A stretch of 64,000 nt of DNA, from contig JAISDO010000008.1 of the NCBI GenBank assembly GCA_031264755.1, forward strand, positions 1 to 64,000. Reading direction: 5' to 3'. This DNA comes from Clostridiales bacterium. GTDB taxonomy: Bacteria; Bacillota_A; Clostridia; Christensenellales; Pumilibacteraceae. The position numbers and the translations under genes were made by a program. Positions 1 to 64,000 of this stretch are shown in pieces (the stretch's first letter is position 1; each line of letters starts with the position of its first letter). The notes below the pieces were generated by a model. That model searched no databases and was not told the origin of the DNA. It saw only the letters and a program-made list of their open reading frames with translations.

Positions 1-22
1 TCTCTTGACTATATTTATCTGA

Positions 23-751
23 CTACTTTGTATCTTCTTGCTCTATCCATCTTGCATACAGCTCTACCAACTCTTCTGGCGTTGTTGGCAACACATTGTC
101 CCACTCTTGTGTACAATCACTGTCCGTATACCAACCACCAAATATATACCCATCTCTTGTAGATGTATCTGGGTCTAAGTACAACCCACTCTCAACTACA
201 TAATCTCTCCAATACAAATCCTCATTGGGTGACTCATCGTAGTTGTAATAATATTTTATATTAGGTTGCATACCTAGACTTGTGTAACTACCACCTAGAT
301 ATGAACGTATAAATGACAGCTCCCAACGCATAGAAATCACATAATTCAAATTTGGGGTTGTTGAAAATACCCGATCATCATAGTTCCATATTGTATGTGG
401 CATGTATAGCTTTTGCAATTGCTCGCTCTCTAACGGGAAATACATACTCACCCCCCACATAACACCATTCTGTCTGACAAGACCTATCTCATTAACCACA
501 AAACCTTGTACAACACTCGGCACTACTAACACTTGTTGCTCTTTGCCAATATCCGTTAGTCCTAATGCTATCGCTGTTTGATTACTTTTGTTCAGTCTAA
601 TATAAAAGTACCCATCATCACTTATTACTACGGGACGATTCGGGTCGTTGTATGGATCATAACGCTTGCATGCTGACAGTGTCAATATAGACACCAACAC
701 AAGCATAGCCAATACAATCCTCAATGTCCTTTTGCCCATCACCTTAGTCAT
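23..751 (-). CDS. Lipoprotein with C-terminal InlB B-type repeat
   Basis: Predicted secreted lipoprotein of 242 residues. The N-terminus has basic residues, a hydrophobic stretch and a lipobox (LSAC, Cys at about residue 28), so it is probably anchored to the outer face of the membrane. Residues ~197-237 read GYIFGGWYTDSDCTQEW...LYARW, the pattern of the InlB B-repeat (Listeria-Bacteroides repeat, Flg_new family) found in surface proteins. The middle part is not recognised. The first ATG is supported by a GGGGG Shine-Dalgarno-like run 9 nt upstream and a TTGACA-17-TACTAT promoter. It is transcribed alone towards the left edge of the window. Export and the repeat are seen directly; an adhesive or binding role is inference only. 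Confidence 0.8.
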   Translation of the reverse strand: MTKVMGKRTLRIVLAMLVLVSILTLSACKRYDPYNDPNRPVVISDDGYFYIRLNKSNQTAIALGLTDIGKEQQVLVVPSVVQGFVVNEIGLVRQNGVMWGVSMYFPLESEQLQKLYMPHTIWNYDDRVFSTTPNLNYVISMRWELSFIRSYLGGSYTSLGMQPNIKYYYNYDESPNEDLYWRDYVVESGLYLDPDTSTRDGYIFGGWYTDSDCTQEWDNVLPTTPEELVELYARWIEQEDTK

Positions 752-795
752 CTTATCTTACCCCCATATCTTGTTTTGTATTGTTGATAATACAA

Positions 796-824
796 ATAGT
801 ACTATATTTGTTATATTATGTCAA
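796..824 (-). promoter_or_regulatory. Promoter of the InlB-repeat lipoprotein gene
   Basis: On the minus strand, TTGACA (819-824) is followed after 17 bp by TACTAT (796-801). The start codon lies 44 nt further on, after a G-rich ribosome-binding site. Confidence 0.6.
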
Positions 825-934
825 TTGTATTTTGCTCTATTTATACTGCAATTTGTATTTTTTCTTAAATATACTAAATCACCATCAATCCTCCTACATC
901 AACCCTAGATTGTCACTAGTAGTTGACAATACAA

Positions 935-964
935 GAGAGTATAGCTAACGTTAGCTACACTCTC
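935..964. terminator. Strong hairpin without U-tract between convergent-looking ends
   Basis: The 30-bp inverted repeat GAGAGT-a-TAGCTAAC / GTTAGCTA-c-ACTCTC has one mismatch and essentially no loop. It lies about 90 bp past the stop of the gene at 1056-1712 and upstream of the lipoprotein promoter. No T-run follows on either strand, so it may be a 3'-end-protecting stem or a protein-binding site rather than a classical terminator. The rest of 752-1055 shows only the lipoprotein promoter. Confidence 0.45.
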
Positions 965-1055
965 CACAAATGCAATCTGCTTGTAGTTGCAATATTTTGT
1001 TTCTTATTGTATTTGAGACACAAAACACAACCTTTGTAGATAAATTTATACAAAA

Positions 1056-1712
1056 CTATACTATGTGATTGAGCAAATTGACATTAGTGTTGGTAGATGT
1101 GAGTGCATGCACAAAATGTGCACCCTGTGGATTGCCATGACACAGTTCTATAGTCAACATGTTGTTGTCAGTCCCTACTATATATATCTTGTCTAACACT
1201 AATATTCTCACTTGATGAGAGTGTATCTTGACAAAAATATCCAAAGTAGAATGTATCAATGCAGTATCTGTAGTATAAGGTACAACTTCTATACTATATT
1301 TGGTATTGTTTGGACTGGTTATCTGTATGGTAGATATGGACAAACATCGGGTATAAGATGTCATCTTGACACTATCTACAAGTCTGATTAGACAATCAGA
1401 CTGCTTGAGTTGCATCTGGTGAGCACTATAGTCCAATACATTGTTGCAAACACTATACCATAGCTCTGTTAGTCTATCTTGTTGTATCTTCTTGCTAATC
1501 TCCCAAGCCTGAACAATTGTATCCCAACACTCTTGTGCTTGCTTGCTATGATCAACAAAGTCGCTCAATGTGTCCCTATTATCTTTGCCTATTACTGAGT
1601 TGGCAACTACTTGATACAACCTATCAACATTACGTCTATCCTCCAGACTAGACATCAATTGATGTCTAGTCTGGATACACTCACCTATACTTTTACTCCA
1701 ATCCAAACTCAT
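1056..1712 (-). CDS. Hypothetical protein of unknown function
   Basis: Soluble-looking protein of about 218 residues that I do not recognise. It has no signal peptide, membrane segment or clear motif. The N-terminal half is charged and probably helical; the C-terminal half is beta-rich with many Thr/Ile/Val. The start is put at ATG 1712 rather than the ATG 12 nt upstream, because GGAG stands 6 nt before it. Residues ~17-28 are encoded by a 34-bp perfect palindrome (1642-1675), which is unusual inside a coding sequence. It lies 67 bp downstream of the alcohol dehydrogenase gene in the same direction and could be cotranscribed, although a TTGACA sequence also lies just upstream. Confidence 0.6.
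   Translation of the reverse strand: MSLDWSKSIGECIQTRHQLMSSLEDRRNVDRLYQVVANSVIGKDNRDTLSDFVDHSKQAQECWDTIVQAWEISKKIQQDRLTELWYSVCNNVLDYSAHQMQLKQSDCLIRLVDSVKMTSYTRCLSISTIQITSPNNTKYSIEVVPYTTDTALIHSTLDIFVKIHSHQVRILVLDKIYIVGTDNNMLTIELCHGNPQGAHFVHALTSTNTNVNLLNHIV
1642..1675. repeat. 34-bp perfect palindrome inside a coding region
   Basis: The half-site TCCAGACTAGACATCAA is followed directly by its exact reverse complement, with no spacer and no mismatch. As RNA it could fold into a stem of up to 17 bp minus the loop, close to the 5' end of the hypothetical gene's message. The reading frame passes through it without a stop. Confidence 0.9.
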
Positions 1713-1778
1713 ACTGGACTCCATAGTTGTTTAGTGCTTTGTCAATTGGCGCTTAGGTTGATACAATTTGGTGCAATC

Positions 1779-2942
1779 TCAAAGGCTCATTTCATAAATC
1801 TTGATTATGTCTTTAGCCAAAAGAGGTTTGTAACCTTTTGTAGTCTTAGTTTCGGCTTTGGTAGCCATATCTTGAAAATGTGTCCTATCAATATTGATAC
1901 TACTCAATGTAGACTTGAGTCCAAGTGTCTCAAAAAAGAATTTGGATAGTGCTTGTATACCCTGTTGTGCTATGTCCATCTTAGGCAAAGTAGAAGATAT
2001 CCCAAAAACATTAACACCAAACTGAACAAACTTGTCAACCGTGGTATCATCTAGCACATATTTCATCCATCTAGGCGTCAATATTGCCAATCCCAAACCA
2101 TGTGATATATCATAATATGCGGATAGCTGATGCTCCATAGCGTGACAACTCCATCCTTGTCGCTTGCCACCATTGATTAGTCCATTGATTGCCCAACTAC
2201 TAGCCCACATCAAGTTGGCTCTAGCATTGTAGTTGGTAGGGTCTTGTAGTGCAACTGGAGCTGCCTTGATTACAGTCTTGAGCAAGCTTTCCATTATGCC
2301 ATCTAACATCTCTAGATCTTGTGGAGCAGTGAAGTATACCTCTATTATGTGAGACATTATGTCCGCTGTGCCACAAGCCGTCTGATACTTGTCTACCGTA
2401 TAAGTATTGCACGGATCAAGAAAAGACACTTTGGGTTGCATCAAAGGATTGGCATTGCCCAATTTGTCATTGGTCTTGAGATTGCTGATTACGCCACCTG
2501 CATTCATCTCGCTACCTGTTGCTGACAACGTAAGTATACTGATGATAGGTAGACACTTGTCAGTCTTAGCTATGCCAGTACTCAAATCCCAAGCATCGCC
2601 ATCATAGTATCTAGCACTAGCTACAAACTTGGTACAGTCAATTACTGATCCACCACCAACGGCTAGCAATACCTCTATATTGTGCTGCTTGCACAGTTCG
2701 GCAGCGGCGGCAACAGATTCCACTCTAGGATTGGGCTCTATACCACCATACTCAAACAGTTCAAGTCCTGCATCCTTAATATGTTTGACAACTTTGTCAT
2801 ATAGTCCAAATTTTTTGATACTACCACCACCATAAGTCAATAGTACACGTTTGCCATATTTGAGCAATTCGGAACTCAAGTTGCCCAATTGGTCATGTCC
2901 AAAATACACTTTGGTAGTGTTGTGAAATACAAAATCATTCAT
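1779..2942 (-). CDS. Iron-containing alcohol dehydrogenase (BDH/YqhD type)
   Basis: Group III, metal-dependent alcohol dehydrogenase of about 387 residues, the usual length for NAD(P)H-dependent butanol/aldehyde reductases of fermenting Clostridia. The N-terminal dinucleotide domain has the GGGSVID signature (about residue 96). The metal site is visible as Asp and His in TADIMSHIIE and two His in CHAMEHQLS...DISHGLGLA. The start is at ATG 2942, which has GGAGAT 6 nt upstream; a longer frame begins 30 nt earlier without such a site. A TATAAT box (2981-2986) with a weak TTGACT at 15 bp precedes it. Likely role: reduction of aldehydes to alcohols in fermentation. The exact substrate cannot be read from the sequence. 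Confidence 0.9.
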   Translation of the reverse strand: MNDFVFHNTTKVYFGHDQLGNLSSELLKYGKRVLLTYGGGSIKKFGLYDKVVKHIKDAGLELFEYGGIEPNPRVESVAAAAELCKQHNIEVLLAVGGGSVIDCTKFVASARYYDGDAWDLSTGIAKTDKCLPIISILTLSATGSEMNAGGVISNLKTNDKLGNANPLMQPKVSFLDPCNTYTVDKYQTACGTADIMSHIIEVYFTAPQDLEMLDGIMESLLKTVIKAAPVALQDPTNYNARANLMWASSWAINGLINGGKRQGWSCHAMEHQLSAYYDISHGLGLAILTPRWMKYVLDDTTVDKFVQFGVNVFGISSTLPKMDIAQQGIQALSKFFFETLGLKSTLSSINIDRTHFQDMATKAETKTTKGYKPLLAKDIIKIYEMSL

Positions 2943-3016
2943 TAATTTATCTCCATATGTGGTAGTTGACACAACAATATATTATACCATATCAATCCAA
3001 AAGTCAAATTCACAAT

Positions 3017-3745
3017 CTAATCAATCAAAAACTTTTGTTTGTCTATATTGCGTGTGATATGCTCAAAGGCATCATGTACACTGTCAGTTAGTATAAACAA
3101 CTCCTTGTCTCTAGCCGATATATAGCCATGCTCCAACATCATATCAAAATTAAGTACCTTGCTAAAATAGTCTTTGCCAAATAATACAAAGGGTATAACC
3201 TTCTGCATCTTGTTGGTCTGTGACAATGTTATTATCTCAAACAGCTCGTCCATAGTCCCAAATCCACCAGGGAAGATTACAAAAGCTTTGGCAAGTAGAG
3301 CAAAGAAAAACTTGCGTATAAAAAAATAATTGAACCGAAAAACCAAACCATCACTAATATATTGATTCTCGTTTTGTTCAAATGGCAATGTTATATTAAA
3401 ACCCAGTGTGCGTTCACCCGCATCACTAGCTCCTTTGTTGGCTGCCTCCATGGCACCTTTGCCCCCACCAGTACATATGTAGTACTTGTCCTCTGGATGC
3501 CTATCACGATAACGCTCTTTGACCCACAATGCCAACTTGTTGGACAATTGATAATTGGATTGGTAGTATGCTTTGGACATAGCATTGTTGTCGTTGGGCT
3601 TGGTGCGAGCAGTACCAAAGAAGACAATAGTATTCTTGATATTTTCCATCTCTAGTTTGCGTCTAATGGACACAAACTCATCAAATATACGCAACTCTCT
3701 ATCTGTTAGTTGACCTTGTGTCAACATATCCTGTAAGTCAATCAT
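3017..3745 (-). CDS. LOG family protein (nucleotide 5'-monophosphate phosphoribohydrolase-like)
   Basis: Protein of about 242 residues in the Lonely Guy / lysine-decarboxylase-like fold. The family signature PGGFGTMDEL is present at about residue 165, and the phosphate-binding TGGGKGAMEAAN lies near residue 100. Members of this family cleave purine nucleoside monophosphates to free base and ribose 5-phosphate; many bacterial members have no defined physiological role. The start ATG 3745 has GGGGAG 6 nt upstream, so the two extra N-terminal codons from an upstream TTG are not used. It sits between rplS and the alcohol dehydrogenase gene, all on the same strand. Confidence 0.85.
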   Translation of the reverse strand: MIDLQDMLTQGQLTDRELRIFDEFVSIRRKLEMENIKNTIVFFGTARTKPNDNNAMSKAYYQSNYQLSNKLALWVKERYRDRHPEDKYYICTGGGKGAMEAANKGASDAGERTLGFNITLPFEQNENQYISDGLVFRFNYFFIRKFFFALLAKAFVIFPGGFGTMDELFEIITLSQTNKMQKVIPFVLFGKDYFSKVLNFDMMLEHGYISARDKELFILTDSVHDAFEHITRNIDKQKFLID

Positions 3746-3824
3746 ACACAACTCCCCTCGTTGTTATAAATCAAAAGTAGCACAAATACACATGCACTAC
3801 TTTGTGAAACAAAAGTCTAAATTG

Positions 3825-4274
3825 TTATTTTTTGGGCTTGGTCTCTTTGGCTTTGGGAGCCTCTGGCACCTTAGTGGTTGTCACCTTGTCTTTGGACTCT
3901 GTTGCTGGCTTGGTCTTCTTGCCCCTGGAGTCTTTGACTTCTTTGATTTTGGCAGCATTGCCACTCAGATTGCGCAAATAATATAATTTGGCACGTCTAA
4001 CCTTGCCTCTTTTGATTACTTCTATCTTGTCTATACGAGGACTATGCAACAAAAAAACTCTCTCTATACCCACACCCAGTGACACACGTCTAACAGTAAA
4101 TGTCTCACGCAGTCCGCCATTTTTGCGAGCAATTACTCTGCCCTCAAATGCTTGCAATCTCTCCTTGTCACCCTCTACAACTTTGATAGATACTTTGACT
4201 AGGTCGCCTACATTAAACTTAGAAACACTCTTTTTGAGATATTCCTTTTCTATATTGTGTACAAGACTATTCAT
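3825..4274 (-). CDS. rplS: 50S ribosomal protein L19 (bL19), with lysine-rich tail
   Basis: L19, a large-subunit protein at the interface with the 30S subunit. The core (residues 1-~110) is canonical, from [20 protein letters not shown] to [25 protein letters not shown] tail of about 35-40 residues rich in Lys, Thr, Pro and Glu follows, making the protein ~149 residues instead of the usual ~115. Such low-complexity tails occur in some lineages; its role is unknown. The start is at ATG 4274, with GGAG 8 nt upstream. It is separated from the usual trmD-rimM neighbours, at least in this window, and has its own promoter. Confidence 0.95.
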
Positions 4275-4360
4275 GACTACTTCTCCACTTTTCAACTACA
4301 TTGTATTCTTGGTTGTCTTTGGTTGCAACTAGCGGACTACAACGGTCACTATACATATCT

Positions 4361-4389
4361 AGTATATCATATAGACAGCAATATTGCAA
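4361..4389 (-). promoter_or_regulatory. Promoter of rplS with ~80-nt leader
   Basis: On the minus strand, TTGCAA (4384-4389) lies 17 bp before TATACT (4361-4366), giving a leader of about 80 nt before the rplS start. Bacillota often carry an autoregulatory L19 leader structure here. The sequence TGGTTGCAA / TTGCAACCA could pair around the promoter, but I cannot confirm a leader motif. Confidence 0.5.
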
Positions 4390-4444
4390 CCAAAATTTGG
4401 ATTGGTGCAACAACTATGTTGTCACATTATGTATTCAACATCAA

Positions 4445-7400
4445 CTATTTGTTGAGTATTAGTTTGAGCTTGGGTAGTATTATCAACATTTCAGATTTGG
4501 TCTTGTCCTCTTTATCGTGCCAATATACTATATGATTGATTGTAGCCTCTTTTGGCGTGTATCCTTTGACGGAGTATTGTTGCAACTTGAGTGCAAAGGC
4601 ATTAGAATATTTGACAACTAGAGTATTGTTGCTAACTAGCCCTTGTGGACTGATTGACAGTCTGTCCCCACTAACCAATCTAGCTATCTCTTGTTGCACC
4701 TCTCTATGTCCAAACCCACCAAGAAACACATCTTTGTGCTCTAGCTCCACAACCAACTCATCAGGCATAATGTAGTTGGTATTGTCTGTCAATCTTACAA
4801 CGCCATTGGCTACAACGCCACCAAATATTGTACTTGTGGATATTATACAGAGATTGCTCTTGGCTCTTGTCAATGCTACATATAGCTCTCTTGTATCGTT
4901 CTGTGTAAGATTATTATTGATTTGATATCCTAGATATACATTGTCAAACTCTCGCCCCTTGGTCATGTATGTAGTAGAGACTAGTATACTCTCCTCACTT
5001 GACACAAAGTCTTGTAGTTTGCTCTCGTCTACGAACTGTCTTAGATCAGACTTGTACTTGTATCTAGAGTGTATAGCTTCAAAGTCTCGTATCAGCCGTA
5101 GCACACAAGGTAGATTGTGTGACTGTCTGTATCTCTTGGATATATCCAATTTGGCGTTGTTCCACACATCTGCATCTATCATAGGATAATCGCCCTGACA
5201 TACAGTGACGACTAACTCCCTCAGCTCTATCAAGTCATATAGCCTAAAGCCACGATTACTCTGTATTGCTCGTGCTTGCAGTCCATGCTTGGACAACAGT
5301 GCTACTATATTGTTGACGTGAAGATTGGTACGCACAACTATACAGGTAGAGCCGTGGGGTTTGTCTCTCAGTATAGCGTTGACAATAGGTATCTCTATAT
5401 GAGATTGTGGGTGCAAGGTGGTTATTGCAATCTTGCCTACCTTAGATGATACTGCTTTGAGTGGATTGGATTTGAGTCTATCTTTGAGATACCTATCACC
5501 AAAACTATTGCTAAACTCCACTATATTGGATACACTGCGATAGTTGTCTAGCAACTCGTATTTGCGACCATTGCCTTTGGCATGAGCTATCCTCTTAAGG
5601 TACTCAGACGATGAGCCCCGCCACTCGTAGATATTCTGGTCATCGTCGCCTACTGCCATTACCCTTACGCCTGGATTGTATTTGGCTAGAGTACATATCA
5701 ATTCAAACTCGCTCTTGCTCATGTCTTGAGCTTCGTCAATCACTATTATGGCAAGGCTCATTTTGGACTTGTCTATAGAGCCCTCTTTGATTTTGGCTAC
5801 TGTCTCATCTACAATCTCGTCCGAACCATCAAGACTACCCAACAAACCCAACAAGTCAAAGCAATAAGAGTGAAAAGTCTTGATTTTGACAAAATTTGCC
5901 GCATTGCCTATCAAGCGTATTAGCCTAATTTTGAACTCAGTAGCCGCCGCACGAGAGAATGTTAGCATAAGTATATTCTCGTGCTTGATATCTTCTTGAT
6001 AGTATATTGCGGCTAGCTTGTGAGAGAGTACCATAGTCTTGCCACTACCCGGTCCCGCTATAATGCCTATATATTCACTCTTTTTGTCATCTATTATTTG
6101 TCCTTGTATTGGTGATAGATGCTTGAAGAGTTGGTTGTATTTGGTAGGAGTCATATTGCGACGCAATTCGGACAATCTACCCCCAAAGTATTTGGCTTTG
6201 AACATGCCATCGTTCATGACAAAGTAGTCATATGCGAGCTTCAATGCCTTGTTGTAGTCTTGAGAGAGTAGCCTCAAGTACTCGGCTATAATATGTATTT
6301 GTTCTTTTTTGGTATTGTAGTATCTCTCCATACCAGCATAATCTACATTGGTGTACCTCAATGATTTGGTATAGTTCAATCTAGTCACTGTCATCCTGTT
6401 GTATATTACCAAAAATCCGCCATCTATATCTAGACACCCTATACGCTTGAGATAGTACAAGGCGTCTTCTACCTCTATGCTATCTACTACTTTGCCTAAT
6501 AGCTGATTGCTCAAGATGTACTCCTGTACAATCTCAAGTACACTAAACTCTATCTTGCAATCCTCGTTGTCTTTGGGCTTGTTGAACTTGGTATCGTACA
6601 ACCACTCAAGCACAAACTCAGCCACATCCAACCTCTTGTTGGCATTTGCTATTATCTTGTCTAGCTTGAGATAACATCTAAAACTAATATAGTCTTTGTT
6701 GGTGGTATATTTCTTTTTGATTATTCGCTTGATGTCATAGTAGTTGATTAGCTTCTTGAGATGATCTATTGAGGCATTGGGCACTTGTTGTTGCATAGCT
6801 GTACGGATCTCCTTGATATTGAATCTATACCCAATCAAGCTAGTCTCTTGCTTGTCAACAATCTCGTCCTCACTCTCTATATTGTCATCAATATCTAGTG
6901 CAACTTGCACCTCCGTATTGGGACTGACAAAGTCTAGTTTATTCTCATTGTCTTGTAGCCACCGACAAAAAAACTCTTCTACACCCTTGTATACCCTCAA
7001 TCTTCTTATAACAGTTTTGCCCTTGTCTTTGTCTAATGTGCCATATAGATCCTTGTAGTCATCTAAGATCTTTATTGATTTGAGTTTGTCTATTATTCTA
7101 ATTATTCGCTCTACTTCTATCTGCTCTCTATCTGCTATATAGTCTACTTGCTCGTTGTTGTCATTGGTATCCTTGTCTCTACCCCCTTTGGCTCTAGTTT
7201 TGAAGAGTCTTTGTACTATCCTTACGGCATCTTCTCGCTCTCTATCGTTAGTCCATGCATTGCTATCCTGTATCCGCTTGCGAGCGTCACTAATGCTAGA
7301 TGTCTGTAGTGCTGTTGCATACACTTTGGGCATATTTTGCCCACGACTCACTAGCCCGGATTGTTCTAGTGCATTGATACATGCAGAGACACGAGTGCCT

Positions 7401-9379
7401 ATCTCGCCCTCGTTGACGTCACTCCACCCTGCCTCTCTAGCTATATCCAATGCTGACAATGTCAATTTGGATTTTTGCTCATTGGCAGTACATTTTTTGA
7501 TAGCTCTCCATATGTCGTTGATCTCTTTGGCTGTTATTTTGGTCTGGTTGAGGAAGACAAAATGCTTGTTGATATCATCGTCATTAAACAAGGCATAACA
7601 CTTGGCTTGCAATCTCTCATCTCTACCTGCACGCCCCGCTTCTTGCACGTAGTCCTCTAGAGAGGTGGATATATCGTAGTGTACGACAAGGCCTACATTG
7701 TCCTTGTCTACCCCCATACCAAAGGCTTTGGTAGCTACTATAATATTGCATTGACCTGACACAAACTTGTCTTGATTGGCTACTCTAACTCGCTTGTCCA
7801 TCTTGCCATGATATGCTATAGCATGCAATCCATCTTCGTTGAGTTTGGCTGCTAGTTGTGTAGCTCGTGTGGTCCTAGATACATACACTATACTAGGGCA
7901 TCTATATGTAGTCAAGAGATCCCTTAGCTTGGCGTCTTTTTCTTTGTCGTCTTGTACATGGATAGCTTGGTACTGTAGATTGGTACGGCTTGCTTTGGAT
8001 ATTACTTGCTCCAAATGCAGTCCCAAGTTGGTCTTGAAGTAGTTCTTTATATCTTTGACTACTTCTTCCTTAGCCGTTGCAGTAAAACATGATATGGGTA
8101 TAGCACGCTCAGCTTCTTTGGCTCGTTGTAGATCGGTGATAAATTGGGCAATATACAAGTAATCTACCCTAAAGTCATGCCCCCAAGACGAGAAACAGTG
8201 AGCTTCGTCTATAACTATCCGCACAATATTGCGATTGTGTAGCATTCGGCATATACTATTGCTCCTTAGAGACTCGGGGGATATGTAGAGGATACTTGCT
8301 TGTCCATTCTCTACTCTTTCTATCTGCTTGGTGCGTTCGATAGGATCTAGACTACCATCTATACGGACAGCTTTGGTTATGTTGTGTTTGTTTTCTAGAT
8401 TGTCTACTTGATCCTTTTGGAGCGATTGCAGAGGCGAAATGACCACAGTCAACCCCTTATAGCTCTCTCCTTGCATCAATGCAGGCAACTGAAATGTGAT
8501 AGATTTGCCTCCCCCTGTAGGGAAGACCGCCAGCAACGATTGATTGGCTATAGCCAATTTGGCAGCTTGCTCTTGCAAATTGTCACCGTCGTATGTTCTA
8601 AATTGCTTGTAACCATACCACTTATCCAATCCTTTGATTACATCTAAGTAATAATTGCAATATTGACACTCACCACAATAATTGCCCCTTAGCTGGTATA
8701 GTATATTCTCCACTCTAGGATAACGCTTGAGTACCCATGTCGGCGTAATAGAGTTATTGTCCACACTCATTACATCTATCTGAGCTATAGCATATGCTAG
8801 CTCTATAGGGTGTTGTTGCACTAGTGACTGTATATTGCATCTAGTACAAACTTTGGCATTGAGATATTTGGCAATGTCAATATGTATATTGTCTCGTTGC
8901 GGATAGTAGGTGTGATAGTCAAACCAACCTCCAAAGTATGGACTTGCTTGCAACAGATTGTAGTATATCAACTGTAGAGTAGGTTTGAGTTTGTGCCAAG
9001 CATTGCACTCGTCATAGAAGAGATCTCTAGCCTTGATGGCGTCATTGAGTGGATTGTTGTCCTGTACAGGGTCAAACTTGTCGTCCTTGAGCAGCTTGTG
9101 ATAGGGATACCTAGCAAACAACAACGGTGACCAATACAATGTATCTATGTAGTATTGGATACCACTACTATCCAATTGCTGTCGCAAGTATTTGGCATCG
9201 TGCTCTATGATATTGTGTCCACAGCAGTAGATACCTCCATACAAAAACAAGGCAAAGTCATTGAGATTGCTAGAGTGATAACTCTTGCCATCTGCTTTGA
9301 TTGCCCCTATATCTAGCACCTTGCCTGCAAGGTTTGTTTCAATATCTATCCATATGATGTTGTATGGTTGGTTTTGCAT
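4445..9379 (-). CDS. Exonuclease-RecQ-UvrD fusion DNA helicase
   Basis: Very large protein (1644 residues) joining three DNA-processing modules. Residues ~1-125 look like a DEDD 3'-5' exonuclease (WIDIETN near residue 11, HNIIEHDAKYL near 55, a later Asp-containing motif). Paired CxxC motifs (CTRC, CGECQYC at ~180-245) may bind zinc. The RecQ superfamily-2 core follows, with FPTGGGKS at ~289, IDEAHCFSSWGHDFR at ~391 and QEAGRAGRD. The last third is a UvrD/Rep-like superfamily-1 helicase, with GPGSGKT at ~1110, VIDEAQDMS, GDDDQNIYEWRG and LYVALTRAK. Similar long RecQ-family proteins are known in Bacteroidetes and Clostridia, and their pathway is not well defined. The gene stands alone and has a TTGACA-17-GATAGA promoter only 5 nt before the ATG, implying a leaderless message. 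Confidence 0.9.
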   Translation of the reverse strand: MQNQPYNIIWIDIETNLAGKVLDIGAIKADGKSYHSSNLNDFALFLYGGIYCCGHNIIEHDAKYLRQQLDSSGIQYYIDTLYWSPLLFARYPYHKLLKDDKFDPVQDNNPLNDAIKARDLFYDECNAWHKLKPTLQLIYYNLLQASPYFGGWFDYHTYYPQRDNIHIDIAKYLNAKVCTRCNIQSLVQQHPIELAYAIAQIDVMSVDNNSITPTWVLKRYPRVENILYQLRGNYCGECQYCNYYLDVIKGLDKWYGYKQFRTYDGDNLQEQAAKLAIANQSLLAVFPTGGGKSITFQLPALMQGESYKGLTVVISPLQSLQKDQVDNLENKHNITKAVRIDGSLDPIERTKQIERVENGQASILYISPESLRSNSICRMLHNRNIVRIVIDEAHCFSSWGHDFRVDYLYIAQFITDLQRAKEAERAIPISCFTATAKEEVVKDIKNYFKTNLGLHLEQVISKASRTNLQYQAIHVQDDKEKDAKLRDLLTTYRCPSIVYVSRTTRATQLAAKLNEDGLHAIAYHGKMDKRVRVANQDKFVSGQCNIIVATKAFGMGVDKDNVGLVVHYDISTSLEDYVQEAGRAGRDERLQAKCYALFNDDDINKHFVFLNQTKITAKEINDIWRAIKKCTANEQKSKLTLSALDIAREAGWSDVNEGEIGTRVSACINALEQSGLVSRGQNMPKVYATALQTSSISDARKRIQDSNAWTNDREREDAVRIVQRLFKTRAKGGRDKDTNDNNEQVDYIADREQIEVERIIRIIDKLKSIKILDDYKDLYGTLDKDKGKTVIRRLRVYKGVEEFFCRWLQDNENKLDFVSPNTEVQVALDIDDNIESEDEIVDKQETSLIGYRFNIKEIRTAMQQQVPNASIDHLKKLINYYDIKRIIKKKYTTNKDYISFRCYLKLDKIIANANKRLDVAEFVLEWLYDTKFNKPKDNEDCKIEFSVLEIVQEYILSNQLLGKVVDSIEVEDALYYLKRIGCLDIDGGFLVIYNRMTVTRLNYTKSLRYTNVDYAGMERYYNTKKEQIHIIAEYLRLLSQDYNKALKLAYDYFVMNDGMFKAKYFGGRLSELRRNMTPTKYNQLFKHLSPIQGQIIDDKKSEYIGIIAGPGSGKTMVLSHKLAAIYYQEDIKHENILMLTFSRAAATEFKIRLIRLIGNAANFVKIKTFHSYCFDLLGLLGSLDGSDEIVDETVAKIKEGSIDKSKMSLAIIVIDEAQDMSKSEFELICTLAKYNPGVRVMAVGDDDQNIYEWRGSSSEYLKRIAHAKGNGRKYELLDNYRSVSNIVEFSNSFGDRYLKDRLKSNPLKAVSSKVGKIAITTLHPQSHIEIPIVNAILRDKPHGSTCIVVRTNLHVNNIVALLSKHGLQARAIQSNRGFRLYDLIELRELVVTVCQGDYPMIDADVWNNAKLDISKRYRQSHNLPCVLRLIRDFEAIHSRYKYKSDLRQFVDESKLQDFVSSEESILVSTTYMTKGREFDNVYLGYQINNNLTQNDTRELYVALTRAKSNLCIISTSTIFGGVVANGVVRLTDNTNYIMPDELVVELEHKDVFLGGFGHREVQQEIARLVSGDRLSISPQGLVSNNTLVVKYSNAFALKLQQYSVKGYTPKEATINHIVYWHDKEDKTKSEMLIILPKLKLILNK

Positions 9380-9384
9380 TATAT

Positions 9385-9413
9385 TCTATCAAATATTGCA
9401 ATACTTGTGTCAA
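9385..9413 (-). promoter_or_regulatory. Promoter of the RecQ-UvrD gene
   Basis: On the minus strand, TTGACA (9408-9413) is followed 17 bp later by GATAGA (9385-9390), which ends 5 nt before the start codon. There is no room for a ribosome-binding site. Confidence 0.5.
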
Positions 9414-9426
9414 TATCATTTGTTAA

Positions 9427-9448
9427 TTAACTAGTTGCAACTAGTTAA
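9427..9448. repeat. 22-bp perfect palindrome upstream of the RecQ-UvrD promoter
   Basis: TTAACTAGTTG followed by its exact complement, centred about 27 bp upstream of the -35 box. It may be an operator for a dimeric regulator. No second copy was seen in the window. Confidence 0.5.
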
Positions 9449-9476
9449 CAATATATACATTATATCACAAATATAC

Positions 9477-9514
9477 CCAAACCACAAGTGATATATACTA
9501 CACTTGTGGTTTGG
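9477..9514 (-). terminator. Hairpin downstream of the first ABC exporter gene
   Basis: A 14-bp perfect stem, CCAAACCACAAGTG / CACTTGTGGTTTGG, with a 10-nt loop, placed 37 nt past the stop of the gene at 9551-12322. No clear U-tract follows on the minus strand. Confidence 0.6.
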
Positions 9515-9550
9515 TCTACACATATAAATATTTGTGTCAAACAACGCTTG

Positions 9551-12322
9551 CTACTTGTTGTTGATAGCATCTATTGGTTTTTTAATTGTTATCTTGAAGA
9601 CAGGCAACCATGTTGCTAGTAGTGCTACCAACACAGCTACACCCAACAATCCTGCAAATACAAATACATTGACATTGAGTACAGCAAAACCTATGCTGAT
9701 ATTGATCAACCAACACAATAGTGTTGTAGCTATACTACTCAAGACAAATATACCCAGAGATATAAGTAGACCCTCTATAAAGAAGATCTTGAAGACATCA
9801 CGTCCACGTGCTCCTATAGCTCTCAGTATACCAATTTGTTTCTTTTTGTGATAGATGGACACTCCTATAAAGTTCATAAACAAGAGAGCACTAAATATAG
9901 CAAGCACTATACCAATCCACAACAATACTGGAGTAAATGCTCCTTCAAAAAGTTGGGCAAACATTCTTATGACTCCAAACTCAGTATTAGGAGTTAGAGC
10001 AAATAGATCTTCTCCTATCTCTATAACACTATTCGCAAGATACTTGTATACTGCCCGCATAGTAGACGTATTGGAGACATCCAACATTACGCTACTGTCG
10101 TTGGTTGATATGGTAGCGATCAAGTCAGATAGCTTTGCCAAAGCATTTGGGTTGAGTATCATAGCCTCAGACAGTGCTTCGTTTTCCCAATAGTTGTCCG
10201 CCTCAATATTGCATAACAACCCTACAACTTCAAATATCTCACTGTATGGTTGGTAAGAGCCGTCTTCGTCATACAACACAAGAGTATATTCAAAGGGACT
10301 ATCCAACTCTCCACCGGGTTGTACAAGGGAGTCAAATATACTTTGTGCAGTCTCACTGGGAGTGTTGTAGTCAATGCCAAAATATCGCCCACCAAGCAAT
10401 ATCTGATTGTCTGCTAGATTGTCAATATCTACGCCATCTTTGAGATATACCTCTCTACTCTCTACAGGACTAGCATTGTTAGCCAACAAGTAGTATATAT
10501 ATCTACCATACGACACACTATTGTTTAGGTAAGAATTGGCTTTGCGTGGGATAGTCACTATGCTTGGTTGTTGTTGAGTCCCAAATCCACTCTTGACATA
10601 CATCATAGATCCTGCCGTATTGCCATTGAGGGATTCAAACATGATTTTGTTGAGAAAATTGTCATTGTCTTTGGCATTGACATTGCCAAATTTGCTTAGA
10701 TCTGTGTCCGTTGCATATACACCACTAATTGTCAAAAGGGTATTGTCAAGTCGCAACTCAAGCCCTACGAGGTCCTTGTAGCTATTGATAGCTTTGGGTT
10801 GCTCTTGACCGATATAGTTGTGCCCTACAAAATAGTCTGCAATCCAATCACTAACGGCAATCTCGTCATAGTCTTGCGGTTGTTGCCCCTCTACAAGTCT
10901 CAAAAAACCAGGAGTGCCCTCTTGAGGTAGCTCAAGAAGAGTGCTTATGGACTGTATAGGAGCAAAATAATTGTCTCGTTCTCCACTCTCTAAGATTAGA
11001 TTGCGATCACTATAGTCGCCAATATTGACACTGTAATTGCTGAGTATCTTGAGTGGGGTCTTGCCTGTTATTTTGGTCAACTCCTGCAAATGCTCGGATC
11101 TAATTGGTTGGTCACTATAACTCCATGAGATAGAGTCATCAATATATCGGTAGCCATGCTGATTGGATACTACGAGAGATTGACGATTGCGGTCTCTCAA
11201 ATAATTGACTTCCATCTGTACAGAGTTGACAAACGACCCTGTAAATGACATACCAAACATAGTAAATGCAACAAGGGATAGTATCAACAAAAATGTCAGT
11301 CTAATAGGCTTGGTCTTGAGCCCACTTGCACCTATCTTGAAGCTATCTTTGAAAGGCAGGTGACTGCGAACTAGTGCAAAGTCGCTTGGGTTGTACTGCT
11401 TGATGTGTAGATTGCTAGGATTAGTGCCTTCAAAAGTACCTGACAAACCATGCACTGATGCCTTTTCGCCAAATACCAAATTGCTCTTGGCATCTTGACT
11501 AATGTAGGCAACTTGATTGTTGTTGCGTAGCATGCTATTGATGCGGTCTACATCTTGAGATTGCAACTGGTATCCTGGTTGTATTTGTACTAGATTGTCG
11601 CTTATCCAATTGATAGGCGGGGTATCTTGCAACTGACCATTGTCTGTACTTCGTGTCCTATCACTAATAACATTGCCATCAGCTAGTTCTATGATGCGAT
11701 CGGCGTATAGTTCGGCATTTTCTCTATCGTGTGACACTACTATAATCAGCTTTTGTTTGGCAAGATTACGCAAGACATCAAATACTTGTAGCCCAGTCTT
11801 GGTGTCCAATGCTCCCGTTGGCTCATCTGCTAGTATTATGTCAGGGTTTTTGACCAAAGCTCTTGCAATAGATACCCTTTGTTTTTGTCCACCTGACAAT
11901 TCATTGATTTTGCGGTTGTAGTAGTCTTCGCTTAGGTCAACACGAGCAAGCATATCAACAACGGCGTCTTTGTCTGCCTTCTTGCGTTGCAACTCTAGAG
12001 CCAATGATATATTTTTGCCAACTGTATAGTCCTCTAGCAAATAATACTCCTGGAAGATGAATCCCAAAAAAGTATTGCGATAGCTATCAAAGTCCGCTTT
12101 GCTGAATCCACTGCTTGACTTGTTTTTGATTATTATTTCACCATTGGTATAAGTATCCAATCCGCCAATTATATTGAGCAAACTAGATTTGCCACTACCA
12201 GACTTACCCAACAAGAAGACTAGACCACTGTCAGCTATGTCTAAGTTGATATTGTTAAGAGCAGTTACGGCATTGCCTCTTTTGGGATAGTACAATTTGG
12301 TCAGATTGCGTATAGATAACAT
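9551..12322 (-). CDS. ABC transporter, ATPase fused to MacB/FtsX-type permease
   Basis: Protein of about 923 residues. The N-terminal ~225 residues form a LolD/MacB-like ATPase: GKSGSGKSSLLN (Walker A), ELSGGQKQRVSIARAL (signature), IILADEPTGALD (Walker B with catalytic Glu) and VVSHD. A membrane segment near residue ~340 leads into a large extracytoplasmic domain. Three C-terminal helices contain the FtsX-domain pattern, including KKKQIGILRAIGARGRDVFKIFFIEG. The start is at ATG 12322, with GGAG 6 nt upstream. It lies 57 bp behind a second protein of the same architecture, with which it probably pairs. Such exporters move peptides, lipids or antimicrobials; no substrate can be named. Confidence 0.85.
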   Translation of the reverse strand: MLSIRNLTKLYYPKRGNAVTALNNINLDIADSGLVFLLGKSGSGKSSLLNIIGGLDTYTNGEIIIKNKSSSGFSKADFDSYRNTFLGFIFQEYYLLEDYTVGKNISLALELQRKKADKDAVVDMLARVDLSEDYYNRKINELSGGQKQRVSIARALVKNPDIILADEPTGALDTKTGLQVFDVLRNLAKQKLIIVVSHDRENAELYADRIIELADGNVISDRTRSTDNGQLQDTPPINWISDNLVQIQPGYQLQSQDVDRINSMLRNNNQVAYISQDAKSNLVFGEKASVHGLSGTFEGTNPSNLHIKQYNPSDFALVRSHLPFKDSFKIGASGLKTKPIRLTFLLILSLVAFTMFGMSFTGSFVNSVQMEVNYLRDRNRQSLVVSNQHGYRYIDDSISWSYSDQPIRSEHLQELTKITGKTPLKILSNYSVNIGDYSDRNLILESGERDNYFAPIQSISTLLELPQEGTPGFLRLVEGQQPQDYDEIAVSDWIADYFVGHNYIGQEQPKAINSYKDLVGLELRLDNTLLTISGVYATDTDLSKFGNVNAKDNDNFLNKIMFESLNGNTAGSMMYVKSGFGTQQQPSIVTIPRKANSYLNNSVSYGRYIYYLLANNASPVESREVYLKDGVDIDNLADNQILLGGRYFGIDYNTPSETAQSIFDSLVQPGGELDSPFEYTLVLYDEDGSYQPYSEIFEVVGLLCNIEADNYWENEALSEAMILNPNALAKLSDLIATISTNDSSVMLDVSNTSTMRAVYKYLANSVIEIGEDLFALTPNTEFGVIRMFAQLFEGAFTPVLLWIGIVLAIFSALLFMNFIGVSIYHKKKQIGILRAIGARGRDVFKIFFIEGLLISLGIFVLSSIATTLLCWLINISIGFAVLNVNVFVFAGLLGVAVLVALLATWLPVFKITIKKPIDAINNK

Positions 12323-12379
12323 AAGTTGCTCCAATATATAAATTTTGTAGATTGAGATTGCTCATTGACAGAGTCTTAT

Positions 12380-14944
12380 TTATTCACTACGCAGAGCAAC
12401 AACAGGATCCTTTTTGGCTGCTCCACGTGAGGGCAAGTATCCAGATGCTAGTGTGACTATTGTGCTCACACCCAAGAGTATCAATACATGTATCCAGGTG
12501 ACACTAGCTAGATTGGATGCCCCCATAATAGCTTGCAATATACTACTAATAACAAATGAGAAGATTAGAGTGCACACAACACCTACAGTACCACTAGCCA
12601 AACCTAAGATAAGATTCTCAGCATTGAAGAGTCGTGTTACGTCCTTTTTGCGAGCACCTATGCTACGCAAGATACCTATCTCCTTAGTACGCTCTAATAC
12701 AGATATGCTTGTTATGATAGCTATCATGACTGCTGATACTATCAACGATACAGAGGTAAATCCAATAAGCACTATGCCAATCACATTGAGTATACTATTG
12801 AAGACACTAGCAAGTATCTCTACAAGGTCTACAAAGAAGATTTGTTGACCCAAATCTCTACTACTATTAAATGCAGCAATTTTGTCTAAGATTATGTTCT
12901 TGTTGGAGTATCCATTGGGTATTATGTTGATCTCAAAAGGCAAAGTATTGCCGCCCAATCTAGCAAGCTGACTTAGTCTTAGGTAGTCCGGGGTATCTAC
13001 CACTATATAGCTAGTGCCCCCAATCGTAAGACTATTGATACCCGGCTGATAAATATTGCCAACTGCACTTGAACTAGTGTTGTTGTTGGGGAATGGTCTT
13101 GTATACCCATCAGCAAATTTCTCAAAATCTTGTGGCAATAGCCCATCTTGGTCAAACTTACTCCAATCAAAAGTACCTGAGGGGACACGTTGTATTTGAG
13201 CTTGCATCCACATAGTGATTGCCGAGTTGGCGTTGACTACTTGCATATCTGAGTATAGCTTGCTACTCAATTTGATACCACTGCCAAACACCCCACTATC
13301 TCTGCCCTCTTTGAGCTTTAACACACCTACTACCTGTACAATCTTGCCACCCTGTTCAACCCATTGATCTTCGGGAGTGTTGCGTACTTCAATCTCTATA
13401 TTGTTAAATGGTGGCAACCCTTTATCGTCATTATCTTGGTCATAATGGTACACTTGATCATTGGCAGCAAAACCATATTTGAGCCCCAACAGATTGCTGT
13501 AACTGAGTGTATTGTCACTGCTTATCAAGTTGTCTATACTGAGATTGCGTAGTAGTCCGTCATCTAACGTACCATCATTGTTGAGTACAAACAATGCTTG
13601 ATTGGATTGCAACTCGCTAGGCAAATCCCCAGCAATGATGTCATACTGACTTTGCACCAATTGCATATTGCTAGGTGCCCGTTTGAAGACACTGTTGCCA
13701 AAACCTATTAGGCTACCTATACTATCCGCAATACTGTCGTTTGATGTAGATAGATAGTTCCAATTTGCCATTGCAGTTGGTCTATAAGCATGCACTACCA
13801 TACCAGTACTAATAGAGAATTCGTTGTACAAGTCGCTATCTAGACCATTGAGCAACTCAATAGTGTCTGTGTTGCTAGACAACAGTATACGCTCCCTAGG
13901 ATCTTGAGTCACATTGACATCTATAATACCATCGTCGTTAGCCCTAACTCTACTTATACCACTAGGTAGATTAAATTTGTCCCCTGCACTGTCAGTGATA
14001 GTTATAGCTGCACTCTCAGCAGATGCTCGTGTCGCCATGTTGACATATTGACCCAGTCCATTGGTCAATGCCAATACTAATCCTATACCTATTATGCCTA
14101 TTGCACTAGCTATACTAGTCATTATGCCACGCTTTTTCTTAGTCAAGAGATTGCGTGCAGACAATCCTATAGCGGTGCCAAAGGACATAGAGCTTGATTG
14201 CTTGGGTGAAGTGTCTTTGGATATACTTGGTACAGTATCTTGATTGGATTGCTGCTCAATATAGCTATTGTATGGATTGGTATCTTCTAGCAACTCCCCA
14301 TCCTTGAGCCTTATTATCCTCGTTGAGTATTGTTGAGCGAGTTCGGGGTTGTGGGTGACCATTATTACCAACTTGTCTTTGGCTATAGACTGTATCAGTT
14401 GCATTATTTGGTCACTGGTTACACTATCTAGTGCACCCGTTGGCTCATCCATCAAGAGTATCTCTGGTCTATTGACTATGGCCCTAGCTATAGCCACACG
14501 CTGCATCTGTCCACCTGAGAGTTGATTGGGCTTTTTGTGTAAGTGCTCTTGCAATCCTACGTCAGTCAACGCTGATATAGCTTGATTGCGACGTTTGGTT
14601 GGAGATATGCCAGCAATAGTCATAGCTATCTCTACATTGCCCAAGACCGTCAAGTGCGGAATGAGATTGTAAGCCTGAAATACAAAACCTACTCTCTTGT
14701 TGCGATAGTTGTCCCAGTCCTTGTCCTTGTAGTCTTTGGTAGATTTGCCTTCTATGACCAAGTCGCCTGTAGTATATCTATCCAATCCCCCAACTATATT
14801 CATTGTTGTGGTCTTGCCACATCCGGACGGACCCAATATTGATACAAATTCGGATCGTCTAAACTCTAGACTCAAGCCTTTGAGTGCGGGCACACGGTTG
14901 CCAGCCAATATATAGTCTTTGGTAATGTTGTCTAATTTGAGCAT
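12380..14944 (-). CDS. ABC transporter, ATPase fused to MacB/FtsX-type permease (partner)
   Basis: Protein of about 854 residues built like its downstream neighbour: ATPase (GPSGCGKTTTMN, QLSGGQMQRVAIARAI, ILLMDEPTGALD, VTHNPE), a linker, a first membrane helix near residue ~280, an extracytoplasmic domain of roughly 400 residues, and three C-terminal helices with ERTKEIGILRSIGARKKDVTRLFNAEN. The ATG at 14944 has AGGA 5 nt upstream, so the nine codons before it are not used. The two genes are adjacent, on the same strand and 57 bp apart, which suggests one operon and a heterodimeric exporter. No two-component system, which often controls such exporters, lies next to them. Confidence 0.85.
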   Translation of the reverse strand: MLKLDNITKDYILAGNRVPALKGLSLEFRRSEFVSILGPSGCGKTTTMNIVGGLDRYTTGDLVIEGKSTKDYKDKDWDNYRNKRVGFVFQAYNLIPHLTVLGNVEIAMTIAGISPTKRRNQAISALTDVGLQEHLHKKPNQLSGGQMQRVAIARAIVNRPEILLMDEPTGALDSVTSDQIMQLIQSIAKDKLVIMVTHNPELAQQYSTRIIRLKDGELLEDTNPYNSYIEQQSNQDTVPSISKDTSPKQSSSMSFGTAIGLSARNLLTKKKRGIMTSIASAIGIIGIGLVLALTNGLGQYVNMATRASAESAAITITDSAGDKFNLPSGISRVRANDDGIIDVNVTQDPRERILLSSNTDTIELLNGLDSDLYNEFSISTGMVVHAYRPTAMANWNYLSTSNDSIADSIGSLIGFGNSVFKRAPSNMQLVQSQYDIIAGDLPSELQSNQALFVLNNDGTLDDGLLRNLSIDNLISSDNTLSYSNLLGLKYGFAANDQVYHYDQDNDDKGLPPFNNIEIEVRNTPEDQWVEQGGKIVQVVGVLKLKEGRDSGVFGSGIKLSSKLYSDMQVVNANSAITMWMQAQIQRVPSGTFDWSKFDQDGLLPQDFEKFADGYTRPFPNNNTSSSAVGNIYQPGINSLTIGGTSYIVVDTPDYLRLSQLARLGGNTLPFEINIIPNGYSNKNIILDKIAAFNSSRDLGQQIFFVDLVEILASVFNSILNVIGIVLIGFTSVSLIVSAVMIAIITSISVLERTKEIGILRSIGARKKDVTRLFNAENLILGLASGTVGVVCTLIFSFVISSILQAIMGASNLASVTWIHVLILLGVSTIVTLASGYLPSRGAAKKDPVVALRSE

Positions 14945-15031
14945 AAATTTCCTATTTAGACTGCCTTGCAATTGTGCAAGTGCTGTCGTACCGTCAAAAA
15001 CACAATTTGGTGCAACCGCACGTTAAGATCA

Positions 15032-17728
15032 TTATATTTTTCTTTGCTCTACTCTGTTGCGTTCGTCATTGCGATATTTGTAATTATCCCAGAACTTAGT
15101 ATACTCAGCAAACAATATAGGTACAAGAGACAATGCAATCACAGTCAACCAATTGACGACTCCCAAGTTGTGAGTCAATCCCAGAAGAGTATTGAGACCA
15201 GGTATAAGTACAAGGGCTGTAAAACCCACAAAAGTACCAATTAGGCTATATACAAGTTGCCTATTGTTGCGGTATCTAGTAGTCAAAAAGCTTCTTCTAC
15301 TACGCACAGTCAGTACATGCAATATACTAGTCCAGCCAAGTATGACAAATGTCATAGTCTGACCGACAATATAGTTGTCATCATTAGGTTTGCCACCAGT
15401 CCCAATATAGTAAGCTAATATACCCACAATTGTTACTGCTATAGATTGCTGAATTATCGCTTGCATCAATCCACCGCCAAAAAAACTCTCGTTGCGATTG
15501 ATTGGCTTGCGTTTCATTATCCTTTTGTCACTACGTTCTTTGGCTAATGCTATGCCCGGTATGCCGTCACACGCTACATTGACTATCAAGAGCATTATAG
15601 GCGTCACAGGCAACCACCACTTGACGCTACCGTCGGGCAAAGTTTGTTGAAATATCAACAACCCAAACAACATTATGAAGATCTCACTCAAGTTGCATAC
15701 AATCAAGAAGTATATAGCCTTGCGTATATTGCTAAATACATTACGTCCTTCGCTTACGGCCTCTACAATTGTCCCAAATGTATCATCTACCAGTATCATA
15801 TCAGCCGCAGATTTGGCGACTTCGGTGCCGGCTATACCCATAGCAATGCCTACATCCGCAGCCTTGAGAGCGGGAGCATCATTGACACCATCCCCAGTCA
15901 TGCTCACAACAGCGCCTAGCTTTTGCCATGCTTGTACTATCCTAATCTTGTCTTCGGGGCTTACACGTGCGTATACACTGTAGTATTCTATGCTGTTGTA
16001 CAACTCTTCATCACTCAGTTTGCCCAATTGTTGCCCGGTAATCACACCTTCCTGATGGACTATTATGCCCAAGTTGCGAGCTATTGCCGTAGCTGTTGCG
16101 GCGTGGTCGCCTGTTATCATTATTGTGCGTATACCGGCATTGCGTGCTAAGGCTATTGCTACCTTAGCCTGTGGACGTGGTGGGTCAATAATACCCACAA
16201 ATCCCACAAACTCCAAGTCTCTTTCAAGCTCTGACAAGTTGAACTTGTCGGGTACGCTATCTACAACTTTGGTAGCTAGTGTAATAACTCTCAAGGCATC
16301 ATGAGCAAAATTGTCGTGCATCACTTGCCGTTTGTGTTCGGCAGCTAGATCGGATTTGTCATATGGTATACGGTCAAATGCTCCTTTGGTCAATACCAGA
16401 TACTTGCCGTCATCCCGCTGTACAACAATGGTCATCATCTTGCGAGCACTACTGAAGGGTATCTCCGCCACCCTCTTGTACCTAGCTCTCAACGACTCTA
16501 CATCTATACCTTTTTTGATAGCTAGACGCATTAGGGCACTCTCTGTAGGGTCGCCTATGATTATTTCTTTGCCCTCTTCATTGACTTGCAATGTGACATT
16601 GCTAGCCAACAAATAGTTGTGTATCAATTGCAATTGTTGAGGATTGAGATCGGAGTCATCATCTATACAGTCAAATTGATTGTGCCAAATCCTTGTCACT
16701 GACATCTTGTTTTGTGTCAATGTACCTGTCTTGTCACTACATATTACACTTACGCTACCCAATGTTTCTACCGCTTGGAGCTTGCGTATTAGTGCATTTT
16801 TGGATACCATGGACTTGATACCGTATGTGAGTGTCAATGTTACTATGACGGACAAAGTCTCGGGTACTGCTGCTACAGATAGCGTTATTGCCACAAGTGA
16901 CAAATACAAAAAATCTTGCCCTTGGACTATGCCTATAGCCAACACCACTGCTGCTGCAAGGATTGCTATAGCACAGACCGTTCTCCCTATCTTATTGAGT
17001 CTAATTTGGAGAGGGGTCTTACGTTTTTTGGTATGAGTCAGATACTTGGCTATCTTACCTATCTGAGTATTCATACCTACAGACAACACAACAGCAGTAG
17101 CATTGCCGCCTACAACAAGACAGCCACTAAATAGCAGATTCTTCTGTTCGCCTAATGGTACATCTTGTTGTTCTATTTTGATAGCGTTCTTTTTGACGGG
17201 CTCACTCTCGCCGGTTAGACTAGCCTCATCCACCAAAAAGTCATTGCAATCTATCACTCTAGCGTCGGCAGGTATAAGATCGCCAGTCTTGAGTACAATA
17301 ATATCCCCTGCCACTACCTCAGCTGTATCTATCTTGGTCTTGACTCCATCTCGTATGACATAACAATGTGGAGCATTGAGTTTGCTCAGTGCATCTAGAG
17401 CCTTTTCACTACCTTTGGTTTGGACTACAGACAATACAACGTTGATAACGATTATTGATATTATTACTATAGGACTAATATAATCACTAAAGGTATGATC
17501 CTTGATCACAGCAAAGCTAAGTATAGCAGCTATAATAAGTATAATCTCAGATATCTCCATTAATGGGTGCAATATCACCTTGAAGATGCTTTCTTTTTTT
17601 TTGTCTGCAAATTGGTTGCGACCATATTTGGCAACATTAGTTTGTATTTGAGATTGACCAAGTCCCTTAGCGGGATCAACACCAAACTCATCTAGTATTT
17701 GTGATATATCTTTGTTGTAGTCTTTCAA
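15032..17728 (-). CDS. P-type Ca2+-transporting ATPase (P2 type)
   Basis: Cation pump of 898 residues, full length for bacterial SERCA/PMCA-like enzymes that expel Ca2+. Visible are the actuator motif LTGESEPVKK, the phosphorylation site DKTGTLTQNKM, the hinge MITGDHAATA...TGDGVNDAPALK and about ten membrane helices. Putative ion ligands in M5 (NLSEIF) and M6 (IVNVACDGIPG) are kept, but M4 reads VPETLS in place of the usual PEGLP. Translation starts at a TTG with AGGAGG 6 nt upstream. It is transcribed alone, with ~230 bp separating it from the NADH oxidase gene upstream. Ca2+ specificity is inferred from family resemblance. Confidence 0.88.
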   Translation of the reverse strand: MKDYNKDISQILDEFGVDPAKGLGQSQIQTNVAKYGRNQFADKKKESIFKVILHPLMEISEIILIIAAILSFAVIKDHTFSDYISPIVIISIIVINVVLSVVQTKGSEKALDALSKLNAPHCYVIRDGVKTKIDTAEVVAGDIIVLKTGDLIPADARVIDCNDFLVDEASLTGESEPVKKNAIKIEQQDVPLGEQKNLLFSGCLVVGGNATAVVLSVGMNTQIGKIAKYLTHTKKRKTPLQIRLNKIGRTVCAIAILAAAVVLAIGIVQGQDFLYLSLVAITLSVAAVPETLSVIVTLTLTYGIKSMVSKNALIRKLQAVETLGSVSVICSDKTGTLTQNKMSVTRIWHNQFDCIDDDSDLNPQQLQLIHNYLLASNVTLQVNEEGKEIIIGDPTESALMRLAIKKGIDVESLRARYKRVAEIPFSSARKMMTIVVQRDDGKYLVLTKGAFDRIPYDKSDLAAEHKRQVMHDNFAHDALRVITLATKVVDSVPDKFNLSELERDLEFVGFVGIIDPPRPQAKVAIALARNAGIRTIMITGDHAATATAIARNLGIIVHQEGVITGQQLGKLSDEELYNSIEYYSVYARVSPEDKIRIVQAWQKLGAVVSMTGDGVNDAPALKAADVGIAMGIAGTEVAKSAADMILVDDTFGTIVEAVSEGRNVFSNIRKAIYFLIVCNLSEIFIMLFGLLIFQQTLPDGSVKWWLPVTPIMLLIVNVACDGIPGIALAKERSDKRIMKRKPINRNESFFGGGLMQAIIQQSIAVTIVGILAYYIGTGGKPNDDNYIVGQTMTFVILGWTSILHVLTVRSRRSFLTTRYRNNRQLVYSLIGTFVGFTALVLIPGLNTLLGLTHNLGVVNWLTVIALSLVPILFAEYTKFWDNYKYRNDERNRVEQRKI

Positions 17729-17898
17729 CTAATACCTCCTAATATTGTCAATACTTTTGATTTGCAAACACAACCCTAAAAATTATTGCTAGATTAAAAT
17801 ATACAACTATACATTTATTTTGTGCTAATATAATTGTACATATCTTACATATATAATAACAATATTGTCAACATATGTCAATTGGTTTGGTTGTCCTT

Positions 17899-17946
17899 CA
17901 ATATCAAAGCAACCCAAATCTGTGGATCTGGGTTGCTTTGATATTG
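17899..17946 (-). terminator. Long hairpin downstream of the NADH oxidase gene
   Basis: An 18-bp perfect stem CAATATCAAAGCAACCCA / TGGGTTGCTTTGATATTG with a 12-nt loop, about 20 nt past the oxidase stop codon. No U-tract follows it. The remaining bases of 17729-17964 are A+T-rich and carry the ATPase promoter region. Confidence 0.65.
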
Positions 17947-17964
17947 AGCTTTGTATACTGTAGA

Positions 17965-19299
17965 TTACTCAGACTTGAGAGCACACACTGTGATATAGTT
18001 GTAAGGTTGATTGAAATGAGGCAAGAAGAAGATATCAGTCAAAGCCAGCTTGTCTATTGTTACTTTTTCTTGTATAGCTAAGCTAAACATGTGTATTACG
18101 GCAGATACATCCTCATATGACGCTATCTGGGCTCCTATGATTCGGCGAGATACTCTCTCATAGACTATACGTATCTTGACTTTGTGATTGTTGTGCTTGA
18201 TAAAAGCGGGCTTTTGGAGATCTTCGTGGTCATTGTAGCATATGTCAGTTATGCCCATTTTGGTAGCTGATGCCACACTAAGACCAGTAGACATCATATT
18301 GTAACCAAATATTGATATAGCATTGCTACCTTGCACTCCGTTGCCCTCTAGATTCTTGCCCAAGATATTGCTTGCTGCAACTAGCCCTGTACGTACAGCA
18401 TTGGTAGCTAGAGCAATGTAGGCGGTATTTTGTAGAGCATTGCTATACACTGTAGCACAATCACCTACCGCATATACATCTTTGATGCTAGTGCGTTGAT
18501 ATTTGTCTACGAGGTATGCACCATTGCCAAACAATTTGAGTTTGTCTTTGCCTAGTTCATTGTTAGGTCTAAAGCCTATCGCATTGACAACTAGATCTAC
18601 ATCGTAGCTACCTTTGTTGGTAATTATCTTGTTGACTAGCTTGTTAGAATTGCCTTCAAATCCCTTGACGCTCTCCTCGGTATGCAGTTGTATACCATTG
18701 TCCACCAACACTTTGTCCATCTCAGTAGAAAATTCGGCATCATAATAGTTGGACAAGACATTTTTGGATACATCAAACAACATCACTTCTTTGTTTCTAC
18801 GTTTGCAAGCTTCGGCTATCTCTACACCAATATATCCCCCACCAACTACCGCAACCTTGCTGATCTTGGGATCAGATATCAACTGATCTACTATTTGGCC
18901 GTCTTGGAACCGTTTGAGAAAATGTATATTGGCAAGGTCCATACCTTCAACTTTGGGCATGATTGGAATACTACCTGTAGCCAACACTAGATTGTCATAA
19001 GTCTCAGTATATTCTTTGCCACCTTTGGTATAAGATGCTATCTTGTTGTCAAAGTCTATCTTGGTTACATTAGACTCTAGCTCTATCTTAGCACCCTTGT
19101 CCCTAAAGTCTTCTGCCTTAGTGTAGAACAATCCATCAACACTATCTATCTGCCTACCCACCCAAAGAGCAGTGCCACAACCCAAATAGCTTAGGTTGCT
19201 ATTAGCATCTATCATAACAACATCTTTGACATTGTGATTGAGTAGTGTATTGGCGACCGCTATACCAGCATGGTTAGCACCGACAATCAAAGTCTTCAT
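17965..19299 (-). CDS. NADH oxidase / CoA-disulfide reductase-like flavoprotein
   Basis: FAD-dependent pyridine-nucleotide disulfide oxidoreductase of 444 residues. The N-terminal GANHAGIAVANTLL is the FAD-binding motif, VVGGGYIGVEIAE (about residue 157) the NADH-binding motif, and VYAVGDCA the second FAD motif. A single redox Cys stands in YLGCGTALWV (about residue 42), as in water-forming NADH oxidases and CoA-disulfide reductases. Likely role: O2 consumption and NAD+ regeneration in an anaerobe. The ATG follows AGGAGATG at about 10 nt. The upstream inverted repeat at 19340-19363 overlaps the likely promoter and suggests control by a redox or peroxide-sensing repressor. Confidence 0.88.
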   Translation of the reverse strand: MKTLIVGANHAGIAVANTLLNHNVKDVVMIDANSNLSYLGCGTALWVGRQIDSVDGLFYTKAEDFRDKGAKIELESNVTKIDFDNKIASYTKGGKEYTETYDNLVLATGSIPIMPKVEGMDLANIHFLKRFQDGQIVDQLISDPKISKVAVVGGGYIGVEIAEACKRRNKEVMLFDVSKNVLSNYYDAEFSTEMDKVLVDNGIQLHTEESVKGFEGNSNKLVNKIITNKGSYDVDLVVNAIGFRPNNELGKDKLKLFGNGAYLVDKYQRTSIKDVYAVGDCATVYSNALQNTAYIALATNAVRTGLVAASNILGKNLEGNGVQGSNAISIFGYNMMSTGLSVASATKMGITDICYNDHEDLQKPAFIKHNNHKVKIRIVYERVSRRIIGAQIASYEDVSAVIHMFSLAIQEKVTIDKLALTDIFFLPHFNQPYNYITVCALKSE

Positions 19300-19339
19300 A
19301 ATTAAAACATCTCCTAAGAGTAATCAAATTTAATATGCC

Positions 19340-19363
19340 ACTGTATACTATATAATATACAGT
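19340..19363. promoter_or_regulatory. Inverted repeat (candidate operator) upstream of the NADH oxidase gene
   Basis: ACTGTATA - 8 nt - TATACAGT, perfectly symmetrical, about 40 bp upstream of the oxidase start and overlapping A+T-rich promoter-like sequence. The half-site matches neither the textbook Rex nor the PerR box. The rest of 19364-19563 shows nothing I can name. Confidence 0.5.
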
Positions 19364-19563
19364 AGCATCTCATATCCAATATTATAGCAATTGTGTATAT
19401 ATTTTGCAACCAAACAGTAAGAGATTGATTAACATTTTGCAAAATAGTTGTTTGTTGCTTCAATTTGAACACTGCTTGCACTACAGCAAAGGCTAAGCAA
19501 TACAGCAAATATACAACTCACAACTTATCCAAAATATTGAACCAAACCAACACTATGATTGCT

Positions 19564-20172
19564 TTAGTTTTTTACTAACATAATTATGCCAACACTCAGT
19601 GCAAAAGCACTAGTGACAATACCCAACAATCCACTATATAGAGATAGATTGATATTGCTATCAAATGTGCCTAATAGCACAGTCTGGACTAGTGACAAAC
19701 CTATCAATATATTGGCAAAATTTGTCATTTTGACCGCCTTGACAAAAGTATCATTTGTGTATCTGGCTACAAAAAAACCGTATATATACACGCATATCTG
19801 CCCAAACACAAAAGCACTAATTGTTAATGCTACAATCAAGTTGTATGACCTAGTTGATATACTCCCCCAAAGTGCAAGATATATACAATAAGACATATAA
19901 CTCAAACTGCCAAAAACCACAAACCAAGCCACTCTACGCAAATAGTTGGTATCTGTATGTATGTTGACTTTGCCCCTAACGGCTAGCAACTTGGATCCCA
20001 CTATCCCAATATTGTAACAACCTCCCACGCATACAAAGATAGATCCCGTCAACAATCCCATAGCTATCTTGCCTAAAGCAACAACAAAATTGAATCCAAT
20101 AGAATATTTTGCAAACAATAGTGTGCGTCTAGATATTCTAAGTTGTCGTTGCGTTAAGATTGGTTGTTTCAT
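19564..20172 (-). CDS. Polytopic membrane protein, unknown function
   Basis: About 202 residues with five or six hydrophobic helices and a basic N-terminus (QRQLRISRRTLLFAKYS). The layout of the first helices and the GKIAMGLLTGSIF pattern recall the membrane part of cation-diffusion-facilitator-like proteins, but I cannot assign a family. The start ATG 20172 is chosen because a promoter (TTGCTC-17-TATAAT) ends 9 nt before it, so that the message would be practically leaderless; the longer frame from 20214 would start upstream of the promoter. It is divergent from rpmB. Confidence 0.65.
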   Translation of the reverse strand: MKQPILTQRQLRISRRTLLFAKYSIGFNFVVALGKIAMGLLTGSIFVCVGGCYNIGIVGSKLLAVRGKVNIHTDTNYLRRVAWFVVFGSLSYMSYCIYLALWGSISTRSYNLIVALTISAFVFGQICVYIYGFFVARYTNDTFVKAVKMTNFANILIGLSLVQTVLLGTFDSNINLSLYSGLLGIVTSAFALSVGIIMLVKN

Positions 20173-20181
20173 ACTTGCTAC

Positions 20182-20210
20182 ATTATAATAAACAATTGCA
20201 CAAAGAGCAA
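20182..20210 (-). promoter_or_regulatory. Promoter of the membrane protein gene at 19564
   Basis: TTGCTC (20205-20210), 17 bp, TATAAT (20182-20187) on the minus strand; the -10 ends 9 nt before the ATG. Confidence 0.55.
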
Positions 20211-20268
20211 TCAAAATTGTATATATTGCATAGAGAGATATTAATATGTGCTACAATTGGTTGCTTTT

Positions 20269-20297
20269 TTGACAACTTTGTGTTACTATAATACAAT
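20269..20297 (+). promoter_or_regulatory. Promoter of rpmB
   Basis: TTGACA (20269-20274), 17 bp, TACAAT (20292-20297). A GTGGAG ribosome-binding site follows about 12 nt before the ATG. Confidence 0.65.
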
Positions 20298-20330
20298 AGA
20301 TTAATATTTTTAAGTGGAGAATGCAATACA

Positions 20331-20522
20331 ATGGCAAGAAGATGTCAAGCATGTGGCAAGGGCAAAGCGAGCGGCAACAATGTAAGTCACTCAAAGAGAC
20401 ACACAAGAAGAACATTTGATGTCAATCTGCACAAGGTTGATATAGTTACACCAAGTGGTGAAGAGAAGAGAGCATATATTTGTACACGTTGTGTACGCAC
20501 AAGCAACAAACAAGCTCAATAA
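20331..20522 (+). CDS. rpmB: 50S ribosomal protein L28 (bL28)
   Basis: Large-subunit protein of 63 residues, full length. It is the zinc-binding (C+) form, with CQAC near the start and CTRC near the end. The family pattern RRCQACGKGKASGNNVSHS and KRHTRRTFDVNLHKV is clear. It is a single-gene unit, with promoter upstream and an intrinsic terminator directly downstream. One of the few plus-strand genes in this half of the window. Confidence 0.97.
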   Translation: MARRCQACGKGKASGNNVSHSKRHTRRTFDVNLHKVDIVTPSGEEKRAYICTRCVRTSNKQAQ

Positions 20523-20526
20523 TAGT

Positions 20527-20566
20527 TGTAGACATACGGTTGTATTGCTGTATGTCTACAGTTTTG
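20527..20566 (+). terminator. Intrinsic terminator of rpmB
   Basis: An 11-bp perfect stem, TGTAGACATAC / GTATGTCTACA, followed by GTTTTGT, a few nt after the rpmB stop. Confidence 0.85.
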
Positions 20567-20603
20567 TCATTGCGTTTTGACGAGATACTGTGTGTTTTTA
20601 TGC

Positions 20604-20632
20604 TTTACATTATTGATATATAGGTTTATAAT
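20604..20632 (+). promoter_or_regulatory. Promoter of the AraC-family gene
   Basis: TTTACA (20604-20609), 17 bp, TATAAT (20627-20632). The start codon at 20643 is only 10 nt beyond the -10 box, giving a leader of about 3-4 nt. Confidence 0.65.
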
Positions 20633-20642
20633 ATCTCTAAAT

Positions 20643-21401
20643 ATGTACAATTTATTGGATGTAGGGACTTATCACAAAGATAAATTGCCAAGATGCAATT
20701 GTCAATTTTGGGAGTTTATACAGTTGACCCAAGGTCAATGTGTATTTAGTTATCAAAATGATGTAGAAGACATAGTGTTGCAAGTCAATGAAATGATAGC
20801 AATCCCACCTTTGACTGATTACAAATTAATGCATGACAATGCATTGCAAGCCAATTACATACAAATTGAACACATCATACTACCTAGCAACCAAAGCTTC
20901 AAGGTCGGCATATCGCCCAACAATATACTAGAAGATATCTTCAAACATTGCATATATTTCAACAATACCAAACATAATTTTAATTCTGCTGTGCTATATT
21001 CTATAGTAGATTTGTTCCTAAGTTGTATTGTAGAGTTTGCTACTATCAAACGTCTATCCCCAATTGTAGAAAAAATATACATGGCAATACATAGACACTA
21101 TACAGACGCTAATTTTAGTATCAAAGATATACTCAAGCACAAAAAAGGCAATAGCTATGACTACCTGCGTAGATTGTTCAAAAAAGAAATAGGAATATCT
21201 CCCACTCAATTGATACGCAAACTACAGATAGAGTATGCTACTAGACTTATTATACACTCTTACAAGTCCAAACTAAACTTGTCACAAATATCAATAGAGT
21301 GCGGTATAGTTGATCAATATTACTTTAGTCGTCTCTTCAAACAACATACGGGAGTTGGTCCACAACAGTATATTAGCAATCTATCCAATGGCAAAATCTA
21401 G
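20643..21401 (+). CDS. AraC-family transcriptional regulator
   Basis: About 252 residues. The N-terminal ~130 residues form a cupin-like sensing domain (QLTQGQCVF...VNEMIAIPPLTDYKL). The C-terminal ~100 residues hold two helix-turn-helix motifs of the AraC type: FSIKDILKHKKGNSYDYLRRLFKKEIGISPTQ, and the second with the signature LSQISIECGIVDQYYFSRLFKQHTGVGPQQY. Start 20643 is chosen because the promoter -10 box is 10 nt upstream; a longer frame from 20577 would overlap the promoter. No sugar or transport genes are adjacent, so its targets are unknown. Confidence 0.88.
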   Translation: MYNLLDVGTYHKDKLPRCNCQFWEFIQLTQGQCVFSYQNDVEDIVLQVNEMIAIPPLTDYKLMHDNALQANYIQIEHIILPSNQSFKVGISPNNILEDIFKHCIYFNNTKHNFNSAVLYSIVDLFLSCIVEFATIKRLSPIVEKIYMAIHRHYTDANFSIKDILKHKKGNSYDYLRRLFKKEIGISPTQLIRKLQIEYATRLIIHSYKSKLNLSQISIECGIVDQYYFSRLFKQHTGVGPQQYISNLSNGKI

Positions 21402-21422
21402 CATCAACTGTTGCTAGATTTT
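21393..21422. terminator. Bidirectional terminator between the AraC gene and dxs
   Basis: An 11-bp perfect stem AAAATCTAGCA / TGCTAGATTTT with an 8-nt loop, flanked by TTTT on the plus strand and by T-rich sequence within the stem on the minus strand. It overlaps the ends of both convergent genes. Confidence 0.75.
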
Positions 21423-23297
21423 GGTTTGTTTTGGCAATAGTTGATCGTTGGTGATTGGCGATTGGTTATTGGTTGATTTGACTCTTGAGATGATAGCTTG
21501 TATGGCTGATACGCTTATTCCGGATTGATGCAATGCTTGCTTGATATCCAAATTGGTTATGTGTTGATCGGAGTGCCCTATTACAACTACTTTGGGTGGA
21601 CTAATTAGTTGACTTGCATATGTTGCAATTTGTTGTCCAAACCCACCAATAATCACACCATCTTCTATAGTTATAATAGCCTTATAGTGCTTGGTTATGT
21701 GTTGCAACATAGTCGTATCCAACGGCTTGACAAATGTAGCATGCAATACATTGACCTCACGACACTGCATAGCTATATCCAATGCTCTGTTGCCAGTGAC
21801 TACTATCACAACATCCCAATATTCTCGTCTTGTCCACTCCCATCTAAAGTCTATATTGTGCTCAGTATTGTACAACTTGTCAAAACTCTTTGGATATCTA
21901 ATAGCCAATGGAGCATTGTAAGAGTGAGCAAATTTGAGCATGGCACTGAGTTGTGGACCATCTTTGGGAGACATTATTGTCATTTTGGGGATCTGATTGA
22001 GGTATGCTATATCATATACGCCTTGGTGCGTTACTCCATCTGCCCCATTGACTCCAGCTCTATCTATCAAAAAAGTTACTGGAAGATTGTTGATAGCTAC
22101 ATCATGCAATACTTGATCAAAGCCTCGTTGCAAAAATGTAGAATACACAGCAAAAAAAGGCTTGCATCCTCCCTTAGCCAATCCTGCCGCCATAGTTGTG
22201 GCATGTTGCTCAGCCATACCTACATCTATAAATCTATCTGGATAAGTTTGTGCAAACTTGCTCAAACCAGTGCCACTTGTCATACCTGCTACAATGACCA
22301 CAACGCTCCTATCTGACTTGGCAATATCTATAAGAGTATCAGACATATAGTCAGCATACAACATTGGGGACTTAGTCACATTGGTAGAGTTGCTCTCTAC
22401 CTCATATGTATTGGCATCTACAAGATTGATATTCTTGGCGGCTATGCCATGATAGCTCTCAGAATCCAATTGAGCATGCAATACTCCCTTGCCTTTTTGA
22501 GTCAGGAAGTGAATTAGTACAGGACCATCTTCTTGTTTGAGATCATTCAACAGATGTATGATGTCAGACAAATTGTGACCATCATATGGTCCAAAATACT
22601 TAATACCAAGTGATTTGATGACATTGTTGCCCAATTCTCTACTGAGTGCATACTCTGTCTTCTTGGCTAGTTTGACAATCTTGTTGCCCAATATTGGCAA
22701 GACTTCAAAACCTCTCTTGATGTTATTCTTAAATGTAGCAAAATTTTTGTTGTGGGCTAATCTTCTCAAATGGTTAGCCATAGCTCCTACATTGGGAGAT
22801 ATGGACATCTCATTGTCATTGAGTATGATTATTACTTTTTTGCGACTAGCACCCAAGTCGTTGAGTGCTTCGTATGCCATACCGCCGCCCATAGCACCAT
22901 CACCTATCAATGTTACAATATTGTGATTTTGCTGTTTGATATCTCTAGCTCTAGCCAATCCAAGAGCTAATGACAAACTTGTTGTGCCATGACCTGTAGC
23001 AAATAGATCTGTATCACTCTCTACAGGATTGGGAAATCCTGTAGGACCACTATTGGTACGCAATCCCGTAAGGTCTCTATCTGTAAGTATCTTGTGAGCA
23101 TAACATTGATGCCCTACATCTAATACTAATTTGTCTTTGACAAAGTCAAAGACATAGTGCATTGCCACTGTCAACTCTACTACGCCAAGATTAGAAGATA
23201 GATGTCCACCATATTGGTATACTTTGTCTATTATGTGCTGTCTTATATCTGTACAAAGCTCTTCCAACTCTTGTACAGATTTTGATTTTATGTTCAT
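21414..23297 (-). CDS. dxs: 1-deoxy-D-xylulose-5-phosphate synthase
   Basis: Thiamine-diphosphate enzyme of 627 residues that joins pyruvate and glyceraldehyde 3-phosphate, the first step of the MEP isoprenoid pathway. The N-terminal GGHLSSNLGVVELTVAMHYVF, the thiamine-diphosphate/Mg motif GDGAMGGGMAYEALN and the catalytic region VGMAEQHATTMAAGLA...YSTFLQRGFDQ are all clear. The C-terminus ends in a polar stretch. It has no Shine-Dalgarno site; a TATAAT lies only 4 nt before the ATG, so translation start or cotranscription with the upstream oapA is uncertain. Order on the minus strand is structured RNA, oapA, dxs; the pathway genes ispD-ispF are divergent, 1.8 kb away. Confidence 0.96.
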   Translation of the reverse strand: MNIKSKSVQELEELCTDIRQHIIDKVYQYGGHLSSNLGVVELTVAMHYVFDFVKDKLVLDVGHQCYAHKILTDRDLTGLRTNSGPTGFPNPVESDTDLFATGHGTTSLSLALGLARARDIKQQNHNIVTLIGDGAMGGGMAYEALNDLGASRKKVIIILNDNEMSISPNVGAMANHLRRLAHNKNFATFKNNIKRGFEVLPILGNKIVKLAKKTEYALSRELGNNVIKSLGIKYFGPYDGHNLSDIIHLLNDLKQEDGPVLIHFLTQKGKGVLHAQLDSESYHGIAAKNINLVDANTYEVESNSTNVTKSPMLYADYMSDTLIDIAKSDRSVVVIVAGMTSGTGLSKFAQTYPDRFIDVGMAEQHATTMAAGLAKGGCKPFFAVYSTFLQRGFDQVLHDVAINNLPVTFLIDRAGVNGADGVTHQGVYDIAYLNQIPKMTIMSPKDGPQLSAMLKFAHSYNAPLAIRYPKSFDKLYNTEHNIDFRWEWTRREYWDVVIVVTGNRALDIAMQCREVNVLHATFVKPLDTTMLQHITKHYKAIITIEDGVIIGGFGQQIATYASQLISPPKVVVIGHSDQHITNLDIKQALHQSGISVSAIQAIISRVKSTNNQSPITNDQLLPKQTKI

Positions 23298-23461
23298 ATT
23301 GATTATAATTTTCTATTTTTAGTGCATAAAAAAGCATGACAAACAACACTAAGCAATATTATTGCAAATGTCTTCAATGCCTTATGCAAGTATATAGTTT
23401 GGTCACAGTTTATCCAAAACTATTGACTGCTTAATCAACCAATTCTAACACCAAACTAATA

Positions 23462-24001
23462 CTAATGTTTGCCTATTCCAAACAATAGTAGTATCTTACC
23501 CGCTACCTTGATTATATTGTGACTATTGCTAATTGCATACGACTTGATTATTGCTTTGCCACACACTGTACAACTAGCAATCAACGAACTAATGACTAGA
23601 GAGCATACTAATATATTCCAGCTGGTATTTTTGGCTATCACAAGGGCAAATCCCGCTCCTACAGAGCCACTAATTATAGCTGATATGTCACCAATAATAT
23701 CACCGCATATATTAGCGACTTTGTCTTGACGTTTTATCAACCACAAACTAGATTTGGCACCTTTTACCTTGCGTGATGCCATAGCCAAGAATGGTACATT
23801 GTCACAAGCAGTAACCGCTACACCAACTAAGTCAGCCAATAGTGACAGTACCCAAAAGAAGACAAGCACAATTATAGAAATGAATATATTAGCGCCGTCC
23901 AAAGCAATCTCAGAAAAAAATCCAAAAACAAGAGACAACGCCAAAGCCAATACAAATATCTTGATTGGCCACCAATTGTATCCCTTGTTGTTGTTCTTCA
24001 T
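23462..24001 (-). CDS. oapA: Four-helix membrane protein, likely OLE-associated protein OapA
   Basis: Membrane protein of 179 residues with four predicted helices (~11-33, 38-65, 103-125, 130-150). A conserved-looking loop reads LVGVAVTACDNVPFLAMASRKVKGAKSSLWLI and a later stretch GDIIGDISAIISGSVGAG. Size, topology and these motifs fit OapA, the membrane partner that binds OLE RNA in Clostridia and Bacilli; such proteins are often labelled CorB-like. The context agrees: a ~650-nt structured RNA directly upstream and dxs directly downstream. No Shine-Dalgarno sequence is visible before the ATG, where the leader reads CTCCTTAAGCT instead. A partial hairpin (ATAGTTTTGG / CCAAACTAT) lies beyond its stop. 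Confidence 0.8.
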   Translation of the reverse strand: MKNNNKGYNWWPIKIFVLALALSLVFGFFSEIALDGANIFISIIVLVFFWVLSLLADLVGVAVTACDNVPFLAMASRKVKGAKSSLWLIKRQDKVANICGDIIGDISAIISGSVGAGFALVIAKNTSWNILVCSLVISSLIASCTVCGKAIIKSYAISNSHNIIKVAGKILLLFGIGKH

Positions 24002-24088
24002 AGCTTAAGGAGCAAATTAGACTGTACGATGATAAGATGTTGATTTATTTGCTTTGGTTAATCTAAGCAACCAATTGAAGTACACCTA

Positions 24089-24740
24089 TTTGTAGATGCG
24101 ACTCACAGTGCACCTACAAACTGCATTGGTGACCGAAGTATTATTAGAGGGCAATACAGTAGATAAACCCTGTGACATAAAGTTCGGTAGGATTTCCCTA
24201 TTGTGTACTTGTCGTTGCCAACCAAGCAGTTTCCTATCAAACACAACAGTTGCTAGTTGCCTATCGCAACAACCGAATCGCCTACAAAATCACACTATAA
24301 TCTCTACTGCATCTTATGCAAACAGTCTAGAAATTTTCTTTATCCGTTTTGATACATTCCTATCCATTTTTGCAATTAAAATTTCTTAGGGCAATGCCTG
24401 CAATTGTCTGCCGACAATATACAAGTGACCCCTAGTCCGCAATAATCACTCATGGCAGGCTACACTGCACACAACGCAATCTACAATTAAATGAAAAAGC
24501 AGATCCCATCATATAGCAGGTGTTCATAGCACTTGTTGGAATACAAATGCTAGCCTCCGCAAAAAATGGAACAGTTGTCGCATGCCGTTGCGGCTGCCCA
24601 TAATTCTATACTCTCAGTACCAGCCCTTGTTTGGGCAACAAAAGCCAAATACCAAAAACTTCATCGATATGCCCTTTGACGCACTTTTAACCACGCCCTC
24701 AAAACGCATCAACCCGACTAGAATACTGCACCCTCTAACC
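24089..24740 (-). ncRNA. ole: Candidate OLE RNA (ornate, large, extremophilic)
   Basis: An ~650-nt geneless stretch of more balanced base composition than its surroundings, read from a consensus promoter (24748-24777) towards oapA. It has many short helices, for example TTGATGCG / TGCGTCAA near the 5' end, GCCGcaaCGGC, GTTGcgatagGCAAC, and a final 11-bp stem TTTGTAGGTGC / GCATCTACAAA (24089-24120). No reading frame with coding character covers it. OLE RNAs are about 600-650 nt long, bind OapA at the membrane and usually lie upstream of oapA near isoprenoid genes, exactly the arrangement here. The 3' end is uncertain (24040-24100). Assignment rests on length, structure and context; covariance-model matching was not possible. 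Confidence 0.8.
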
Positions 24741-24747
24741 AAATTGT

Positions 24748-24777
24748 ATTATAAACCATAATTGGCAATTTTGTCAA
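24748..24777 (-). promoter_or_regulatory. Strong promoter of the candidate OLE RNA
   Basis: TTGACA (24772-24777) and TATAAT (24748-24753), both perfect consensus, 18 bp apart, on the minus strand. Transcription would begin near 24740, with GGTTAGAGGG as the first bases. Confidence 0.85.
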
Positions 24778-24788
24778 GTGTGCTACAG

Positions 24789-24821
24789 TTGCATGACTTT
24801 TTGGCAAGAATATGCTATACT
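24789..24821 (+). promoter_or_regulatory. Divergent promoter of rqcP-ispDF-tyrS
   Basis: TTGCAT (24789-24794), 16 bp, TATGCT (24811-24816), overlapping TATACT (24816-24821). Either -10 lies 7-12 nt before the rqcP ATG. The -35 boxes of this promoter and of the RNA promoter are only 11 bp apart, back to back. Confidence 0.5.
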
Positions 24822-24828
24822 CTAAGCT

Positions 24829-25113
24829 ATGAGACTTGACAAATTTCTCAAAGTGTCTAGGATACTCAAGCGTCGCACTGTAGCAACAGAGGCGTGTCAA
24901 TCGGACAAAGTACGTGTCAATGGACACATATCCAAACCGTCCAAACAACTAGCTGTCGGTGATATACTTGAGATATCATTTGGTCAAAACACCATCAAAC
25001 TAGAGATACTCAATCTCAAAGATAGTACACGCAAAGCAGACGCTGCTGAAATGTACAAGATATTGGCAACTACACCTACTATTCCAAAAGATGAATCAAT
25101 CGACAACATATAG
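24829..25113 (+). CDS. rqcP: S4-domain RNA-binding protein RqcP (YabO-like)
   Basis: Small protein of 94 residues that is nearly all S4 domain, beginning MRLDKFLKVSRILKRRTVA and containing DKVRVNGHISKPSKQLAVGDILEI. This closely follows RqcP/YabO of Bacillus, which binds 50S-peptidyl-tRNA complexes and helps RqcH add alanine tails to stalled nascent chains. The tail KDSTRKADAAEMYKIL is also typical. It has no Shine-Dalgarno sequence, and the -10 box lies within 7-12 nt of the ATG, so translation is probably leaderless. Its end overlaps ispDF by 23 nt, so the two are cotranscribed. Confidence 0.9.
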   Translation: MRLDKFLKVSRILKRRTVATEACQSDKVRVNGHISKPSKQLAVGDILEISFGQNTIKLEILNLKDSTRKADAAEMYKILATTPTIPKDESIDNI

Positions 25114-26248
25114 CAATACTACTGCAATACTACTAGCTGCGGGCTGTGGTACAAGAGCACACTTAGGGTACAACAAAATACTGTATAATTGTGGAGATTA
25201 TACAGTATTAGAGCGAGCATATTTTGCATTGAGGCAAGTGATACCCAATATAGTAGTTGTAGTATCTAAAGAGGATCAAGCACACATACAAAAGTTGCTA
25301 AAACCATACATGCCGGTCGTAGTTGTTGGTGGTTCTACTCGTTATCAATCTGTCAAATGTGGGCTTGATGCTATTGTTAGCAATCGTATATTGTGTGACA
25401 TTGTCCTAATACATGATGCTGCTAGATGCAATGTAGACAGTGATACCATACGAGCTAGTATAGAGAGTGCAACCAAATACGGCAGTGGCATCGCATGCAT
25501 ACAAGCTACTGATAGCATAAAAATAGTAAAAGACAACACAATTGTAGACAACTTGCAACGCAACACTACACACTTGGCACAAACCCCTCAGAGTTTTGGG
25601 TTTAGGGATATATATTGTGCCTATCACCAATCTAGTCACGACAACTATACTGATGATGCTACAGTTTATATGGACTATGGTCTAACAGCCTATGTCAGTC
25701 AGGGCAATCCATGCAATACCAAACTCACCTACTCCAATGACTTTGGGCAACTTGTGTGTCACAATCTCAAAATAGGACATGGATACGACGTGCATAGACT
25801 AGCTGAGGGATACAAGTTGATATTGGGGGGATTGGTCATACCATACAGTTTGGGACTTGTAGGGCATAGTGACGCCGACGTGTTGACACACGCTATCATG
25901 GACGCACTGCTTAGTGCTGCTGGGCTGCCTGATATTGGCGTGCTCTTCCCTGACACTGACAGTCAATATAAAGGTGCCAATAGTATCAATTTATTGAGAC
26001 ATGTACACAACTTGATAGTAGACAAGAATTGCGAGATAGTCAATATATCAGCCGTAGTCATGGCAGAACAACCAAAACTAGCCACACACATCTCCAATAT
26101 AGAAGAGAGATTGGCTACTGCTCTTGGCATACCACAATCCAATATCAAAATTAGTGCAACAACTACCGAGAACTTGGGCGTAATTGCTAACAACAATGGC
26201 ATTGCATCTACTGCCATGTGCCTAATAAAATATAATAATAAAGTATGA
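25091..26248 (+). CDS. ispDF: Bifunctional IspD-IspF (MEP pathway)
   Basis: Fusion of 385 residues. Residues ~1-225 are IspD (CDP-methylerythritol synthase), with LLAAGCGTRAHLGYNK and IHDAARCNVD. Residues ~228-385 are IspF (MEcPP synthase), with GHGYDVHRL, HSDADVLTHAIMDALLSAAGLPDIG and TTTENLG. The two enzymes catalyse the third and fifth steps of the MEP pathway. IspDF fusions are well known in alpha- and epsilon-Proteobacteria and occur sporadically in Bacillota. The gene starts inside rqcP and ends in an ATGA overlap with tyrS, so it is part of a tight three-gene operon. With dxs nearby, three MEP activities flank the candidate OLE RNA. Confidence 0.95.
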   Translation: MNQSTTYSNTTAILLAAGCGTRAHLGYNKILYNCGDYTVLERAYFALRQVIPNIVVVVSKEDQAHIQKLLKPYMPVVVVGGSTRYQSVKCGLDAIVSNRILCDIVLIHDAARCNVDSDTIRASIESATKYGSGIACIQATDSIKIVKDNTIVDNLQRNTTHLAQTPQSFGFRDIYCAYHQSSHDNYTDDATVYMDYGLTAYVSQGNPCNTKLTYSNDFGQLVCHNLKIGHGYDVHRLAEGYKLILGGLVIPYSLGLVGHSDADVLTHAIMDALLSAAGLPDIGVLFPDTDSQYKGANSINLLRHVHNLIVDKNCEIVNISAVVMAEQPKLATHISNIEERLATALGIPQSNIKISATTTENLGVIANNNGIASTAMCLIKYNNKV

Positions 26249-27513
26249 AGAAACAATCAATATTTGCACAGTTGCAAGATAGAGGCTTTGTGTATCAAGG
26301 TACCAACATACAAGATATACAGGACATATTAGACAACCATCGTATAGTCTTCTACCTAGGGGTAGATCCGACTGCCCAAAGTCTACACATAGGACACTTG
26401 GTGACACTAATGATGTTCAAGAGATTGCAAGACTTTGGACACCAAGGTATACTGTTGCTTGGAGGTGCTACAGGGCTTGTAGGTGACCCTAGTGGCAAAC
26501 AAGAGCTACGCCAAATGATGACCAATGACACTGTAGTACTCAACATAGATAGTATCCAAAAGAGTGCAGAGAGATTTATTGCAACTAGCAACGACAACCA
26601 AGCTATAATCGCCAACAATGCAGATTGGTTTAGAGATATCAATTTTGTAGACTTTATGCGCAATATTGGTGTACACTTCAATGTCAACAAGATGTTGGCA
26701 GCTGAGGCATATCTCAATAGATTGGACAATGGTGGTCTGACATTTCTTGAGATGAGTTATATGTTGATGCAAGGATATGACTTTGTGCAACTCAACCAAA
26801 TTCATAATTGTACATTGCAGATAGGTGGATCTGATCAATGGGGCAATATTGTAGCGGGTACACGTCTATATCGCAAAATCAAATTTGGCAATGACGAGCA
26901 CTGCGACACTCAAGACAAATTGCAAAATATATACGGTCTTACATGCCCCCTACTATTGACCAAATCGGGCAAGAAAATGGGCAAGACAGAAAAAGGCACA
27001 CTGTGGTTGGATCCTACCAAGACTACACCTTATGAGTTCTACCAATATTTCTACAATGTAGATGATCAAGATGTGTCCAAGCTACTCAAGATGTTTAGCA
27101 ATATTGACACGAGAGAGATAGAGCATCTAGTAAGCACTGATATAATACAAGCCAAAAAGACTATGGCATACGAACTAACCACCCTTGTACACGGCAAGTC
27201 TATAGCTGATCAATGTGTGACTACTTCGGTTAGTTTGTTTGGTAGCAATGTGCTAGATATCTCCAATGCCCCCACTATACAGTTGGAGCTTCAACAATTG
27301 CAAAATGGCATCAACATAACACAGCTGTGTGTCCTATCCAAATCTACCGATAGCACAACTCAAGCTAGGCGACTTATAGAGAGTGGAGCCATATCTCTCA
27401 ACAATACCAAAGTCACAGATACCAAGTACACAGTGACCAATATAGACCTAATAGACAACTCAATCTTGCTCAAAAAAGGCAAAAAACATTTTGTGAAGAT
27501 AGTATTTGTGTAG
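26245..27513 (+). CDS. tyrS: Tyrosyl-tRNA synthetase
   Basis: Class I aminoacyl-tRNA synthetase of 422 residues, full length. It charges tRNA-Tyr. The HIGH motif is in DPTAQSLHIGHLV, the KMSKS loop reads KSGKKMGKTEKG, and an S4 RNA-binding domain occupies the C-terminal ~65 residues. It follows ispDF with a 4-nt overlap and has no T-box leader of its own; expression therefore depends on the rqcP promoter. It is convergent with the lipoprotein gene that ends at 27534. Confidence 0.96.
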   Translation: MKKQSIFAQLQDRGFVYQGTNIQDIQDILDNHRIVFYLGVDPTAQSLHIGHLVTLMMFKRLQDFGHQGILLLGGATGLVGDPSGKQELRQMMTNDTVVLNIDSIQKSAERFIATSNDNQAIIANNADWFRDINFVDFMRNIGVHFNVNKMLAAEAYLNRLDNGGLTFLEMSYMLMQGYDFVQLNQIHNCTLQIGGSDQWGNIVAGTRLYRKIKFGNDEHCDTQDKLQNIYGLTCPLLLTKSGKKMGKTEKGTLWLDPTKTTPYEFYQYFYNVDDQDVSKLLKMFSNIDTREIEHLVSTDIIQAKKTMAYELTTLVHGKSIADQCVTTSVSLFGSNVLDISNAPTIQLELQQLQNGINITQLCVLSKSTDSTTQARRLIESGAISLNNTKVTDTKYTVTNIDLIDNSILLKKGKKHFVKIVFV

Positions 27514-27533
27514 CAAGATATCCAAATATTGAG

Positions 27534-28535
27534 CTATTGCTCTTGTGCATGATCAGCAATATAGTCAGTTATTTGAGTTATTGCATTGTCTATATACTCT
27601 TCAAAATAAGGCTTGATCCAGCTCGCTGCTGTAATAGCTACTTGTTCTAAAGAATATCTTTCGTACTCTGTTATCATAGTCCCATGCTCTAGCTCAAATT
27701 CTTGTATATTTTGCTCAATATTTGCTACTACTGCCCCTACAGCCTGACTTACTAAATCGTCTTTATTACCAATTAATGCATTCAAAGTATATTTAAGCTT
27801 CTCCAACTCAAATTGAGTTGGAGATGTGTTGATCGTCGTCTCCTCCAATATAGTTTCAATGTGATCTACCTTTAAGAGCTCTGGATCAATCCTGGATATA
27901 TCATCAGGAATATACCCAGCAAATTCCAAAAATTGCTGACTAAATAGTTGTTCAATAAGATAATTGATGTGTTGATCTAACACTAGGTACTGCTGATTGT
28001 ATTGAGAGTTTTGCTCTACAATTTTCAGTTTGTTGGAGTCATTGTACGCTAGGGCTATCTTGTTCATGATTAAGATTGTTTGCTTATCAACTTGATTGGG
28101 ATCTATGTTGTCGGGATTCAACTGCAAAATATCAGAATTCTCATTAACAAATTGGACAGACAACGGAGCTTGTACAGTCTCAATAAGTACTGATTGACTA
28201 TACTCTCTACCTTTGTGGTTGGCATATGCCGTTATTGAGCAGTCTTGAGTCAATGATATCAATGCTTGTGTGGTATCTTTGCTTATGTCAATTTTGGCCA
28301 GATCCTGTTGGCTAGTCCATTTGAAGTTGTCAAACTTGACAGGATTATCATTATCCTTGTAGATTAATTTGGCTTGCAAGGATAGTTGTGACCCAACTAC
28401 CATCGTTGTTTGGCTCGTGGTCAACCTTAATTCAAGCTCTCTATTGTCTTGCTTGTCACAAGCAACAAGTACCATAGATAACAATACTATTAGCACTATA
28501 CTCAACGCAAATGCTTTGGATTTAAGTTTACCCAT
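27534..28535 (-). CDS. Lipoprotein with Ig-like domain
   Basis: Predicted lipoprotein of about 333 residues. The N-terminus (MGKLKSKAFALS...VLVAC) is a lipoprotein signal with the Cys near residue 27. Residues ~35-125 look like a bacterial Ig-like (Big2-type) fold (TTMVVGSQLSLQAKL...TAYANHKG). The remainder is acidic and helical, without a recognised domain. Start 28535 is chosen because TTTACA-17-TATAAT ends 9 nt before this ATG, while the longer frame from 28610 runs through the promoter. A 23-bp inverted repeat lies in its coding sequence (27801-27823). Function unknown. Confidence 0.75.
   Translation of the reverse strand: MGKLKSKAFALSIVLIVLLSMVLVACDKQDNRELELRLTTSQTTMVVGSQLSLQAKLIYKDNDNPVKFDNFKWTSQQDLAKIDISKDTTQALISLTQDCSITAYANHKGREYSQSVLIETVQAPLSVQFVNENSDILQLNPDNIDPNQVDKQTILIMNKIALAYNDSNKLKIVEQNSQYNQQYLVLDQHINYLIEQLFSQQFLEFAGYIPDDISRIDPELLKVDHIETILEETTINTSPTQFELEKLKYTLNALIGNKDDLVSQAVGAVVANIEQNIQEFELEHGTMITEYERYSLEQVAITAASWIKPYFEEYIDNAITQITDYIADHAQEQ
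27801..27823. repeat. Inverted repeat inside the lipoprotein gene
   Basis: CTCCAACTCAA-a-TTGAGTTGGAG, two perfect 11-bp arms with one central base, in frame within the coding sequence. Confidence 0.8.
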
Positions 28536-28544
28536 AATACATAT

Positions 28545-28573
28545 ATTATATTTAATTTGTACTTGATTGTAAA
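28545..28573 (-). promoter_or_regulatory. Promoter of the Ig-like lipoprotein gene
   Basis: TTTACA (28568-28573), 17 bp, TATAAT (28545-28550) on the minus strand; the -10 ends 9 nt before ATG 28535. Confidence 0.65.
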
Positions 28574-28634
28574 CAAACCTATCCAAAATAAAACTAGCAA
28601 TAATTAACAAAGTTAGTTGTACACGACATAGTAC

Positions 28635-29777
28635 CTATATAGAACTGTATTTGGGTGATTGTCTCTTGATATTTTGCAATATACCTATACTAGCTAAGAA
28701 GACCATTAGGCTACTACCGCCGTGACTTATGAAGGGTAGAGGCAGTCCTGTCGGTGGGATGCTACCTGTCACGACAGCTATATTGACTAGCAATTGTATA
28801 GCTATGATACTAGCTATACCTGTAGCAAGGTATGCTCCAAATCTATCCTTAGCTCTCAAGGCTATCTTGATAGCCCTAATAATTATGTATCCATATAGAC
28901 ATAGCACAGATACGCTTCCTACCCATCCCAACTCTTCGCCTATTATACTAAATATAAAATCACTCTCAGCAAAAGGCAAGAACAAAAATTTTTGTCTACT
29001 ATTGAACAATCCTAGTCCAAAAAATCCACCAGAACCCAAAGCATACAATGATTGTATGAGCTGGAATCCCTCATCCAATGGATTGGCCCAAGGATCTAAG
29101 AATGCTACAAGTCTATCAAATCTATATGGCTCCATTATGATTAGTATTGGGACTAATGCCACTAGAGGTAGTGACAAGATAGCAAAATACTTGAGTTTGA
29201 CTCCCCCTACAAAGAGCATAACTATGGTCAAAAACACTACACAAACTGTGATTGAGAGATTTGGTTGCAGCATAATCAATATACATACGATACCACTCAC
29301 ACCCAAAATAGGCAACCATCCTAGTCTCGTGGTCATCTTCTGATGATATTTGGCCATATAAGCGGATATAAATATAATTAGCCCAAATTTGGCAGGCTCA
29401 CTAGCCTGCAGTGTCATAATACCAAGGTTAATCCACCGTCTAGCACCATAGGCCTCTATACCTACACCCGGTATCAGTACAATCAACAACAATGCTACGG
29501 AGACTATTATGACAGGCACTGCCAATTTGGACAACTTGGTATAGTCAAACCAAGCAAAAAAGATCAAGCCCCCAATCCCTATAAATCCTGCTATAGATTG
29601 GCTAATAACATAAAAAAACTTGTTGTTGTACTGAGCCTGCGCTACATAGCTACTAGCACTATATATCATAACAAGCCCAAATAGCACTAGTACAATTACT
29701 GCTACCAATAGACGCTTGTCCATCTTATTGATGCCACTACTGTTGGACTTATTGATTTTGGTCACAAAATTGCTCAT
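28635..29777 (-). CDS. ftsW: FtsW/RodA family peptidoglycan polymerase
   Basis: SEDS-family membrane glycosyltransferase of 380 residues with about ten helices. The family signatures are present: RRWINLG with SEPAKFGLIIF in the middle, and the C-terminal GSIPPTGLPLPFISHGGSSL, which favours FtsW (septal) over RodA. It would polymerise lipid II at the division site together with a class B PBP. GGGAG stands 6 nt before the ATG. It is not in a mur/dcw cluster here, and the spacing to the flanking genes suggests a single-gene unit. Confidence 0.9.
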   Translation of the reverse strand: MSNFVTKINKSNSSGINKMDKRLLVAVIVLVLFGLVMIYSASSYVAQAQYNNKFFYVISQSIAGFIGIGGLIFFAWFDYTKLSKLAVPVIIVSVALLLIVLIPGVGIEAYGARRWINLGIMTLQASEPAKFGLIIFISAYMAKYHQKMTTRLGWLPILGVSGIVCILIMLQPNLSITVCVVFLTIVMLFVGGVKLKYFAILSLPLVALVPILIIMEPYRFDRLVAFLDPWANPLDEGFQLIQSLYALGSGGFFGLGLFNSRQKFLFLPFAESDFIFSIIGEELGWVGSVSVLCLYGYIIIRAIKIALRAKDRFGAYLATGIASIIAIQLLVNIAVVTGSIPPTGLPLPFISHGGSSLMVFLASIGILQNIKRQSPKYSSI

Positions 29778-29831
29778 GCTTGTCTCCCACTATATCATTA
29801 TATACTATTGCAACACAACAACATATATACC

Positions 29832-29865
29832 AAAAAACTCAATGTACAAGAGAGCACATTGAGTT
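29832..29865 (-). terminator. Intrinsic terminator of the hslV-hslU unit
   Basis: A 10-bp stem AACTCAATGT / ACATTGAGTT, followed on the minus strand by a run of Ts, about 40 nt past the hslU stop. Confidence 0.85.
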
Positions 29866-29907
29866 GGATTGACTGTTGATGATATATTAGAGGAGATAGA
29901 CTACTTG

Positions 29908-31230
29908 CTATAGTACATATTTCTTAAGATCTTGCTTGTTGATAGACTTGCCTAAGTGTTGCAATACATATTTTTTGTCAATTATGACATCAGTCATTGG
30001 ATGATTGCCATCAGCATTGAATGATATATCTTCTAACAAGCTCTCCATTATGGTATGCAAACGCCTAGCACCTATATCTTCTCTAGTTTCGTTTTCTTCA
30101 AAGGCTATGCGAGCTATTTCTTCTATTGCATCTTTTTTGAACTTGAGAGCAATATTATCTACTTCCAACAAGTAAGCATATTGTCTGGTTATTGCATTTT
30201 CAGGTTGTGTCAATATATTGACAAAGTCAGTAGTAGTAAGACTATTGAGTTCTACTCGTATGGGGAACCGCCCTTGTAGTTCGGGTATAAGGTCGGACAT
30301 CTTAGCCACATGAAAAGCTCCCGATGCTATAAAGAGTATATAGTCTGTGCGGATTGATCCATATTTGGTTTGGACTGTACTACCCTCCACTATAGGCAGA
30401 ATATCTCTTTGTACACCCTCACGACTTACGTCAGGTCCCGAAGAAGATTGATTTTTGGCTGCTATCTTGTCTATCTCATCTATAAAGATTATACCTTCTT
30501 GTTCAGCTCTACGGATAGCTTCGGTATTGATACTATCTTTGTCTAGCAACTTTTCTGATTCTTCTAGTATTATTAGACGCATCGCCTCACGCACAGTCAA
30601 CTTGCGTTTTTTGGCTTTGCCTCCAAACATACCCATACCACCAAACATCTCGCCAAAATTAATCTCTTGACCGCTACCTGGCACAACTTCAAAAGACTTG
30701 GGGGTGTCCATTATTTCTATTTCCAACTCTTGCTTGTCCAATTTGCCCGCTTGTAGATCTCTAGTCAAATTTTCTCTTATTAGCTTGTAAGGCAAATCGT
30801 TGTCCTTGCTTTCGGTTTTGGATTCGGCCAATACGTCTACGATGCGTTTTTCGGCAGATGCTCTGGCACGCACCTCTACTTGAGCAAGCTTTTCTTCTCT
30901 GACCAATCTTACCGCAACTTCGGCAAGGTCTCTTATCATACTATCTACATCTCGCCCTACATAACCTACTTCGGTAAATTTGGTAGCTTCTACTTTGATA
31001 AAAGGTGCCTTAACTAGTTTGGCTAGACGTCTTGCTATCTCAGTCTTGCCTACCCCTGTTGGTCCTTTCATAATGATATTTTTTGGAGTTATTTCATCTT
31101 GCAACTTGTCAGGCAATTGCGAACGTCTGTACCTATTGCGTAGAGCCACTGCTACCGCTCTTTTGGCGTCCGCTTGACCTATAATGTATCTATCTAATTC
31201 GGTCACTATTTGTTTTGGCTGCATATCCAT
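29908..31230 (-). CDS. hslU: HslU (ClpY), ATPase subunit of the HslUV protease
   Basis: AAA+ unfoldase of 440 residues that feeds substrates to HslV. Visible: the N-terminal KQIVTELDRYIIGQADAKRAVAVALRNR, Walker A GPTGVGKTEIARR, the pore-region sequence EVGYVGRDVDSMIRDL, Walker B IIFIDEIDK, and the C-terminal ...KQDLKKYVL tail that docks into HslV. GGAG lies 7 nt before the ATG, and the gene begins 2 nt after hslV ends, so the pair is cotranscribed. Confidence 0.96.
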   Translation of the reverse strand: MDMQPKQIVTELDRYIIGQADAKRAVAVALRNRYRRSQLPDKLQDEITPKNIIMKGPTGVGKTEIARRLAKLVKAPFIKVEATKFTEVGYVGRDVDSMIRDLAEVAVRLVREEKLAQVEVRARASAEKRIVDVLAESKTESKDNDLPYKLIRENLTRDLQAGKLDKQELEIEIMDTPKSFEVVPGSGQEINFGEMFGGMGMFGGKAKKRKLTVREAMRLIILEESEKLLDKDSINTEAIRRAEQEGIIFIDEIDKIAAKNQSSSGPDVSREGVQRDILPIVEGSTVQTKYGSIRTDYILFIASGAFHVAKMSDLIPELQGRFPIRVELNSLTTTDFVNILTQPENAITRQYAYLLEVDNIALKFKKDAIEEIARIAFEENETREDIGARRLHTIMESLLEDISFNADGNHPMTDVIIDKKYVLQHLGKSINKQDLKKYVL

Positions 31231-31231
31231 A

Positions 31232-31768
31232 CTATATCTCCTCTATTGTCAGGTTGCTGTTGGTGAAGACACACAACTCTCCAGCTACTTTGAGAGCTTC
31301 TTTGACTATCTCTTTGGCTGACATCTTGGTATGTCTCAAGAGAGCACGTGCCGCACTCAATGCAAAATTGCCCCCACTACCTATAGCTACACAGTCTTCT
31401 TCTGGCTCTATTACATCACCATTGCCACTTACAACTAGCATATTGGTCTCGTCCGCCACAATCAACATAGCTTCTAACTTACGCAATATTTTGTCGCCAC
31501 GCCACAGTTGAGCCAATTCTACTGCACTACGCATAAGATTGCCACTAAACTTATTGAGCATTTCTTCAAATCGCTCACTCAAAGTAAATGCATCTGCCAC
31601 AGAGCCCGCAAATCCCGCTATGACTTTGCCGTTGTACAAACGACGCACTTTGACAGCATTGTTCTTCATTACAACGCTTTGCCCCATAGTCACTTGACCG
31701 TCACCTGCTATAGCTATCTTCTTGTCTCTACGCACTGCACATATGGTAGTAGCATGAAATTCACCCAT
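31232..31768 (-). CDS. hslV: HslV (ClpQ), protease subunit
   Basis: Proteasome-like threonine peptidase of about 178 residues, normal length. The mature N-terminus is in [14 protein letters not shown], where the Thr pair supplies the nucleophile, followed by GDGQVTMGQ and [24 protein letters not shown]. The start is placed at ATG 31768 (GGAG 7 nt upstream), because the longer frame would bury the catalytic Thr. With hslU it forms the HslUV protease. In Bacillus the same genes lie in trmFO-xerC-clpQ-clpY; here the recombinase gene between them is absent. Confidence 0.96.
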
Positions 31769-31916
31769 ATTAACACTCCAGTATTCAATGTACATTGTTA
31801 CACTGCATTATATTTGACTATACATTATAGTATTGATATATACAAAAGTATATATCAATTAGAAGGTATTGTCAAGCTTTTTAGCACTCTATGCAACAGT
31901 TTGCTAAAACAGTAAA

Positions 31917-33233
31917 CTAATCAACAACCTTGTCAAAAAACTCTAGAGATCTATTAGCATACGCCTTTTTGCGTTCCTGCTTGTCTCTAATTATGCTTAA
32001 CGACGGCAATATGCCAAAGTTGGCATTCATGGGCGAATAGCTAGGATTGGGAGTAGTCATATAAGTAGTTAGTGCCCCTATAATAGTTGTATTTGGGTAC
32101 TCTATATCGGTCTTGGATGCGAGTCTATTAGCCATACTACAGCCAGCCACCAATCCACTCATTATGCTCTCTACGTATCCCTCTAGACCAGACAATTGTC
32201 CAGCTATATATATGTGTGACAATTGGCGTAGACCAAAGTGCCTATCCAATACTTGCGGAGCATTGACAAAACTATTGCGATGCATAACACCGTATCTGAC
32301 ATAACTAGCATTGCGTAGTGCTGGCACAAGTCCAAAAACACGTTTCTGTTCGGCAAATTTGAGACTAGTTTGACAGCCTACCAAATTGTATATGTTGCCC
32401 AAAGTATTTTCTTTGCGCAATTGCAATACAGCGTATGGACGTTTACCAGTAGAGGGATCTACAAAACCTACCGGTCGCAATGGTCCAAATCTCATAGTAT
32501 CACGCCCCTTGCTTGCAATAATTTCTATAGGCATGCAACTGTCAAAATATGGTATCTTCTCCCACTCTTTGGGTTGCACTCTATCCGCACTAATTAGATT
32601 GGCATAAAATTCGTCATATTCACACTTGGTCATTGGGCAATTGATATAGTCCCCCTCAATGATAGGTTGTTGAAGACAATCGGAGTGTTTGTCGTATCTA
32701 TCTTGCACAAAACAAGACTTAATATCTATGCTATCATACTCCACAATAGGGGATACAGCGTCAAAAAAACTCAAAAACCCATTGGTCAATTCTTGTATTT
32801 GAGAAGCTAGCTTGCCTTCAGTCAAAGGTCCTGTAGCAATAATTGTAGGGTGTGTTATATCTATGCTATCCACGATTTGATGATGTATGTGCACATTTGG
32901 GAGTTGTTGAATAGTTGTAGTCACTAATGCACTAAAAGCAGCCCTATCTACTGCCAACGCACTACCAGACGGCACTCTACACTGTCTAGCTAGCCTAAGC
33001 AACAGACAATCCAAGCAATCCAATTCGGCCTTAAGTAGCCCACTAGCTGTATCTCTATCCAATGACTTGAGGCTATTGCTACACACTAGCTCAGCAAACG
33101 TGTCCAAACTATGGGCTTGACTCTTTTGCAAAAGCTTTTGCTCATACAAATTAACTTGCACACCACGTTTGTGTAGTTGCCAAGTTGCTTCACAGCCTGC
33201 CATTCCTGCTCCAATAACATTAACTATCTTCAT
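31917..33233 (-). CDS. trmFO: TrmFO, folate-dependent tRNA (uracil-54) methyltransferase
   Basis: Flavoprotein of 438 residues that methylates U54 of tRNA using methylene-tetrahydrofolate, the Gram-positive alternative to TrmA. The N-terminal FAD motif VNVIGAGMAGCEATWQL, the segment CSNSLKSLDRDTASGLLKAELD and AGQLSGLEGYVESIMSGLVAG near the C-terminus are characteristic. The promoter TTGAGA-17-TATAAT ends 8 nt before the ATG, so the message is probably leaderless. About 150 bp separate it from hslV, so cotranscription is possible but not obvious. Confidence 0.95.
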   Translation of the reverse strand: MKIVNVIGAGMAGCEATWQLHKRGVQVNLYEQKLLQKSQAHSLDTFAELVCSNSLKSLDRDTASGLLKAELDCLDCLLLRLARQCRVPSGSALAVDRAAFSALVTTTIQQLPNVHIHHQIVDSIDITHPTIIATGPLTEGKLASQIQELTNGFLSFFDAVSPIVEYDSIDIKSCFVQDRYDKHSDCLQQPIIEGDYINCPMTKCEYDEFYANLISADRVQPKEWEKIPYFDSCMPIEIIASKGRDTMRFGPLRPVGFVDPSTGKRPYAVLQLRKENTLGNIYNLVGCQTSLKFAEQKRVFGLVPALRNASYVRYGVMHRNSFVNAPQVLDRHFGLRQLSHIYIAGQLSGLEGYVESIMSGLVAGCSMANRLASKTDIEYPNTTIIGALTTYMTTPNPSYSPMNANFGILPSLSIIRDKQERKKAYANRSLEFFDKVVD

Positions 33234-33241
33234 TTGTCCAG

Positions 33242-33270
33242 ATTATACCACAGATTTGTCCAATTCTCAA
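33242..33270 (-). promoter_or_regulatory. Promoter of trmFO
   Basis: TTGAGA (33265-33270), 17 bp, TATAAT (33242-33247) on the minus strand; 8 nt from the -10 to the start codon. Confidence 0.65.
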
Positions 33271-33293
33271 TCTATAATTATGGCACCAACAAA

Positions 33294-35066
33294 TCACTTT
33301 GAACTCAATATAGCTAGCTCAATGCAACTGTCCAAATACTCAATATCTTGTATATCCAATAGTGCATTGTATACAGTCTCTGTATCCCTAAGTACAAAAA
33401 ATATCAAAAATTGATCACCTAGTACATCTATATCTATGATCTGACAATTGATACGAAGATTGTGCCTATATAGCTTGGCATTGTTTGCATTAACAACTGC
33501 AAAATCAGCAATATCAACTTGTATAGTATGTTGCTTGGTAGATATAATCTGGCTAGTATTAAGAGCATATTTGGAGTTGATTCGGTTACCTTGTACTGTA
33601 TACAGCTCTATCTTGCCGCAATCAATATATACTTGGATCTTCTGACCTATATGTATTGCTTGATTGGTATTGCACTCCACAACTATAGTCTTGTCTCCAA
33701 ATCTACAATATACAGCACATGTATCGAACAAGTAGTGTATCCAATATATATTGACTTGCAACGGTATAACACTGCCTATAGGCTCAAGGTATATATGTTG
33801 CGGTGCTACTAGCACATATAATGAGCACTTGAGCACGGATACATCTACTATAGTATCATATATATAAGAATCTATATGTGTTGGAAGATTGTCAATATAT
33901 AATGACAATTTATCATTGATATATTCAAGTTTGACATTGTCTATTGTGTTGTACTTAGGTATAACCAATAACGAATCGTGAGTATTGTAGTCAAAGAGAT
34001 AAAAGTTGCTAGATATAGACAATGACACATTGTCACCCACACCAAATTGTGTATTGCTAAACGCCGCAATACATTGAGAATTATATCTTAAATAGTATGC
34101 AAACGTATCATGAAATGTAGATTTGGCAACTATTGATGCATGCATACAGTTGTGATACAACTTGCAGTTGTACTTGGCTCTATCACATTGGCATGCATGT
34201 ATAACTGCGTCTGATTGTTGTACCGCAAGTATCACTTCAGTCGGCAACTTGTGTGATATCCTCATTGCCATATCTTGAGGCACAACTAGACTCACAGCGT
34301 CCGTTTGACAATACAAATTGTTGGAATGTTGGTACAATGTCGCTGGTATGGTATTGAGTTTGGACTTGGTGATATATTGCAATGTGTGTAGATTGTTAGG
34401 AGTTTTGACTATATCAGCAGCTCTGCCTACCTGTTGAATCTTGCCTTGGTGCAATAATGCTACAATACCATGAGTATCTAGAGCATCATCTACATTGTCC
34501 GTAGCATATATCATATATACATTGTACTTGTCTTGCAAATACAATATCAACTTGTGCAATACATGCCTATCTTGACTACTCAGATCACATAGTGGATTGT
34601 CTAATATTATCAACTTAGGCTCTCTTAACAAAGCTCTACACAATGATACTTTGATCAGTTGTGCTAGTTTGAGTTGTTTTGGTTTGAATGCCAACAATTG
34701 CACAATATCAAGCTCACGGCACAACTCTTGCAATCTAGTCATTGACAATCGCATTCTACGCAATTCAATCCCAAATTTGATGTTGTCTAATACAGACCAT
34801 TTGTTGTGCAACATAGGTTTGTTAGATACCAATGCAAAATTTCTATCTTGTATACTTATGTTATTGTACAATAGATCGTCTATATATATTTGACCACTTG
34901 TGCAATCATCAAGACCTGCTACTATTCGCAACAGTGTAGTTTTGCCACTGCCAATAGTACCAGATATACTCAACAATGTAGCATCATCTACTATTATATT
35001 GATGTTTTCAAGTGCTATCCTGTTGCCAAATATTTTATTAATATTACGCAATTTTATGTTAGCCAT
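33294..35066 (-). CDS. Degenerate MalK/PotA-like ABC ATPase with long C-terminal region
   Basis: Protein of 590 residues. Residues 1-~235 have the ABC ATPase fold of the sugar/polyamine importer type, with an intact P-loop GTIGSGKTT (36-44). The other catalytic elements are changed: Q-loop Gln is Asn82, the LSGGQ signature reads LKLAQ (132-136), the Walker B Glu is Asn157, and the switch His is Asp190. ATP may bind, but hydrolysis looks unlikely. The remaining ~350 residues are beta-rich and may hold several TOBE-like domains, more than a usual MalK. No permease or binding protein is adjacent; a channel-like protein lies just upstream in the same direction. A structural or regulatory role is inference. 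Confidence 0.75.
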   Translation of the reverse strand: MANIKLRNINKIFGNRIALENINIIVDDATLLSISGTIGSGKTTLLRIVAGLDDCTSGQIYIDDLLYNNISIQDRNFALVSNKPMLHNKWSVLDNIKFGIELRRMRLSMTRLQELCRELDIVQLLAFKPKQLKLAQLIKVSLCRALLREPKLIILDNPLCDLSSQDRHVLHKLILYLQDKYNVYMIYATDNVDDALDTHGIVALLHQGKIQQVGRAADIVKTPNNLHTLQYITKSKLNTIPATLYQHSNNLYCQTDAVSLVVPQDMAMRISHKLPTEVILAVQQSDAVIHACQCDRAKYNCKLYHNCMHASIVAKSTFHDTFAYYLRYNSQCIAAFSNTQFGVGDNVSLSISSNFYLFDYNTHDSLLVIPKYNTIDNVKLEYINDKLSLYIDNLPTHIDSYIYDTIVDVSVLKCSLYVLVAPQHIYLEPIGSVIPLQVNIYWIHYLFDTCAVYCRFGDKTIVVECNTNQAIHIGQKIQVYIDCGKIELYTVQGNRINSKYALNTSQIISTKQHTIQVDIADFAVVNANNAKLYRHNLRINCQIIDIDVLGDQFLIFFVLRDTETVYNALLDIQDIEYLDSCIELAILSSK

Positions 35067-35091
35067 TTGTATGTATTATATCACAAACCAA

Positions 35092-35131
35092 ATCATGGCG
35101 TACACTACATTATCATGGCGTACACTACATT
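35092..35131. repeat. Tandem 20-bp direct repeat
   Basis: ATCATGGCGTACACTACATT occurs twice in a row (35092-35111 and 35112-35131), in the gap between the channel-like gene and the ATPase gene, where the ATPase promoter should lie. Confidence 0.9.
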
Positions 35132-35209
35132 GATTGCAACTATTATTAATAACAGCGACCATAAGTCAATCTCTATACCACCAACTGCATATGCAACAGT
35201 CAAGTTTGA

Positions 35210-36955
35210 TTAGCTGTATCTAATATATATTAGGTTGTCGTTACAATTTAGTTCAAACTGTCTATATATATCTAGCCCGTTGCAAAAATACAAATTGTCA
35301 TATTGATATGCTACACCTATAGGCAATATTTTGTGCATTGAACTACTGTAGATAGACAGTACTAATTGTAAATAACTATCAAAATACATGTTAGAATTGC
35401 CAAACTGCACAACCAAACTTGCCCTATCTATACAAAGATTGAATTCGCCTACTCCATATGATAGCAATGTTTGGTAGAATGTATGAGCATTCTTTTTGAC
35501 CAAATTTTGCATAGCAAAAAAACTAACTATCTTATTGGACACAATTATTGCATCTATACCAAATTGTTCTACATTGATTTGGTTATTAGGATTGGATATA
35601 TGTACTAATATACCAAATGATGGTTTGATGCCATATTTGCCGCTGATTGTAATTAGGGCACGCAATACATTGTCATCATTGTTGTCTGTAGACAGTATGA
35701 CCGCTACAGCATTGCTATCGTTACCTATATCAGCAACAAAATCATCCAATCTATCCAAATCATAGTTCTTGCATATTATTCTGTCATCTATACGCATTAG
35801 TTCTTGCATCATATATTGATATTTGTCATTGTGTCCATATATATAGCAGTTGTTGTATGTTTGAGATGCTTTTACAAGTTCTAGTTGTAGTATAGACGGC
35901 AATTTTGTCTTGCGTTGCTCTAATATACTAGCTCTATTATTTGCTAGTACAAACACCTTGTTATGCTCGCATATTATGGGCAAACTGTTTGTAAACTCAT
36001 ATAGATAGTTATCAATACTTTTGTAATAATCACTATCGTATATGCTCAGCCTTACAAAAGATAATAGGTCATATACCACTCTTACCAATTGAGGACGTAT
36101 GATGGACAAAGCCAAAAATTGTCCTATTTTTTGGTTGCTACAATAAGATATTATATCCTTGTCCTGTAGTGTAGGCATAATATCTGATATTTTTTGTATC
36201 ATATCCTGCAATTGGTTAGAATGTGCCTCTATCACTATGTGAGTATCTACATTGATATTGCTACCTATTGACAACAACAAACCCACTGTATTCATATCAG
36301 ACACATCATTAGCGTTGTCATGCACAATCAATATAGCTTTGGAGTGTTGTAATGCTACATCCTCTAGCTCAGATAAATTGTGTGGATTGCCTTGTCTAAC
36401 TACAATATTGACTTTGCTGTTAGGTTTTGTAGTAAGTGTATTGTATCGCAACAATCCCTTGATATCTGTTTTGTCCTTATGTGATAGTATCAGTACTGTG
36501 TCATCTATATTATTGTATGACATCTCACGTAACAGTGTTGGCAATTTGTTGTTGTAGTTGAGTACGACATAATGTCCACTCATATTAAGCTTGCCTCGTG
36601 CAGTAGATTTGCGTGTTATGTAGTTTCTAATATGAGTAGTTGTGAGAGCTATTATAGTGCCACTGAAGAGCACAAGACCAATTATAAAAACTAATACAGA
36701 CAATATCTTGATACCTATATTGTTTGGGACTAATACAGATGATGGTATCACCATCCATTGCAAAGCATGTATTATGTTGAGAGCATAATTGCCATATTCT
36801 GTACTATCTATCAATTGAGCAACACCCGCCACAAACAACAACAATATAATATTGACAATAGCCAACATCACAATAGTAGCCAAAAATGGACGTTTGTTAA
36901 CGCCCACACTTATCATACTTTGTAGCAATCTTAATCTAGATAGAATTAGTCTCAT
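35210..36955 (-). CDS. CASTOR/POLLUX-like putative ion channel with RCK-type domains
   Basis: Protein of 581 residues. Two membrane helices (~22-46 and ~80-108) enclose a segment like the reduced pore region of CASTOR/POLLUX proteins. A conserved boundary follows (GTIIALTTTHIRNYI...RGKLNMSGHYVVLNYNNKLPTLLREM). The long cytosolic part contains Rossmann/RCK-like repeats (DDTVLILSHKDK, KAILIVHDNANDVSDMN, ...CYIYGHNDKYQYMMQEL). Bacterial relatives are annotated as CASTOR/POLLUX-related ion channels; ion selectivity is unknown, and no K+ selectivity filter TVGYG is seen. It shares direction with the degenerate ATPase 143 bp downstream. Confidence 0.7.
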   Translation of the reverse strand: MRLILSRLRLLQSMISVGVNKRPFLATIVMLAIVNIILLLFVAGVAQLIDSTEYGNYALNIIHALQWMVIPSSVLVPNNIGIKILSVLVFIIGLVLFSGTIIALTTTHIRNYITRKSTARGKLNMSGHYVVLNYNNKLPTLLREMSYNNIDDTVLILSHKDKTDIKGLLRYNTLTTKPNSKVNIVVRQGNPHNLSELEDVALQHSKAILIVHDNANDVSDMNTVGLLLSIGSNINVDTHIVIEAHSNQLQDMIQKISDIMPTLQDKDIISYCSNQKIGQFLALSIIRPQLVRVVYDLLSFVRLSIYDSDYYKSIDNYLYEFTNSLPIICEHNKVFVLANNRASILEQRKTKLPSILQLELVKASQTYNNCYIYGHNDKYQYMMQELMRIDDRIICKNYDLDRLDDFVADIGNDSNAVAVILSTDNNDDNVLRALITISGKYGIKPSFGILVHISNPNNQINVEQFGIDAIIVSNKIVSFFAMQNLVKKNAHTFYQTLLSYGVGEFNLCIDRASLVVQFGNSNMYFDSYLQLVLSIYSSSMHKILPIGVAYQYDNLYFCNGLDIYRQFELNCNDNLIYIRYS

Positions 36956-37003
36956 AACTTATAAAATATGTGTACAAGTAGTATGTTCAATCTAGGCAAC
37001 AAC

Positions 37004-37040
37004 AAAACATCCCAAAGCACTATTGAATGCATTGGGATGT
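37004..37040 (-). terminator. Intrinsic terminator downstream of the glycosylase gene
   Basis: Stem ACATCCCAA / TTGGGATGT followed on the minus strand by TTTTGTTGTT, about 150 nt after the stop at 37189. The intervening bases show nothing else. Confidence 0.7.
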
Positions 37041-37188
37041 CTGGCAACATTAGTCTAGCCAAATGATGATGTGATTAAACCAAATCTTTGTAACTTTGAC
37101 AAATCATAACATACAACAATCACTCTAATATACAAATTTGTACCAAACTAACTACCAAATAAATACTGATATATTGTCGCAAGCCTGA

Positions 37189-38046
37189 CTAAATAGCCAG
37201 TTTGCTCAGAGTACGATTGTAATAAAATATATACTGTTGAGCAACACCACCATAATCTCCATACCTATCTGTATAGTATTGATAGACTTTGTGCTTGGTA
37301 TCCAATGTGTTGGTCCTAAGCGATTTGAATATCCACGTATCTACAGGAAAACTAGCACAGTTATGCAATCCAAACAATGCTATACAATTGGCTACTTTGT
37401 CACCCACCCCCTTGAGAGATAGCAATGTATCCATAGCCTGATCATATGACATGTTGGGTAGTCTTTGCAAAATATTGTTCTTACTTACATTATGGCAAGT
37501 TTCAACCAAATAATTAGCTCTATATCCTGCTCCAAATACCCTCCAATCTAGTATATCAATATCACACAATTTGTCCAACGATGGAAAAAGACAATATTCA
37601 TGTTGTATGTCACTCCTATCTACAACAAAAATATGCTCACCGTACTTGCTACACATACAATTAAGAGTATTCTTGATACGTCTAATGTTGTTGTTAGCAG
37701 ACACAACAAAACTAACAATAGTTTCAAGTAGATTTTGACGCAAGATGTGCAATCCCTTGCAATGTTGTATAGGAAGACTCAACTCTGCATATTGCGATAG
37801 ATAAGTCTCTATATTGTCATAATCGGTATGTAGATCTAGATATTGCTCAAAATAATCTAAATCATGAGAATGTAGAATTACATGATCGCAATTTTGCTCA
37901 GCAACGCACCATTTGTCACAAGACAATAGCACATAAAGGTTAGGTTGCAACTTGTTATACCTAAAGACTTGTCCACACTCTAGCGTGTGATGTATATCCA
38001 ACCATCTACACACCTTGCTGGGTACATCATCCAATTTGTAATTCAT
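37189..38046 (-). CDS. ogg: 8-oxoguanine DNA glycosylase/AP lyase (OGG-like)
   Basis: HhH-GPD superfamily base-excision enzyme of 285 residues. The N-terminal domain (LDIHHTLECGQVFRYN, typical OGG N-domain) precedes the helix-hairpin-helix LLSLKGVGDKVANCIALFGL, with the catalytic Lys in GDKVA, and FPVDTWIFKSL, with the catalytic Asp. It removes oxidised guanine from DNA. A full-length Clostridial OGG1-type protein; no iron-sulfur cluster motif. It lies ~130 bp downstream of the rpmA operon in the same direction and may be read from its own promoter. Confidence 0.9.
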   Translation of the reverse strand: MNYKLDDVPSKVCRWLDIHHTLECGQVFRYNKLQPNLYVLLSCDKWCVAEQNCDHVILHSHDLDYFEQYLDLHTDYDNIETYLSQYAELSLPIQHCKGLHILRQNLLETIVSFVVSANNNIRRIKNTLNCMCSKYGEHIFVVDRSDIQHEYCLFPSLDKLCDIDILDWRVFGAGYRANYLVETCHNVSKNNILQRLPNMSYDQAMDTLLSLKGVGDKVANCIALFGLHNCASFPVDTWIFKSLRTNTLDTKHKVYQYYTDRYGDYGGVAQQYIFYYNRTLSKLAI

Positions 38047-38175
38047 ATCACCTTATATATGCTATACAAAAAGTAGAACTGAATACCGCATATGATTCAA
38101 TCCTACTTAATTGTACCTTTCATTATTACTCCAATTGACTCACGTTTACTCAGTTGAACATACAATACACAACAA

Positions 38176-38484
38176 TTATATGTTGCTAGGTTGCATCTGA
38201 GTAGGATAAACGCTTATTTTTTTGCGAGTTTTGTCTTTACGTTCAAACTTGACTACTCCGTCAACTAGAGCAAAGAGAGTATCATCTTTGCCTATTCCTA
38301 CATTATTGCCAGGGTGCATCTTGGTGCCTCTTTGACGCATCAAGATACTACCTGCTAGCACTGATTGACCATCAGTACGTTTGACACCCAATCGCTTGGA
38401 TTCTGATTCACGACCATTGCGAGAGGATCCTACACCCTTTTTGGATGCAAATAACTGTATATTAATATCAAATATAGCTTTCAT
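38176..38484 (-). CDS. rpmA: 50S ribosomal protein L27 (bL27) with cleavable N-terminal extension
   Basis: Large-subunit protein of 102 residues whose N-terminal tail reaches the peptidyl-transferase centre. It begins [19 protein letters not shown], i.e. the Bacillota-type extension ending in LFA before SKKG, which is cut off by Prp before assembly. Then [18 protein letters not shown] and the L27 core follow. It is the last gene of rplU-prp-rpmA. Confidence 0.97.
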
Positions 38485-38502
38485 TTTGATTCAATCCTAT
38501 TT

Positions 38503-38835
38503 TTATTTGTCAGACACATTCAACTCTACAAAGTCACTATATGTGTCACTTAGGTTGTCTATACCAAGCAACATAGTATCTAATAATACATCTGCCTTAG
38601 ATCGTTGTGCGGGCGACATACTAGGCAACACAAAACTTAGTTTGCCTAAACGGTCGTCACTAGTCAAAGATATATTGAGTCCTAGCACTTGCATCAACCC
38701 CAACACTGTTGTTTGCAATATGCTAGACAATGCAGCACAAACTATATCATAACCATATTCATCGTAGTCTGCATGTCCGCTACAATCTACAGACATCACT
38801 ACCTTGTCTTGCCTAAATACATTAACAATAGTCAT
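38503..38835 (-). CDS. prp: Prp cysteine protease (L27 processing)
   Basis: Small cysteine protease of 110 residues. The catalytic His is in CSGHADYDE, and the Cys in DIVCAALSSILQTTVLGL. It removes the N-terminal extension of L27, which is encoded 18 nt downstream; the extension is indeed present. It starts 2 nt after rplU ends. Formerly annotated as YsxB / DUF464. Confidence 0.95.
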   Translation of the reverse strand: MTIVNVFRQDKVVMSVDCSGHADYDEYGYDIVCAALSSILQTTVLGLMQVLGLNISLTSDDRLGKLSFVLPSMSPAQRSKADVLLDTMLLGIDNLSDTYSDFVELNVSDK

Positions 38836-38837
38836 TG

Positions 38838-39134
38838 TTAGTTGATGCTAATTATTTTTAGTTTGGTGTGTGGTTGCCTATGACCTTGTTTTTTGCGTTC
38901 GTTCTTCTTAGGTTTGTATTTATAGACCACTATCTTTTTGTCTCTTAGTTGAGAGATTATGGTAGCTTTGGCTTTGACCGTAGTATTGGTATCTATATTG
39001 CCTGACGTTGTGGACAACATCAATACGTCAATCTCCACAACATCTCCTGGCTTGCCCTCAAGCTTCTCTACTTCTAGAGTATCATTGGGTGCAACTTTGT
39101 ACTGTTTGCCACCCGTTGCAATTATTGCATACAT
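38838..39134 (-). CDS. rplU: 50S ribosomal protein L21 (bL21)
   Basis: Large-subunit protein of 98 residues. It starts MYAIIATGGKQYKVAPNDTLEVEKLEG at ATG 39134, with AAGGGAG 8 nt upstream; a longer frame from 39326 is an artefact through the tRNA-Gly gene and leader. The C-terminus KPKKNERKKQGHRQPHTKLKI is canonical. First gene of the rplU-prp-rpmA operon, preceded by a probable autoregulatory leader. Confidence 0.97.
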   Translation of the reverse strand: MYAIIATGGKQYKVAPNDTLEVEKLEGKPGDVVEIDVLMLSTTSGNIDTNTTVKAKATIISQLRDKKIVVYKYKPKKNERKKQGHRQPHTKLKIISIN

Positions 39135-39218
39135 TTTGTTAACTCCCTTATAATTAGGTTGCACCAAAGACTTAGGTAACCACATATTTGCAGTGTTTGA
39201 GACCCACTCTGTGTGAAT
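39135..39218 (-). ncRNA. L21 leader (autoregulatory 5' element)
   Basis: The ~84-nt untranslated leader of rplU shows the paired and conserved blocks I associate with the Bacillota L21 leader: AGTGGGTCTCAAACACTG, the stem CACA...TGTG around GCAAATA, and GGTTACC / GGTGCAACC closing AAGTCTT just before the ribosome-binding site. L21 is thought to bind such leaders to repress its own operon. Identified by eye only. Confidence 0.65.
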
Positions 39219-39224
39219 GTAGAG

Positions 39225-39254
39225 ATTATATAACATTGTGACATATATTGTCAA
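39225..39254 (-). promoter_or_regulatory. Promoter of rplU-prp-rpmA
   Basis: TTGACA (39249-39254) and TATAAT (39225-39230), 18 bp apart, minus strand, just after the tRNA-Gly terminator. Confidence 0.8.
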
Positions 39255-39255
39255 C

Positions 39256-39287
39256 AAAAAAAGCATTGTCGTTGCAACAACAATGCT
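39256..39287 (-). terminator. Intrinsic terminator of tRNA-Gly
   Basis: Stem AGCATTG...CAATGCT with one internal mismatch, followed by seven Ts on the minus strand, immediately 3' of the tRNA. Confidence 0.85.
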
Positions 39288-39293
39288 ACAAAT

Positions 39294-39368
39294 TGGAGCG
39301 GAAGACGAGGGTCGAACTCGCGACATTCACCTTGGCAAGGTGACGCTCTACCACTGAGCCACTTCCGC
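39294..39368 (-). tRNA. tRNA-Gly (anticodon GCC)
   Basis: Cloverleaf with acceptor GCGGAAG / CTTCCGC, D-arm with TGGCTCAGTGGTAGAG, anticodon loop TTGCCAA (GCC), T-arm GTTCGACC, discriminator U and genome-encoded CCA. Confidence 0.97.
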
Positions 39369-39408
39369 ATACTCAAACACACTCATTCATGCACTTGTCG
39401 TATTTCTG

Positions 39409-39654
39409 CTAAGAGGAGGATATAATACTAAACTGGCTTATGTACTTAGTATCTAGATATTTGTAATCATTGATTGACACATATATACGAAAGTTGCAAG
39501 TAGGACAAGATACAAACCTCACAGTATTAGTATCATTATAAAACCTTTTGCCAAGTTGAAGATCTTGCTTTTCACAAAAGAATTCGCAATTGCACTTGCT
39601 ACAAGTTTTGTAGAGTTTTTCTGTCTTATATAGATTACCTTCAACTACAACTTC
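39409..39654 (-). CDS. Small zinc-ribbon protein
   Basis: About 81 residues with two CxxC pairs (CSKCNCEFFC and CPTCNF) about 30 residues apart, typical of a zinc ribbon. The rest is charged and Tyr/Phe-rich, ending in Ser-rich sequence. No enzyme or family can be named. It lies between tRNA-Leu and tRNA-Gly on the same strand, with 40-55 bp on each side. The start is placed at ATG 39654 (MEVVVEGNLYK). Confidence 0.6.
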   Translation of the reverse strand, partial: EVVVEGNLYKTEKLYKTCSKCNCEFFCEKQDLQLGKRFYNDTNTVRFVSCPTCNFRIYVSINDYKYLDTKYISQFSIISSS

Positions 39655-39707
39655 CATCAATAACACCAAATATCCTTAATCACCAATGTACAATACAATC
39701 TCAAAAA

Positions 39708-39790
39708 TGGTGCGGATGAAGGGACTTGAACCCCCACATACAAGATACTGGTTCCTAAGACCAGCGCGTCTGCCATTCCGCCACATCCGC
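39708..39790 (-). tRNA. tRNA-Leu (anticodon UAG)
   Basis: Class II tRNA with a variable arm. Acceptor GCGGATG / CATCCGC, anticodon loop CTTAGGA (TAG) closed by CTGGT / ACCAG, T-arm GGTTCAAGTCC, discriminator A and encoded CCA. Confidence 0.97.
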
Positions 39791-39933
39791 AAAACACAAA
39801 TATATCTTGTGGCAACCCCAATCAATAAATATATTAAGTTTATTTGCAACTACACCAACAATCATATTCTATAATATTTATATTATATTGTCAACTGTAT
39901 TTGACACAATTTTGCATTCAAACACAAAAAAAC

Positions 39934-39962
39934 TTGCTTGTAGTTGAGAGTTATGTTATACT
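39934..39962 (+). promoter_or_regulatory. Promoter of efp
   Basis: TTGCTT (39934-39939), 17 bp, TATACT (39957-39962), with a leader of about 90 nt ending in AAGGAGA before the ATG. Confidence 0.65.
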
Positions 39963-40057
39963 ATTGTTAGTCAATTTGAGTTGAGTGGTATTTTGTCAAG
40001 ATTGCGTCAGTAAGTTTGGTTGAATACTATCAATATTCTAAGGAGAGATTGTTAAAG

Positions 40058-40615
40058 ATGACAGCAGGAGAATTCAGAGCAGGCAATATATTCAAGATGG
40101 ACAACAAATTCTTTATGGTTGTAGAGAGTTTGCATGTAAGTCAACCACGTATGGCGGCGTTTGTACGTGCTAAGATCAAAAATGTAGAAACAGGTGCTGT
40201 ACAAGAAAAACGGTTCAATGTAGGTGACTACTTTCCTGATGTAGAGTTTGTACGCAAGGATTTGGTGTTTAGCTACGAAGATGACGGCGTATGCCACTTT
40301 GCTGATAGTGAAACTTGGGAAGAGACCTTGGTCAACAAAGAACTGGCAGCAGACGCTCTCAAATACAACCAAGAGGGTATAGCTTTTAGCTTTACTTCTG
40401 TAGATGGCAAAATAATCAATATAGCTCCACCTACTTTTGTAGAACTTGTAGTTGCCCAAACCGATCCTAGTACTGCTGGCGATACAGTCAAAAACGCTCT
40501 CAAGCCAGCAACTATGGAGACAGGCATAAATGTCAATGTACCTATGTTTGTAAATTCTGGTGACAAGATAAAAGTTGACACACGTACGGGCGAATATGTG
40601 TCAAGAGTTCAATAG
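40058..40615 (+). CDS. efp: Translation elongation factor P
   Basis: EF-P of 185 residues, full length with KOW-like, OB and C-terminal domains. It relieves ribosome stalling at polyproline. The start is ATG 40058 (MTAGEFRAGNIF, AAGGAGA 11 nt upstream), not the upstream codon of the longer frame. The loop that carries the modified residue reads HVSQPRMAAFVRAK: the tip residue is Met rather than the Lys or Arg modified in other groups, next to the Pro-Arg. The C-terminal INVNVPMFVNSGDKIKVDTRTGEYVSR is standard. It is followed by a bidirectional terminator. Confidence 0.95.
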   Translation: MTAGEFRAGNIFKMDNKFFMVVESLHVSQPRMAAFVRAKIKNVETGAVQEKRFNVGDYFPDVEFVRKDLVFSYEDDGVCHFADSETWEETLVNKELAADALKYNQEGIAFSFTSVDGKIINIAPPTFVELVVAQTDPSTAGDTVKNALKPATMETGINVNVPMFVNSGDKIKVDTRTGEYVSRVQ

Positions 40616-40645
40616 CAATCAACCAATTTGGGTTGTCAAGTATAC

Positions 40646-40690
40646 AAAACTAATTGCAAACTACAGCTTTGTGTTTGCAATTAGTTTTGA
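40646..40690. terminator. Bidirectional terminator between efp and the Panacea gene
   Basis: A 16-bp perfect stem CAAAACTAATTGCAAA / TTTGCAATTAGTTTTG with a 13-nt loop between two converging genes. Confidence 0.8.
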
Positions 40691-40698
40691 CTATTTAA

Positions 40699-41262
40699 TT
40701 AATATTTGTAGAAATTCTTGATTATGAAGTCATCATCTAATATTCCTCTATCACGTAGACTCATGGCACTTTCTAGTATTTTTTTGTCTCTTATTTTGAT
40801 TGTGTTTAGCCTATCGTCGTGATAGATCTTGAAATACTTGGTCATACTCTCAAAAGTTATTGTCTCATCCTGTTTGGTTGTAGACCAAGGCAATTCATTG
40901 AAGACCATCTCTGTCAATCGCCATGTAGAATATTGACCATACAAAAGATATATATTTTGCAAAAAATACTGTATATTGTTGCTAATATCTACACTTTCCT
41001 CTCTAAGATTAATACCTCTCTGTCCCCAGTTACTGTATTTTGCTTCTATCTCTAGTACAATAGGACCATTGCGACCATGAACAAAGTCAGCGTCAAACAA
41101 CTTGTCATTGTTATTGATTACCCCATAACATCCTTGACTAAAATATAACAATCTTTGTAATTTGGTCAAAGTTATGCATTCTCCTCTATTATCTCTAGAG
41201 TCTAAATATGCTCTATTGATATAGTATTGTGCTATGTTTGATACGGTTGATTCTACTTTCAT
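40699..41262 (-). CDS. Panacea-domain (DUF4065/SocA-like) protein
   Basis: Protein of 187 residues. The pattern TLTKLQRLLYFSQGCYGVINNNDKLFDADFVHGRNGPIVLEIEAKY is the Panacea (GepA/SocA, DUF4065) domain. This domain neutralises many unrelated toxins in toxin-antitoxin modules and is also found as a proteolytic adaptor. No toxin gene is next to it on the same strand; the divergent neighbour is a membrane protein. TTGACA-17-TACAAT ends 10 nt before the ATG, so its message is nearly leaderless. Confidence 0.8.
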   Translation of the reverse strand: MKVESTVSNIAQYYINRAYLDSRDNRGECITLTKLQRLLYFSQGCYGVINNNDKLFDADFVHGRNGPIVLEIEAKYSNWGQRGINLREESVDISNNIQYFLQNIYLLYGQYSTWRLTEMVFNELPWSTTKQDETITFESMTKYFKIYHDDRLNTIKIRDKKILESAMSLRDRGILDDDFIIKNFYKY

Positions 41263-41272
41263 TGCAATCCCA

Positions 41273-41301
41273 ATTGTATCATATTATTAACACAATGTCA
41301 A
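41273..41301 (-). promoter_or_regulatory. Promoter of the Panacea gene
   Basis: TTGACA (41296-41301), 17 bp, TACAAT (41273-41278) on the minus strand. Confidence 0.7.
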
Positions 41302-41364
41302 TTAATTGGCAATACATGTTAATAGATTGCTCCTTGTATAGATCTACACAAAGACACTGTATTT

Positions 41365-41394
41365 TTGACTTTATGTATTACAATATGATATCAT
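41365..41394 (+). promoter_or_regulatory. Promoter of the membrane protein gene at 41402
   Basis: TTGACT (41365-41370), 18 bp, TATCAT (41389-41394); the GTG start is 7 nt further, at the expected transcription start. Confidence 0.55.
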
Positions 41395-41401
41395 TGTAAT
41401 T

Positions 41402-41917
41402 GTGAATTTGTATATTAAGACAATTGTAGATAAGTATTTGGTCAAATGCATTGGGGCTTTTGTTGCACTGATGTCCATTGTTGGAATGCTAATAATATCC
41501 AATGATATTCAACTTACATCGTTTAGTCATATGTTTTTGGTGTATGTACAATACTGTGCTTGGATACTAATGGCGTGCGGTGTAGGTCTAATATGGTACA
41601 AATCAGAGGTTGGGATTGGATTCGTAGGGTTGGCAATATTTGCAGATGGAGATGTACACAATTACATAATGAGTCCATTAATCGTATTATTGATGCTCTT
41701 GTACTACATACGTACAAAACACTATTATTGGCTACTACCTCAGATTGTATTGGCACTCATTCAAGGGTTGATATATGTATGGTTTCACAATCCTCCCAAC
41801 CAATATTTTTATCTCACTGAGGGGTTTGGGTTCTTGATTGGTGGATTATTCTTTGCACTCTATGGGACCAATCACAACACAAAGCCAAATCAATTGTCCA
41901 CTCAAACAAACACCTAA
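41402..41917 (+). CDS. Polytopic membrane protein, unknown function
   Basis: Protein of 171 residues with about five hydrophobic helices and a polar, Thr/Gln/Asn-rich C-terminal tail. I do not recognise the family. The start codon is GTG, located where transcription should begin, so translation is probably leaderless. It is divergent from the Panacea gene; a functional link, for instance a membrane toxin, is conceivable but unsupported. It is followed by ~130 bp without clear signals before the end of pyrG. Confidence 0.6.
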   Translation: MNLYIKTIVDKYLVKCIGAFVALMSIVGMLIISNDIQLTSFSHMFLVYVQYCAWILMACGVGLIWYKSEVGIGFVGLAIFADGDVHNYIMSPLIVLLMLLYYIRTKHYYWLLPQIVLALIQGLIYVWFHNPPNQYFYLTEGFGFLIGGLFFALYGTNHNTKPNQLSTQTNT

Positions 41918-42050
41918 TTGTTGCCACATCAAATATTGTGATATCTGAGGTCTTTTGGTTCAAAATTGTGCTAATTTTAGATTGATTATCTACTTGTACC
42001 CAAATATCACTAGCTGAGTTAATATTTATTAAATCAACAAAAAACTTTGT

Positions 42051-43655
42051 CTAGAGTGTTGCTCTAATTAGCCCTACAAATAGTGGGTGAGGATTGTATG
42101 GTTTGGATAAGAATTCGGGATGAAATTGCGAAGCTACAAAATACTTGTGATCAGCTAGTTCTATCAACTCCACTAAGTCATTGTTTTGGTTGACTCCCGC
42201 AATAATCAAGCCTACCCGATTCAACTGAGTCTTGTAGTTGTTGTTGAATTCAAATCTGTGTCTATGACGCTCTTGTATACTATCCTTGCCATACAGTGCA
42301 ATACTCTTGGTATTGGGTGTCAATGTACAATCATACAACCCCAACCGCATAGTACCACCCTTGTTACGCACTGTTTTTTGGCTCTGCATTATGTCTATTA
42401 CTGGATTAGATGTGTTTTTGTCAAACTCTGTAGAATTAGCATCCAACAACTTGAGTACATTGCGAGCAAGCTCTACAATAGCTATCTGCATACCTAGACA
42501 TATACCAAGAAAAGGTATATTGTTGAGTCTTGCATACTGAGCTGTCAATATTTTGCCATCTATACCTCGCTCTCCAAATCCACCTGGCACTATTATAGCA
42601 TCTACACCATTGATGGTGGACTTTGCACCTTTGGCTTGGACTTCTTCACAGTTGATGAGTTTGATACTTACACTCACGCCACATTGCAGACTTGCATGCT
42701 TGACTGCCTCTATGACTGATATATAAGCATCAGGTACTGCTGTATATTTGCCTACTATGCACACGATCTTAGGCTTGCCACTAGATGTCAACATGCGTTC
42801 TACCATATTACTCCATTTGGCAAAACTATCTTGGTTGTCCGGTCTGTTGAGTGCAAGCTTATTTAGTACTATATCATCTAGATGTTGATGCTTGAGCATC
42901 AAAGGTATCTCATATATACTAGAGCAATCTTTGTTGTGTATTACATCATCTACAGAGTCCAAGTTGCAAAACAAGACTATCTTCTCTTTGGTTTCAATGT
43001 CCAACTCTACATCTGAATTGGTTCTACATACTACTATATCTGGGAGCACGCCCATTTGACTTATGTCACGTACGCTATTTTGCGTAGGTTTGGTTTTGAT
43101 CTCGCCACTAGCTTGTATATATGGTATTAGTGTGACATGTATAGACACACTACCATTTGGACCTAATTTTTTGCGAAATTGACGTATAGCTTCTATGTAC
43201 ACCATACTCTCTATATCACCAACAGTTCCGCCTATCTCTACAATTACTATATCTTCGCCCTTTGCTACGGATTGCATGCATTCTATAATCTCATTGGTTA
43301 TATGCGGGACTACCTGTACAGTCTTGCCAAGATATTTGCCCTCTCTCTCTTTGTTGATTACACTAGAATATATTTTGCCTGTAGTATAGTTGCAGTATTT
43401 GTTGAATGAACGCCCTGTAAAACGCTCATAGTGCCCTACATCCAAATCTGTCTCAGCACCGTCGTCAGTGACAAATACTTCGCCATGTTGATATGGACTC
43501 ATAGTACCTGGATCTACATTGATATATGGATCTAGTTTTTGTATACTTACCTTAAGTCCTCTATCTATCAACAAACGTGCCAAAGATGCCGCTGTTATAC
43601 CCTTGCCCAACCCAGAAACTACACCACCTGTCACAAAAATATACTTGGTAGTCAT
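42051..43655 (-). CDS. pyrG: CTP synthase
   Basis: Two-domain enzyme of about 534 residues that makes CTP from UTP and glutamine. The N-terminal synthase domain starts MTTKYIFVTGGVVSGLGKGITAASLARLL and contains KLDPYINVDPGTMSPYQHGEVFVTDDGAE. The class I glutaminase domain has the Cys nucleophile in FLGICLGMQ and the His-Glu pair in SQFHPEF. The start is ATG 43655; the extra 16 residues of the longer frame do not belong to the family. GGGAGA lies about 12 nt upstream. A hairpin with a short T-run in the leader may act as attenuator. Confidence 0.96.
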   Translation of the reverse strand: MTTKYIFVTGGVVSGLGKGITAASLARLLIDRGLKVSIQKLDPYINVDPGTMSPYQHGEVFVTDDGAETDLDVGHYERFTGRSFNKYCNYTTGKIYSSVINKEREGKYLGKTVQVVPHITNEIIECMQSVAKGEDIVIVEIGGTVGDIESMVYIEAIRQFRKKLGPNGSVSIHVTLIPYIQASGEIKTKPTQNSVRDISQMGVLPDIVVCRTNSDVELDIETKEKIVLFCNLDSVDDVIHNKDCSSIYEIPLMLKHQHLDDIVLNKLALNRPDNQDSFAKWSNMVERMLTSSGKPKIVCIVGKYTAVPDAYISVIEAVKHASLQCGVSVSIKLINCEEVQAKGAKSTINGVDAIIVPGGFGERGIDGKILTAQYARLNNIPFLGICLGMQIAIVELARNVLKLLDANSTEFDKNTSNPVIDIMQSQKTVRNKGGTMRLGLYDCTLTPNTKSIALYGKDSIQERHRHRFEFNNNYKTQLNRVGLIIAGVNQNNDLVELIELADHKYFVASQFHPEFLSKPYNPHPLFVGLIRATL

Positions 43656-43712
43656 ATTTATATAAATTCTCCCGCAATTATGACTCTTAACAATTATTGC
43701 CAAAAATAGACC

Positions 43713-43748
43713 AAAACGCTATTGGACTGTTTGAATATCCAAAAGCGT
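43713..43748 (-). promoter_or_regulatory. Possible attenuator hairpin in the pyrG leader
   Basis: On the minus strand, GACGCTTTTGGA and TCCAATAGCGT can pair (one internal mismatch), followed by TTTTGG, about 60 nt before the pyrG start. pyrG of Bacillus is known to be controlled by leader attenuation. Apart from this, the 43656-43983 gap holds promoter-like A+T-rich sequence and the upstream region of the PBP gene. Confidence 0.35.
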
Positions 43749-43983
43749 CAAAGTATCATCGTCTTACTTGGCTGCAAATCAATCCTAACTATGTAGATAA
43801 TTGTCAAATAACATCTCATCAACACTGTCAATAGACATGGCAATTATATCACATTATATACCTTAATAGCAAATATAGTTTAGCACAATAATAGCAGTCA
43901 TTGAACAAAGCTATGCATCATCACCCACCACAAATTACATCATATGTATTGTAAATTGTCAATCTAATTGCAATACTATATAT

Positions 43984-45972
43984 ATGCACATCAATACCAA
44001 ACATCTAAAGACTACAATAACTAGATTGTTAAGCATATCTGCAGTTATAGGCGTACTTACAATCATATCTATAATGCTAATATTAGAGCCTAATTTTAGA
44101 TTTTATGGGCTCAACAATCTAGATAATAATATATTTGCACCAAAGACAAGCATCCATGTATTGGATGCCAACAACAATGTATTGGACATATCACCTTACA
44201 ATTGCAACTATGTAAAGATACAAGATATACCACAACACACTATAGATGCATTTGTTAGTATAGAGGATAAAAGGTTTTTTGAGCATAATGGATTTGATAT
44301 AAGAAGGATAGTAAGTGCTATAGCCAAGAACATAACTAGTCTCAAATTTAAGGAAGGTGGCTCTACTATCACGCAACAATTAGTCAAAAATACTCAACTA
44401 ACTCCAGACAAAAATATATGGCGCAAAGTCAACGAACTGCGAATAGCAAGAGAGATAGAACGTAAGTACACCAAACAAGAGATACTAGAGCAATATTTTA
44501 ATGTCTTATATTTTGGCAAAAATATCTATGGTATAGGTAACGCTGCCAAGTCCCTATTTGGCAAATCTATTAAGGACATTAATATACAAGAGAGTGCACT
44601 GTTAGCAGCAATAATAAACAATCCATTGGTATACAGTCCGTATCACAATTGTGATAATGCACTCAAACGCCGCAATTTGGTATTGCAACAAATGCTCAAT
44701 TGTGCCAAAATTAGTCAAGAAGAGTATAATCAATCTATTGCAACAGATGTGATAGTCAACAGTATATCCAATCCCTTTGGTACGCTATCTAGCATGCTCA
44801 TGTGCGAACTCAGCAAGTACCCATATATAGACGACAATAGCACAATTTATACCAATATAAATACTGATTTTACCAAATTGGCCTATGATATTATACAACA
44901 TTATAAACTAGATGATGTAGACATATCTATGGTACTTATAGACAACTCCAACAACAGTATTGTATCAGCAATATCTACAAACAACGACAACCTCTACAAT
45001 GCAAAAAAACAGCCTGGTAGCACTCTAAAACCTATAATTGCATACGCCCCCGCTATAGACAACAACGATATAACGGGGCTTAGCCCAGTACTAGATCAAA
45101 GGACAGATTTTGGTAATGGATTCTGTCCCAAAAATAACAACAACAAATATAGAGGTTGGATAACTATAGAAGATGCCATAGCATATTCCTCCAATATAGT
45201 TGCTGTCAAGACACTACAAAACAACGGGATAGACCAATCCAAAGCATTTGCTAATAAGCTAGGCATAAAGTTTGATAACAATGACAATGGGTTGGCTCTA
45301 GCATTGGGAAGCATGAACAGCGGCATTGACTTACCAACGATAGTCAATGCTTATTCTGCATTTGCAAATTTGGGTAGATACAAGTCTACTAGCATAATCA
45401 GCCAAATACATGGCAAGCTTAGCTATAGCAATTTGTCTACTTCTTGTGCTGTGATGAAACCAGACACAGCTGAGATAATAACGGACATGTTGCAGAATGT
45501 TGCCACAATAGGTACAGCAAAAAATCTTAGTTCATCAACATTTGATGTTGCTGCCAAGACTGGTACTGTAGGCAATATAAACAACAATAGCGATGCTTAC
45601 TGTATAGCTTATACTAGTTGGCATACTATAGGCGTATGGATGGGCGGTCGCATGTCCAATAGCATCACGGGTGGTTCTACACCTACTTTGATAGTCAAAG
45701 ACTTGTTGAACAATCTATACACATTCAGCACTCCACCAAAATTTGCCAGTAGTGGGAATGTTATACACAAATCTATAGATTTATCCAAACTCCACTCTCA
45801 ACACATGTTGCAACAAGCACAACACTATATAGATCCTAACAACAAGATAAAGGGTAAATTCTCAATACACAACTTACCTCCACAATCTAGTTACAATTAT
45901 TTGAGTTGCAAAGATATTGTACGGCACTACAACAGTTATATAGAACGACATAGGATATCTAGCAAAAACTAA
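43984..45972 (+). CDS. Class A penicillin-binding protein
   Basis: Bifunctional cell-wall synthase of 662 residues. A membrane anchor (~15-36) is followed by the GT51 glycosyltransferase: EDKRFFEHNGFD, GGSTITQQLVKN, EIERKYTKQEILEQYFN. The transpeptidase has the SxxK motif in QPGSTLKP, SxN in AYSSNIVAVKTL and KTG in AAKTGTVG. It polymerises and cross-links peptidoglycan outside the membrane. It is smaller than Bacillus PBP1 and lacks extra C-terminal repeats. No Shine-Dalgarno site is seen; TACTAT and TATATA lie directly before the ATG, so either the start is leaderless or it lies further downstream. Confidence 0.93.
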   Translation: MHINTKHLKTTITRLLSISAVIGVLTIISIMLILEPNFRFYGLNNLDNNIFAPKTSIHVLDANNNVLDISPYNCNYVKIQDIPQHTIDAFVSIEDKRFFEHNGFDIRRIVSAIAKNITSLKFKEGGSTITQQLVKNTQLTPDKNIWRKVNELRIAREIERKYTKQEILEQYFNVLYFGKNIYGIGNAAKSLFGKSIKDINIQESALLAAIINNPLVYSPYHNCDNALKRRNLVLQQMLNCAKISQEEYNQSIATDVIVNSISNPFGTLSSMLMCELSKYPYIDDNSTIYTNINTDFTKLAYDIIQHYKLDDVDISMVLIDNSNNSIVSAISTNNDNLYNAKKQPGSTLKPIIAYAPAIDNNDITGLSPVLDQRTDFGNGFCPKNNNNKYRGWITIEDAIAYSSNIVAVKTLQNNGIDQSKAFANKLGIKFDNNDNGLALALGSMNSGIDLPTIVNAYSAFANLGRYKSTSIISQIHGKLSYSNLSTSCAVMKPDTAEIITDMLQNVATIGTAKNLSSSTFDVAAKTGTVGNINNNSDAYCIAYTSWHTIGVWMGGRMSNSITGGSTPTLIVKDLLNNLYTFSTPPKFASSGNVIHKSIDLSKLHSQHMLQQAQHYIDPNNKIKGKFSIHNLPPQSSYNYLSCKDIVRHYNSYIERHRISSKN

Positions 45973-46021
45973 TACCGAAGAGGGTTTGGTTATTATATCT
46001 CTACAAGCTAGATTGCTATTG

Positions 46022-47188
46022 TCAATTAGCATTCAACTTGACCAAATCTATGGTCTCTTGTATAGTTTGTTGTATCAAGGCATCAAAGTCAGGTATCTTA
46101 GACTCATTAGCAAGTGCACGTTCTCTAGTAGGATGTATTGCAGGTCTGCGTGGCATGAAGACTGTACAACAGTCTTCATAAGGAAGTATAGACGTGTCAT
46201 AAGTGTCTATCTGTCTAGCTATAGTTATGATCTCAGATTTGTCTAGACTAATCAATGGACGCAATATAGGCAAATCATTGATGGCATGATTGCTAATATT
46301 TATACTATCTATGGTCTGACTAGCTACTTGCCCCAAGCTCTCACCTGTAACAATACAATCCAACTTGAGACGGTTTGCTATGTCTTTGGCTATACGCAAC
46401 ATACAACGTCTGAGTATAGTTATTAAGTATTCGTCGTCACAGTATTTTTTGATATGCTCTTGTAGCTTGGTTGAGTTGACTATATACAATTGCATATTAG
46501 GACAATATCTGGACAATAGCTTGACGAGCTTTTGGACTTTTTGCTTAGCAGCTTCGCTAGTGTAAGGGTAAGACCAAAAATGTAATGCTGTTAGTTGCAT
46601 ACCACGTTTGGCTATCTTATATCCTGCTACAGGGCTATCTATGCCTCCAGACAACAACAAAAGTCCTTTGCCTGACGTACCATAAGGCAATCCACCTTGA
46701 CCGTCGTGACTATTTGTATACACAAATGCCTGAGTATTAGAACGTATATCTACGAAGAGTGTAGTATTGGGATTGTGCAAGTTGACGGTAGCAGTAGCAC
46801 ATTTGTCCAAGATGGAGGCTCCTACTTGAGCTGACACTTGATATGATGTCAATGGATAAGATTTGTCCGACCTATTAGTCTCTACCTTGAAACTCCCCCC
46901 GTCAAAAATTTTGAGACTAGACTGTACTATACTATCTACACTAGCATCACACTGTATAGCCACACTAAAATTGTGTATACCATATACACAAGATAATCTA
47001 TCTATTATTAGACGTTCCTGATGGACTTGATAATTGTCAACATAATATCTACCCACCCCGACGGTCAAAGAACATTCTATATCGCTCAAACTATCCCTAA
47101 TATTCTGTATAAGACGTCTTTCAAAGTATCCCCTATTGTTACCTTTGAGATGCAATTCGCCATATCTAATAAGTATTGTGTTAGACAT
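46022..47188 (-). CDS. thiI: ThiI, tRNA 4-thiouridine synthetase
   Basis: Protein of 388 residues with the N-terminal ferredoxin-like/THUMP region and the PP-loop SGGIDSPVAGYKIAKRG, then ALHFWSYPYTSEAA and VTGESLGQVASQT, typical of ThiI. It makes s4U8 in tRNA and in some bacteria supplies sulfur to thiazole. There is no rhodanese domain, as in most Gram-positive ThiI. It overlaps the cysteine desulfurase gene by 8 nt, its expected sulfur donor. Confidence 0.95.
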   Translation of the reverse strand: MSNTILIRYGELHLKGNNRGYFERRLIQNIRDSLSDIECSLTVGVGRYYVDNYQVHQERLIIDRLSCVYGIHNFSVAIQCDASVDSIVQSSLKIFDGGSFKVETNRSDKSYPLTSYQVSAQVGASILDKCATATVNLHNPNTTLFVDIRSNTQAFVYTNSHDGQGGLPYGTSGKGLLLLSGGIDSPVAGYKIAKRGMQLTALHFWSYPYTSEAAKQKVQKLVKLLSRYCPNMQLYIVNSTKLQEHIKKYCDDEYLITILRRCMLRIAKDIANRLKLDCIVTGESLGQVASQTIDSINISNHAINDLPILRPLISLDKSEIITIARQIDTYDTSILPYEDCCTVFMPRRPAIHPTRERALANESKIPDFDALIQQTIQETIDLVKLNAN

Positions 47189-48293
47189 TGTTGACTATCC
47201 TCAATATTGTGTCACAAGCTTGTTGTATTTCTTGCATAGTATTGTGTGGTCCAAGACTTATTCTGATAGCACCATTGAGATAATACCTATCTATATTGCG
47301 TATACTGAGTATTTTGTTGACTTTATCTTTTGCCGAACACGCCGAACCTACTCCTACAATTACGCCTTGGTCACAAAGTTGCCGTTGTAGTATCTCAGCA
47401 CGCAAACCTCCAAAACATACTACAAATATATGTGGCAAATCTGTAGGCAACATCAATATATCTATATTCTTCAAGCTACTTTTGATATAATCATGCATAA
47501 CTTGATAATGTGACATAGGTTGCGACCGGTAAGCATCTATAGCACAAGGTAGTGATATTATGCTAGAATTGTTGACTGTACCCGCACGTTTGCCTCTCTC
47601 ATGCCCCCCACCATTGATCAACGACGATATGTTGAGTCCCTTGCGTATATACAAGATACCCAAGCCTTTTTTGCCACCTATCTTATGAGCCGATACAGTA
47701 TACATATCCACATCTAGATCAACTAGGCTATAATCCCACTTGCACCAAGCTTGTACCCCATCACTGTGTAGTATTGCCTTAGGAGCTAGTTTGCGGACTA
47801 GCTTGGATATGTCTGATATATTGTTGACTACCCCACTGTTGCCACATACGTGAGCTATGCTAACTAGCGTAGTATCCGTCGTCAGCTTGGATTGCAAGTC
47901 CAGTAGATCTACACGTCCTTGACTATCTATCAATACTTGTTGACTAGTTGTAGACAGATTTTGTACAGTAGTACTAACCGAAGCATGTTCTATAATACTA
48001 TACAAGACTTTGCCATTCTTATCTTTGATACCTTTGTTTATAGCCCAATTATTGGCTTCGGTAGCACTACCGACAAAGTATATATCTTGTGCGGCAACAT
48101 CCAAAGATTTGGCAACTTGCTCTCTAGCTCGCTCTATGCAATCTGATACAACCAAGCTAGGTTGGTACAACGCTGACGAGTTGTACCAATAGTCTTGTTC
48201 TACCTGCAACGACACTTTGTTGACCTCTTCAAAACATTTGACCGTGGCTGCATTGTCTAGATATATATAATTTTGCAATATTTTTGGCAACAT
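47181..48293 (-). CDS. Cysteine desulfurase (NifS/IscS-like)
   Basis: PLP enzyme of 370 residues. YIYLDNAATVKCFEEV opens the fold, the PLP-binding Lys is in VSAHKIGGKKGLG, and the persulfide Cys in GVGSACSAKDK. It transfers sulfur from cysteine to ThiI, encoded directly downstream with overlapping ends; this pair is the NifZ-ThiI arrangement of Gram-positives. It follows the membrane protein gene by 2 nt, so it is expressed from the histidine kinase operon. Confidence 0.94.
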   Translation of the reverse strand: MLPKILQNYIYLDNAATVKCFEEVNKVSLQVEQDYWYNSSALYQPSLVVSDCIERAREQVAKSLDVAAQDIYFVGSATEANNWAINKGIKDKNGKVLYSIIEHASVSTTVQNLSTTSQQVLIDSQGRVDLLDLQSKLTTDTTLVSIAHVCGNSGVVNNISDISKLVRKLAPKAILHSDGVQAWCKWDYSLVDLDVDMYTVSAHKIGGKKGLGILYIRKGLNISSLINGGGHERGKRAGTVNNSSIISLPCAIDAYRSQPMSHYQVMHDYIKSSLKNIDILMLPTDLPHIFVVCFGGLRAEILQRQLCDQGVIVGVGSACSAKDKVNKILSIRNIDRYYLNGAIRISLGPHNTMQEIQQACDTILRIVNNV

Positions 48294-48295
48294 AG

Positions 48296-48835
48296 TTAGA
48301 CTTCAAGCAGTGCATAGTACAATTGAGCAACAATGGAGTGCATATGTTGATCTAGTTGACACAATACTATTGTACGAGTCCCCAAGTAATCAAAACACAA
48401 TTGATACACTTTGTCAACAGAGTTGGTAACACAATTGATTGTCTTAGATGTATCCCAATTGTGATTTGCGTCATACAAAACAAATCCAACTATACTATCC
48501 AAACCTGCTCTATACAATACTCTATCAAATATACCCACATGCAATACAACAAAGTAACCATCTTGCACTACATAACACAATTGTCTTGTATTATAGTTGT
48601 ATACACTATTAAGCTTGATATACACAATTAGAACAATCAACAACAGACCAAAATTGCTCAAAACAATAGTCAACAACTGCAATTGATTGAGCATCAACTG
48701 TACGGTCAGGCTTGTAGCCAAAGCAACTATACTATACATAGCAATCGCTCTGCATCTATGCAACATCAATAAGTATGCTTGCTTGGACTGATCTCGTGTA
48801 GTATATTGTTGATATACGCAAGTCATTGCCGTCAT
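48296..48835 (-). CDS. Two-helix membrane protein, unknown function
   Basis: About 179 residues. Two hydrophobic helices (about residues 29-45 and 50-72) are followed by a cytosolic domain of ~100 residues with a beta-rich pattern (QLCYVVQDGYFVVLHVGIFDRVLYRAGLDSIVGFVLYD), reminiscent of small PH-like membrane domains, but no family can be assigned. The ATG at 48835 lies immediately after the kinase stop; the earlier in-frame start would overlap the kinase. Cotranscribed between the kinase and the desulfurase. Confidence 0.65.
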   Translation of the reverse strand: MTAMTCVYQQYTTRDQSKQAYLLMLHRCRAIAMYSIVALATSLTVQLMLNQLQLLTIVLSNFGLLLIVLIVYIKLNSVYNYNTRQLCYVVQDGYFVVLHVGIFDRVLYRAGLDSIVGFVLYDANHNWDTSKTINCVTNSVDKVYQLCFDYLGTRTIVLCQLDQHMHSIVAQLYYALLEV

Positions 48836-48836
48836 A

Positions 48837-49880
48837 TTACTTTTTGGCAATTGGCTTAGAACCAACTATCTTGAGCGTAAAGGTGAATGTTGATCCATTG
48901 CCAGGACTAGACTCTACCCAGATAGTCTCCTTGTGATCTTGTATAATCTTCTTGACTATACTCAATCCCAACCCCGTGCTAGGTTGAGACTTGTTGGATG
49001 TCCTTGCCTTGTCCACCATATAAAACTTGTCCCAGATAAATTGCTGATCCTTTTTGCTTATTCCTACGCCACTATCTTTGACTAATATGTACACTCTCTT
49101 GTTATGTATATATGTGTCTACATTAATTTTTGAAAAATCTGGTGAATATTTGATAGCATTGTCAATAAGGTTGATGAGTACTTGTATTATCTTTTCTTTA
49201 TCGGCATAAACTATAACACTATGCGTAGAGAATGACGTCAATATCTTGCTGTTGCGTTTGAGTAGAGTTGGTGCAAATCTGTCTACAACATGCTCAATGA
49301 CATCGTGTATTTTGAAACTACTGTATACCAAGTCTATATTGCCATATTCCATCCTAGACAAATCCAACATACTATTGATAAGACTAGATAGGCGTTTGGT
49401 CTCGTTGTAAACTATACTAAGGTATTTTTCTCTATCTTCTGGTGTATTGACAGTGCCATCTATAATAGCTTGCAAAAACCCCTGCATACTTGTCAATGGC
49501 GACCGTAGCTCATGAGAAGCACTAGCTACAAAAGACTTGCGCATATCTTCCAAATTTTCAAAGTCTAACGCTATCTTATTGATGCTATTGGTCAACTTGA
49601 TTATACCTAATTCACCTTTGTATATCTGTAGCCGTGTACTATAATTGCCTTTGACTATCTCGTCCGCTCCATTGTTGATCTGATACAGTGGCTTGAACAA
49701 AAATATATAGTCCACTACAACCCATACTATCACTAGGCAAACTATCAACAACACTACTATAGATACGACTACAGATATGTACACCTCAACTCTAGATGTC
49801 AATATCAACACTATAGCTATTATTAACAAAAAAACTATAGTAGCAACAAATAGTGTCGCCCGTGTTATGAATCTTTTCAT
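48837..49880 (-). CDS. Sensor histidine kinase (orphan)
   Basis: Membrane histidine kinase of 347 residues. Two N-terminal helices (~9-28 and ~33-58) have almost no extracytoplasmic loop. A HAMP-like segment (FKPLYQINNGADEIVKGNYSTRL), the HisKA domain with the phosphorylated His in SASHELRSPLTSMQGF, and the ATPase domain (LINLIDNAIKYSPD, KDSGVGISKKD, STGLGLSIVKKI) follow. No response regulator is next to it. Signals are probably sensed within the membrane or cytosol. The promoter overlaps an inverted repeat, and the start codon is 8 nt from the -10 box. Confidence 0.92.
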   Translation of the reverse strand: MKRFITRATLFVATIVFLLIIAIVLILTSRVEVYISVVVSIVVLLIVCLVIVWVVVDYIFLFKPLYQINNGADEIVKGNYSTRLQIYKGELGIIKLTNSINKIALDFENLEDMRKSFVASASHELRSPLTSMQGFLQAIIDGTVNTPEDREKYLSIVYNETKRLSSLINSMLDLSRMEYGNIDLVYSSFKIHDVIEHVVDRFAPTLLKRNSKILTSFSTHSVIVYADKEKIIQVLINLIDNAIKYSPDFSKINVDTYIHNKRVYILVKDSGVGISKKDQQFIWDKFYMVDKARTSNKSQPSTGLGLSIVKKIIQDHKETIWVESSPGNGSTFTFTLKIVGSKPIAKK

Positions 49881-49888
49881 ACATGTCT

Positions 49889-49918
49889 ATTGTACCAAAT
49901 TGGTACACAAAATGTCAA
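49889..49918 (-). promoter_or_regulatory. Promoter with operator-like inverted repeat, histidine kinase operon
   Basis: TTGACA (49913-49918), 18 bp, TACAAT (49889-49894) on the minus strand. A perfect inverted repeat TGTACCAA-a-TTGGTACA (49891-49907) covers the -10 and most of the spacer, as expected for a repressor site. Confidence 0.65.
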
Positions 49919-50078
49919 ACTAACCAGTTTGCAATTGATAATGTATCTTTATAGTTAAGCAAATGTCTTGTCTCACTGCCCACAACTAATTATCAAATCC
50001 ATATGTATCCTAGTTGTTCACTCCAGTGTCTCAAGAAATTGCTTAAACATGACTATTAGCAACATAATCGTCAATAAC

Positions 50079-51512
50079 TTAGCTGACAGTCAACAGCTTT
50101 TTGAGATTGAGAGATGCTTGATACAACTCGTTCTTGCTATATTTTTTGCTTGTTAAGTGCGCTATAGCTTGCTTGACATCTTTGCCCTTGACTATTTGGT
50201 CGCACAACAATGCTTCTATAGATATATCATCATTATTGTCAACTTGTACACTATAATTGGGCTGTACAACTATCGTGTATTCGCCTTTGGTTGCAATAGT
50301 ATTTGTCTTCAAGTCATCTATGACTTGCTTATACATACCAACCGTAGAATACTCATGTAGTTTGGTCAACTCTTTGGCCACCATGTATTGTGCATTGGGC
50401 AAATTGTCATGTAGATACGCTAATGTATCCAATATCCTATTGGGAGATTCTAACAATACATAATTGGATACAACCAAAGATTGCATCTTGCTGACAATCA
50501 ATTTGGCCAACTTGTTGGTCCTAGGCATGAATCCAAAAAATGCCCAATCTCCACCAAATCCAGATATAGATACACTAGCTATCACACAACTAGCGCCAGG
50601 CAAGGTTGTTACGGTGTAGCCTGCTTGCCTTACCGCTTGCACCAATGTACAGCCTGGGTCGCTTATACAGGGAGTTCCGGCATCACTAATTAGAGCTACA
50701 CTACCACCTTGTTGCAATATATTGAGGATTTTTGTTGTTGCAATATTTTCATTGAATTTGTGACAACTAAATATCTTAGCATTGTTGATATTGTACTTGC
50801 CAAACAGTGGTAAGACTATCCTAGTATCTTCGCAAGCTATATAATCCACATTATGCAACAAGTCTACAGCACGTCTAGTAATGTCACCTAAGTTGCCTAT
50901 AGGAGTGGCTACAACATACAATGTAGAAGAGTCTATCTTGGCACTATTACTATATGAGTCCCAATTAGTTTTTTTGGCGCCTGATACTGTAGGTGTATCC
51001 GGTTTTTTTTCAATTATGTGAGAGTATGTCACTCGTGCTGTCTCCAAGCTAGTCATCTCTGAGTTGAGTATATGTATATTAGCGTATCGTTTGTACATCT
51101 GATACCTATCTCTGTACATTTGGTGCAACTTGACCATCATATCACCATGCAACAACGGTCTAGTATTGTCACATTGAAGTCTATCATGTATAGATTGGAC
51201 ATCGCTGTCCAACCATACAATAGTATACTCATTCAACAGTTGCATATTAATCTCATCCAATACAGCGCCACCACCTGTAGCTACAACTGTATTGGTACAC
51301 TTAGACACATCAAGTATCTGCATGCTTTCTACCCGTCTAAAATAATCTTCGCCGTGCAACTCAAATATATCCTTGATTGACATACCTTGTTGCTCAACTA
51401 TACGCCTATCAATATCTACAAATTGCCACCCCAAAAGCTTGGCTAAGATTTGTCCCACTGTAGTCTTGAATGTGCCTGACAAACCTATGATTGCTATACT
51501 ATTAGTCTTCAT
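50079..51512 (-). CDS. Shikimate kinase fused to RsmI rRNA methyltransferase
   Basis: Fusion of 477 residues. Residues 1-~165 are shikimate kinase: P-loop GLSGTFKTT, shikimate-binding DIDRRIV...FRRVES, ATGGGAV, lid RPLL. The P-loop has Phe15 where the family has Gly. Residues ~190-477 are RsmI (VVATPIGNLGDITRRAVD, ACEDTR, LISDAGTPCISDPG, LPGASCVIASVSISG), which 2'-O-methylates C1402 of 16S rRNA. The join is in one uninterrupted frame. It closes the aroC-aroB-aroA-aroQ operon with a 4-nt ATGA overlap to aroQ, so the kinase belongs there functionally. About 200 bp follow to the kinase promoter, with nothing recognisable. Confidence 0.9.
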   Translation of the reverse strand: MKTNSIAIIGLSGTFKTTVGQILAKLLGWQFVDIDRRIVEQQGMSIKDIFELHGEDYFRRVESMQILDVSKCTNTVVATGGGAVLDEINMQLLNEYTIVWLDSDVQSIHDRLQCDNTRPLLHGDMMVKLHQMYRDRYQMYKRYANIHILNSEMTSLETARVTYSHIIEKKPDTPTVSGAKKTNWDSYSNSAKIDSSTLYVVATPIGNLGDITRRAVDLLHNVDYIACEDTRIVLPLFGKYNINNAKIFSCHKFNENIATTKILNILQQGGSVALISDAGTPCISDPGCTLVQAVRQAGYTVTTLPGASCVIASVSISGFGGDWAFFGFMPRTNKLAKLIVSKMQSLVVSNYVLLESPNRILDTLAYLHDNLPNAQYMVAKELTKLHEYSTVGMYKQVIDDLKTNTIATKGEYTIVVQPNYSVQVDNNDDISIEALLCDQIVKGKDVKQAIAHLTSKKYSKNELYQASLNLKKLLTVS

Positions 51513-51922
51513 ATTGACACCAGAGCATACAATGCCAATACATAGCTATGAACTCCAAACCCCACTATCGCACCATCTACCACACTAGACAACATAGACT
51601 TATGCCTAAAGCTCTCCCTAGCGTATATATTGGTCATATGAACTTCTATCTTTTTGCCCTTGTAACTCTCCAAAGCATCTCTTATAGCTATACTATAGTG
51701 GCTATAGGCAGCTGCATTGATTATTATAGCATCATGAAGACTCTCACCTATGCATTTGACAAGTTCACCCTCTATATCACTTACCACAAAATCTACATGT
51801 ATATCCAAATCTTGGGCGTATTTAGATACTGTGGCTACAAGTTGTGTATAGCTAGCATTGTACTTGTCGCCACGTATATCTAGTCTTGACATATTAGGAC
51901 CATTTATTAGTAACACTCTCAT
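51509..51922 (-). CDS. aroQ: Type II 3-dehydroquinate dehydratase
   Basis: Small dodecameric-type enzyme of about 137 residues that dehydrates 3-dehydroquinate. It begins MRVLLINGPNMSRLDIRGDKY, with the catalytic Tyr in DKYNAS; INAAAYSHYSIAIRDAL and EVHMTNIYARESFRHKS follow the family pattern. The start at 51922 overlaps the aroA stop as ATGA; the longer frame from 51985 runs into aroA and is not used. Tightly coupled to both neighbours. Confidence 0.94.
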   Translation of the reverse strand: MRVLLINGPNMSRLDIRGDKYNASYTQLVATVSKYAQDLDIHVDFVVSDIEGELVKCIGESLHDAIIINAAAYSHYSIAIRDALESYKGKKIEVHMTNIYARESFRHKSMLSSVVDGAIVGFGVHSYVLALYALVSI

Positions 51923-53169
51923 TGATACACTCCAACAAATTTGGCACAATCCTCGTTCCAATTGGGATAACTCACAGCTATACATCTCTTGTCAATTACT
52001 GTTATGTTGCCTAACAGTATGTTGGCTATCTCCATTGTCATTGCTATACGATGATCAAACCTAGAATCTACAGTGACATTGCCATGCAAGCGTGACGGCT
52101 TGACTATGAATCCATATTGAGTTTCGGTGATGTCAGCTCCTATAGCTATCAAGTTGTGCACAATAGCAGATATACGATCAGTCTCTTTGACTCGCAACTC
52201 TTGTGCATCATGTACTGTAGATGTGCCGTCACAGTAACAGGCAAGCAATGCAAGTATAGGCAATTCGTCTATCAGATAGGGTATCATGCTTTTGCCTATC
52301 ACAAAAGGCTTGAGATAAGGTGTATATTCTACCGTAATATCAGCTATATCTTCTATGTCCTTTTTTTTGTTGTGCACCAAGTAATTGGCACCTATTTGGT
52401 CCAATACTTGCAATATACCTATCCTTGTTGGATTGACACATACGTCTTGCAATGTAATAATCGTACCTGGTCTAACAATAGCCAATACCATCCAAAAAGC
52501 GGCACTAGACATATCGCCAGGCACATTAATATCTTTGGCATGTACTTTGCATGGATTGAGTTTGATAGTGAGTTGATCCATCACTATATCACAACGCATA
52601 GCTTGCATCATCAACTCCGTATGATTGCGGCTAAAGTTGGGTTGATGTACTATAGTATCACCCCTAGCTTTCAATCCAGATAGCAATATAGCAGACTTGA
52701 CTTGAGCACTTGCTATAGGCATCGTATACGTGAGGGACTGCAAAGATTTGCCATAGATGGTCAATGGTGCAGTACCATCTGTATCAACTATATCTGCTCC
52801 TCTATCCCTCAATGGCTCAGCCACACGCATCATAGGACGCCTACTAAGACTATTGTCTCCTATCAATCTAGTATTACAACCAGCAACACTAGCCAAAAAC
52901 CCTGCCATAAGCCTCATTGTGGTACCACTATTGCAACAATCCAAAACGATATCACTATACAAGTTGCTTATAGCTCGTATAGTAGCAGTTGTCCCTTCTA
53001 TATCAACCGCACATCCTAGACGCTGTACACAATCAAGAGTTGCTAATACATCTTGAGACAACAAGATATTGTGCACTTTGGCACGACCACCACTCAATGC
53101 GTTGAGTATAATTGCTCTATGACTAATACTCTTGTCTGCTGGGACTCTAATGTATAGATGTTTTGTCAT
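51919..53169 (-). CDS. aroA: EPSP synthase, class II-like
   Basis: 3-phosphoshikimate 1-carboxyvinyltransferase of 416 residues. The PADKSISHRAIIL start and LDCCNSGTTMRLMAGFLA resemble class II enzymes, which are tolerant to glyphosate, more than class I. SRRPMMRVAEPLRDRGAD and the C-terminal DHRIAMTMEIANIL are typical. It is the sixth step of the shikimate pathway. It lies 22 nt after aroB, in the aro operon. Confidence 0.94.
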   Translation of the reverse strand: MTKHLYIRVPADKSISHRAIILNALSGGRAKVHNILLSQDVLATLDCVQRLGCAVDIEGTTATIRAISNLYSDIVLDCCNSGTTMRLMAGFLASVAGCNTRLIGDNSLSRRPMMRVAEPLRDRGADIVDTDGTAPLTIYGKSLQSLTYTMPIASAQVKSAILLSGLKARGDTIVHQPNFSRNHTELMMQAMRCDIVMDQLTIKLNPCKVHAKDINVPGDMSSAAFWMVLAIVRPGTIITLQDVCVNPTRIGILQVLDQIGANYLVHNKKKDIEDIADITVEYTPYLKPFVIGKSMIPYLIDELPILALLACYCDGTSTVHDAQELRVKETDRISAIVHNLIAIGADITETQYGFIVKPSRLHGNVTVDSRFDHRIAMTMEIANILLGNITVIDKRCIAVSYPNWNEDCAKFVGVYQ

Positions 53170-53191
53170 TAGTTAAGATTGTAATTGGGTG

Positions 53192-54214
53192 TTACAACAA
53201 ATTATTTTTGATTATTTCTTTTAGATTCTGTTTGAGTTGTAGTTGAGACATCTCCAAATGTTGGACTTGCCCTATATCTACAGGAACAACAAAAACTATC
53301 TTGTCCGATTTGTTCTTCTTGTCTTTGCTAGCTATTGCAACTATCTTGTCCAGATCTAGTTTAGGCATGGTTGGAGCAACTTTGGATAACAATAGACGAA
53401 TATTATCTAGGTATTCGGGATTGATATACTCTGCAAACAACATACTCTCCAGTGTGATACCCAATAGCACATATTCGCCATGACTCAGTTCAAACTCACC
53501 ACAAGTCTCTAGAGCATGTCCCATAGTGTGCCCCAAGTTGAGGTTGCGTCTTGCACCCACATCATGAAGATCTAATGCAACTATGCTAGACTTGATTGAT
53601 ATACAAGCATTGACTATGTCAGATATTACATCTGCTTGCCTATCTACAAGCTGATTCAGATTGGCATTGAGATACTCCCACAATTCAGCATTGAGCAAAC
53701 TAGTCTTGACAATCTCACCTATACCGCTCAACCATTCACGTTGGGGCAACGAGGCTAACAATGTTATATCACACAACACTACTTTGGGCAACCAAAAGCT
53801 CCCTATCATGTTCTTGTAATTGAAGACATTTACACCTGTCTTGCCACCACTACTAGCGTCTACTTGAGCTAATAGTGTAGTAGGCACACAGATCCAATCC
53901 ACCCCTCTCATGTAGATAGACGCCACGAATCCAGCAATATCACTCACCGTACCACCACCTATTGATAGTACTGTAGTATCACGATTGCAATTGCGTTCTA
54001 ACATATCCAATATTATATCATGCACAGTATTGATTGTCTTGGATTGCTCACCACTTGTAACGATGTATGGACAAGTCCCCTCAAATAATGCTGGATACAA
54101 TTGGTACAAATTGCTATCAACTATTGCATAATGCGAATCAGACGCAAGCAACTGTCGTATATCCTGTCTCAAATTGCCTATTATTGTATTCTTGTCAAAT
54201 TGTGGTATGTTCAT
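53192..54214 (-). CDS. aroB: 3-dehydroquinate synthase
   Basis: NAD+ and metal-dependent enzyme of 340 residues that cyclises DAHP. GEQSKTI, LSIGGGTVSDIAGFVASIYMRGV, PTTLLAQVDASSGGKTGVN and NLGHTMGHALE show the NAD- and metal-binding sites. It is somewhat shorter than the usual ~360 residues. A gap of 106 nt with an 8-bp stem (ATCAACAT / ATGTTGAT) separates it from aroC; it has no good Shine-Dalgarno site. Confidence 0.95.
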   Translation of the reverse strand: MNIPQFDKNTIIGNLRQDIRQLLASDSHYAIVDSNLYQLYPALFEGTCPYIVTSGEQSKTINTVHDIILDMLERNCNRDTTVLSIGGGTVSDIAGFVASIYMRGVDWICVPTTLLAQVDASSGGKTGVNVFNYKNMIGSFWLPKVVLCDITLLASLPQREWLSGIGEIVKTSLLNAELWEYLNANLNQLVDRQADVISDIVNACISIKSSIVALDLHDVGARRNLNLGHTMGHALETCGEFELSHGEYVLLGITLESMLFAEYINPEYLDNIRLLLSKVAPTMPKLDLDKIVAIASKDKKNKSDKIVFVVPVDIGQVQHLEMSQLQLKQNLKEIIKNNLL

Positions 54215-54320
54215 AATATATGCTCAATGTAGATCAAACCAAAACAAACAATCAACATTCAATCACCAATTCAACTACTAGGTATTTTGAATCAAATTGA
54301 AGATGTTGATTGATCTGTAT

Positions 54321-55436
54321 TTATTTGAGTCTATCCGCTAGTTGTTGCATTGTAACGGCACCAGTATGGTTAAGCAACTCTCTAGTTAGTACAAATGCTA
54401 GTATATTCTTGGCTACAATTAGTGCCGCAGGGACATGACATATATCACTCCGCTCGTACATACTTATCTCATTAGTCTTGGTTGACAAGTCCACTGTAGG
54501 TATACCCTTGAGTACCGTAGGTATGGGTTTGAGGCTGCATTGCACAACTATGTCATTACCATTGGACATACCACCAGTTATACCACCAGCATTGTTGCTT
54601 TTGTGTCTAATGTTGCCAAATTCGTCATAGTACATAGCATCCTGCATTTGGCTACCATACACATCTACTACCCGGTTGCCTATACCAAACTCCACGCTCT
54701 TGACTGTTTGCAAGCTAATCAATGATGCAGCAATTATGCAATCTAGCTTGAGATCATGTTGAGTATAAGACCCTAATCCAATGGGCACACCGTTAGCTAC
54801 AAGAGCTATTTTGCCTCCAACTGTATCTCTAGAGAGTCTCACATTGTCTATCTCTCTCTTGATTTGTGTAGAGGTATCTTTGTCAAAGATACCATATATG
54901 TCTGTATGATTGTATTTTTTGAGTTGATGTATGTCTACATCAACTTTGACCTTGCCTATCTCTAATATAGCCGCATATAGATTGATTCCTATTGACTGTA
55001 GCAATTGATTGCATATACTACCTATAGCACATCTTGTAGCCGTATCTCTAGCACTAGCTCGCTCTGAGACATCTCTAGCATCATTGATACCGTACTTGTG
55101 CATGCCTGGCATATCAGCATGACCGGGTCTAGGTCTATTGATACTTCTGGCAGTATTATCGCCATCAATTGGATCTAATATAGATTGCCAATGATCCACA
55201 TTGTTGATTACAAAGGCCACGGGGTTGCCTGTTGTCACCATTCCACGCACACCCGCTAATATTTCTATTGTATCATTCTCTACAATTTTGCGATTGCCCC
55301 TACCATAAGAAGTTTGACGCAAGTACAACTCATGGTTGATAATGTCTATATTTAGAGTCAATCCTCTAGGCAACCCATCCAATATACCCACAAGTGCTTT
55401 GCCGTGAGACTCACCAGCAGTAAGATATCTCAACAT
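54321..55436 (-). CDS. aroC: Chorismate synthase
   Basis: FMN-dependent last enzyme of the shikimate pathway, about 371 residues. TAGESHGKALVGILDGLPRG at the start, RPGHADMPGMHKYG, RASARDTATRCAIG and GGITGGMSNGNDI are conserved. ATG 55436 has TAGGAG 9 nt upstream. First gene of the aro operon in this window; DAHP synthase (aroF/G) and shikimate dehydrogenase (aroE) are not in the window. Confidence 0.95.
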   Translation of the reverse strand: MLRYLTAGESHGKALVGILDGLPRGLTLNIDIINHELYLRQTSYGRGNRKIVENDTIEILAGVRGMVTTGNPVAFVINNVDHWQSILDPIDGDNTARSINRPRPGHADMPGMHKYGINDARDVSERASARDTATRCAIGSICNQLLQSIGINLYAAILEIGKVKVDVDIHQLKKYNHTDIYGIFDKDTSTQIKREIDNVRLSRDTVGGKIALVANGVPIGLGSYTQHDLKLDCIIAASLISLQTVKSVEFGIGNRVVDVYGSQMQDAMYYDEFGNIRHKSNNAGGITGGMSNGNDIVVQCSLKPIPTVLKGIPTVDLSTKTNEISMYERSDICHVPAALIVAKNILAFVLTRELLNHTGAVTMQQLADRLK

Positions 55437-55448
55437 TACAATCAACTC

Positions 55449-56159
55449 CTAAAAATGCAATTTGGCATGTGCAGTGGTCCTAAACTCATTGTATCTAAAC
55501 AACACTATATATACCGCAAAACTCAACTCAATCAATAGATAGATACAGTTGACTAACAACAAACTAGTATTGTGAGGCTTGCTTGTCAATGTCACAACAT
55601 CAACGACCACTCCTGTAATAGACATGACCAAAACATTGAGCACAGCATTGGTAGATACAGATCTAGATAATACAACTACACTCATACACAATACACTACC
55701 CAACAACAGTATGATTGGCAATGCTATATACCAACTCCAATCAATAGCATAGTCGTAGAGATCTAATAATACACACAATGACACTGCACTACACATCAAT
55801 ATTGCCAAGTATTTGTATCCCAGTCCAACATTGTGTACAACAGACAATATCAATCTATGCAAGCCTAAATACAACATGCCAACTGTCGCTACACAGAGCA
55901 AAAATACAACCAAAGTCAAGCTGCCACTGTGCATTAGCACAATCAAATTGGCAATAGTGATAGCCAAGCATGCGCACAACAGTATCTTGTATATTATAGT
56001 ATAATATCTGATATGTGAGATTGTCAATTTGTTTGGCAATTGGGTATACTCATATGGCGTAGTTGTAGCTTTGTTGACCAGATTGGTCTTGCATATTGGA
56101 CAAATCTCATGACTAACATCCATCAATATATTGCAATTGTCACATCTAGTATAAATCAT
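55449..56159 (-). CDS. Zinc-ribbon multi-helix membrane protein (DUF6320-like)
   Basis: About 236 residues. An N-terminal zinc ribbon (CDNCNILMDVSHEICPICKT) is followed by six hydrophobic helices. The layout resembles DUF6320 proteins, which are commonly encoded beside alcohol acetyltransferase-like proteins in Bacillota, and such a protein is encoded directly upstream here. Function is unknown. It ends 12 nt before the aroC start, so it could be read into the aro operon. Confidence 0.7.
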   Translation of the reverse strand: MIYTRCDNCNILMDVSHEICPICKTNLVNKATTTPYEYTQLPNKLTISHIRYYTIIYKILLCACLAITIANLIVLMHSGSLTLVVFLLCVATVGMLYLGLHRLILSVVHNVGLGYKYLAILMCSAVSLCVLLDLYDYAIDWSWYIALPIILLLGSVLCMSVVVLSRSVSTNAVLNVLVMSITGVVVDVVTLTSKPHNTSLLLVNCIYLLIELSFAVYIVLFRYNEFRTTAHAKLHF

Positions 56160-56260
56160 AGTCAACTCAAAATTTGTAATATAATTAATAAAGCTTGTTT
56201 GTTGCTAAAGAATAACAAACATCTTAAGCTTGGTATTGCAAATTATTTGTAATGCATGAA

Positions 56261-57517
56261 TTAACAATATCTATTGCTACTGACCTTAGGTGTCAAATCC
56301 AAAATATTGAGCAACTGAGCTAATTGTTGCTCTAGGACTACGCTTTCGCTCTTGACACAAATAGTCAACACTGTTTTGTTGCCAAAAGTAATCGTGGACG
56401 CCTCTATAAGTCTACCTGATTTAGCCACTCCATTGCTGGACTCCAATCTATCTATATGATTGCCAAATTCTTTGGGTACAATAGCTTGTCCATAATTAGA
56501 GTAGCTAATACTAGCTAGTTTTTCGCCATAGAGCTTGTAGCCTATGTTGAGTATCGGTTGTTTCCATATCAGAGGCATTATTTTGGCAATCCAACTGTCG
56601 TGTGCCATTACATTGGTATTGATGCACTTGATCAAATAGTCCTTGTCTACTTTGTGCAAGTTTGTTTGCACTTGCTTGATTACACTATCAAATGTCAAAG
56701 TATCTTGTATATCAAACAATGCATAACCAAAAAAATTACGCATAGACATTATGCCAAACTTGCGTCTCAAATCATAAGACACATTGACAATTATTTGTTT
56801 AGTATTATTCGTATGACTACATCTCTTTAGACAAATCAGGGTGTATACAATCAAGCTAAGCATCAATTCGTTGACATTGCAGTTGTGCTGTCTAGCAGTA
56901 TATTTGAGTCTATTATACTCCAACTCAAAGTGAGTTAGATAATACACATTACCTAGAGCCTGAGGCAATTCTAGCTTCCAGGCTTTGGGTGTGCTACGAG
57001 TATTAATTCCTTTGGAAGGATTATATACAATATTGTATGCATTTGCACTCTCGTGCAATTTGGGTCTCTCACGCCAATTGATACATCCCTGATATCCACT
57101 AATTGACACACCAGACAATTCTAGGTATCTACGCAACAAAGTTTTGACAAATATCCACCCGCCGCCGCCATCAGTCAAACCATGAAAAAATTCTACAGAT
57201 ATACGGTGTTTGGAGTACAAGATACGCATAAGATCTTGTTTGTGATACATAGCAAACGGTTGGCACGGATAATGGCAATCTGATTGTACTACTAGTCTGT
57301 TAGAACTCTCTTCTAGATAGTGCCAAAACACCCCTTGTTTTAGATTGACTCTAAAATAAGGAAATCTAGTCATAATATCATCTAAAGCTTGTTGCAACAA
57401 GTCGGCATCAACACATTGATTGAGTACTGCCGACAGTCTAAAAACGCCACTCCAAGCCAGATTAGCTGTAGGTGCGTATATACTGCCTACGGTATCCATC
57501 TTGTACCAAATTCTCAT
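56261..57517 (-). CDS. Alcohol acetyltransferase-like protein (CoA-dependent acyltransferase fold)
   Basis: About 418 residues. It begins MRIWYKMDTVGSIYAPTA, and the segment VEFFHGLTDGGGGWIFVKTLL at about residue 130 carries the HxxxDG active-site motif of the CAT/condensation-domain superfamily. Related proteins are annotated as alcohol acetyltransferases or condensation-like proteins; the real acyl donor and acceptor are unknown. Start 57517 is supported by a TATAAT that ends 9 nt upstream; the 17 extra codons of the longer frame would overlap the promoter. It pairs with the zinc-ribbon membrane protein downstream. Confidence 0.75.
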   Translation of the reverse strand: MRIWYKMDTVGSIYAPTANLAWSGVFRLSAVLNQCVDADLLQQALDDIMTRFPYFRVNLKQGVFWHYLEESSNRLVVQSDCHYPCQPFAMYHKQDLMRILYSKHRISVEFFHGLTDGGGGWIFVKTLLRRYLELSGVSISGYQGCINWRERPKLHESANAYNIVYNPSKGINTRSTPKAWKLELPQALGNVYYLTHFELEYNRLKYTARQHNCNVNELMLSLIVYTLICLKRCSHTNNTKQIIVNVSYDLRRKFGIMSMRNFFGYALFDIQDTLTFDSVIKQVQTNLHKVDKDYLIKCINTNVMAHDSWIAKIMPLIWKQPILNIGYKLYGEKLASISYSNYGQAIVPKEFGNHIDRLESSNGVAKSGRLIEASTITFGNKTVLTICVKSESVVLEQQLAQLLNILDLTPKVSSNRYC

Positions 57518-57526
57518 TGTAATATA

Positions 57527-57532
57527 ATTATA
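57527..57532 (-). promoter_or_regulatory. -10 box of the acyltransferase-like gene
   Basis: TATAAT on the minus strand, 9 nt before ATG 57517; the -35 region (TAATAT at 17 bp) is poor. Confidence 0.4.
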
Positions 57533-57654
57533 CGCATACACAACTAATAATATTATAAATTGTACCAATATACACTGTATCTATCCAAGCAATCAATATT
57601 TGTCTGGATAGATACAGTACACAAACTTTACTCAGATATACAATATTTGTACAA

Positions 57655-58545
57655 CTAGTGACTTTCACTTTTGTATAGCTTGCCGTTGATATAATAGTCC
57701 TTGTTGTCCAAAATTGTATATACTGTGATATCCAATATAGTATAGAATAATACAGTAATAGGCAATGTTATAATCAAACCAAAATTATGTGTAGGTATAG
57801 CCAATGATACATTGAGTGTTATTAGCACAATTGATACAACAAAGTGCCACAAATAAACCGTCCAAAATCTACGTGAAACTTTGCGTACACCATACACAAA
57901 CGCTTCGTTAGGTTGTAGTTGAGCTGATACTACACTACCTACCCAACAACTAACTAGGGTTTGTCTCAATGCCAACAGAATCAAAAATATCAATCCAAGC
58001 ACAAACAGTGCATACTCTACAGCATCTAACTCTCTCAACACAAACAAACCAATTACAAGTAATGCTACCATGCACAAATCAAAAAATAATGCAAATACAA
58101 GCCTATTGATAGTATACTTGACAGATCTAACTACAGAAGAGGCAAATATTGTCAAGAATTCAATATCAGCATCCATGTGCATCTTGTTGTATATAGAGGT
58201 AGCTAGTGGTATTTGATACAAACCAAAAAATAGTCTACTTACTGTCAACATAACCAACAATGCAAAAAACAAACTACCAAAGAAGTCTATATACTCAAAG
58301 TTGAGGATATCTACAATATTGACAACAAAACTCTGCAAGTTTACCACAAGATTGTCGGTATCGCTACTGTGTACTATGTTGTCAATATTTTCAAATACAC
58401 CTAAGGCTTCAAGTCTAGATCCAAAATACCACAAAAATTGCATACCAAAAGCTACGAGTATACAAGATACAATCAACAAGTATATCAGCAATGGCCACAA
58501 CAAGCCAAGCTTGTCAAAAAATATTTTGAACGAATTTTTGAGCAA
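57655..58545 (-). CDS. Polytopic membrane protein, unknown function
   Basis: 296 residues with about six hydrophobic helices and an internal soluble stretch of about 30 residues. The start codon is TTG with a perfect AAGGAG 5 nt upstream. No motif that I recognise. It resembles in size and layout the next membrane protein upstream (58628-59431); the two may be components of one complex, but sequence similarity between them is not obvious. It lies 82 bp after that gene. Confidence 0.65.
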   Translation of the reverse strand: MLKNSFKIFFDKLGLLWPLLIYLLIVSCILVAFGMQFLWYFGSRLEALGVFENIDNIVHSSDTDNLVVNLQSFVVNIVDILNFEYIDFFGSLFFALLVMLTVSRLFFGLYQIPLATSIYNKMHMDADIEFLTIFASSVVRSVKYTINRLVFALFFDLCMVALLVIGLFVLRELDAVEYALFVLGLIFLILLALRQTLVSCWVGSVVSAQLQPNEAFVYGVRKVSRRFWTVYLWHFVVSIVLITLNVSLAIPTHNFGLIITLPITVLFYTILDITVYTILDNKDYYINGKLYKSESH

Positions 58546-58627
58546 AAAAACTCCTTGTAATCTAATTAGATTTGCCTAGAGCAAACTATTATTTTTTTAT
58601 CATCATTTTTGTACTGTGCATACTACC

Positions 58628-59431
58628 CTAATCCAATATCTCTATATTAGTCAATGCAAAATATGCAACCATACTAAAAGTCTGTAGATACATTATCCAA
58701 AACAAATACACAAATATATTGAAGAAGAAGATAATCCACTCTATATTCAAGAGCGACAGCAATATAGATACTATCACAGTCACTATCATAGGCATAATCA
58801 CAGAAAAATATATATGCAAAAAGTTGCTCTGTACTAGACGTAGGCAATATACCATCATGTCCATGAATTTGTAACCACTCATAATCAAGCTAGGTATCCA
58901 AAGTATCATGGACAAAAATAGTGCAATTGATACAAATATCAACAATATAGCTACAATAGCCATTATCATATTGACAACTATAGGGTCTAGACGTTGATGC
59001 AAAGTCTCGTGTATCACATAAGATATACTAGCTATAATTATCTTGAGCAAGACGACTACAACTACAAAGATAGATAGACTAATCACAACAGGTATAATTG
59101 TATAATTGATACCCATGATAGGTCTATCCAACGACAACCTACCCACTTTGAGATGCTGCTCCATTGTATTGTAATACATGCTACTACTCATCACCACAAG
59201 TACGGCTATTGCTATTAGCGGATATACATAAATGATGTTGTTTACATTGAACAATAGCCCTAACATACTACCAAAATTGACAGTATGCAACTCTTTGTAT
59301 TTGATCCAAAAAGTAGCTATATTAAACGGTGTAGAATATATACCCAATATTATGCTTGGCAAAATACTTATCACAAAATACACAAGCCAATTCTTGTGCA
59401 TATACTTCAAGCTAATATAAGCGTACTTCAT
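58628..59431 (-). CDS. Polytopic membrane protein, unknown function
   Basis: 267 residues with six hydrophobic helices and few charged residues outside short loops. The family is not recognised. TTGACC-17-TATAAT ends 10 nt before the ATG, so an AAGGTGAG run just before the start would be only partly transcribed. It is probably the first gene of a two-gene unit with 57655-58545. Confidence 0.65.
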   Translation of the reverse strand: MKYAYISLKYMHKNWLVYFVISILPSIILGIYSTPFNIATFWIKYKELHTVNFGSMLGLLFNVNNIIYVYPLIAIAVLVVMSSSMYYNTMEQHLKVGRLSLDRPIMGINYTIIPVVISLSIFVVVVVLLKIIIASISYVIHETLHQRLDPIVVNMIMAIVAILLIFVSIALFLSMILWIPSLIMSGYKFMDMMVYCLRLVQSNFLHIYFSVIMPMIVTVIVSILLSLLNIEWIIFFFNIFVYLFWIMYLQTFSMVAYFALTNIEILD

Positions 59432-59441
59432 CTCACCTTCA

Positions 59442-59470
59442 ATTATACAATCAATTTACAATTTGGTCAA
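59442..59470 (-). promoter_or_regulatory. Promoter of the membrane protein pair
   Basis: TTGACC (59465-59470), 17 bp, TATAAT (59442-59447) on the minus strand. Confidence 0.6.
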
Positions 59471-59473
59471 CAA

Positions 59474-59941
59474 TCAAGCGATAGGATTGCTAACTACAAC
59501 TGCTCCTGTTGTAGAATAAGTCTCGCCCTTGTCATCTATATATTTGACAAAATAAGTATAAGTCTCACCTGGTACAATATTGCTATCTACAAATTTGGTA
59601 GTATGAGTACTACCTACTAGTGTAGCATCAGATATAGATTGCAACATCAGATAAAACAATCCATTGGTCTTGATACTTTTGACACGATATATCAAGTATG
59701 TATCTACATTGATATTATTGATTGGCGTCCAAATCAGTTCGGTAATATTTGCCTCTACTTTGGATGTTGTAAGATTGAGAGTGTGCAATGGCAAACTTTT
59801 GTTGTATCCTTTATCTACAACTAGCAATTGTCCCAAACATTGGGTAGATAGGTTTGCAACCGAATTAGCAACACCATTGTATACAAAACAACAAATCAAC
59901 AAGATAGTTAATGCAATACTCCAATATATATTACTCTTCAT
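59474..59941 (-). CDS. Secreted protein with fibronectin type III-like domain
   Basis: 155 residues. A hydrophobic N-terminal segment (~7-27) is a signal peptide or anchor. Residues ~65-150 have the spacing of an FN3 fold (ITELIWTPINNINVDTYLIYRVK ... KFVDSNIVPGETYTYFVKYIDDKGETYST), a module that binds proteins or carbohydrates outside the cell. It ends 4 nt upstream of the promoter of the following gene. Function unknown. Confidence 0.7.
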   Translation of the reverse strand: MKSNIYWSIALTILLICCFVYNGVANSVANLSTQCLGQLLVVDKGYNKSLPLHTLNLTTSKVEANITELIWTPINNINVDTYLIYRVKSIKTNGLFYLMLQSISDATLVGSTHTTKFVDSNIVPGETYTYFVKYIDDKGETYSTTGAVVVSNPIA

Positions 59942-59952
59942 ACTTTAGTATT

Positions 59953-60123
59953 ATGCTAAGCAAGCACAGTTTAATCATATCAAGTACAGTTTTGTTGGAG
60001 TTTGGATTATGCCTCGCTATACTAGGAGTGCTTTGCTGTATTATTGTATCAATTTTGTTGTTTGATAGGATAGCAGTCGCTCGTGCGGCGATATACAATA
60101 CAGCTCTTTTCATATTGCATTGA
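59953..60123 (+). CDS. Possible small membrane protein
   Basis: Open frame of 56 codons (MLSKHSLIISST...) with one long hydrophobic helix of about 30 residues and a short basic end. It lies in the gap between the divergent FN3 protein gene and the gene at 60141, which converges on it. No Shine-Dalgarno site or good promoter is seen, so it may be chance. Confidence 0.3.
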   Translation: MLSKHSLIISSTVLLEFGLCLAILGVLCCIIVSILLFDRIAVARAAIYNTALFILH

Positions 60124-60140
60124 CTCCATTTGATACACAC

Positions 60141-60455
60141 CTAAGAAGATATAATAACCATAACTATTCTATCACGTCTATCTTGATAGACTCTCCTCAT
60201 CTTAAATTTATCTCGATATGTTTCAGTAATATATTCTTTATCAATGAAGTATTCATATGTTCCGTATTCATTCTTTGAATCATTCAAATTTGAGTGAGCA
60301 ATAAACCATACATCTCTTGTCCTATCCGTATCTGCTCGTGTTGCAAGAAGTTTACGGTATTTAGCACCAAACTTATATAGTTGAGATATGTCCCAACCAA
60401 AAACATAACAACCATTTTTGTAGATATCAGCGCTATTTGGTATCATGTTTACCAT
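60141..60455 (-). CDS. Hypothetical protein, probably foreign
   Basis: 104 residues, soluble, rich in Tyr, Arg, Lys and Asp. The sequence (FGWDISQLYKFGAKYRKLLATRAD...TEYFIDKEYI-like pattern) matches no family I know. Its base usage differs from its neighbours: the frequent TTGCAAT/ATTGT words of this genome are almost missing. The start codon follows an in-frame TGA. A run of nine C and other low-complexity sequence lies ~20 bp upstream. It sits 130 bp behind rlmN. It looks like a recent acquisition or a remnant of a larger gene. Confidence 0.5.
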   Translation of the reverse strand: MVNMIPNSADIYKNGCYVFGWDISQLYKFGAKYRKLLATRADTDRTRDVWFIAHSNLNDSKNEYGTYEYFIDKEYITETYRDKFKMRRVYQDRRDRIVMVIISS

Positions 60456-60465
60456 GCGTCAAATG

Positions 60466-60485
60466 TGTGTGTGGGAGGGGGGGGG
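60466..60485. repeat. Homopolymer G9 tract with adjoining GT and G-rich run
   Basis: GTGTGTGTGGGA followed by nine Gs on the plus strand, which is rare in such an A+T-rich sequence. It lies just upstream of the gene at 60141-60455. The rest of 60456-60589 contains CAGAGG repeated twice and no gene. Confidence 0.8.
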
Positions 60486-60589
60486 TGAACCGTTGTCCAC
60501 AGAGGCTGCAGAGGTCTTGTCCTTCATCTTTATCAATAACTAGACTAGTCTACATAGTTTGAATTGCATAGTGCTCCTTTAATTATAAT

Positions 60590-61651
60590 TTAGGTAGACA
60601 TAGCCTGCCTAATCTTGGCGTCAAACTTGTTGCGAAGCTGCCCACAGGCTCCGTCTATATCGCTACCTTGAGTTCGTCTTATGGTAGCGGACACACCTAG
60701 CTCATTGAGTTGCCTACAGAACTTGAGTGCCTCAATCTTGGATAGCCCTTGCAACTCTCGTTCGGTTACCCAGTTGAGTGGTATAAGATTGATATGACTA
60801 GACATATTCCGTACAAAGTTAGCCAATCTCAATGCATCGCTAGGATAAGTATTGAGGTCTTTGATCATTATGTACTCAAACACTATCCTACGCCCAGTCT
60901 TACCAAAGTAATATTTGGCAGCCTCTATGACTTGCTGCACTGTATATACTTTGGCTACTGGCATTATTTGTCGTCTACTATCGTCAGTAGTTGCATGCAG
61001 TGATATGGACAGAGTTATACCTAAGTTGAGATCAGCCAATTGTTCTATCTTGTCAACCAACCCACATGTAGATACTGAGATATTGCGATTGCCAAAATTT
61101 ATACCATCTTGAGATATTGCCAGTCTCAAGAATTTGACCACATTGTCATAGTTGTCCAATGGCTCACCACTACCCATCAACACTATATTGCCAACTGCCC
61201 TATTGTCAACAGTACCACCTTGCTCCGCATTGACCGCAATCACCTGTCCAAGTATCTCACCCGGTGTACAATTGCGACTATACCCCGCTAAAGCAGAAGC
61301 ACAAAATTTGCAATCAAATTTGCATCCGACTTGACTAGATACACATACAGTATTGCCATACTTATTGGGCAAGTAGACACTCTCAACAGTACAGTTGTCT
61401 TGCAATCCAAAAAGGTACTTGCAGGTACCATCTTTTGATACTTGCTTGTCCAAAATTTTGACACTTTGTGCCAAATAGTCTTGACGCAGTGTAGACAACC
61501 AACTCTTAGGCAAATTGGTCATGGAGTCAAAGTCTACACCTCTAATCAACCAGTCTCTCAACTGCTCTACCCTAAATTTGGGCTGATTGCAACTTGACAC
61601 AATCTCCCCCAACTCTTGTATATCACAATCTAGCAATAGTTTTTTGTTCAT
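60590..61651 (-). CDS. rlmN: RlmN, 23S rRNA/tRNA adenine-C2 methyltransferase
   Basis: Radical-SAM enzyme of 353 residues that methylates A2503 of 23S rRNA and A37 of some tRNAs. The cluster motif is CKFCAS in VSSQVGCKFDCKFCASALAGYSRN; GNIVLMGSGEPLDNYDNV and the C-terminal VSATIRRTQGSDIDGACGQL with the resolving Cys are canonical. It starts inside the end of rsmB (29-nt overlap), as in the fmt-rsmB-rlmN operons of Bacillota. Confidence 0.96.
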   Translation of the reverse strand: MNKKLLLDCDIQELGEIVSSCNQPKFRVEQLRDWLIRGVDFDSMTNLPKSWLSTLRQDYLAQSVKILDKQVSKDGTCKYLFGLQDNCTVESVYLPNKYGNTVCVSSQVGCKFDCKFCASALAGYSRNCTPGEILGQVIAVNAEQGGTVDNRAVGNIVLMGSGEPLDNYDNVVKFLRLAISQDGINFGNRNISVSTCGLVDKIEQLADLNLGITLSISLHATTDDSRRQIMPVAKVYTVQQVIEAAKYYFGKTGRRIVFEYIMIKDLNTYPSDALRLANFVRNMSSHINLIPLNWVTERELQGLSKIEALKFCRQLNELGVSATIRRTQGSDIDGACGQLRNKFDAKIRQAMST

Positions 61652-62921
61652 ATTTTTTTGTCAATACTGCCGCAAAAAATCCATCTGTGCCATGCAGATG
61701 TGGCCATAGTCTAATATACCCCTCGTCGTCCGAATGTACATATTGATTGTCAACAACAACGGTCTCAAAGTCAGAGTGCGTCTTCAAAAATTGTCGCACA
61801 ACACTTTCATTCTCAGCTATAGTTATGGTACAAGTACTATAGAGTATTCGTCCACCCGATCTCACATAACGTGCCGCATTAGACAGTATTTTGGATTGTA
61901 TTATAGTCAACTGCTGTATATCTTGCATAGTAGTAGTCAATACAATTTCGTGCTTGGAGTACACCATGCCTAGTCCACTACAAGGCACATCACACAATAC
62001 TATATCAAATCTAGACTCAAAATCAGGATTGTACACTGTAGCATCGTTGAGCAACACTTGTACCTGTTGGGACACACCCATTGACTTGGCATAGTTGCTA
62101 ATCAATGGTAGTTTGTGAGCATGTATATCACAAGCAACTATATTGCTATTGGGACTGTTGTGGACAAAATATACAGACTTGCCACCAGGAGCCGCACACA
62201 AGTCCAAAACATTGCAGGACAAGTCTTGACCCAATGCATTGACTATCATCATGGATGCAAGCGACTGTATAGCATATAGACTCTTGTCGCAGTTGTTGAG
62301 ATGCTTTGCCTCTACATACAGACCTAGACTTGACTTGTGCACTTCACCATACCGTACCAAATTGCGATACAGTTCATCTCTAGTTGTAGTTGTAGGATTG
62401 TGTCTTATGTGAGTCTTGTATGTAGGTACATATCCCAAGAACTGCGTGGCAGTATCAATGCCGTAGTCAGTCATTATCAATTGCACCACCCATTCGGGAT
62501 AACTATAGTTGATACTGAGACTATGTACAGAGGTATCTAATGCAGGTAGTTGCACCTCGCAAGACTTACGCAAGATTGCATTGACAAAATTATTGACCCC
62601 ACCTTTGTGTATCAATCTAGCCAAGTTGACACAATTGTTGATAGTTGCGTATTGTGGAGTATTGGTATACCGCAATGCAAACAATCCCATCTTAAGCAAT
62701 ACGAGGAGATTAGGTTTTGGTGACTTAGTTGTGAGTGTATCAATTAGGTATTGCAATTGCACATCGTACCTAAGCACACCATATACCATGTGCGTGACAC
62801 TTGCAGTATCACAATTGTTATCACTCTTGAGAACCGAATTGAGTGCAATATTGCTAAACTTGCAATCACGATACACACTATTGAGTATTGTATATACTAC
62901 TTTGAGATTGTATACATTCAT
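61623..62921 (-). CDS. rsmB: RsmB, 16S rRNA cytosine-C5 methyltransferase
   Basis: 432 residues. The N-terminal ~140 residues are a NusB-like RNA-binding domain (VYTILNSVYRDCKFSNIALNSVL...). The catalytic domain has the SAM motif VLDLCAAPGGKSVYF, the catalytic region LCDVPCSGLGMV and ILYSTCTI with the second Cys. It methylates C967 of 16S rRNA. It follows bcp after 60 nt and lacks a clear Shine-Dalgarno site. Confidence 0.95.
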   Translation of the reverse strand: MNVYNLKVVYTILNSVYRDCKFSNIALNSVLKSDNNCDTASVTHMVYGVLRYDVQLQYLIDTLTTKSPKPNLLVLLKMGLFALRYTNTPQYATINNCVNLARLIHKGGVNNFVNAILRKSCEVQLPALDTSVHSLSINYSYPEWVVQLIMTDYGIDTATQFLGYVPTYKTHIRHNPTTTTRDELYRNLVRYGEVHKSSLGLYVEAKHLNNCDKSLYAIQSLASMMIVNALGQDLSCNVLDLCAAPGGKSVYFVHNSPNSNIVACDIHAHKLPLISNYAKSMGVSQQVQVLLNDATVYNPDFESRFDIVLCDVPCSGLGMVYSKHEIVLTTTMQDIQQLTIIQSKILSNAARYVRSGGRILYSTCTITIAENESVVRQFLKTHSDFETVVVDNQYVHSDDEGYIRLWPHLHGTDGFFAAVLTKKYEQKTIARL

Positions 62922-62981
62922 TAAAAATAGACACTGATTAATTGACTAATAAGCAGTAGTTGGTGTATGAGACTATCCGAA

Positions 62982-63440
62982 TTAGGTATTGTTATCAATA
63001 TATTCAAGCACTTGAGATACATGATCTTTGACTTTGACATTTCGCCACTCATGCACTATAGTACCATGAGTATCTAATACAAAAGTAGATCTCAATATGC
63101 CCATATATTGCCTGCCATACATAGACTTTGGCACCCATACCCCAAAATTGTTTGCCAGTCGCTTGTCCACATCGCTCAGCAACACAAAGTTGAGTTGATA
63201 CTTGTCCCTAAACTTAGTGTGACTATTGACACTATCAGGACTAACACCAACTATCACAGCTCTGTCGCCAATAATACTTACAACATCTCTAAAATCCTGA
63301 GCCTGCGTTGAGCAACCACTCGTATTATCCTTAGGATAGAAGTATAATATCACCGTAGATCCCAAAAAGTCCCTCAAAGCATAATATTTGGAGTTGCCTC
63401 TAGTATCCACACCTTGCAATTGTATATCCAAATAGTCCAT
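62982..63440 (-). CDS. bcp: Peroxiredoxin of the BCP/PrxQ group
   Basis: Thiol peroxidase of 152 residues. The peroxidatic Cys is in YPKDNTSGCSTQAQDFRD. The second Cys found five residues later in many BCPs is replaced by Gln, so it is probably a 1-Cys type or uses another thiol. It detoxifies hydroperoxides in the cytosol. It begins directly at the fmt stop (TAA followed by ATG) and so is translationally coupled; it is an insertion relative to the usual fmt-rsmB order. Confidence 0.93.
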   Translation of the reverse strand: MDYLDIQLQGVDTRGNSKYYALRDFLGSTVILYFYPKDNTSGCSTQAQDFRDVVSIIGDRAVIVGVSPDSVNSHTKFRDKYQLNFVLLSDVDKRLANNFGVWVPKSMYGRQYMGILRSTFVLDTHGTIVHEWRNVKVKDHVSQVLEYIDNNT

Positions 63441-64000
63441 TTATCCACCCAATATACTGCCTATAGGCAACTTATTGCCATTGAAGAAGTCCTTAATACT
63501 TAGTTTTTTTTTGTTTGACAATTGCAATTCTAACACTTTTATACATCCGCTACCACATCCTATCACTAGACCATTGTTGCTGTCGGCATACAATATTTGG
63601 CCAGGTGTCGTTTGAGATTGAAGATCTGATACTTGAGATCTCCATATTTTGATTAGTTGACCATTCAAATATGTGTATGCACCAGGTGTACTCGTAACAC
63701 CTCTGATATGATTGTGTACATCTATACTTGACTTAGTCCAATCACACTTGCCATCTTGTTTGCGTATTATTGGGTGATAGCTTGATATACTATCTTGTTG
63801 AGGTTGTGGTACTATTTGGTCAAAACTATTAAGAAATTCCTCTAATGCTGTAGCACCTAATTGTGATAGTACAGTGTATATGTCGTCATAAGTGTGATGA
63901 GACTCTATCTCTGTAGGTACTTGCAACAATATAGGTCCAGTGTCAAGACCTCTCTCTGTACGCATAATAGTTATGCCAGATTTGTGATTGCCTTCTATAA
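63441..64000 (-). CDS. fmt: Methionyl-tRNA formyltransferase, C-terminal part (cut by window edge)
   Basis: Only the last ~186 codons are in the window; the start lies beyond position 64000. The reading frame is open to the edge, and the piece GNHKSGITIMRTERGLDTGPIL matches the middle of Fmt. The C-terminal OB-like domain (VHNHIRGVTSTPGAYTYLNGQLIKIWRSQV...) is present. The enzyme formylates initiator Met-tRNA. First gene seen of the fmt-bcp-rsmB-rlmN unit. Confidence 0.95.
   Translation of the reverse strand, partial: IEGNHKSGITIMRTERGLDTGPILLQVPTEIESHHTYDDIYTVLSQLGATALEEFLNSFDQIVPQPQQDSISSYHPIIRKQDGKCDWTKSSIDVHNHIRGVTSTPGAYTYLNGQLIKIWRSQVSDLQSQTTPGQILYADSNNGLVIGCGSGCIKVLELQLSNKKKLSIKDFFNGNKLPIGSILGG

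What the first reader, a model, noticed from the sequence alone, without database searches (positions are those of the whole stretch)
24089..24740. Candidate OLE RNA between a consensus promoter and oapA-dxs
Seen: ~650 nt without a coding frame, richer in G+C than its flanks, full of local helices, read from a perfect TTGACA-18-TATAAT. Next to it is a 179-residue, four-helix protein with the OapA-type loop, then dxs. Known: OLE RNAs are ~600-650 nt, bind OapA at the membrane and lie near isoprenoid genes. Inference: this is an OLE ribonucleoprotein locus, possibly in a lineage where it has not been described.
Basis: partly seen in the sequence, partly recalled or inferred. Interest (0 to 1): 0.9.

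Follow-up and report, generated by a model that had tools for sequence, protein, structure and literature searches.

The report
OLE RNA gene beside oapA-dxs
This stretch encodes a genuine member of the OLE class of large bacterial RNAs, next to the gene for its membrane partner protein, in a bacterium whose closest known relative comes from a termite gut; the RNA class is already known, but this branch has an unusual form of it.

Summary
Rfam's OLE model (RF01071) matches 24132-24750, minus strand, over its whole length: 344.1 bits, E 1.9e-97. A perfect TTGACA-18-TATAAT promoter lies just upstream. The 179-aa protein downstream is an OapA relative with the DxxxD motif; OLE lies upstream of oapA in 75 of 80 related loci. 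dxs follows. Base pairing is kept by compensatory changes across 34 OLE RNAs, so a relic is unlikely.

OLE RNAs are known from 2,822 Bacillota genomes (PMC11332333): this is a new member of a known kind. Three things go further. (1) The window and three relatives carry 9-15 changes at 163 near-invariant positions; 45 other OLEs have a median of 2, maximum 13. (2) P7 is one hairpin, P8 is lengthened (mostly in the relatives), and the P9 kissing loop lacks its usual palindrome. (3) The clade (OLE present, no MpfA found) groups with relatives that lack OLE and carry the Mg exporter MpfA. Function is inferred; the window's own genome is not held.

The parts
24748..24777 (-). promoter TTGACA-18 nt-TATAAT of the OLE gene
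   Evidence: 12 of 12 consensus positions. Clade relatives L001, L101 and L102 have 12, 11 and 11 of 12 just upstream of OLE. A start of transcription about 24741 is inferred.
24132..24750 (-). OLE RNA gene (RF01071)
   Evidence: 344.1 bits, E 1.9e-97, full model; 136 of 145 model pairs with both bases in the window are standard pairs
24730..24736 (-). P1 outer helix, 5' strand
   Evidence: pairs with 24146-24152; helix 93.5% paired in 34 sequences, 6 of 7 pairs changed on both sides
24146..24152 (-). P1 outer helix, 3' strand
   Evidence: as above
24527..24552 (-). P7 reduced to a single 10-bp hairpin, without the GUG/UAC inner element of most OLEs (P7 label inferred from the order of stems)
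   Evidence: fold (z -2.0); alignment
24465..24519 (-). P8 stem, somewhat lengthened (label inferred from order)
   Evidence: fold z -4.3; inner length 31 nt against a median of 23 and a maximum of 40 in 49 others; three relatives 42-93
24407..24414 (-). P9 apical loop UCGGCAGA, the dimer kissing loop in a solved OLE; here not a Watson-Crick palindrome
   Evidence: role of L9.3 from PMC12286853
24207..24270 (-). P12.2/P13-type hairpins with two GGCAAC loops, the OapB-binding region in other OLEs (labels inferred)
   Evidence: alignment to the Rfam consensus and to relatives
24089..24120 (-). hairpin in the spacer between OLE and oapA, not terminator-like
   Evidence: fold; no terminator-like site here
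23462..24001 (-). oapA, 179 aa, CNNM-like membrane protein with D101-x3-D105
21414..23297 (-). dxs (1-deoxy-D-xylulose-5-phosphate synthase)
   Evidence: TIGR00204 E 2.3e-182
24829..25113 (+). S4-domain RNA-binding protein, divergent neighbour
   Evidence: PF01479 E 5.9e-10
25091..26248 (+). ispDF fusion, second isoprenoid gene next to the locus
   Evidence: PF01128 and PF02542

Best explanation
24132-24750 (-) is an ole gene. Its own promoter makes a ~600-nt OLE RNA, probably as the first part of an ole-oapA-dxs transcript from which OLE is processed. OapA anchors the RNA at the membrane. The complex, with OapB, OapC and bS21, tunes divalent-metal and stress homeostasis, doing work that MpfA-type Mg exporters do in OLE-less relatives. 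Shown here: identity, conserved structure, promoter match, synteny, partner genes in relatives, and the OLE/MpfA exclusion. Inferred: transcription, processing, membrane location and function.
For: RF01071 at E 1.9e-97. 34-sequence test: 85.8% of cells paired against 39.6-45.8% in slid controls, covariation score 0.496 against 0.106-0.135. Promoter kept in the clade. OLE upstream of oapA on one strand in 75 of 80 loci, and in 44 of the 49 that were not in the search model (model rows). dxs directly after oapA in 15 of 80. The OapA model's six best PDB matches are all CNNM/CorC proteins, best E 0.012; 27 of 29 aligned OapA sequences match Pfam CNNM at E <= 1. YbxF/OapC-type protein beside rpsL in G001, G007 and G009. 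OapB-like protein in 11 of 11 genomes. bS21 in 7 of 7. Full-length MpfA in 4 of 19 OLE+ and 40 of 42 OLE- genomes, Fisher p 6e-9.
Against: No RNA-seq, Northern or binding data. The window's genome is not held, so OapB, OapC, bS21 and absence of MpfA were checked only in relatives, which are drafts. The OapB-like protein is also in OLE-negative genomes (G008, G011), and OLE+ G006 shows no L7Ae protein. The window's OapA scores under Pfam CNNM's cut-off (10.6 of 28.4 bits), and no Foldseek match reaches E 0.001. Three of 80 oapA loci have room upstream but no OLE. The genomes in the Fisher test are not independent.
Confidence: 0.9

Rival explanations
1. The OLE stretch acts only in cis, as a structured 5' leader that controls oapA-dxs, and no free OLE RNA accumulates.
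For: One strong promoter, and no terminator-like site between OLE and oapA. In L001 the oapA start lies about 20 nt after the outer helix.
Against: The outer helix P1 closes the whole RNA and covaries. In H. halodurans OLE is detected as a ~630-nt RNA (PMC9723947, passage). In L035 and L074 the OLE hit lies 4.2 and 6.6 kb from oapA.
Confidence: 0.07
2. A decaying OLE copy, no longer functional, which would explain the changes at conserved positions.
For: 11 changes at 163 near-invariant columns, P7 shortened, palindrome of the P9 loop lost.
Against: Several changes are shared with relatives, and one is compensated: the U-A pair at the base of P9 is A-U in all four clade members. oapA is intact, and 58-63% identical in two relatives. 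The promoter is perfect.
Confidence: 0.03
3. A different, unrelated large RNA that only resembles OLE.
For: None found.
Against: Full-length covariance match and an OapA-type gene next door.
Confidence: 0.005

Closest known systems
Full-length OLE RNA (RF01071; H. halodurans, C. acetobutylicum)
   Same: Whole model 1-616 matched; conserved blocks, P1, the A-rich P4 loop, the P5.1 and P6.1 loops and OapB-type hairpins are present (stem labels mapped by me), with oapA downstream.
   Different: 11 changes at 163 near-invariant sites; simple P7 and longer P8; UCGGCAGA in place of a palindromic P9 loop; a CUxAGUGG-type motif, found by pattern in 76 of 82 OLEs, is in none of the four clade members.
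OLE variants 1 (TANB77) and 2 (RF39) of PMC11332333
   Same: P7 is shortened, as in variant 1.
   Different: P8 is not short and P9 has usual length, and the OapB-type hairpins are kept. Variant 2 lacks P7 and P8 altogether.
OapA
   Same: DxxxD motif, four long helices, CNNM-like fold, gene right after OLE.
   Different: Weak Pfam CNNM score (10.6 bits); no PDB match by sequence profile.
MpfA/CorC (CNNM-CBS-CorC) Mg exporters
   Same: Same CNNM-type membrane fold by Foldseek.
   Different: The 179-aa window protein has no CBS or CorC domain. Full-length MpfA was not found in G001, G007 or G009.

Membership tests
OLE RNA (RF01071) | Covariance-model match above the gathering score of 50 bits | tested here: met
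   344.1 bits
OLE RNA (RF01071) | ~600 nt with ornate, covarying secondary structure | tested here: met
   619 nt; 152 pairs tested, covariation above both controls
OLE RNA (RF01071) | oapA next to the RNA gene | tested here: met
   oapA 130 nt downstream
OLE RNA (RF01071) | Symmetric (palindromic) kissing loop at the tip of P9 (common, not defining: P9 is much shorter in L101, L040, L071 and L076) | tested here: not met
   UCGGCAGA; the same loop in 5 of 82 OLEs
OLE RNA (RF01071) | Accumulates as a stable membrane-bound RNA | not testable with these tools
   no expression data
OapA | DxxxD motif absent from CNNM domains | tested here: met
   D101 and D105 invariant in 29 of 29 aligned; motif named in PMC11332333
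OapA | Four membrane helices, CNNM-like fold | tested here: met
   four long helices, pLDDT 79.9; CNNM/CorC are the six best folds, E 0.012 or weaker. Membrane insertion itself was not predicted
OapA | Sequence match to the experimentally studied H. halodurans OapA | not tested
   that sequence was not in hand
OapA | Binds OLE RNA, two per RNA | not testable with these tools
   needs a binding assay
OLE variant 1 | Short P7, P8 and P9, often no OapB site | tested here: not met
   only P7 short
OLE variant 2 | P7 and P8 absent | tested here: not met
   both present, P7 reduced

The most novel reading that the evidence does not exclude
This clade carries a third structural form of OLE RNA, besides the two variants in print. 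Its RNA has rebuilt P7/P8, a P9 tip that can pair with its twin only through G.A mismatches or folds as a plain GGCA tetraloop, and altered conserved segments in domain 2. The form sits in a lineage where OLE-OapA and MpfA have been exchanged within one group of relatives.
Probability: 0.35. Interest if true: 0.55.

Novelty: new member of a known kind. Interest (0 to 1): 0.4.

Why it matters
OLE is one of the largest structured bacterial RNAs without a known biochemical function. A clade with OLE and without detected MpfA, among relatives with MpfA and without OLE, is a natural replicate of the proposed functional exchange between the two. Its divergent RNA shows which near-invariant nucleotides and which dimer contact can change while oapA and the promoter stay. 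That narrows what to mutate in the model species.

Tried and rejected
Plasmid collection: no match to the OLE DNA. PHROGs, NCBIfam and Pfam do not name the OapA protein (Pfam CNNM only 10.6 bits). PDB by sequence profile: nothing. I first took the J5/6 change AGUUAAG to AGUAUAG for a change in the OapC kink-turn. The cryo-EM paper places that kink-turn in J4a/5 with J6/7, not J5/6, so I make no such claim; AGUAUAG also occurs in L019. The first arm-length parse misread several loci (P7 = 0). The P8 figures come from a second parse that covered only 53 of 82 OLEs. The P7/P8 labels are mine, from the order of stems.

The idea that OLE and OapA never occur apart was tested. L004, L148 and L149 hold oapA without any Rfam hit at E 0.01, and L004, L025 and L031 have none by nhmmer. 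G012 was counted as OLE-negative, but its oapA begins at base 103 of a contig, so its OLE would lie off the contig. The nhmmer model was built from 49 OLEs, among them those of 31 of the 80 loci, which match by construction; of the other 49 loci, 44 have a hit.

Full report
WHAT IS THERE. cmscan of the whole window finds RF01071 (OLE) at 24132-24750 on the minus strand, 344.1 bits, E 1.9e-97, model positions 1-616; the only other hits are two tRNAs. Of 158 model pairs, 145 have both bases in the window and 136 of these are standard pairs. An outer helix, P1 (24736-24730 with 24152-24146), is not among the pairs of the Rfam model and was added by me.

IS IT MORE THAN CHANCE. On a plain MAFFT alignment of 34 OLE RNAs the structure has 85.8% standard cells, against 39.6-45.8% when partners are slid by 1-3 columns. 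The covariation score is 0.496 against 0.106-0.135 slid and 0.215 shuffled; 119 of 152 pairs show changes on both sides. P1 is 93.5% paired with 6 of 7 pairs changed on both sides. Two short helices in the P9 arm pair poorly (helices 12 and 13, 40% and 52%). The structure came from fitting the Rfam model to the window, so the percentage leans towards it.

PROMOTER AND TRANSCRIPT. TTGACA-18-TATAAT ends at 24748, which puts the start (inferred) a few bases before P1. Of 49 OLE loci scanned, 26 have a 10-of-12 or better promoter just upstream. The mean best score is 9.61 against 7.62 (sd 0.17) for shuffled letters; the window and L001 score 12, L101 and L102 11 (L081-L085 and L103 left out as duplicates or truncated). 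No terminator-like site lies between OLE and oapA on this strand. In H. halodurans OLE has its own promoter inside a large operon and is detected as a ~630-nt RNA (PMC9723947, passage seen).

THE PROTEIN. The 179-aa ORF has 85 hits at E <= 0.001, the window's own entry included. In 29 aligned (the window and 28 others), D101 and D105 (DIIGD) are invariant. DxxxD is named as a distinctive feature of OapA that CNNM domains lack (PMC11332333, section 4). AlphaFold2 gives four long helices, pLDDT 79.9. The six best PDB folds are all CNNM/CorC proteins, best E 0.012, none under 0.001. Of the best 80 oapA loci kept from 537 in reference genomes, 75 have OLE upstream on the same strand; 2 have too little DNA and 3 have none. 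The search model contained the OLEs of 31 of the 80; of the other 49, 44 have a hit. dxs follows oapA in 15 of 80; of the other 65, 9 have short contigs.

LINEAGE. No genome is held for the window. The nearest locus is L001 (OapA 63%, isolate Nc150Mbin1). Nc150 is the code for the termite Nasutitermes corniger in PMC7024585 (table passage). G007 is next (OapA 58%, Dxs 59%). G009 is more distant (OapA 37%; OLE 58%). That the window itself is from a termite gut is a guess.

A DIVERGENT OLE CLADE. Among 163 columns that are at least 95% conserved in 45 other OLEs, the window differs at 11, L085 (the OLE of L001) at 11, L102 at 9 and L101 at 15. Leave-one-out values for the 45 have a median of 2; two reach the clade's range, L042 with 13 and L092 with 10. 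Several changes are shared. One is a compensated pair: U-A to A-U at the base of P9 in all four (columns 408/511). A CUxAGUGG-type motif is found by pattern, anywhere in the RNA, in 76 of 82 OLEs and in none of the four. P7 is one clean 10-bp hairpin in the window. The P8 inner length is 31 nt in the window and 42-93 in three relatives, against a median of 23, a 90th percentile of 30 and a maximum of 40 in 49 others; by itself the window would be unremarkable here. One paper says that P7 and P8 make no dimer contact (PMC12265935, passage), which fits their freedom to change; another lists an L7 contact in bridge B2 (PMC12286853, section 5). I cannot settle this from text alone.

THE P9 KISSING LOOP. 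The solved C. acetobutylicum OLE dimer has a symmetric kissing loop at L9.3, whose palindrome switches GGCC to GAUC or AGCU in evolution (PMC12286853, passages). In 5 of 82 OLEs (window, L001, L102, L017, L028) this loop is UCGGCAGA, not a Watson-Crick palindrome. It could pair with itself only with two G.A mismatches, or close to a GGCA tetraloop as the fold has it. L101's P9 is about half as long and lacks that tip. So this dimer bridge is probably weak or lost here (inference).

PARTNERS. G001, G007 and G009 have a YbxF/OapC-type L7Ae protein beside rpsL and rpsG (gene names other than L7Ae read from the translations); the best PDB matches of G001's protein are YbxF. Among 7 genomes, 6 have an L7Ae hit; OLE+ G006 has none. 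An OapB-like KOW protein is in 11 of 11 genomes searched, OLE-negative G008 and G011 included. In G001 and G009 it precedes an infA-like ORF (read from translations), and G001's best PDB match is OapB, E 0.0028. bS21 is in 7 of 7. None could be checked in the window's own genome.

OLE AND MpfA. Over G001 and 60 relatives, OLE is found in 19 of 61 (stricter filters). Full-length MpfA (CNNM frame of 360 aa or more) is in 4 of the 19 OLE+ (G044, G057, G062, G063) and 40 of the 42 OLE- (not G012, G034) (Fisher p 6e-9, which ignores kinship). In a quick Dxs tree of 45 rows the window, G001 and G007 form a clade (100*). G012 joins it at 92, and the four fall in a 31-row group (99*) whose other 27 rows are OLE- and MpfA+. 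That the clade lies inside this group, and not beside it, rests on a branch at 89, under the star limit. This repeats within one group the anticorrelation that PMC11332333 reports across Bacillota. The tree cannot tell loss from gain. G009 is not in it, because its dxs is partial. G047 and G049 keep oapA next to dxs, have MpfA and show no OLE.

PAPERS. PMC11332333: outline, abstract and section 4 whole. PMC12265935: abstract, section 3 part 1, section 6, passages. PMC12286853: section 5 and passages. PMC9723947: abstract, section 5 part 1, passage. PMC7024585: passages. PMC12054373: listing only.

VERDICT. An OLE ribonucleoprotein locus, correctly spotted. It is a new member of a known kind with a divergent RNA. 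The function in this organism is carried over from H. halodurans and not shown.

Noticed in passing
L148:2636-3241 and L149:2924-3577 (genomes G047, G049): OapA-like genes with the DVIGD motif between ispA-like and dxs genes (names read from translations), with no OLE hit, in genomes that also have MpfA. OapA may outlive OLE.
   Followed up: partly
L004:5545-6153: OapA-like gene after a tatD-like ORF with no OLE nearby or in its 1.1-Mb draft genome G004.
   Followed up: partly
L035:5219-5818 and L074:2838-3430: The OLE hit lies 4.2 and 6.6 kb upstream of oapA instead of next to it.
   Followed up: no
L017, L028: Two OLEs outside the clade share the UCGGCAGA P9 loop.
   Followed up: no
window 15032-17728: Long ORF with P-type ATPase features (read from the translation, not searched): a possible cation pump in a genome that may lack MpfA.
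   Followed up: no
window 24829-26248: S4-domain gene and a fused ispDF diverge from the OLE promoter, so isoprenoid genes lie on both sides.
   Followed up: no
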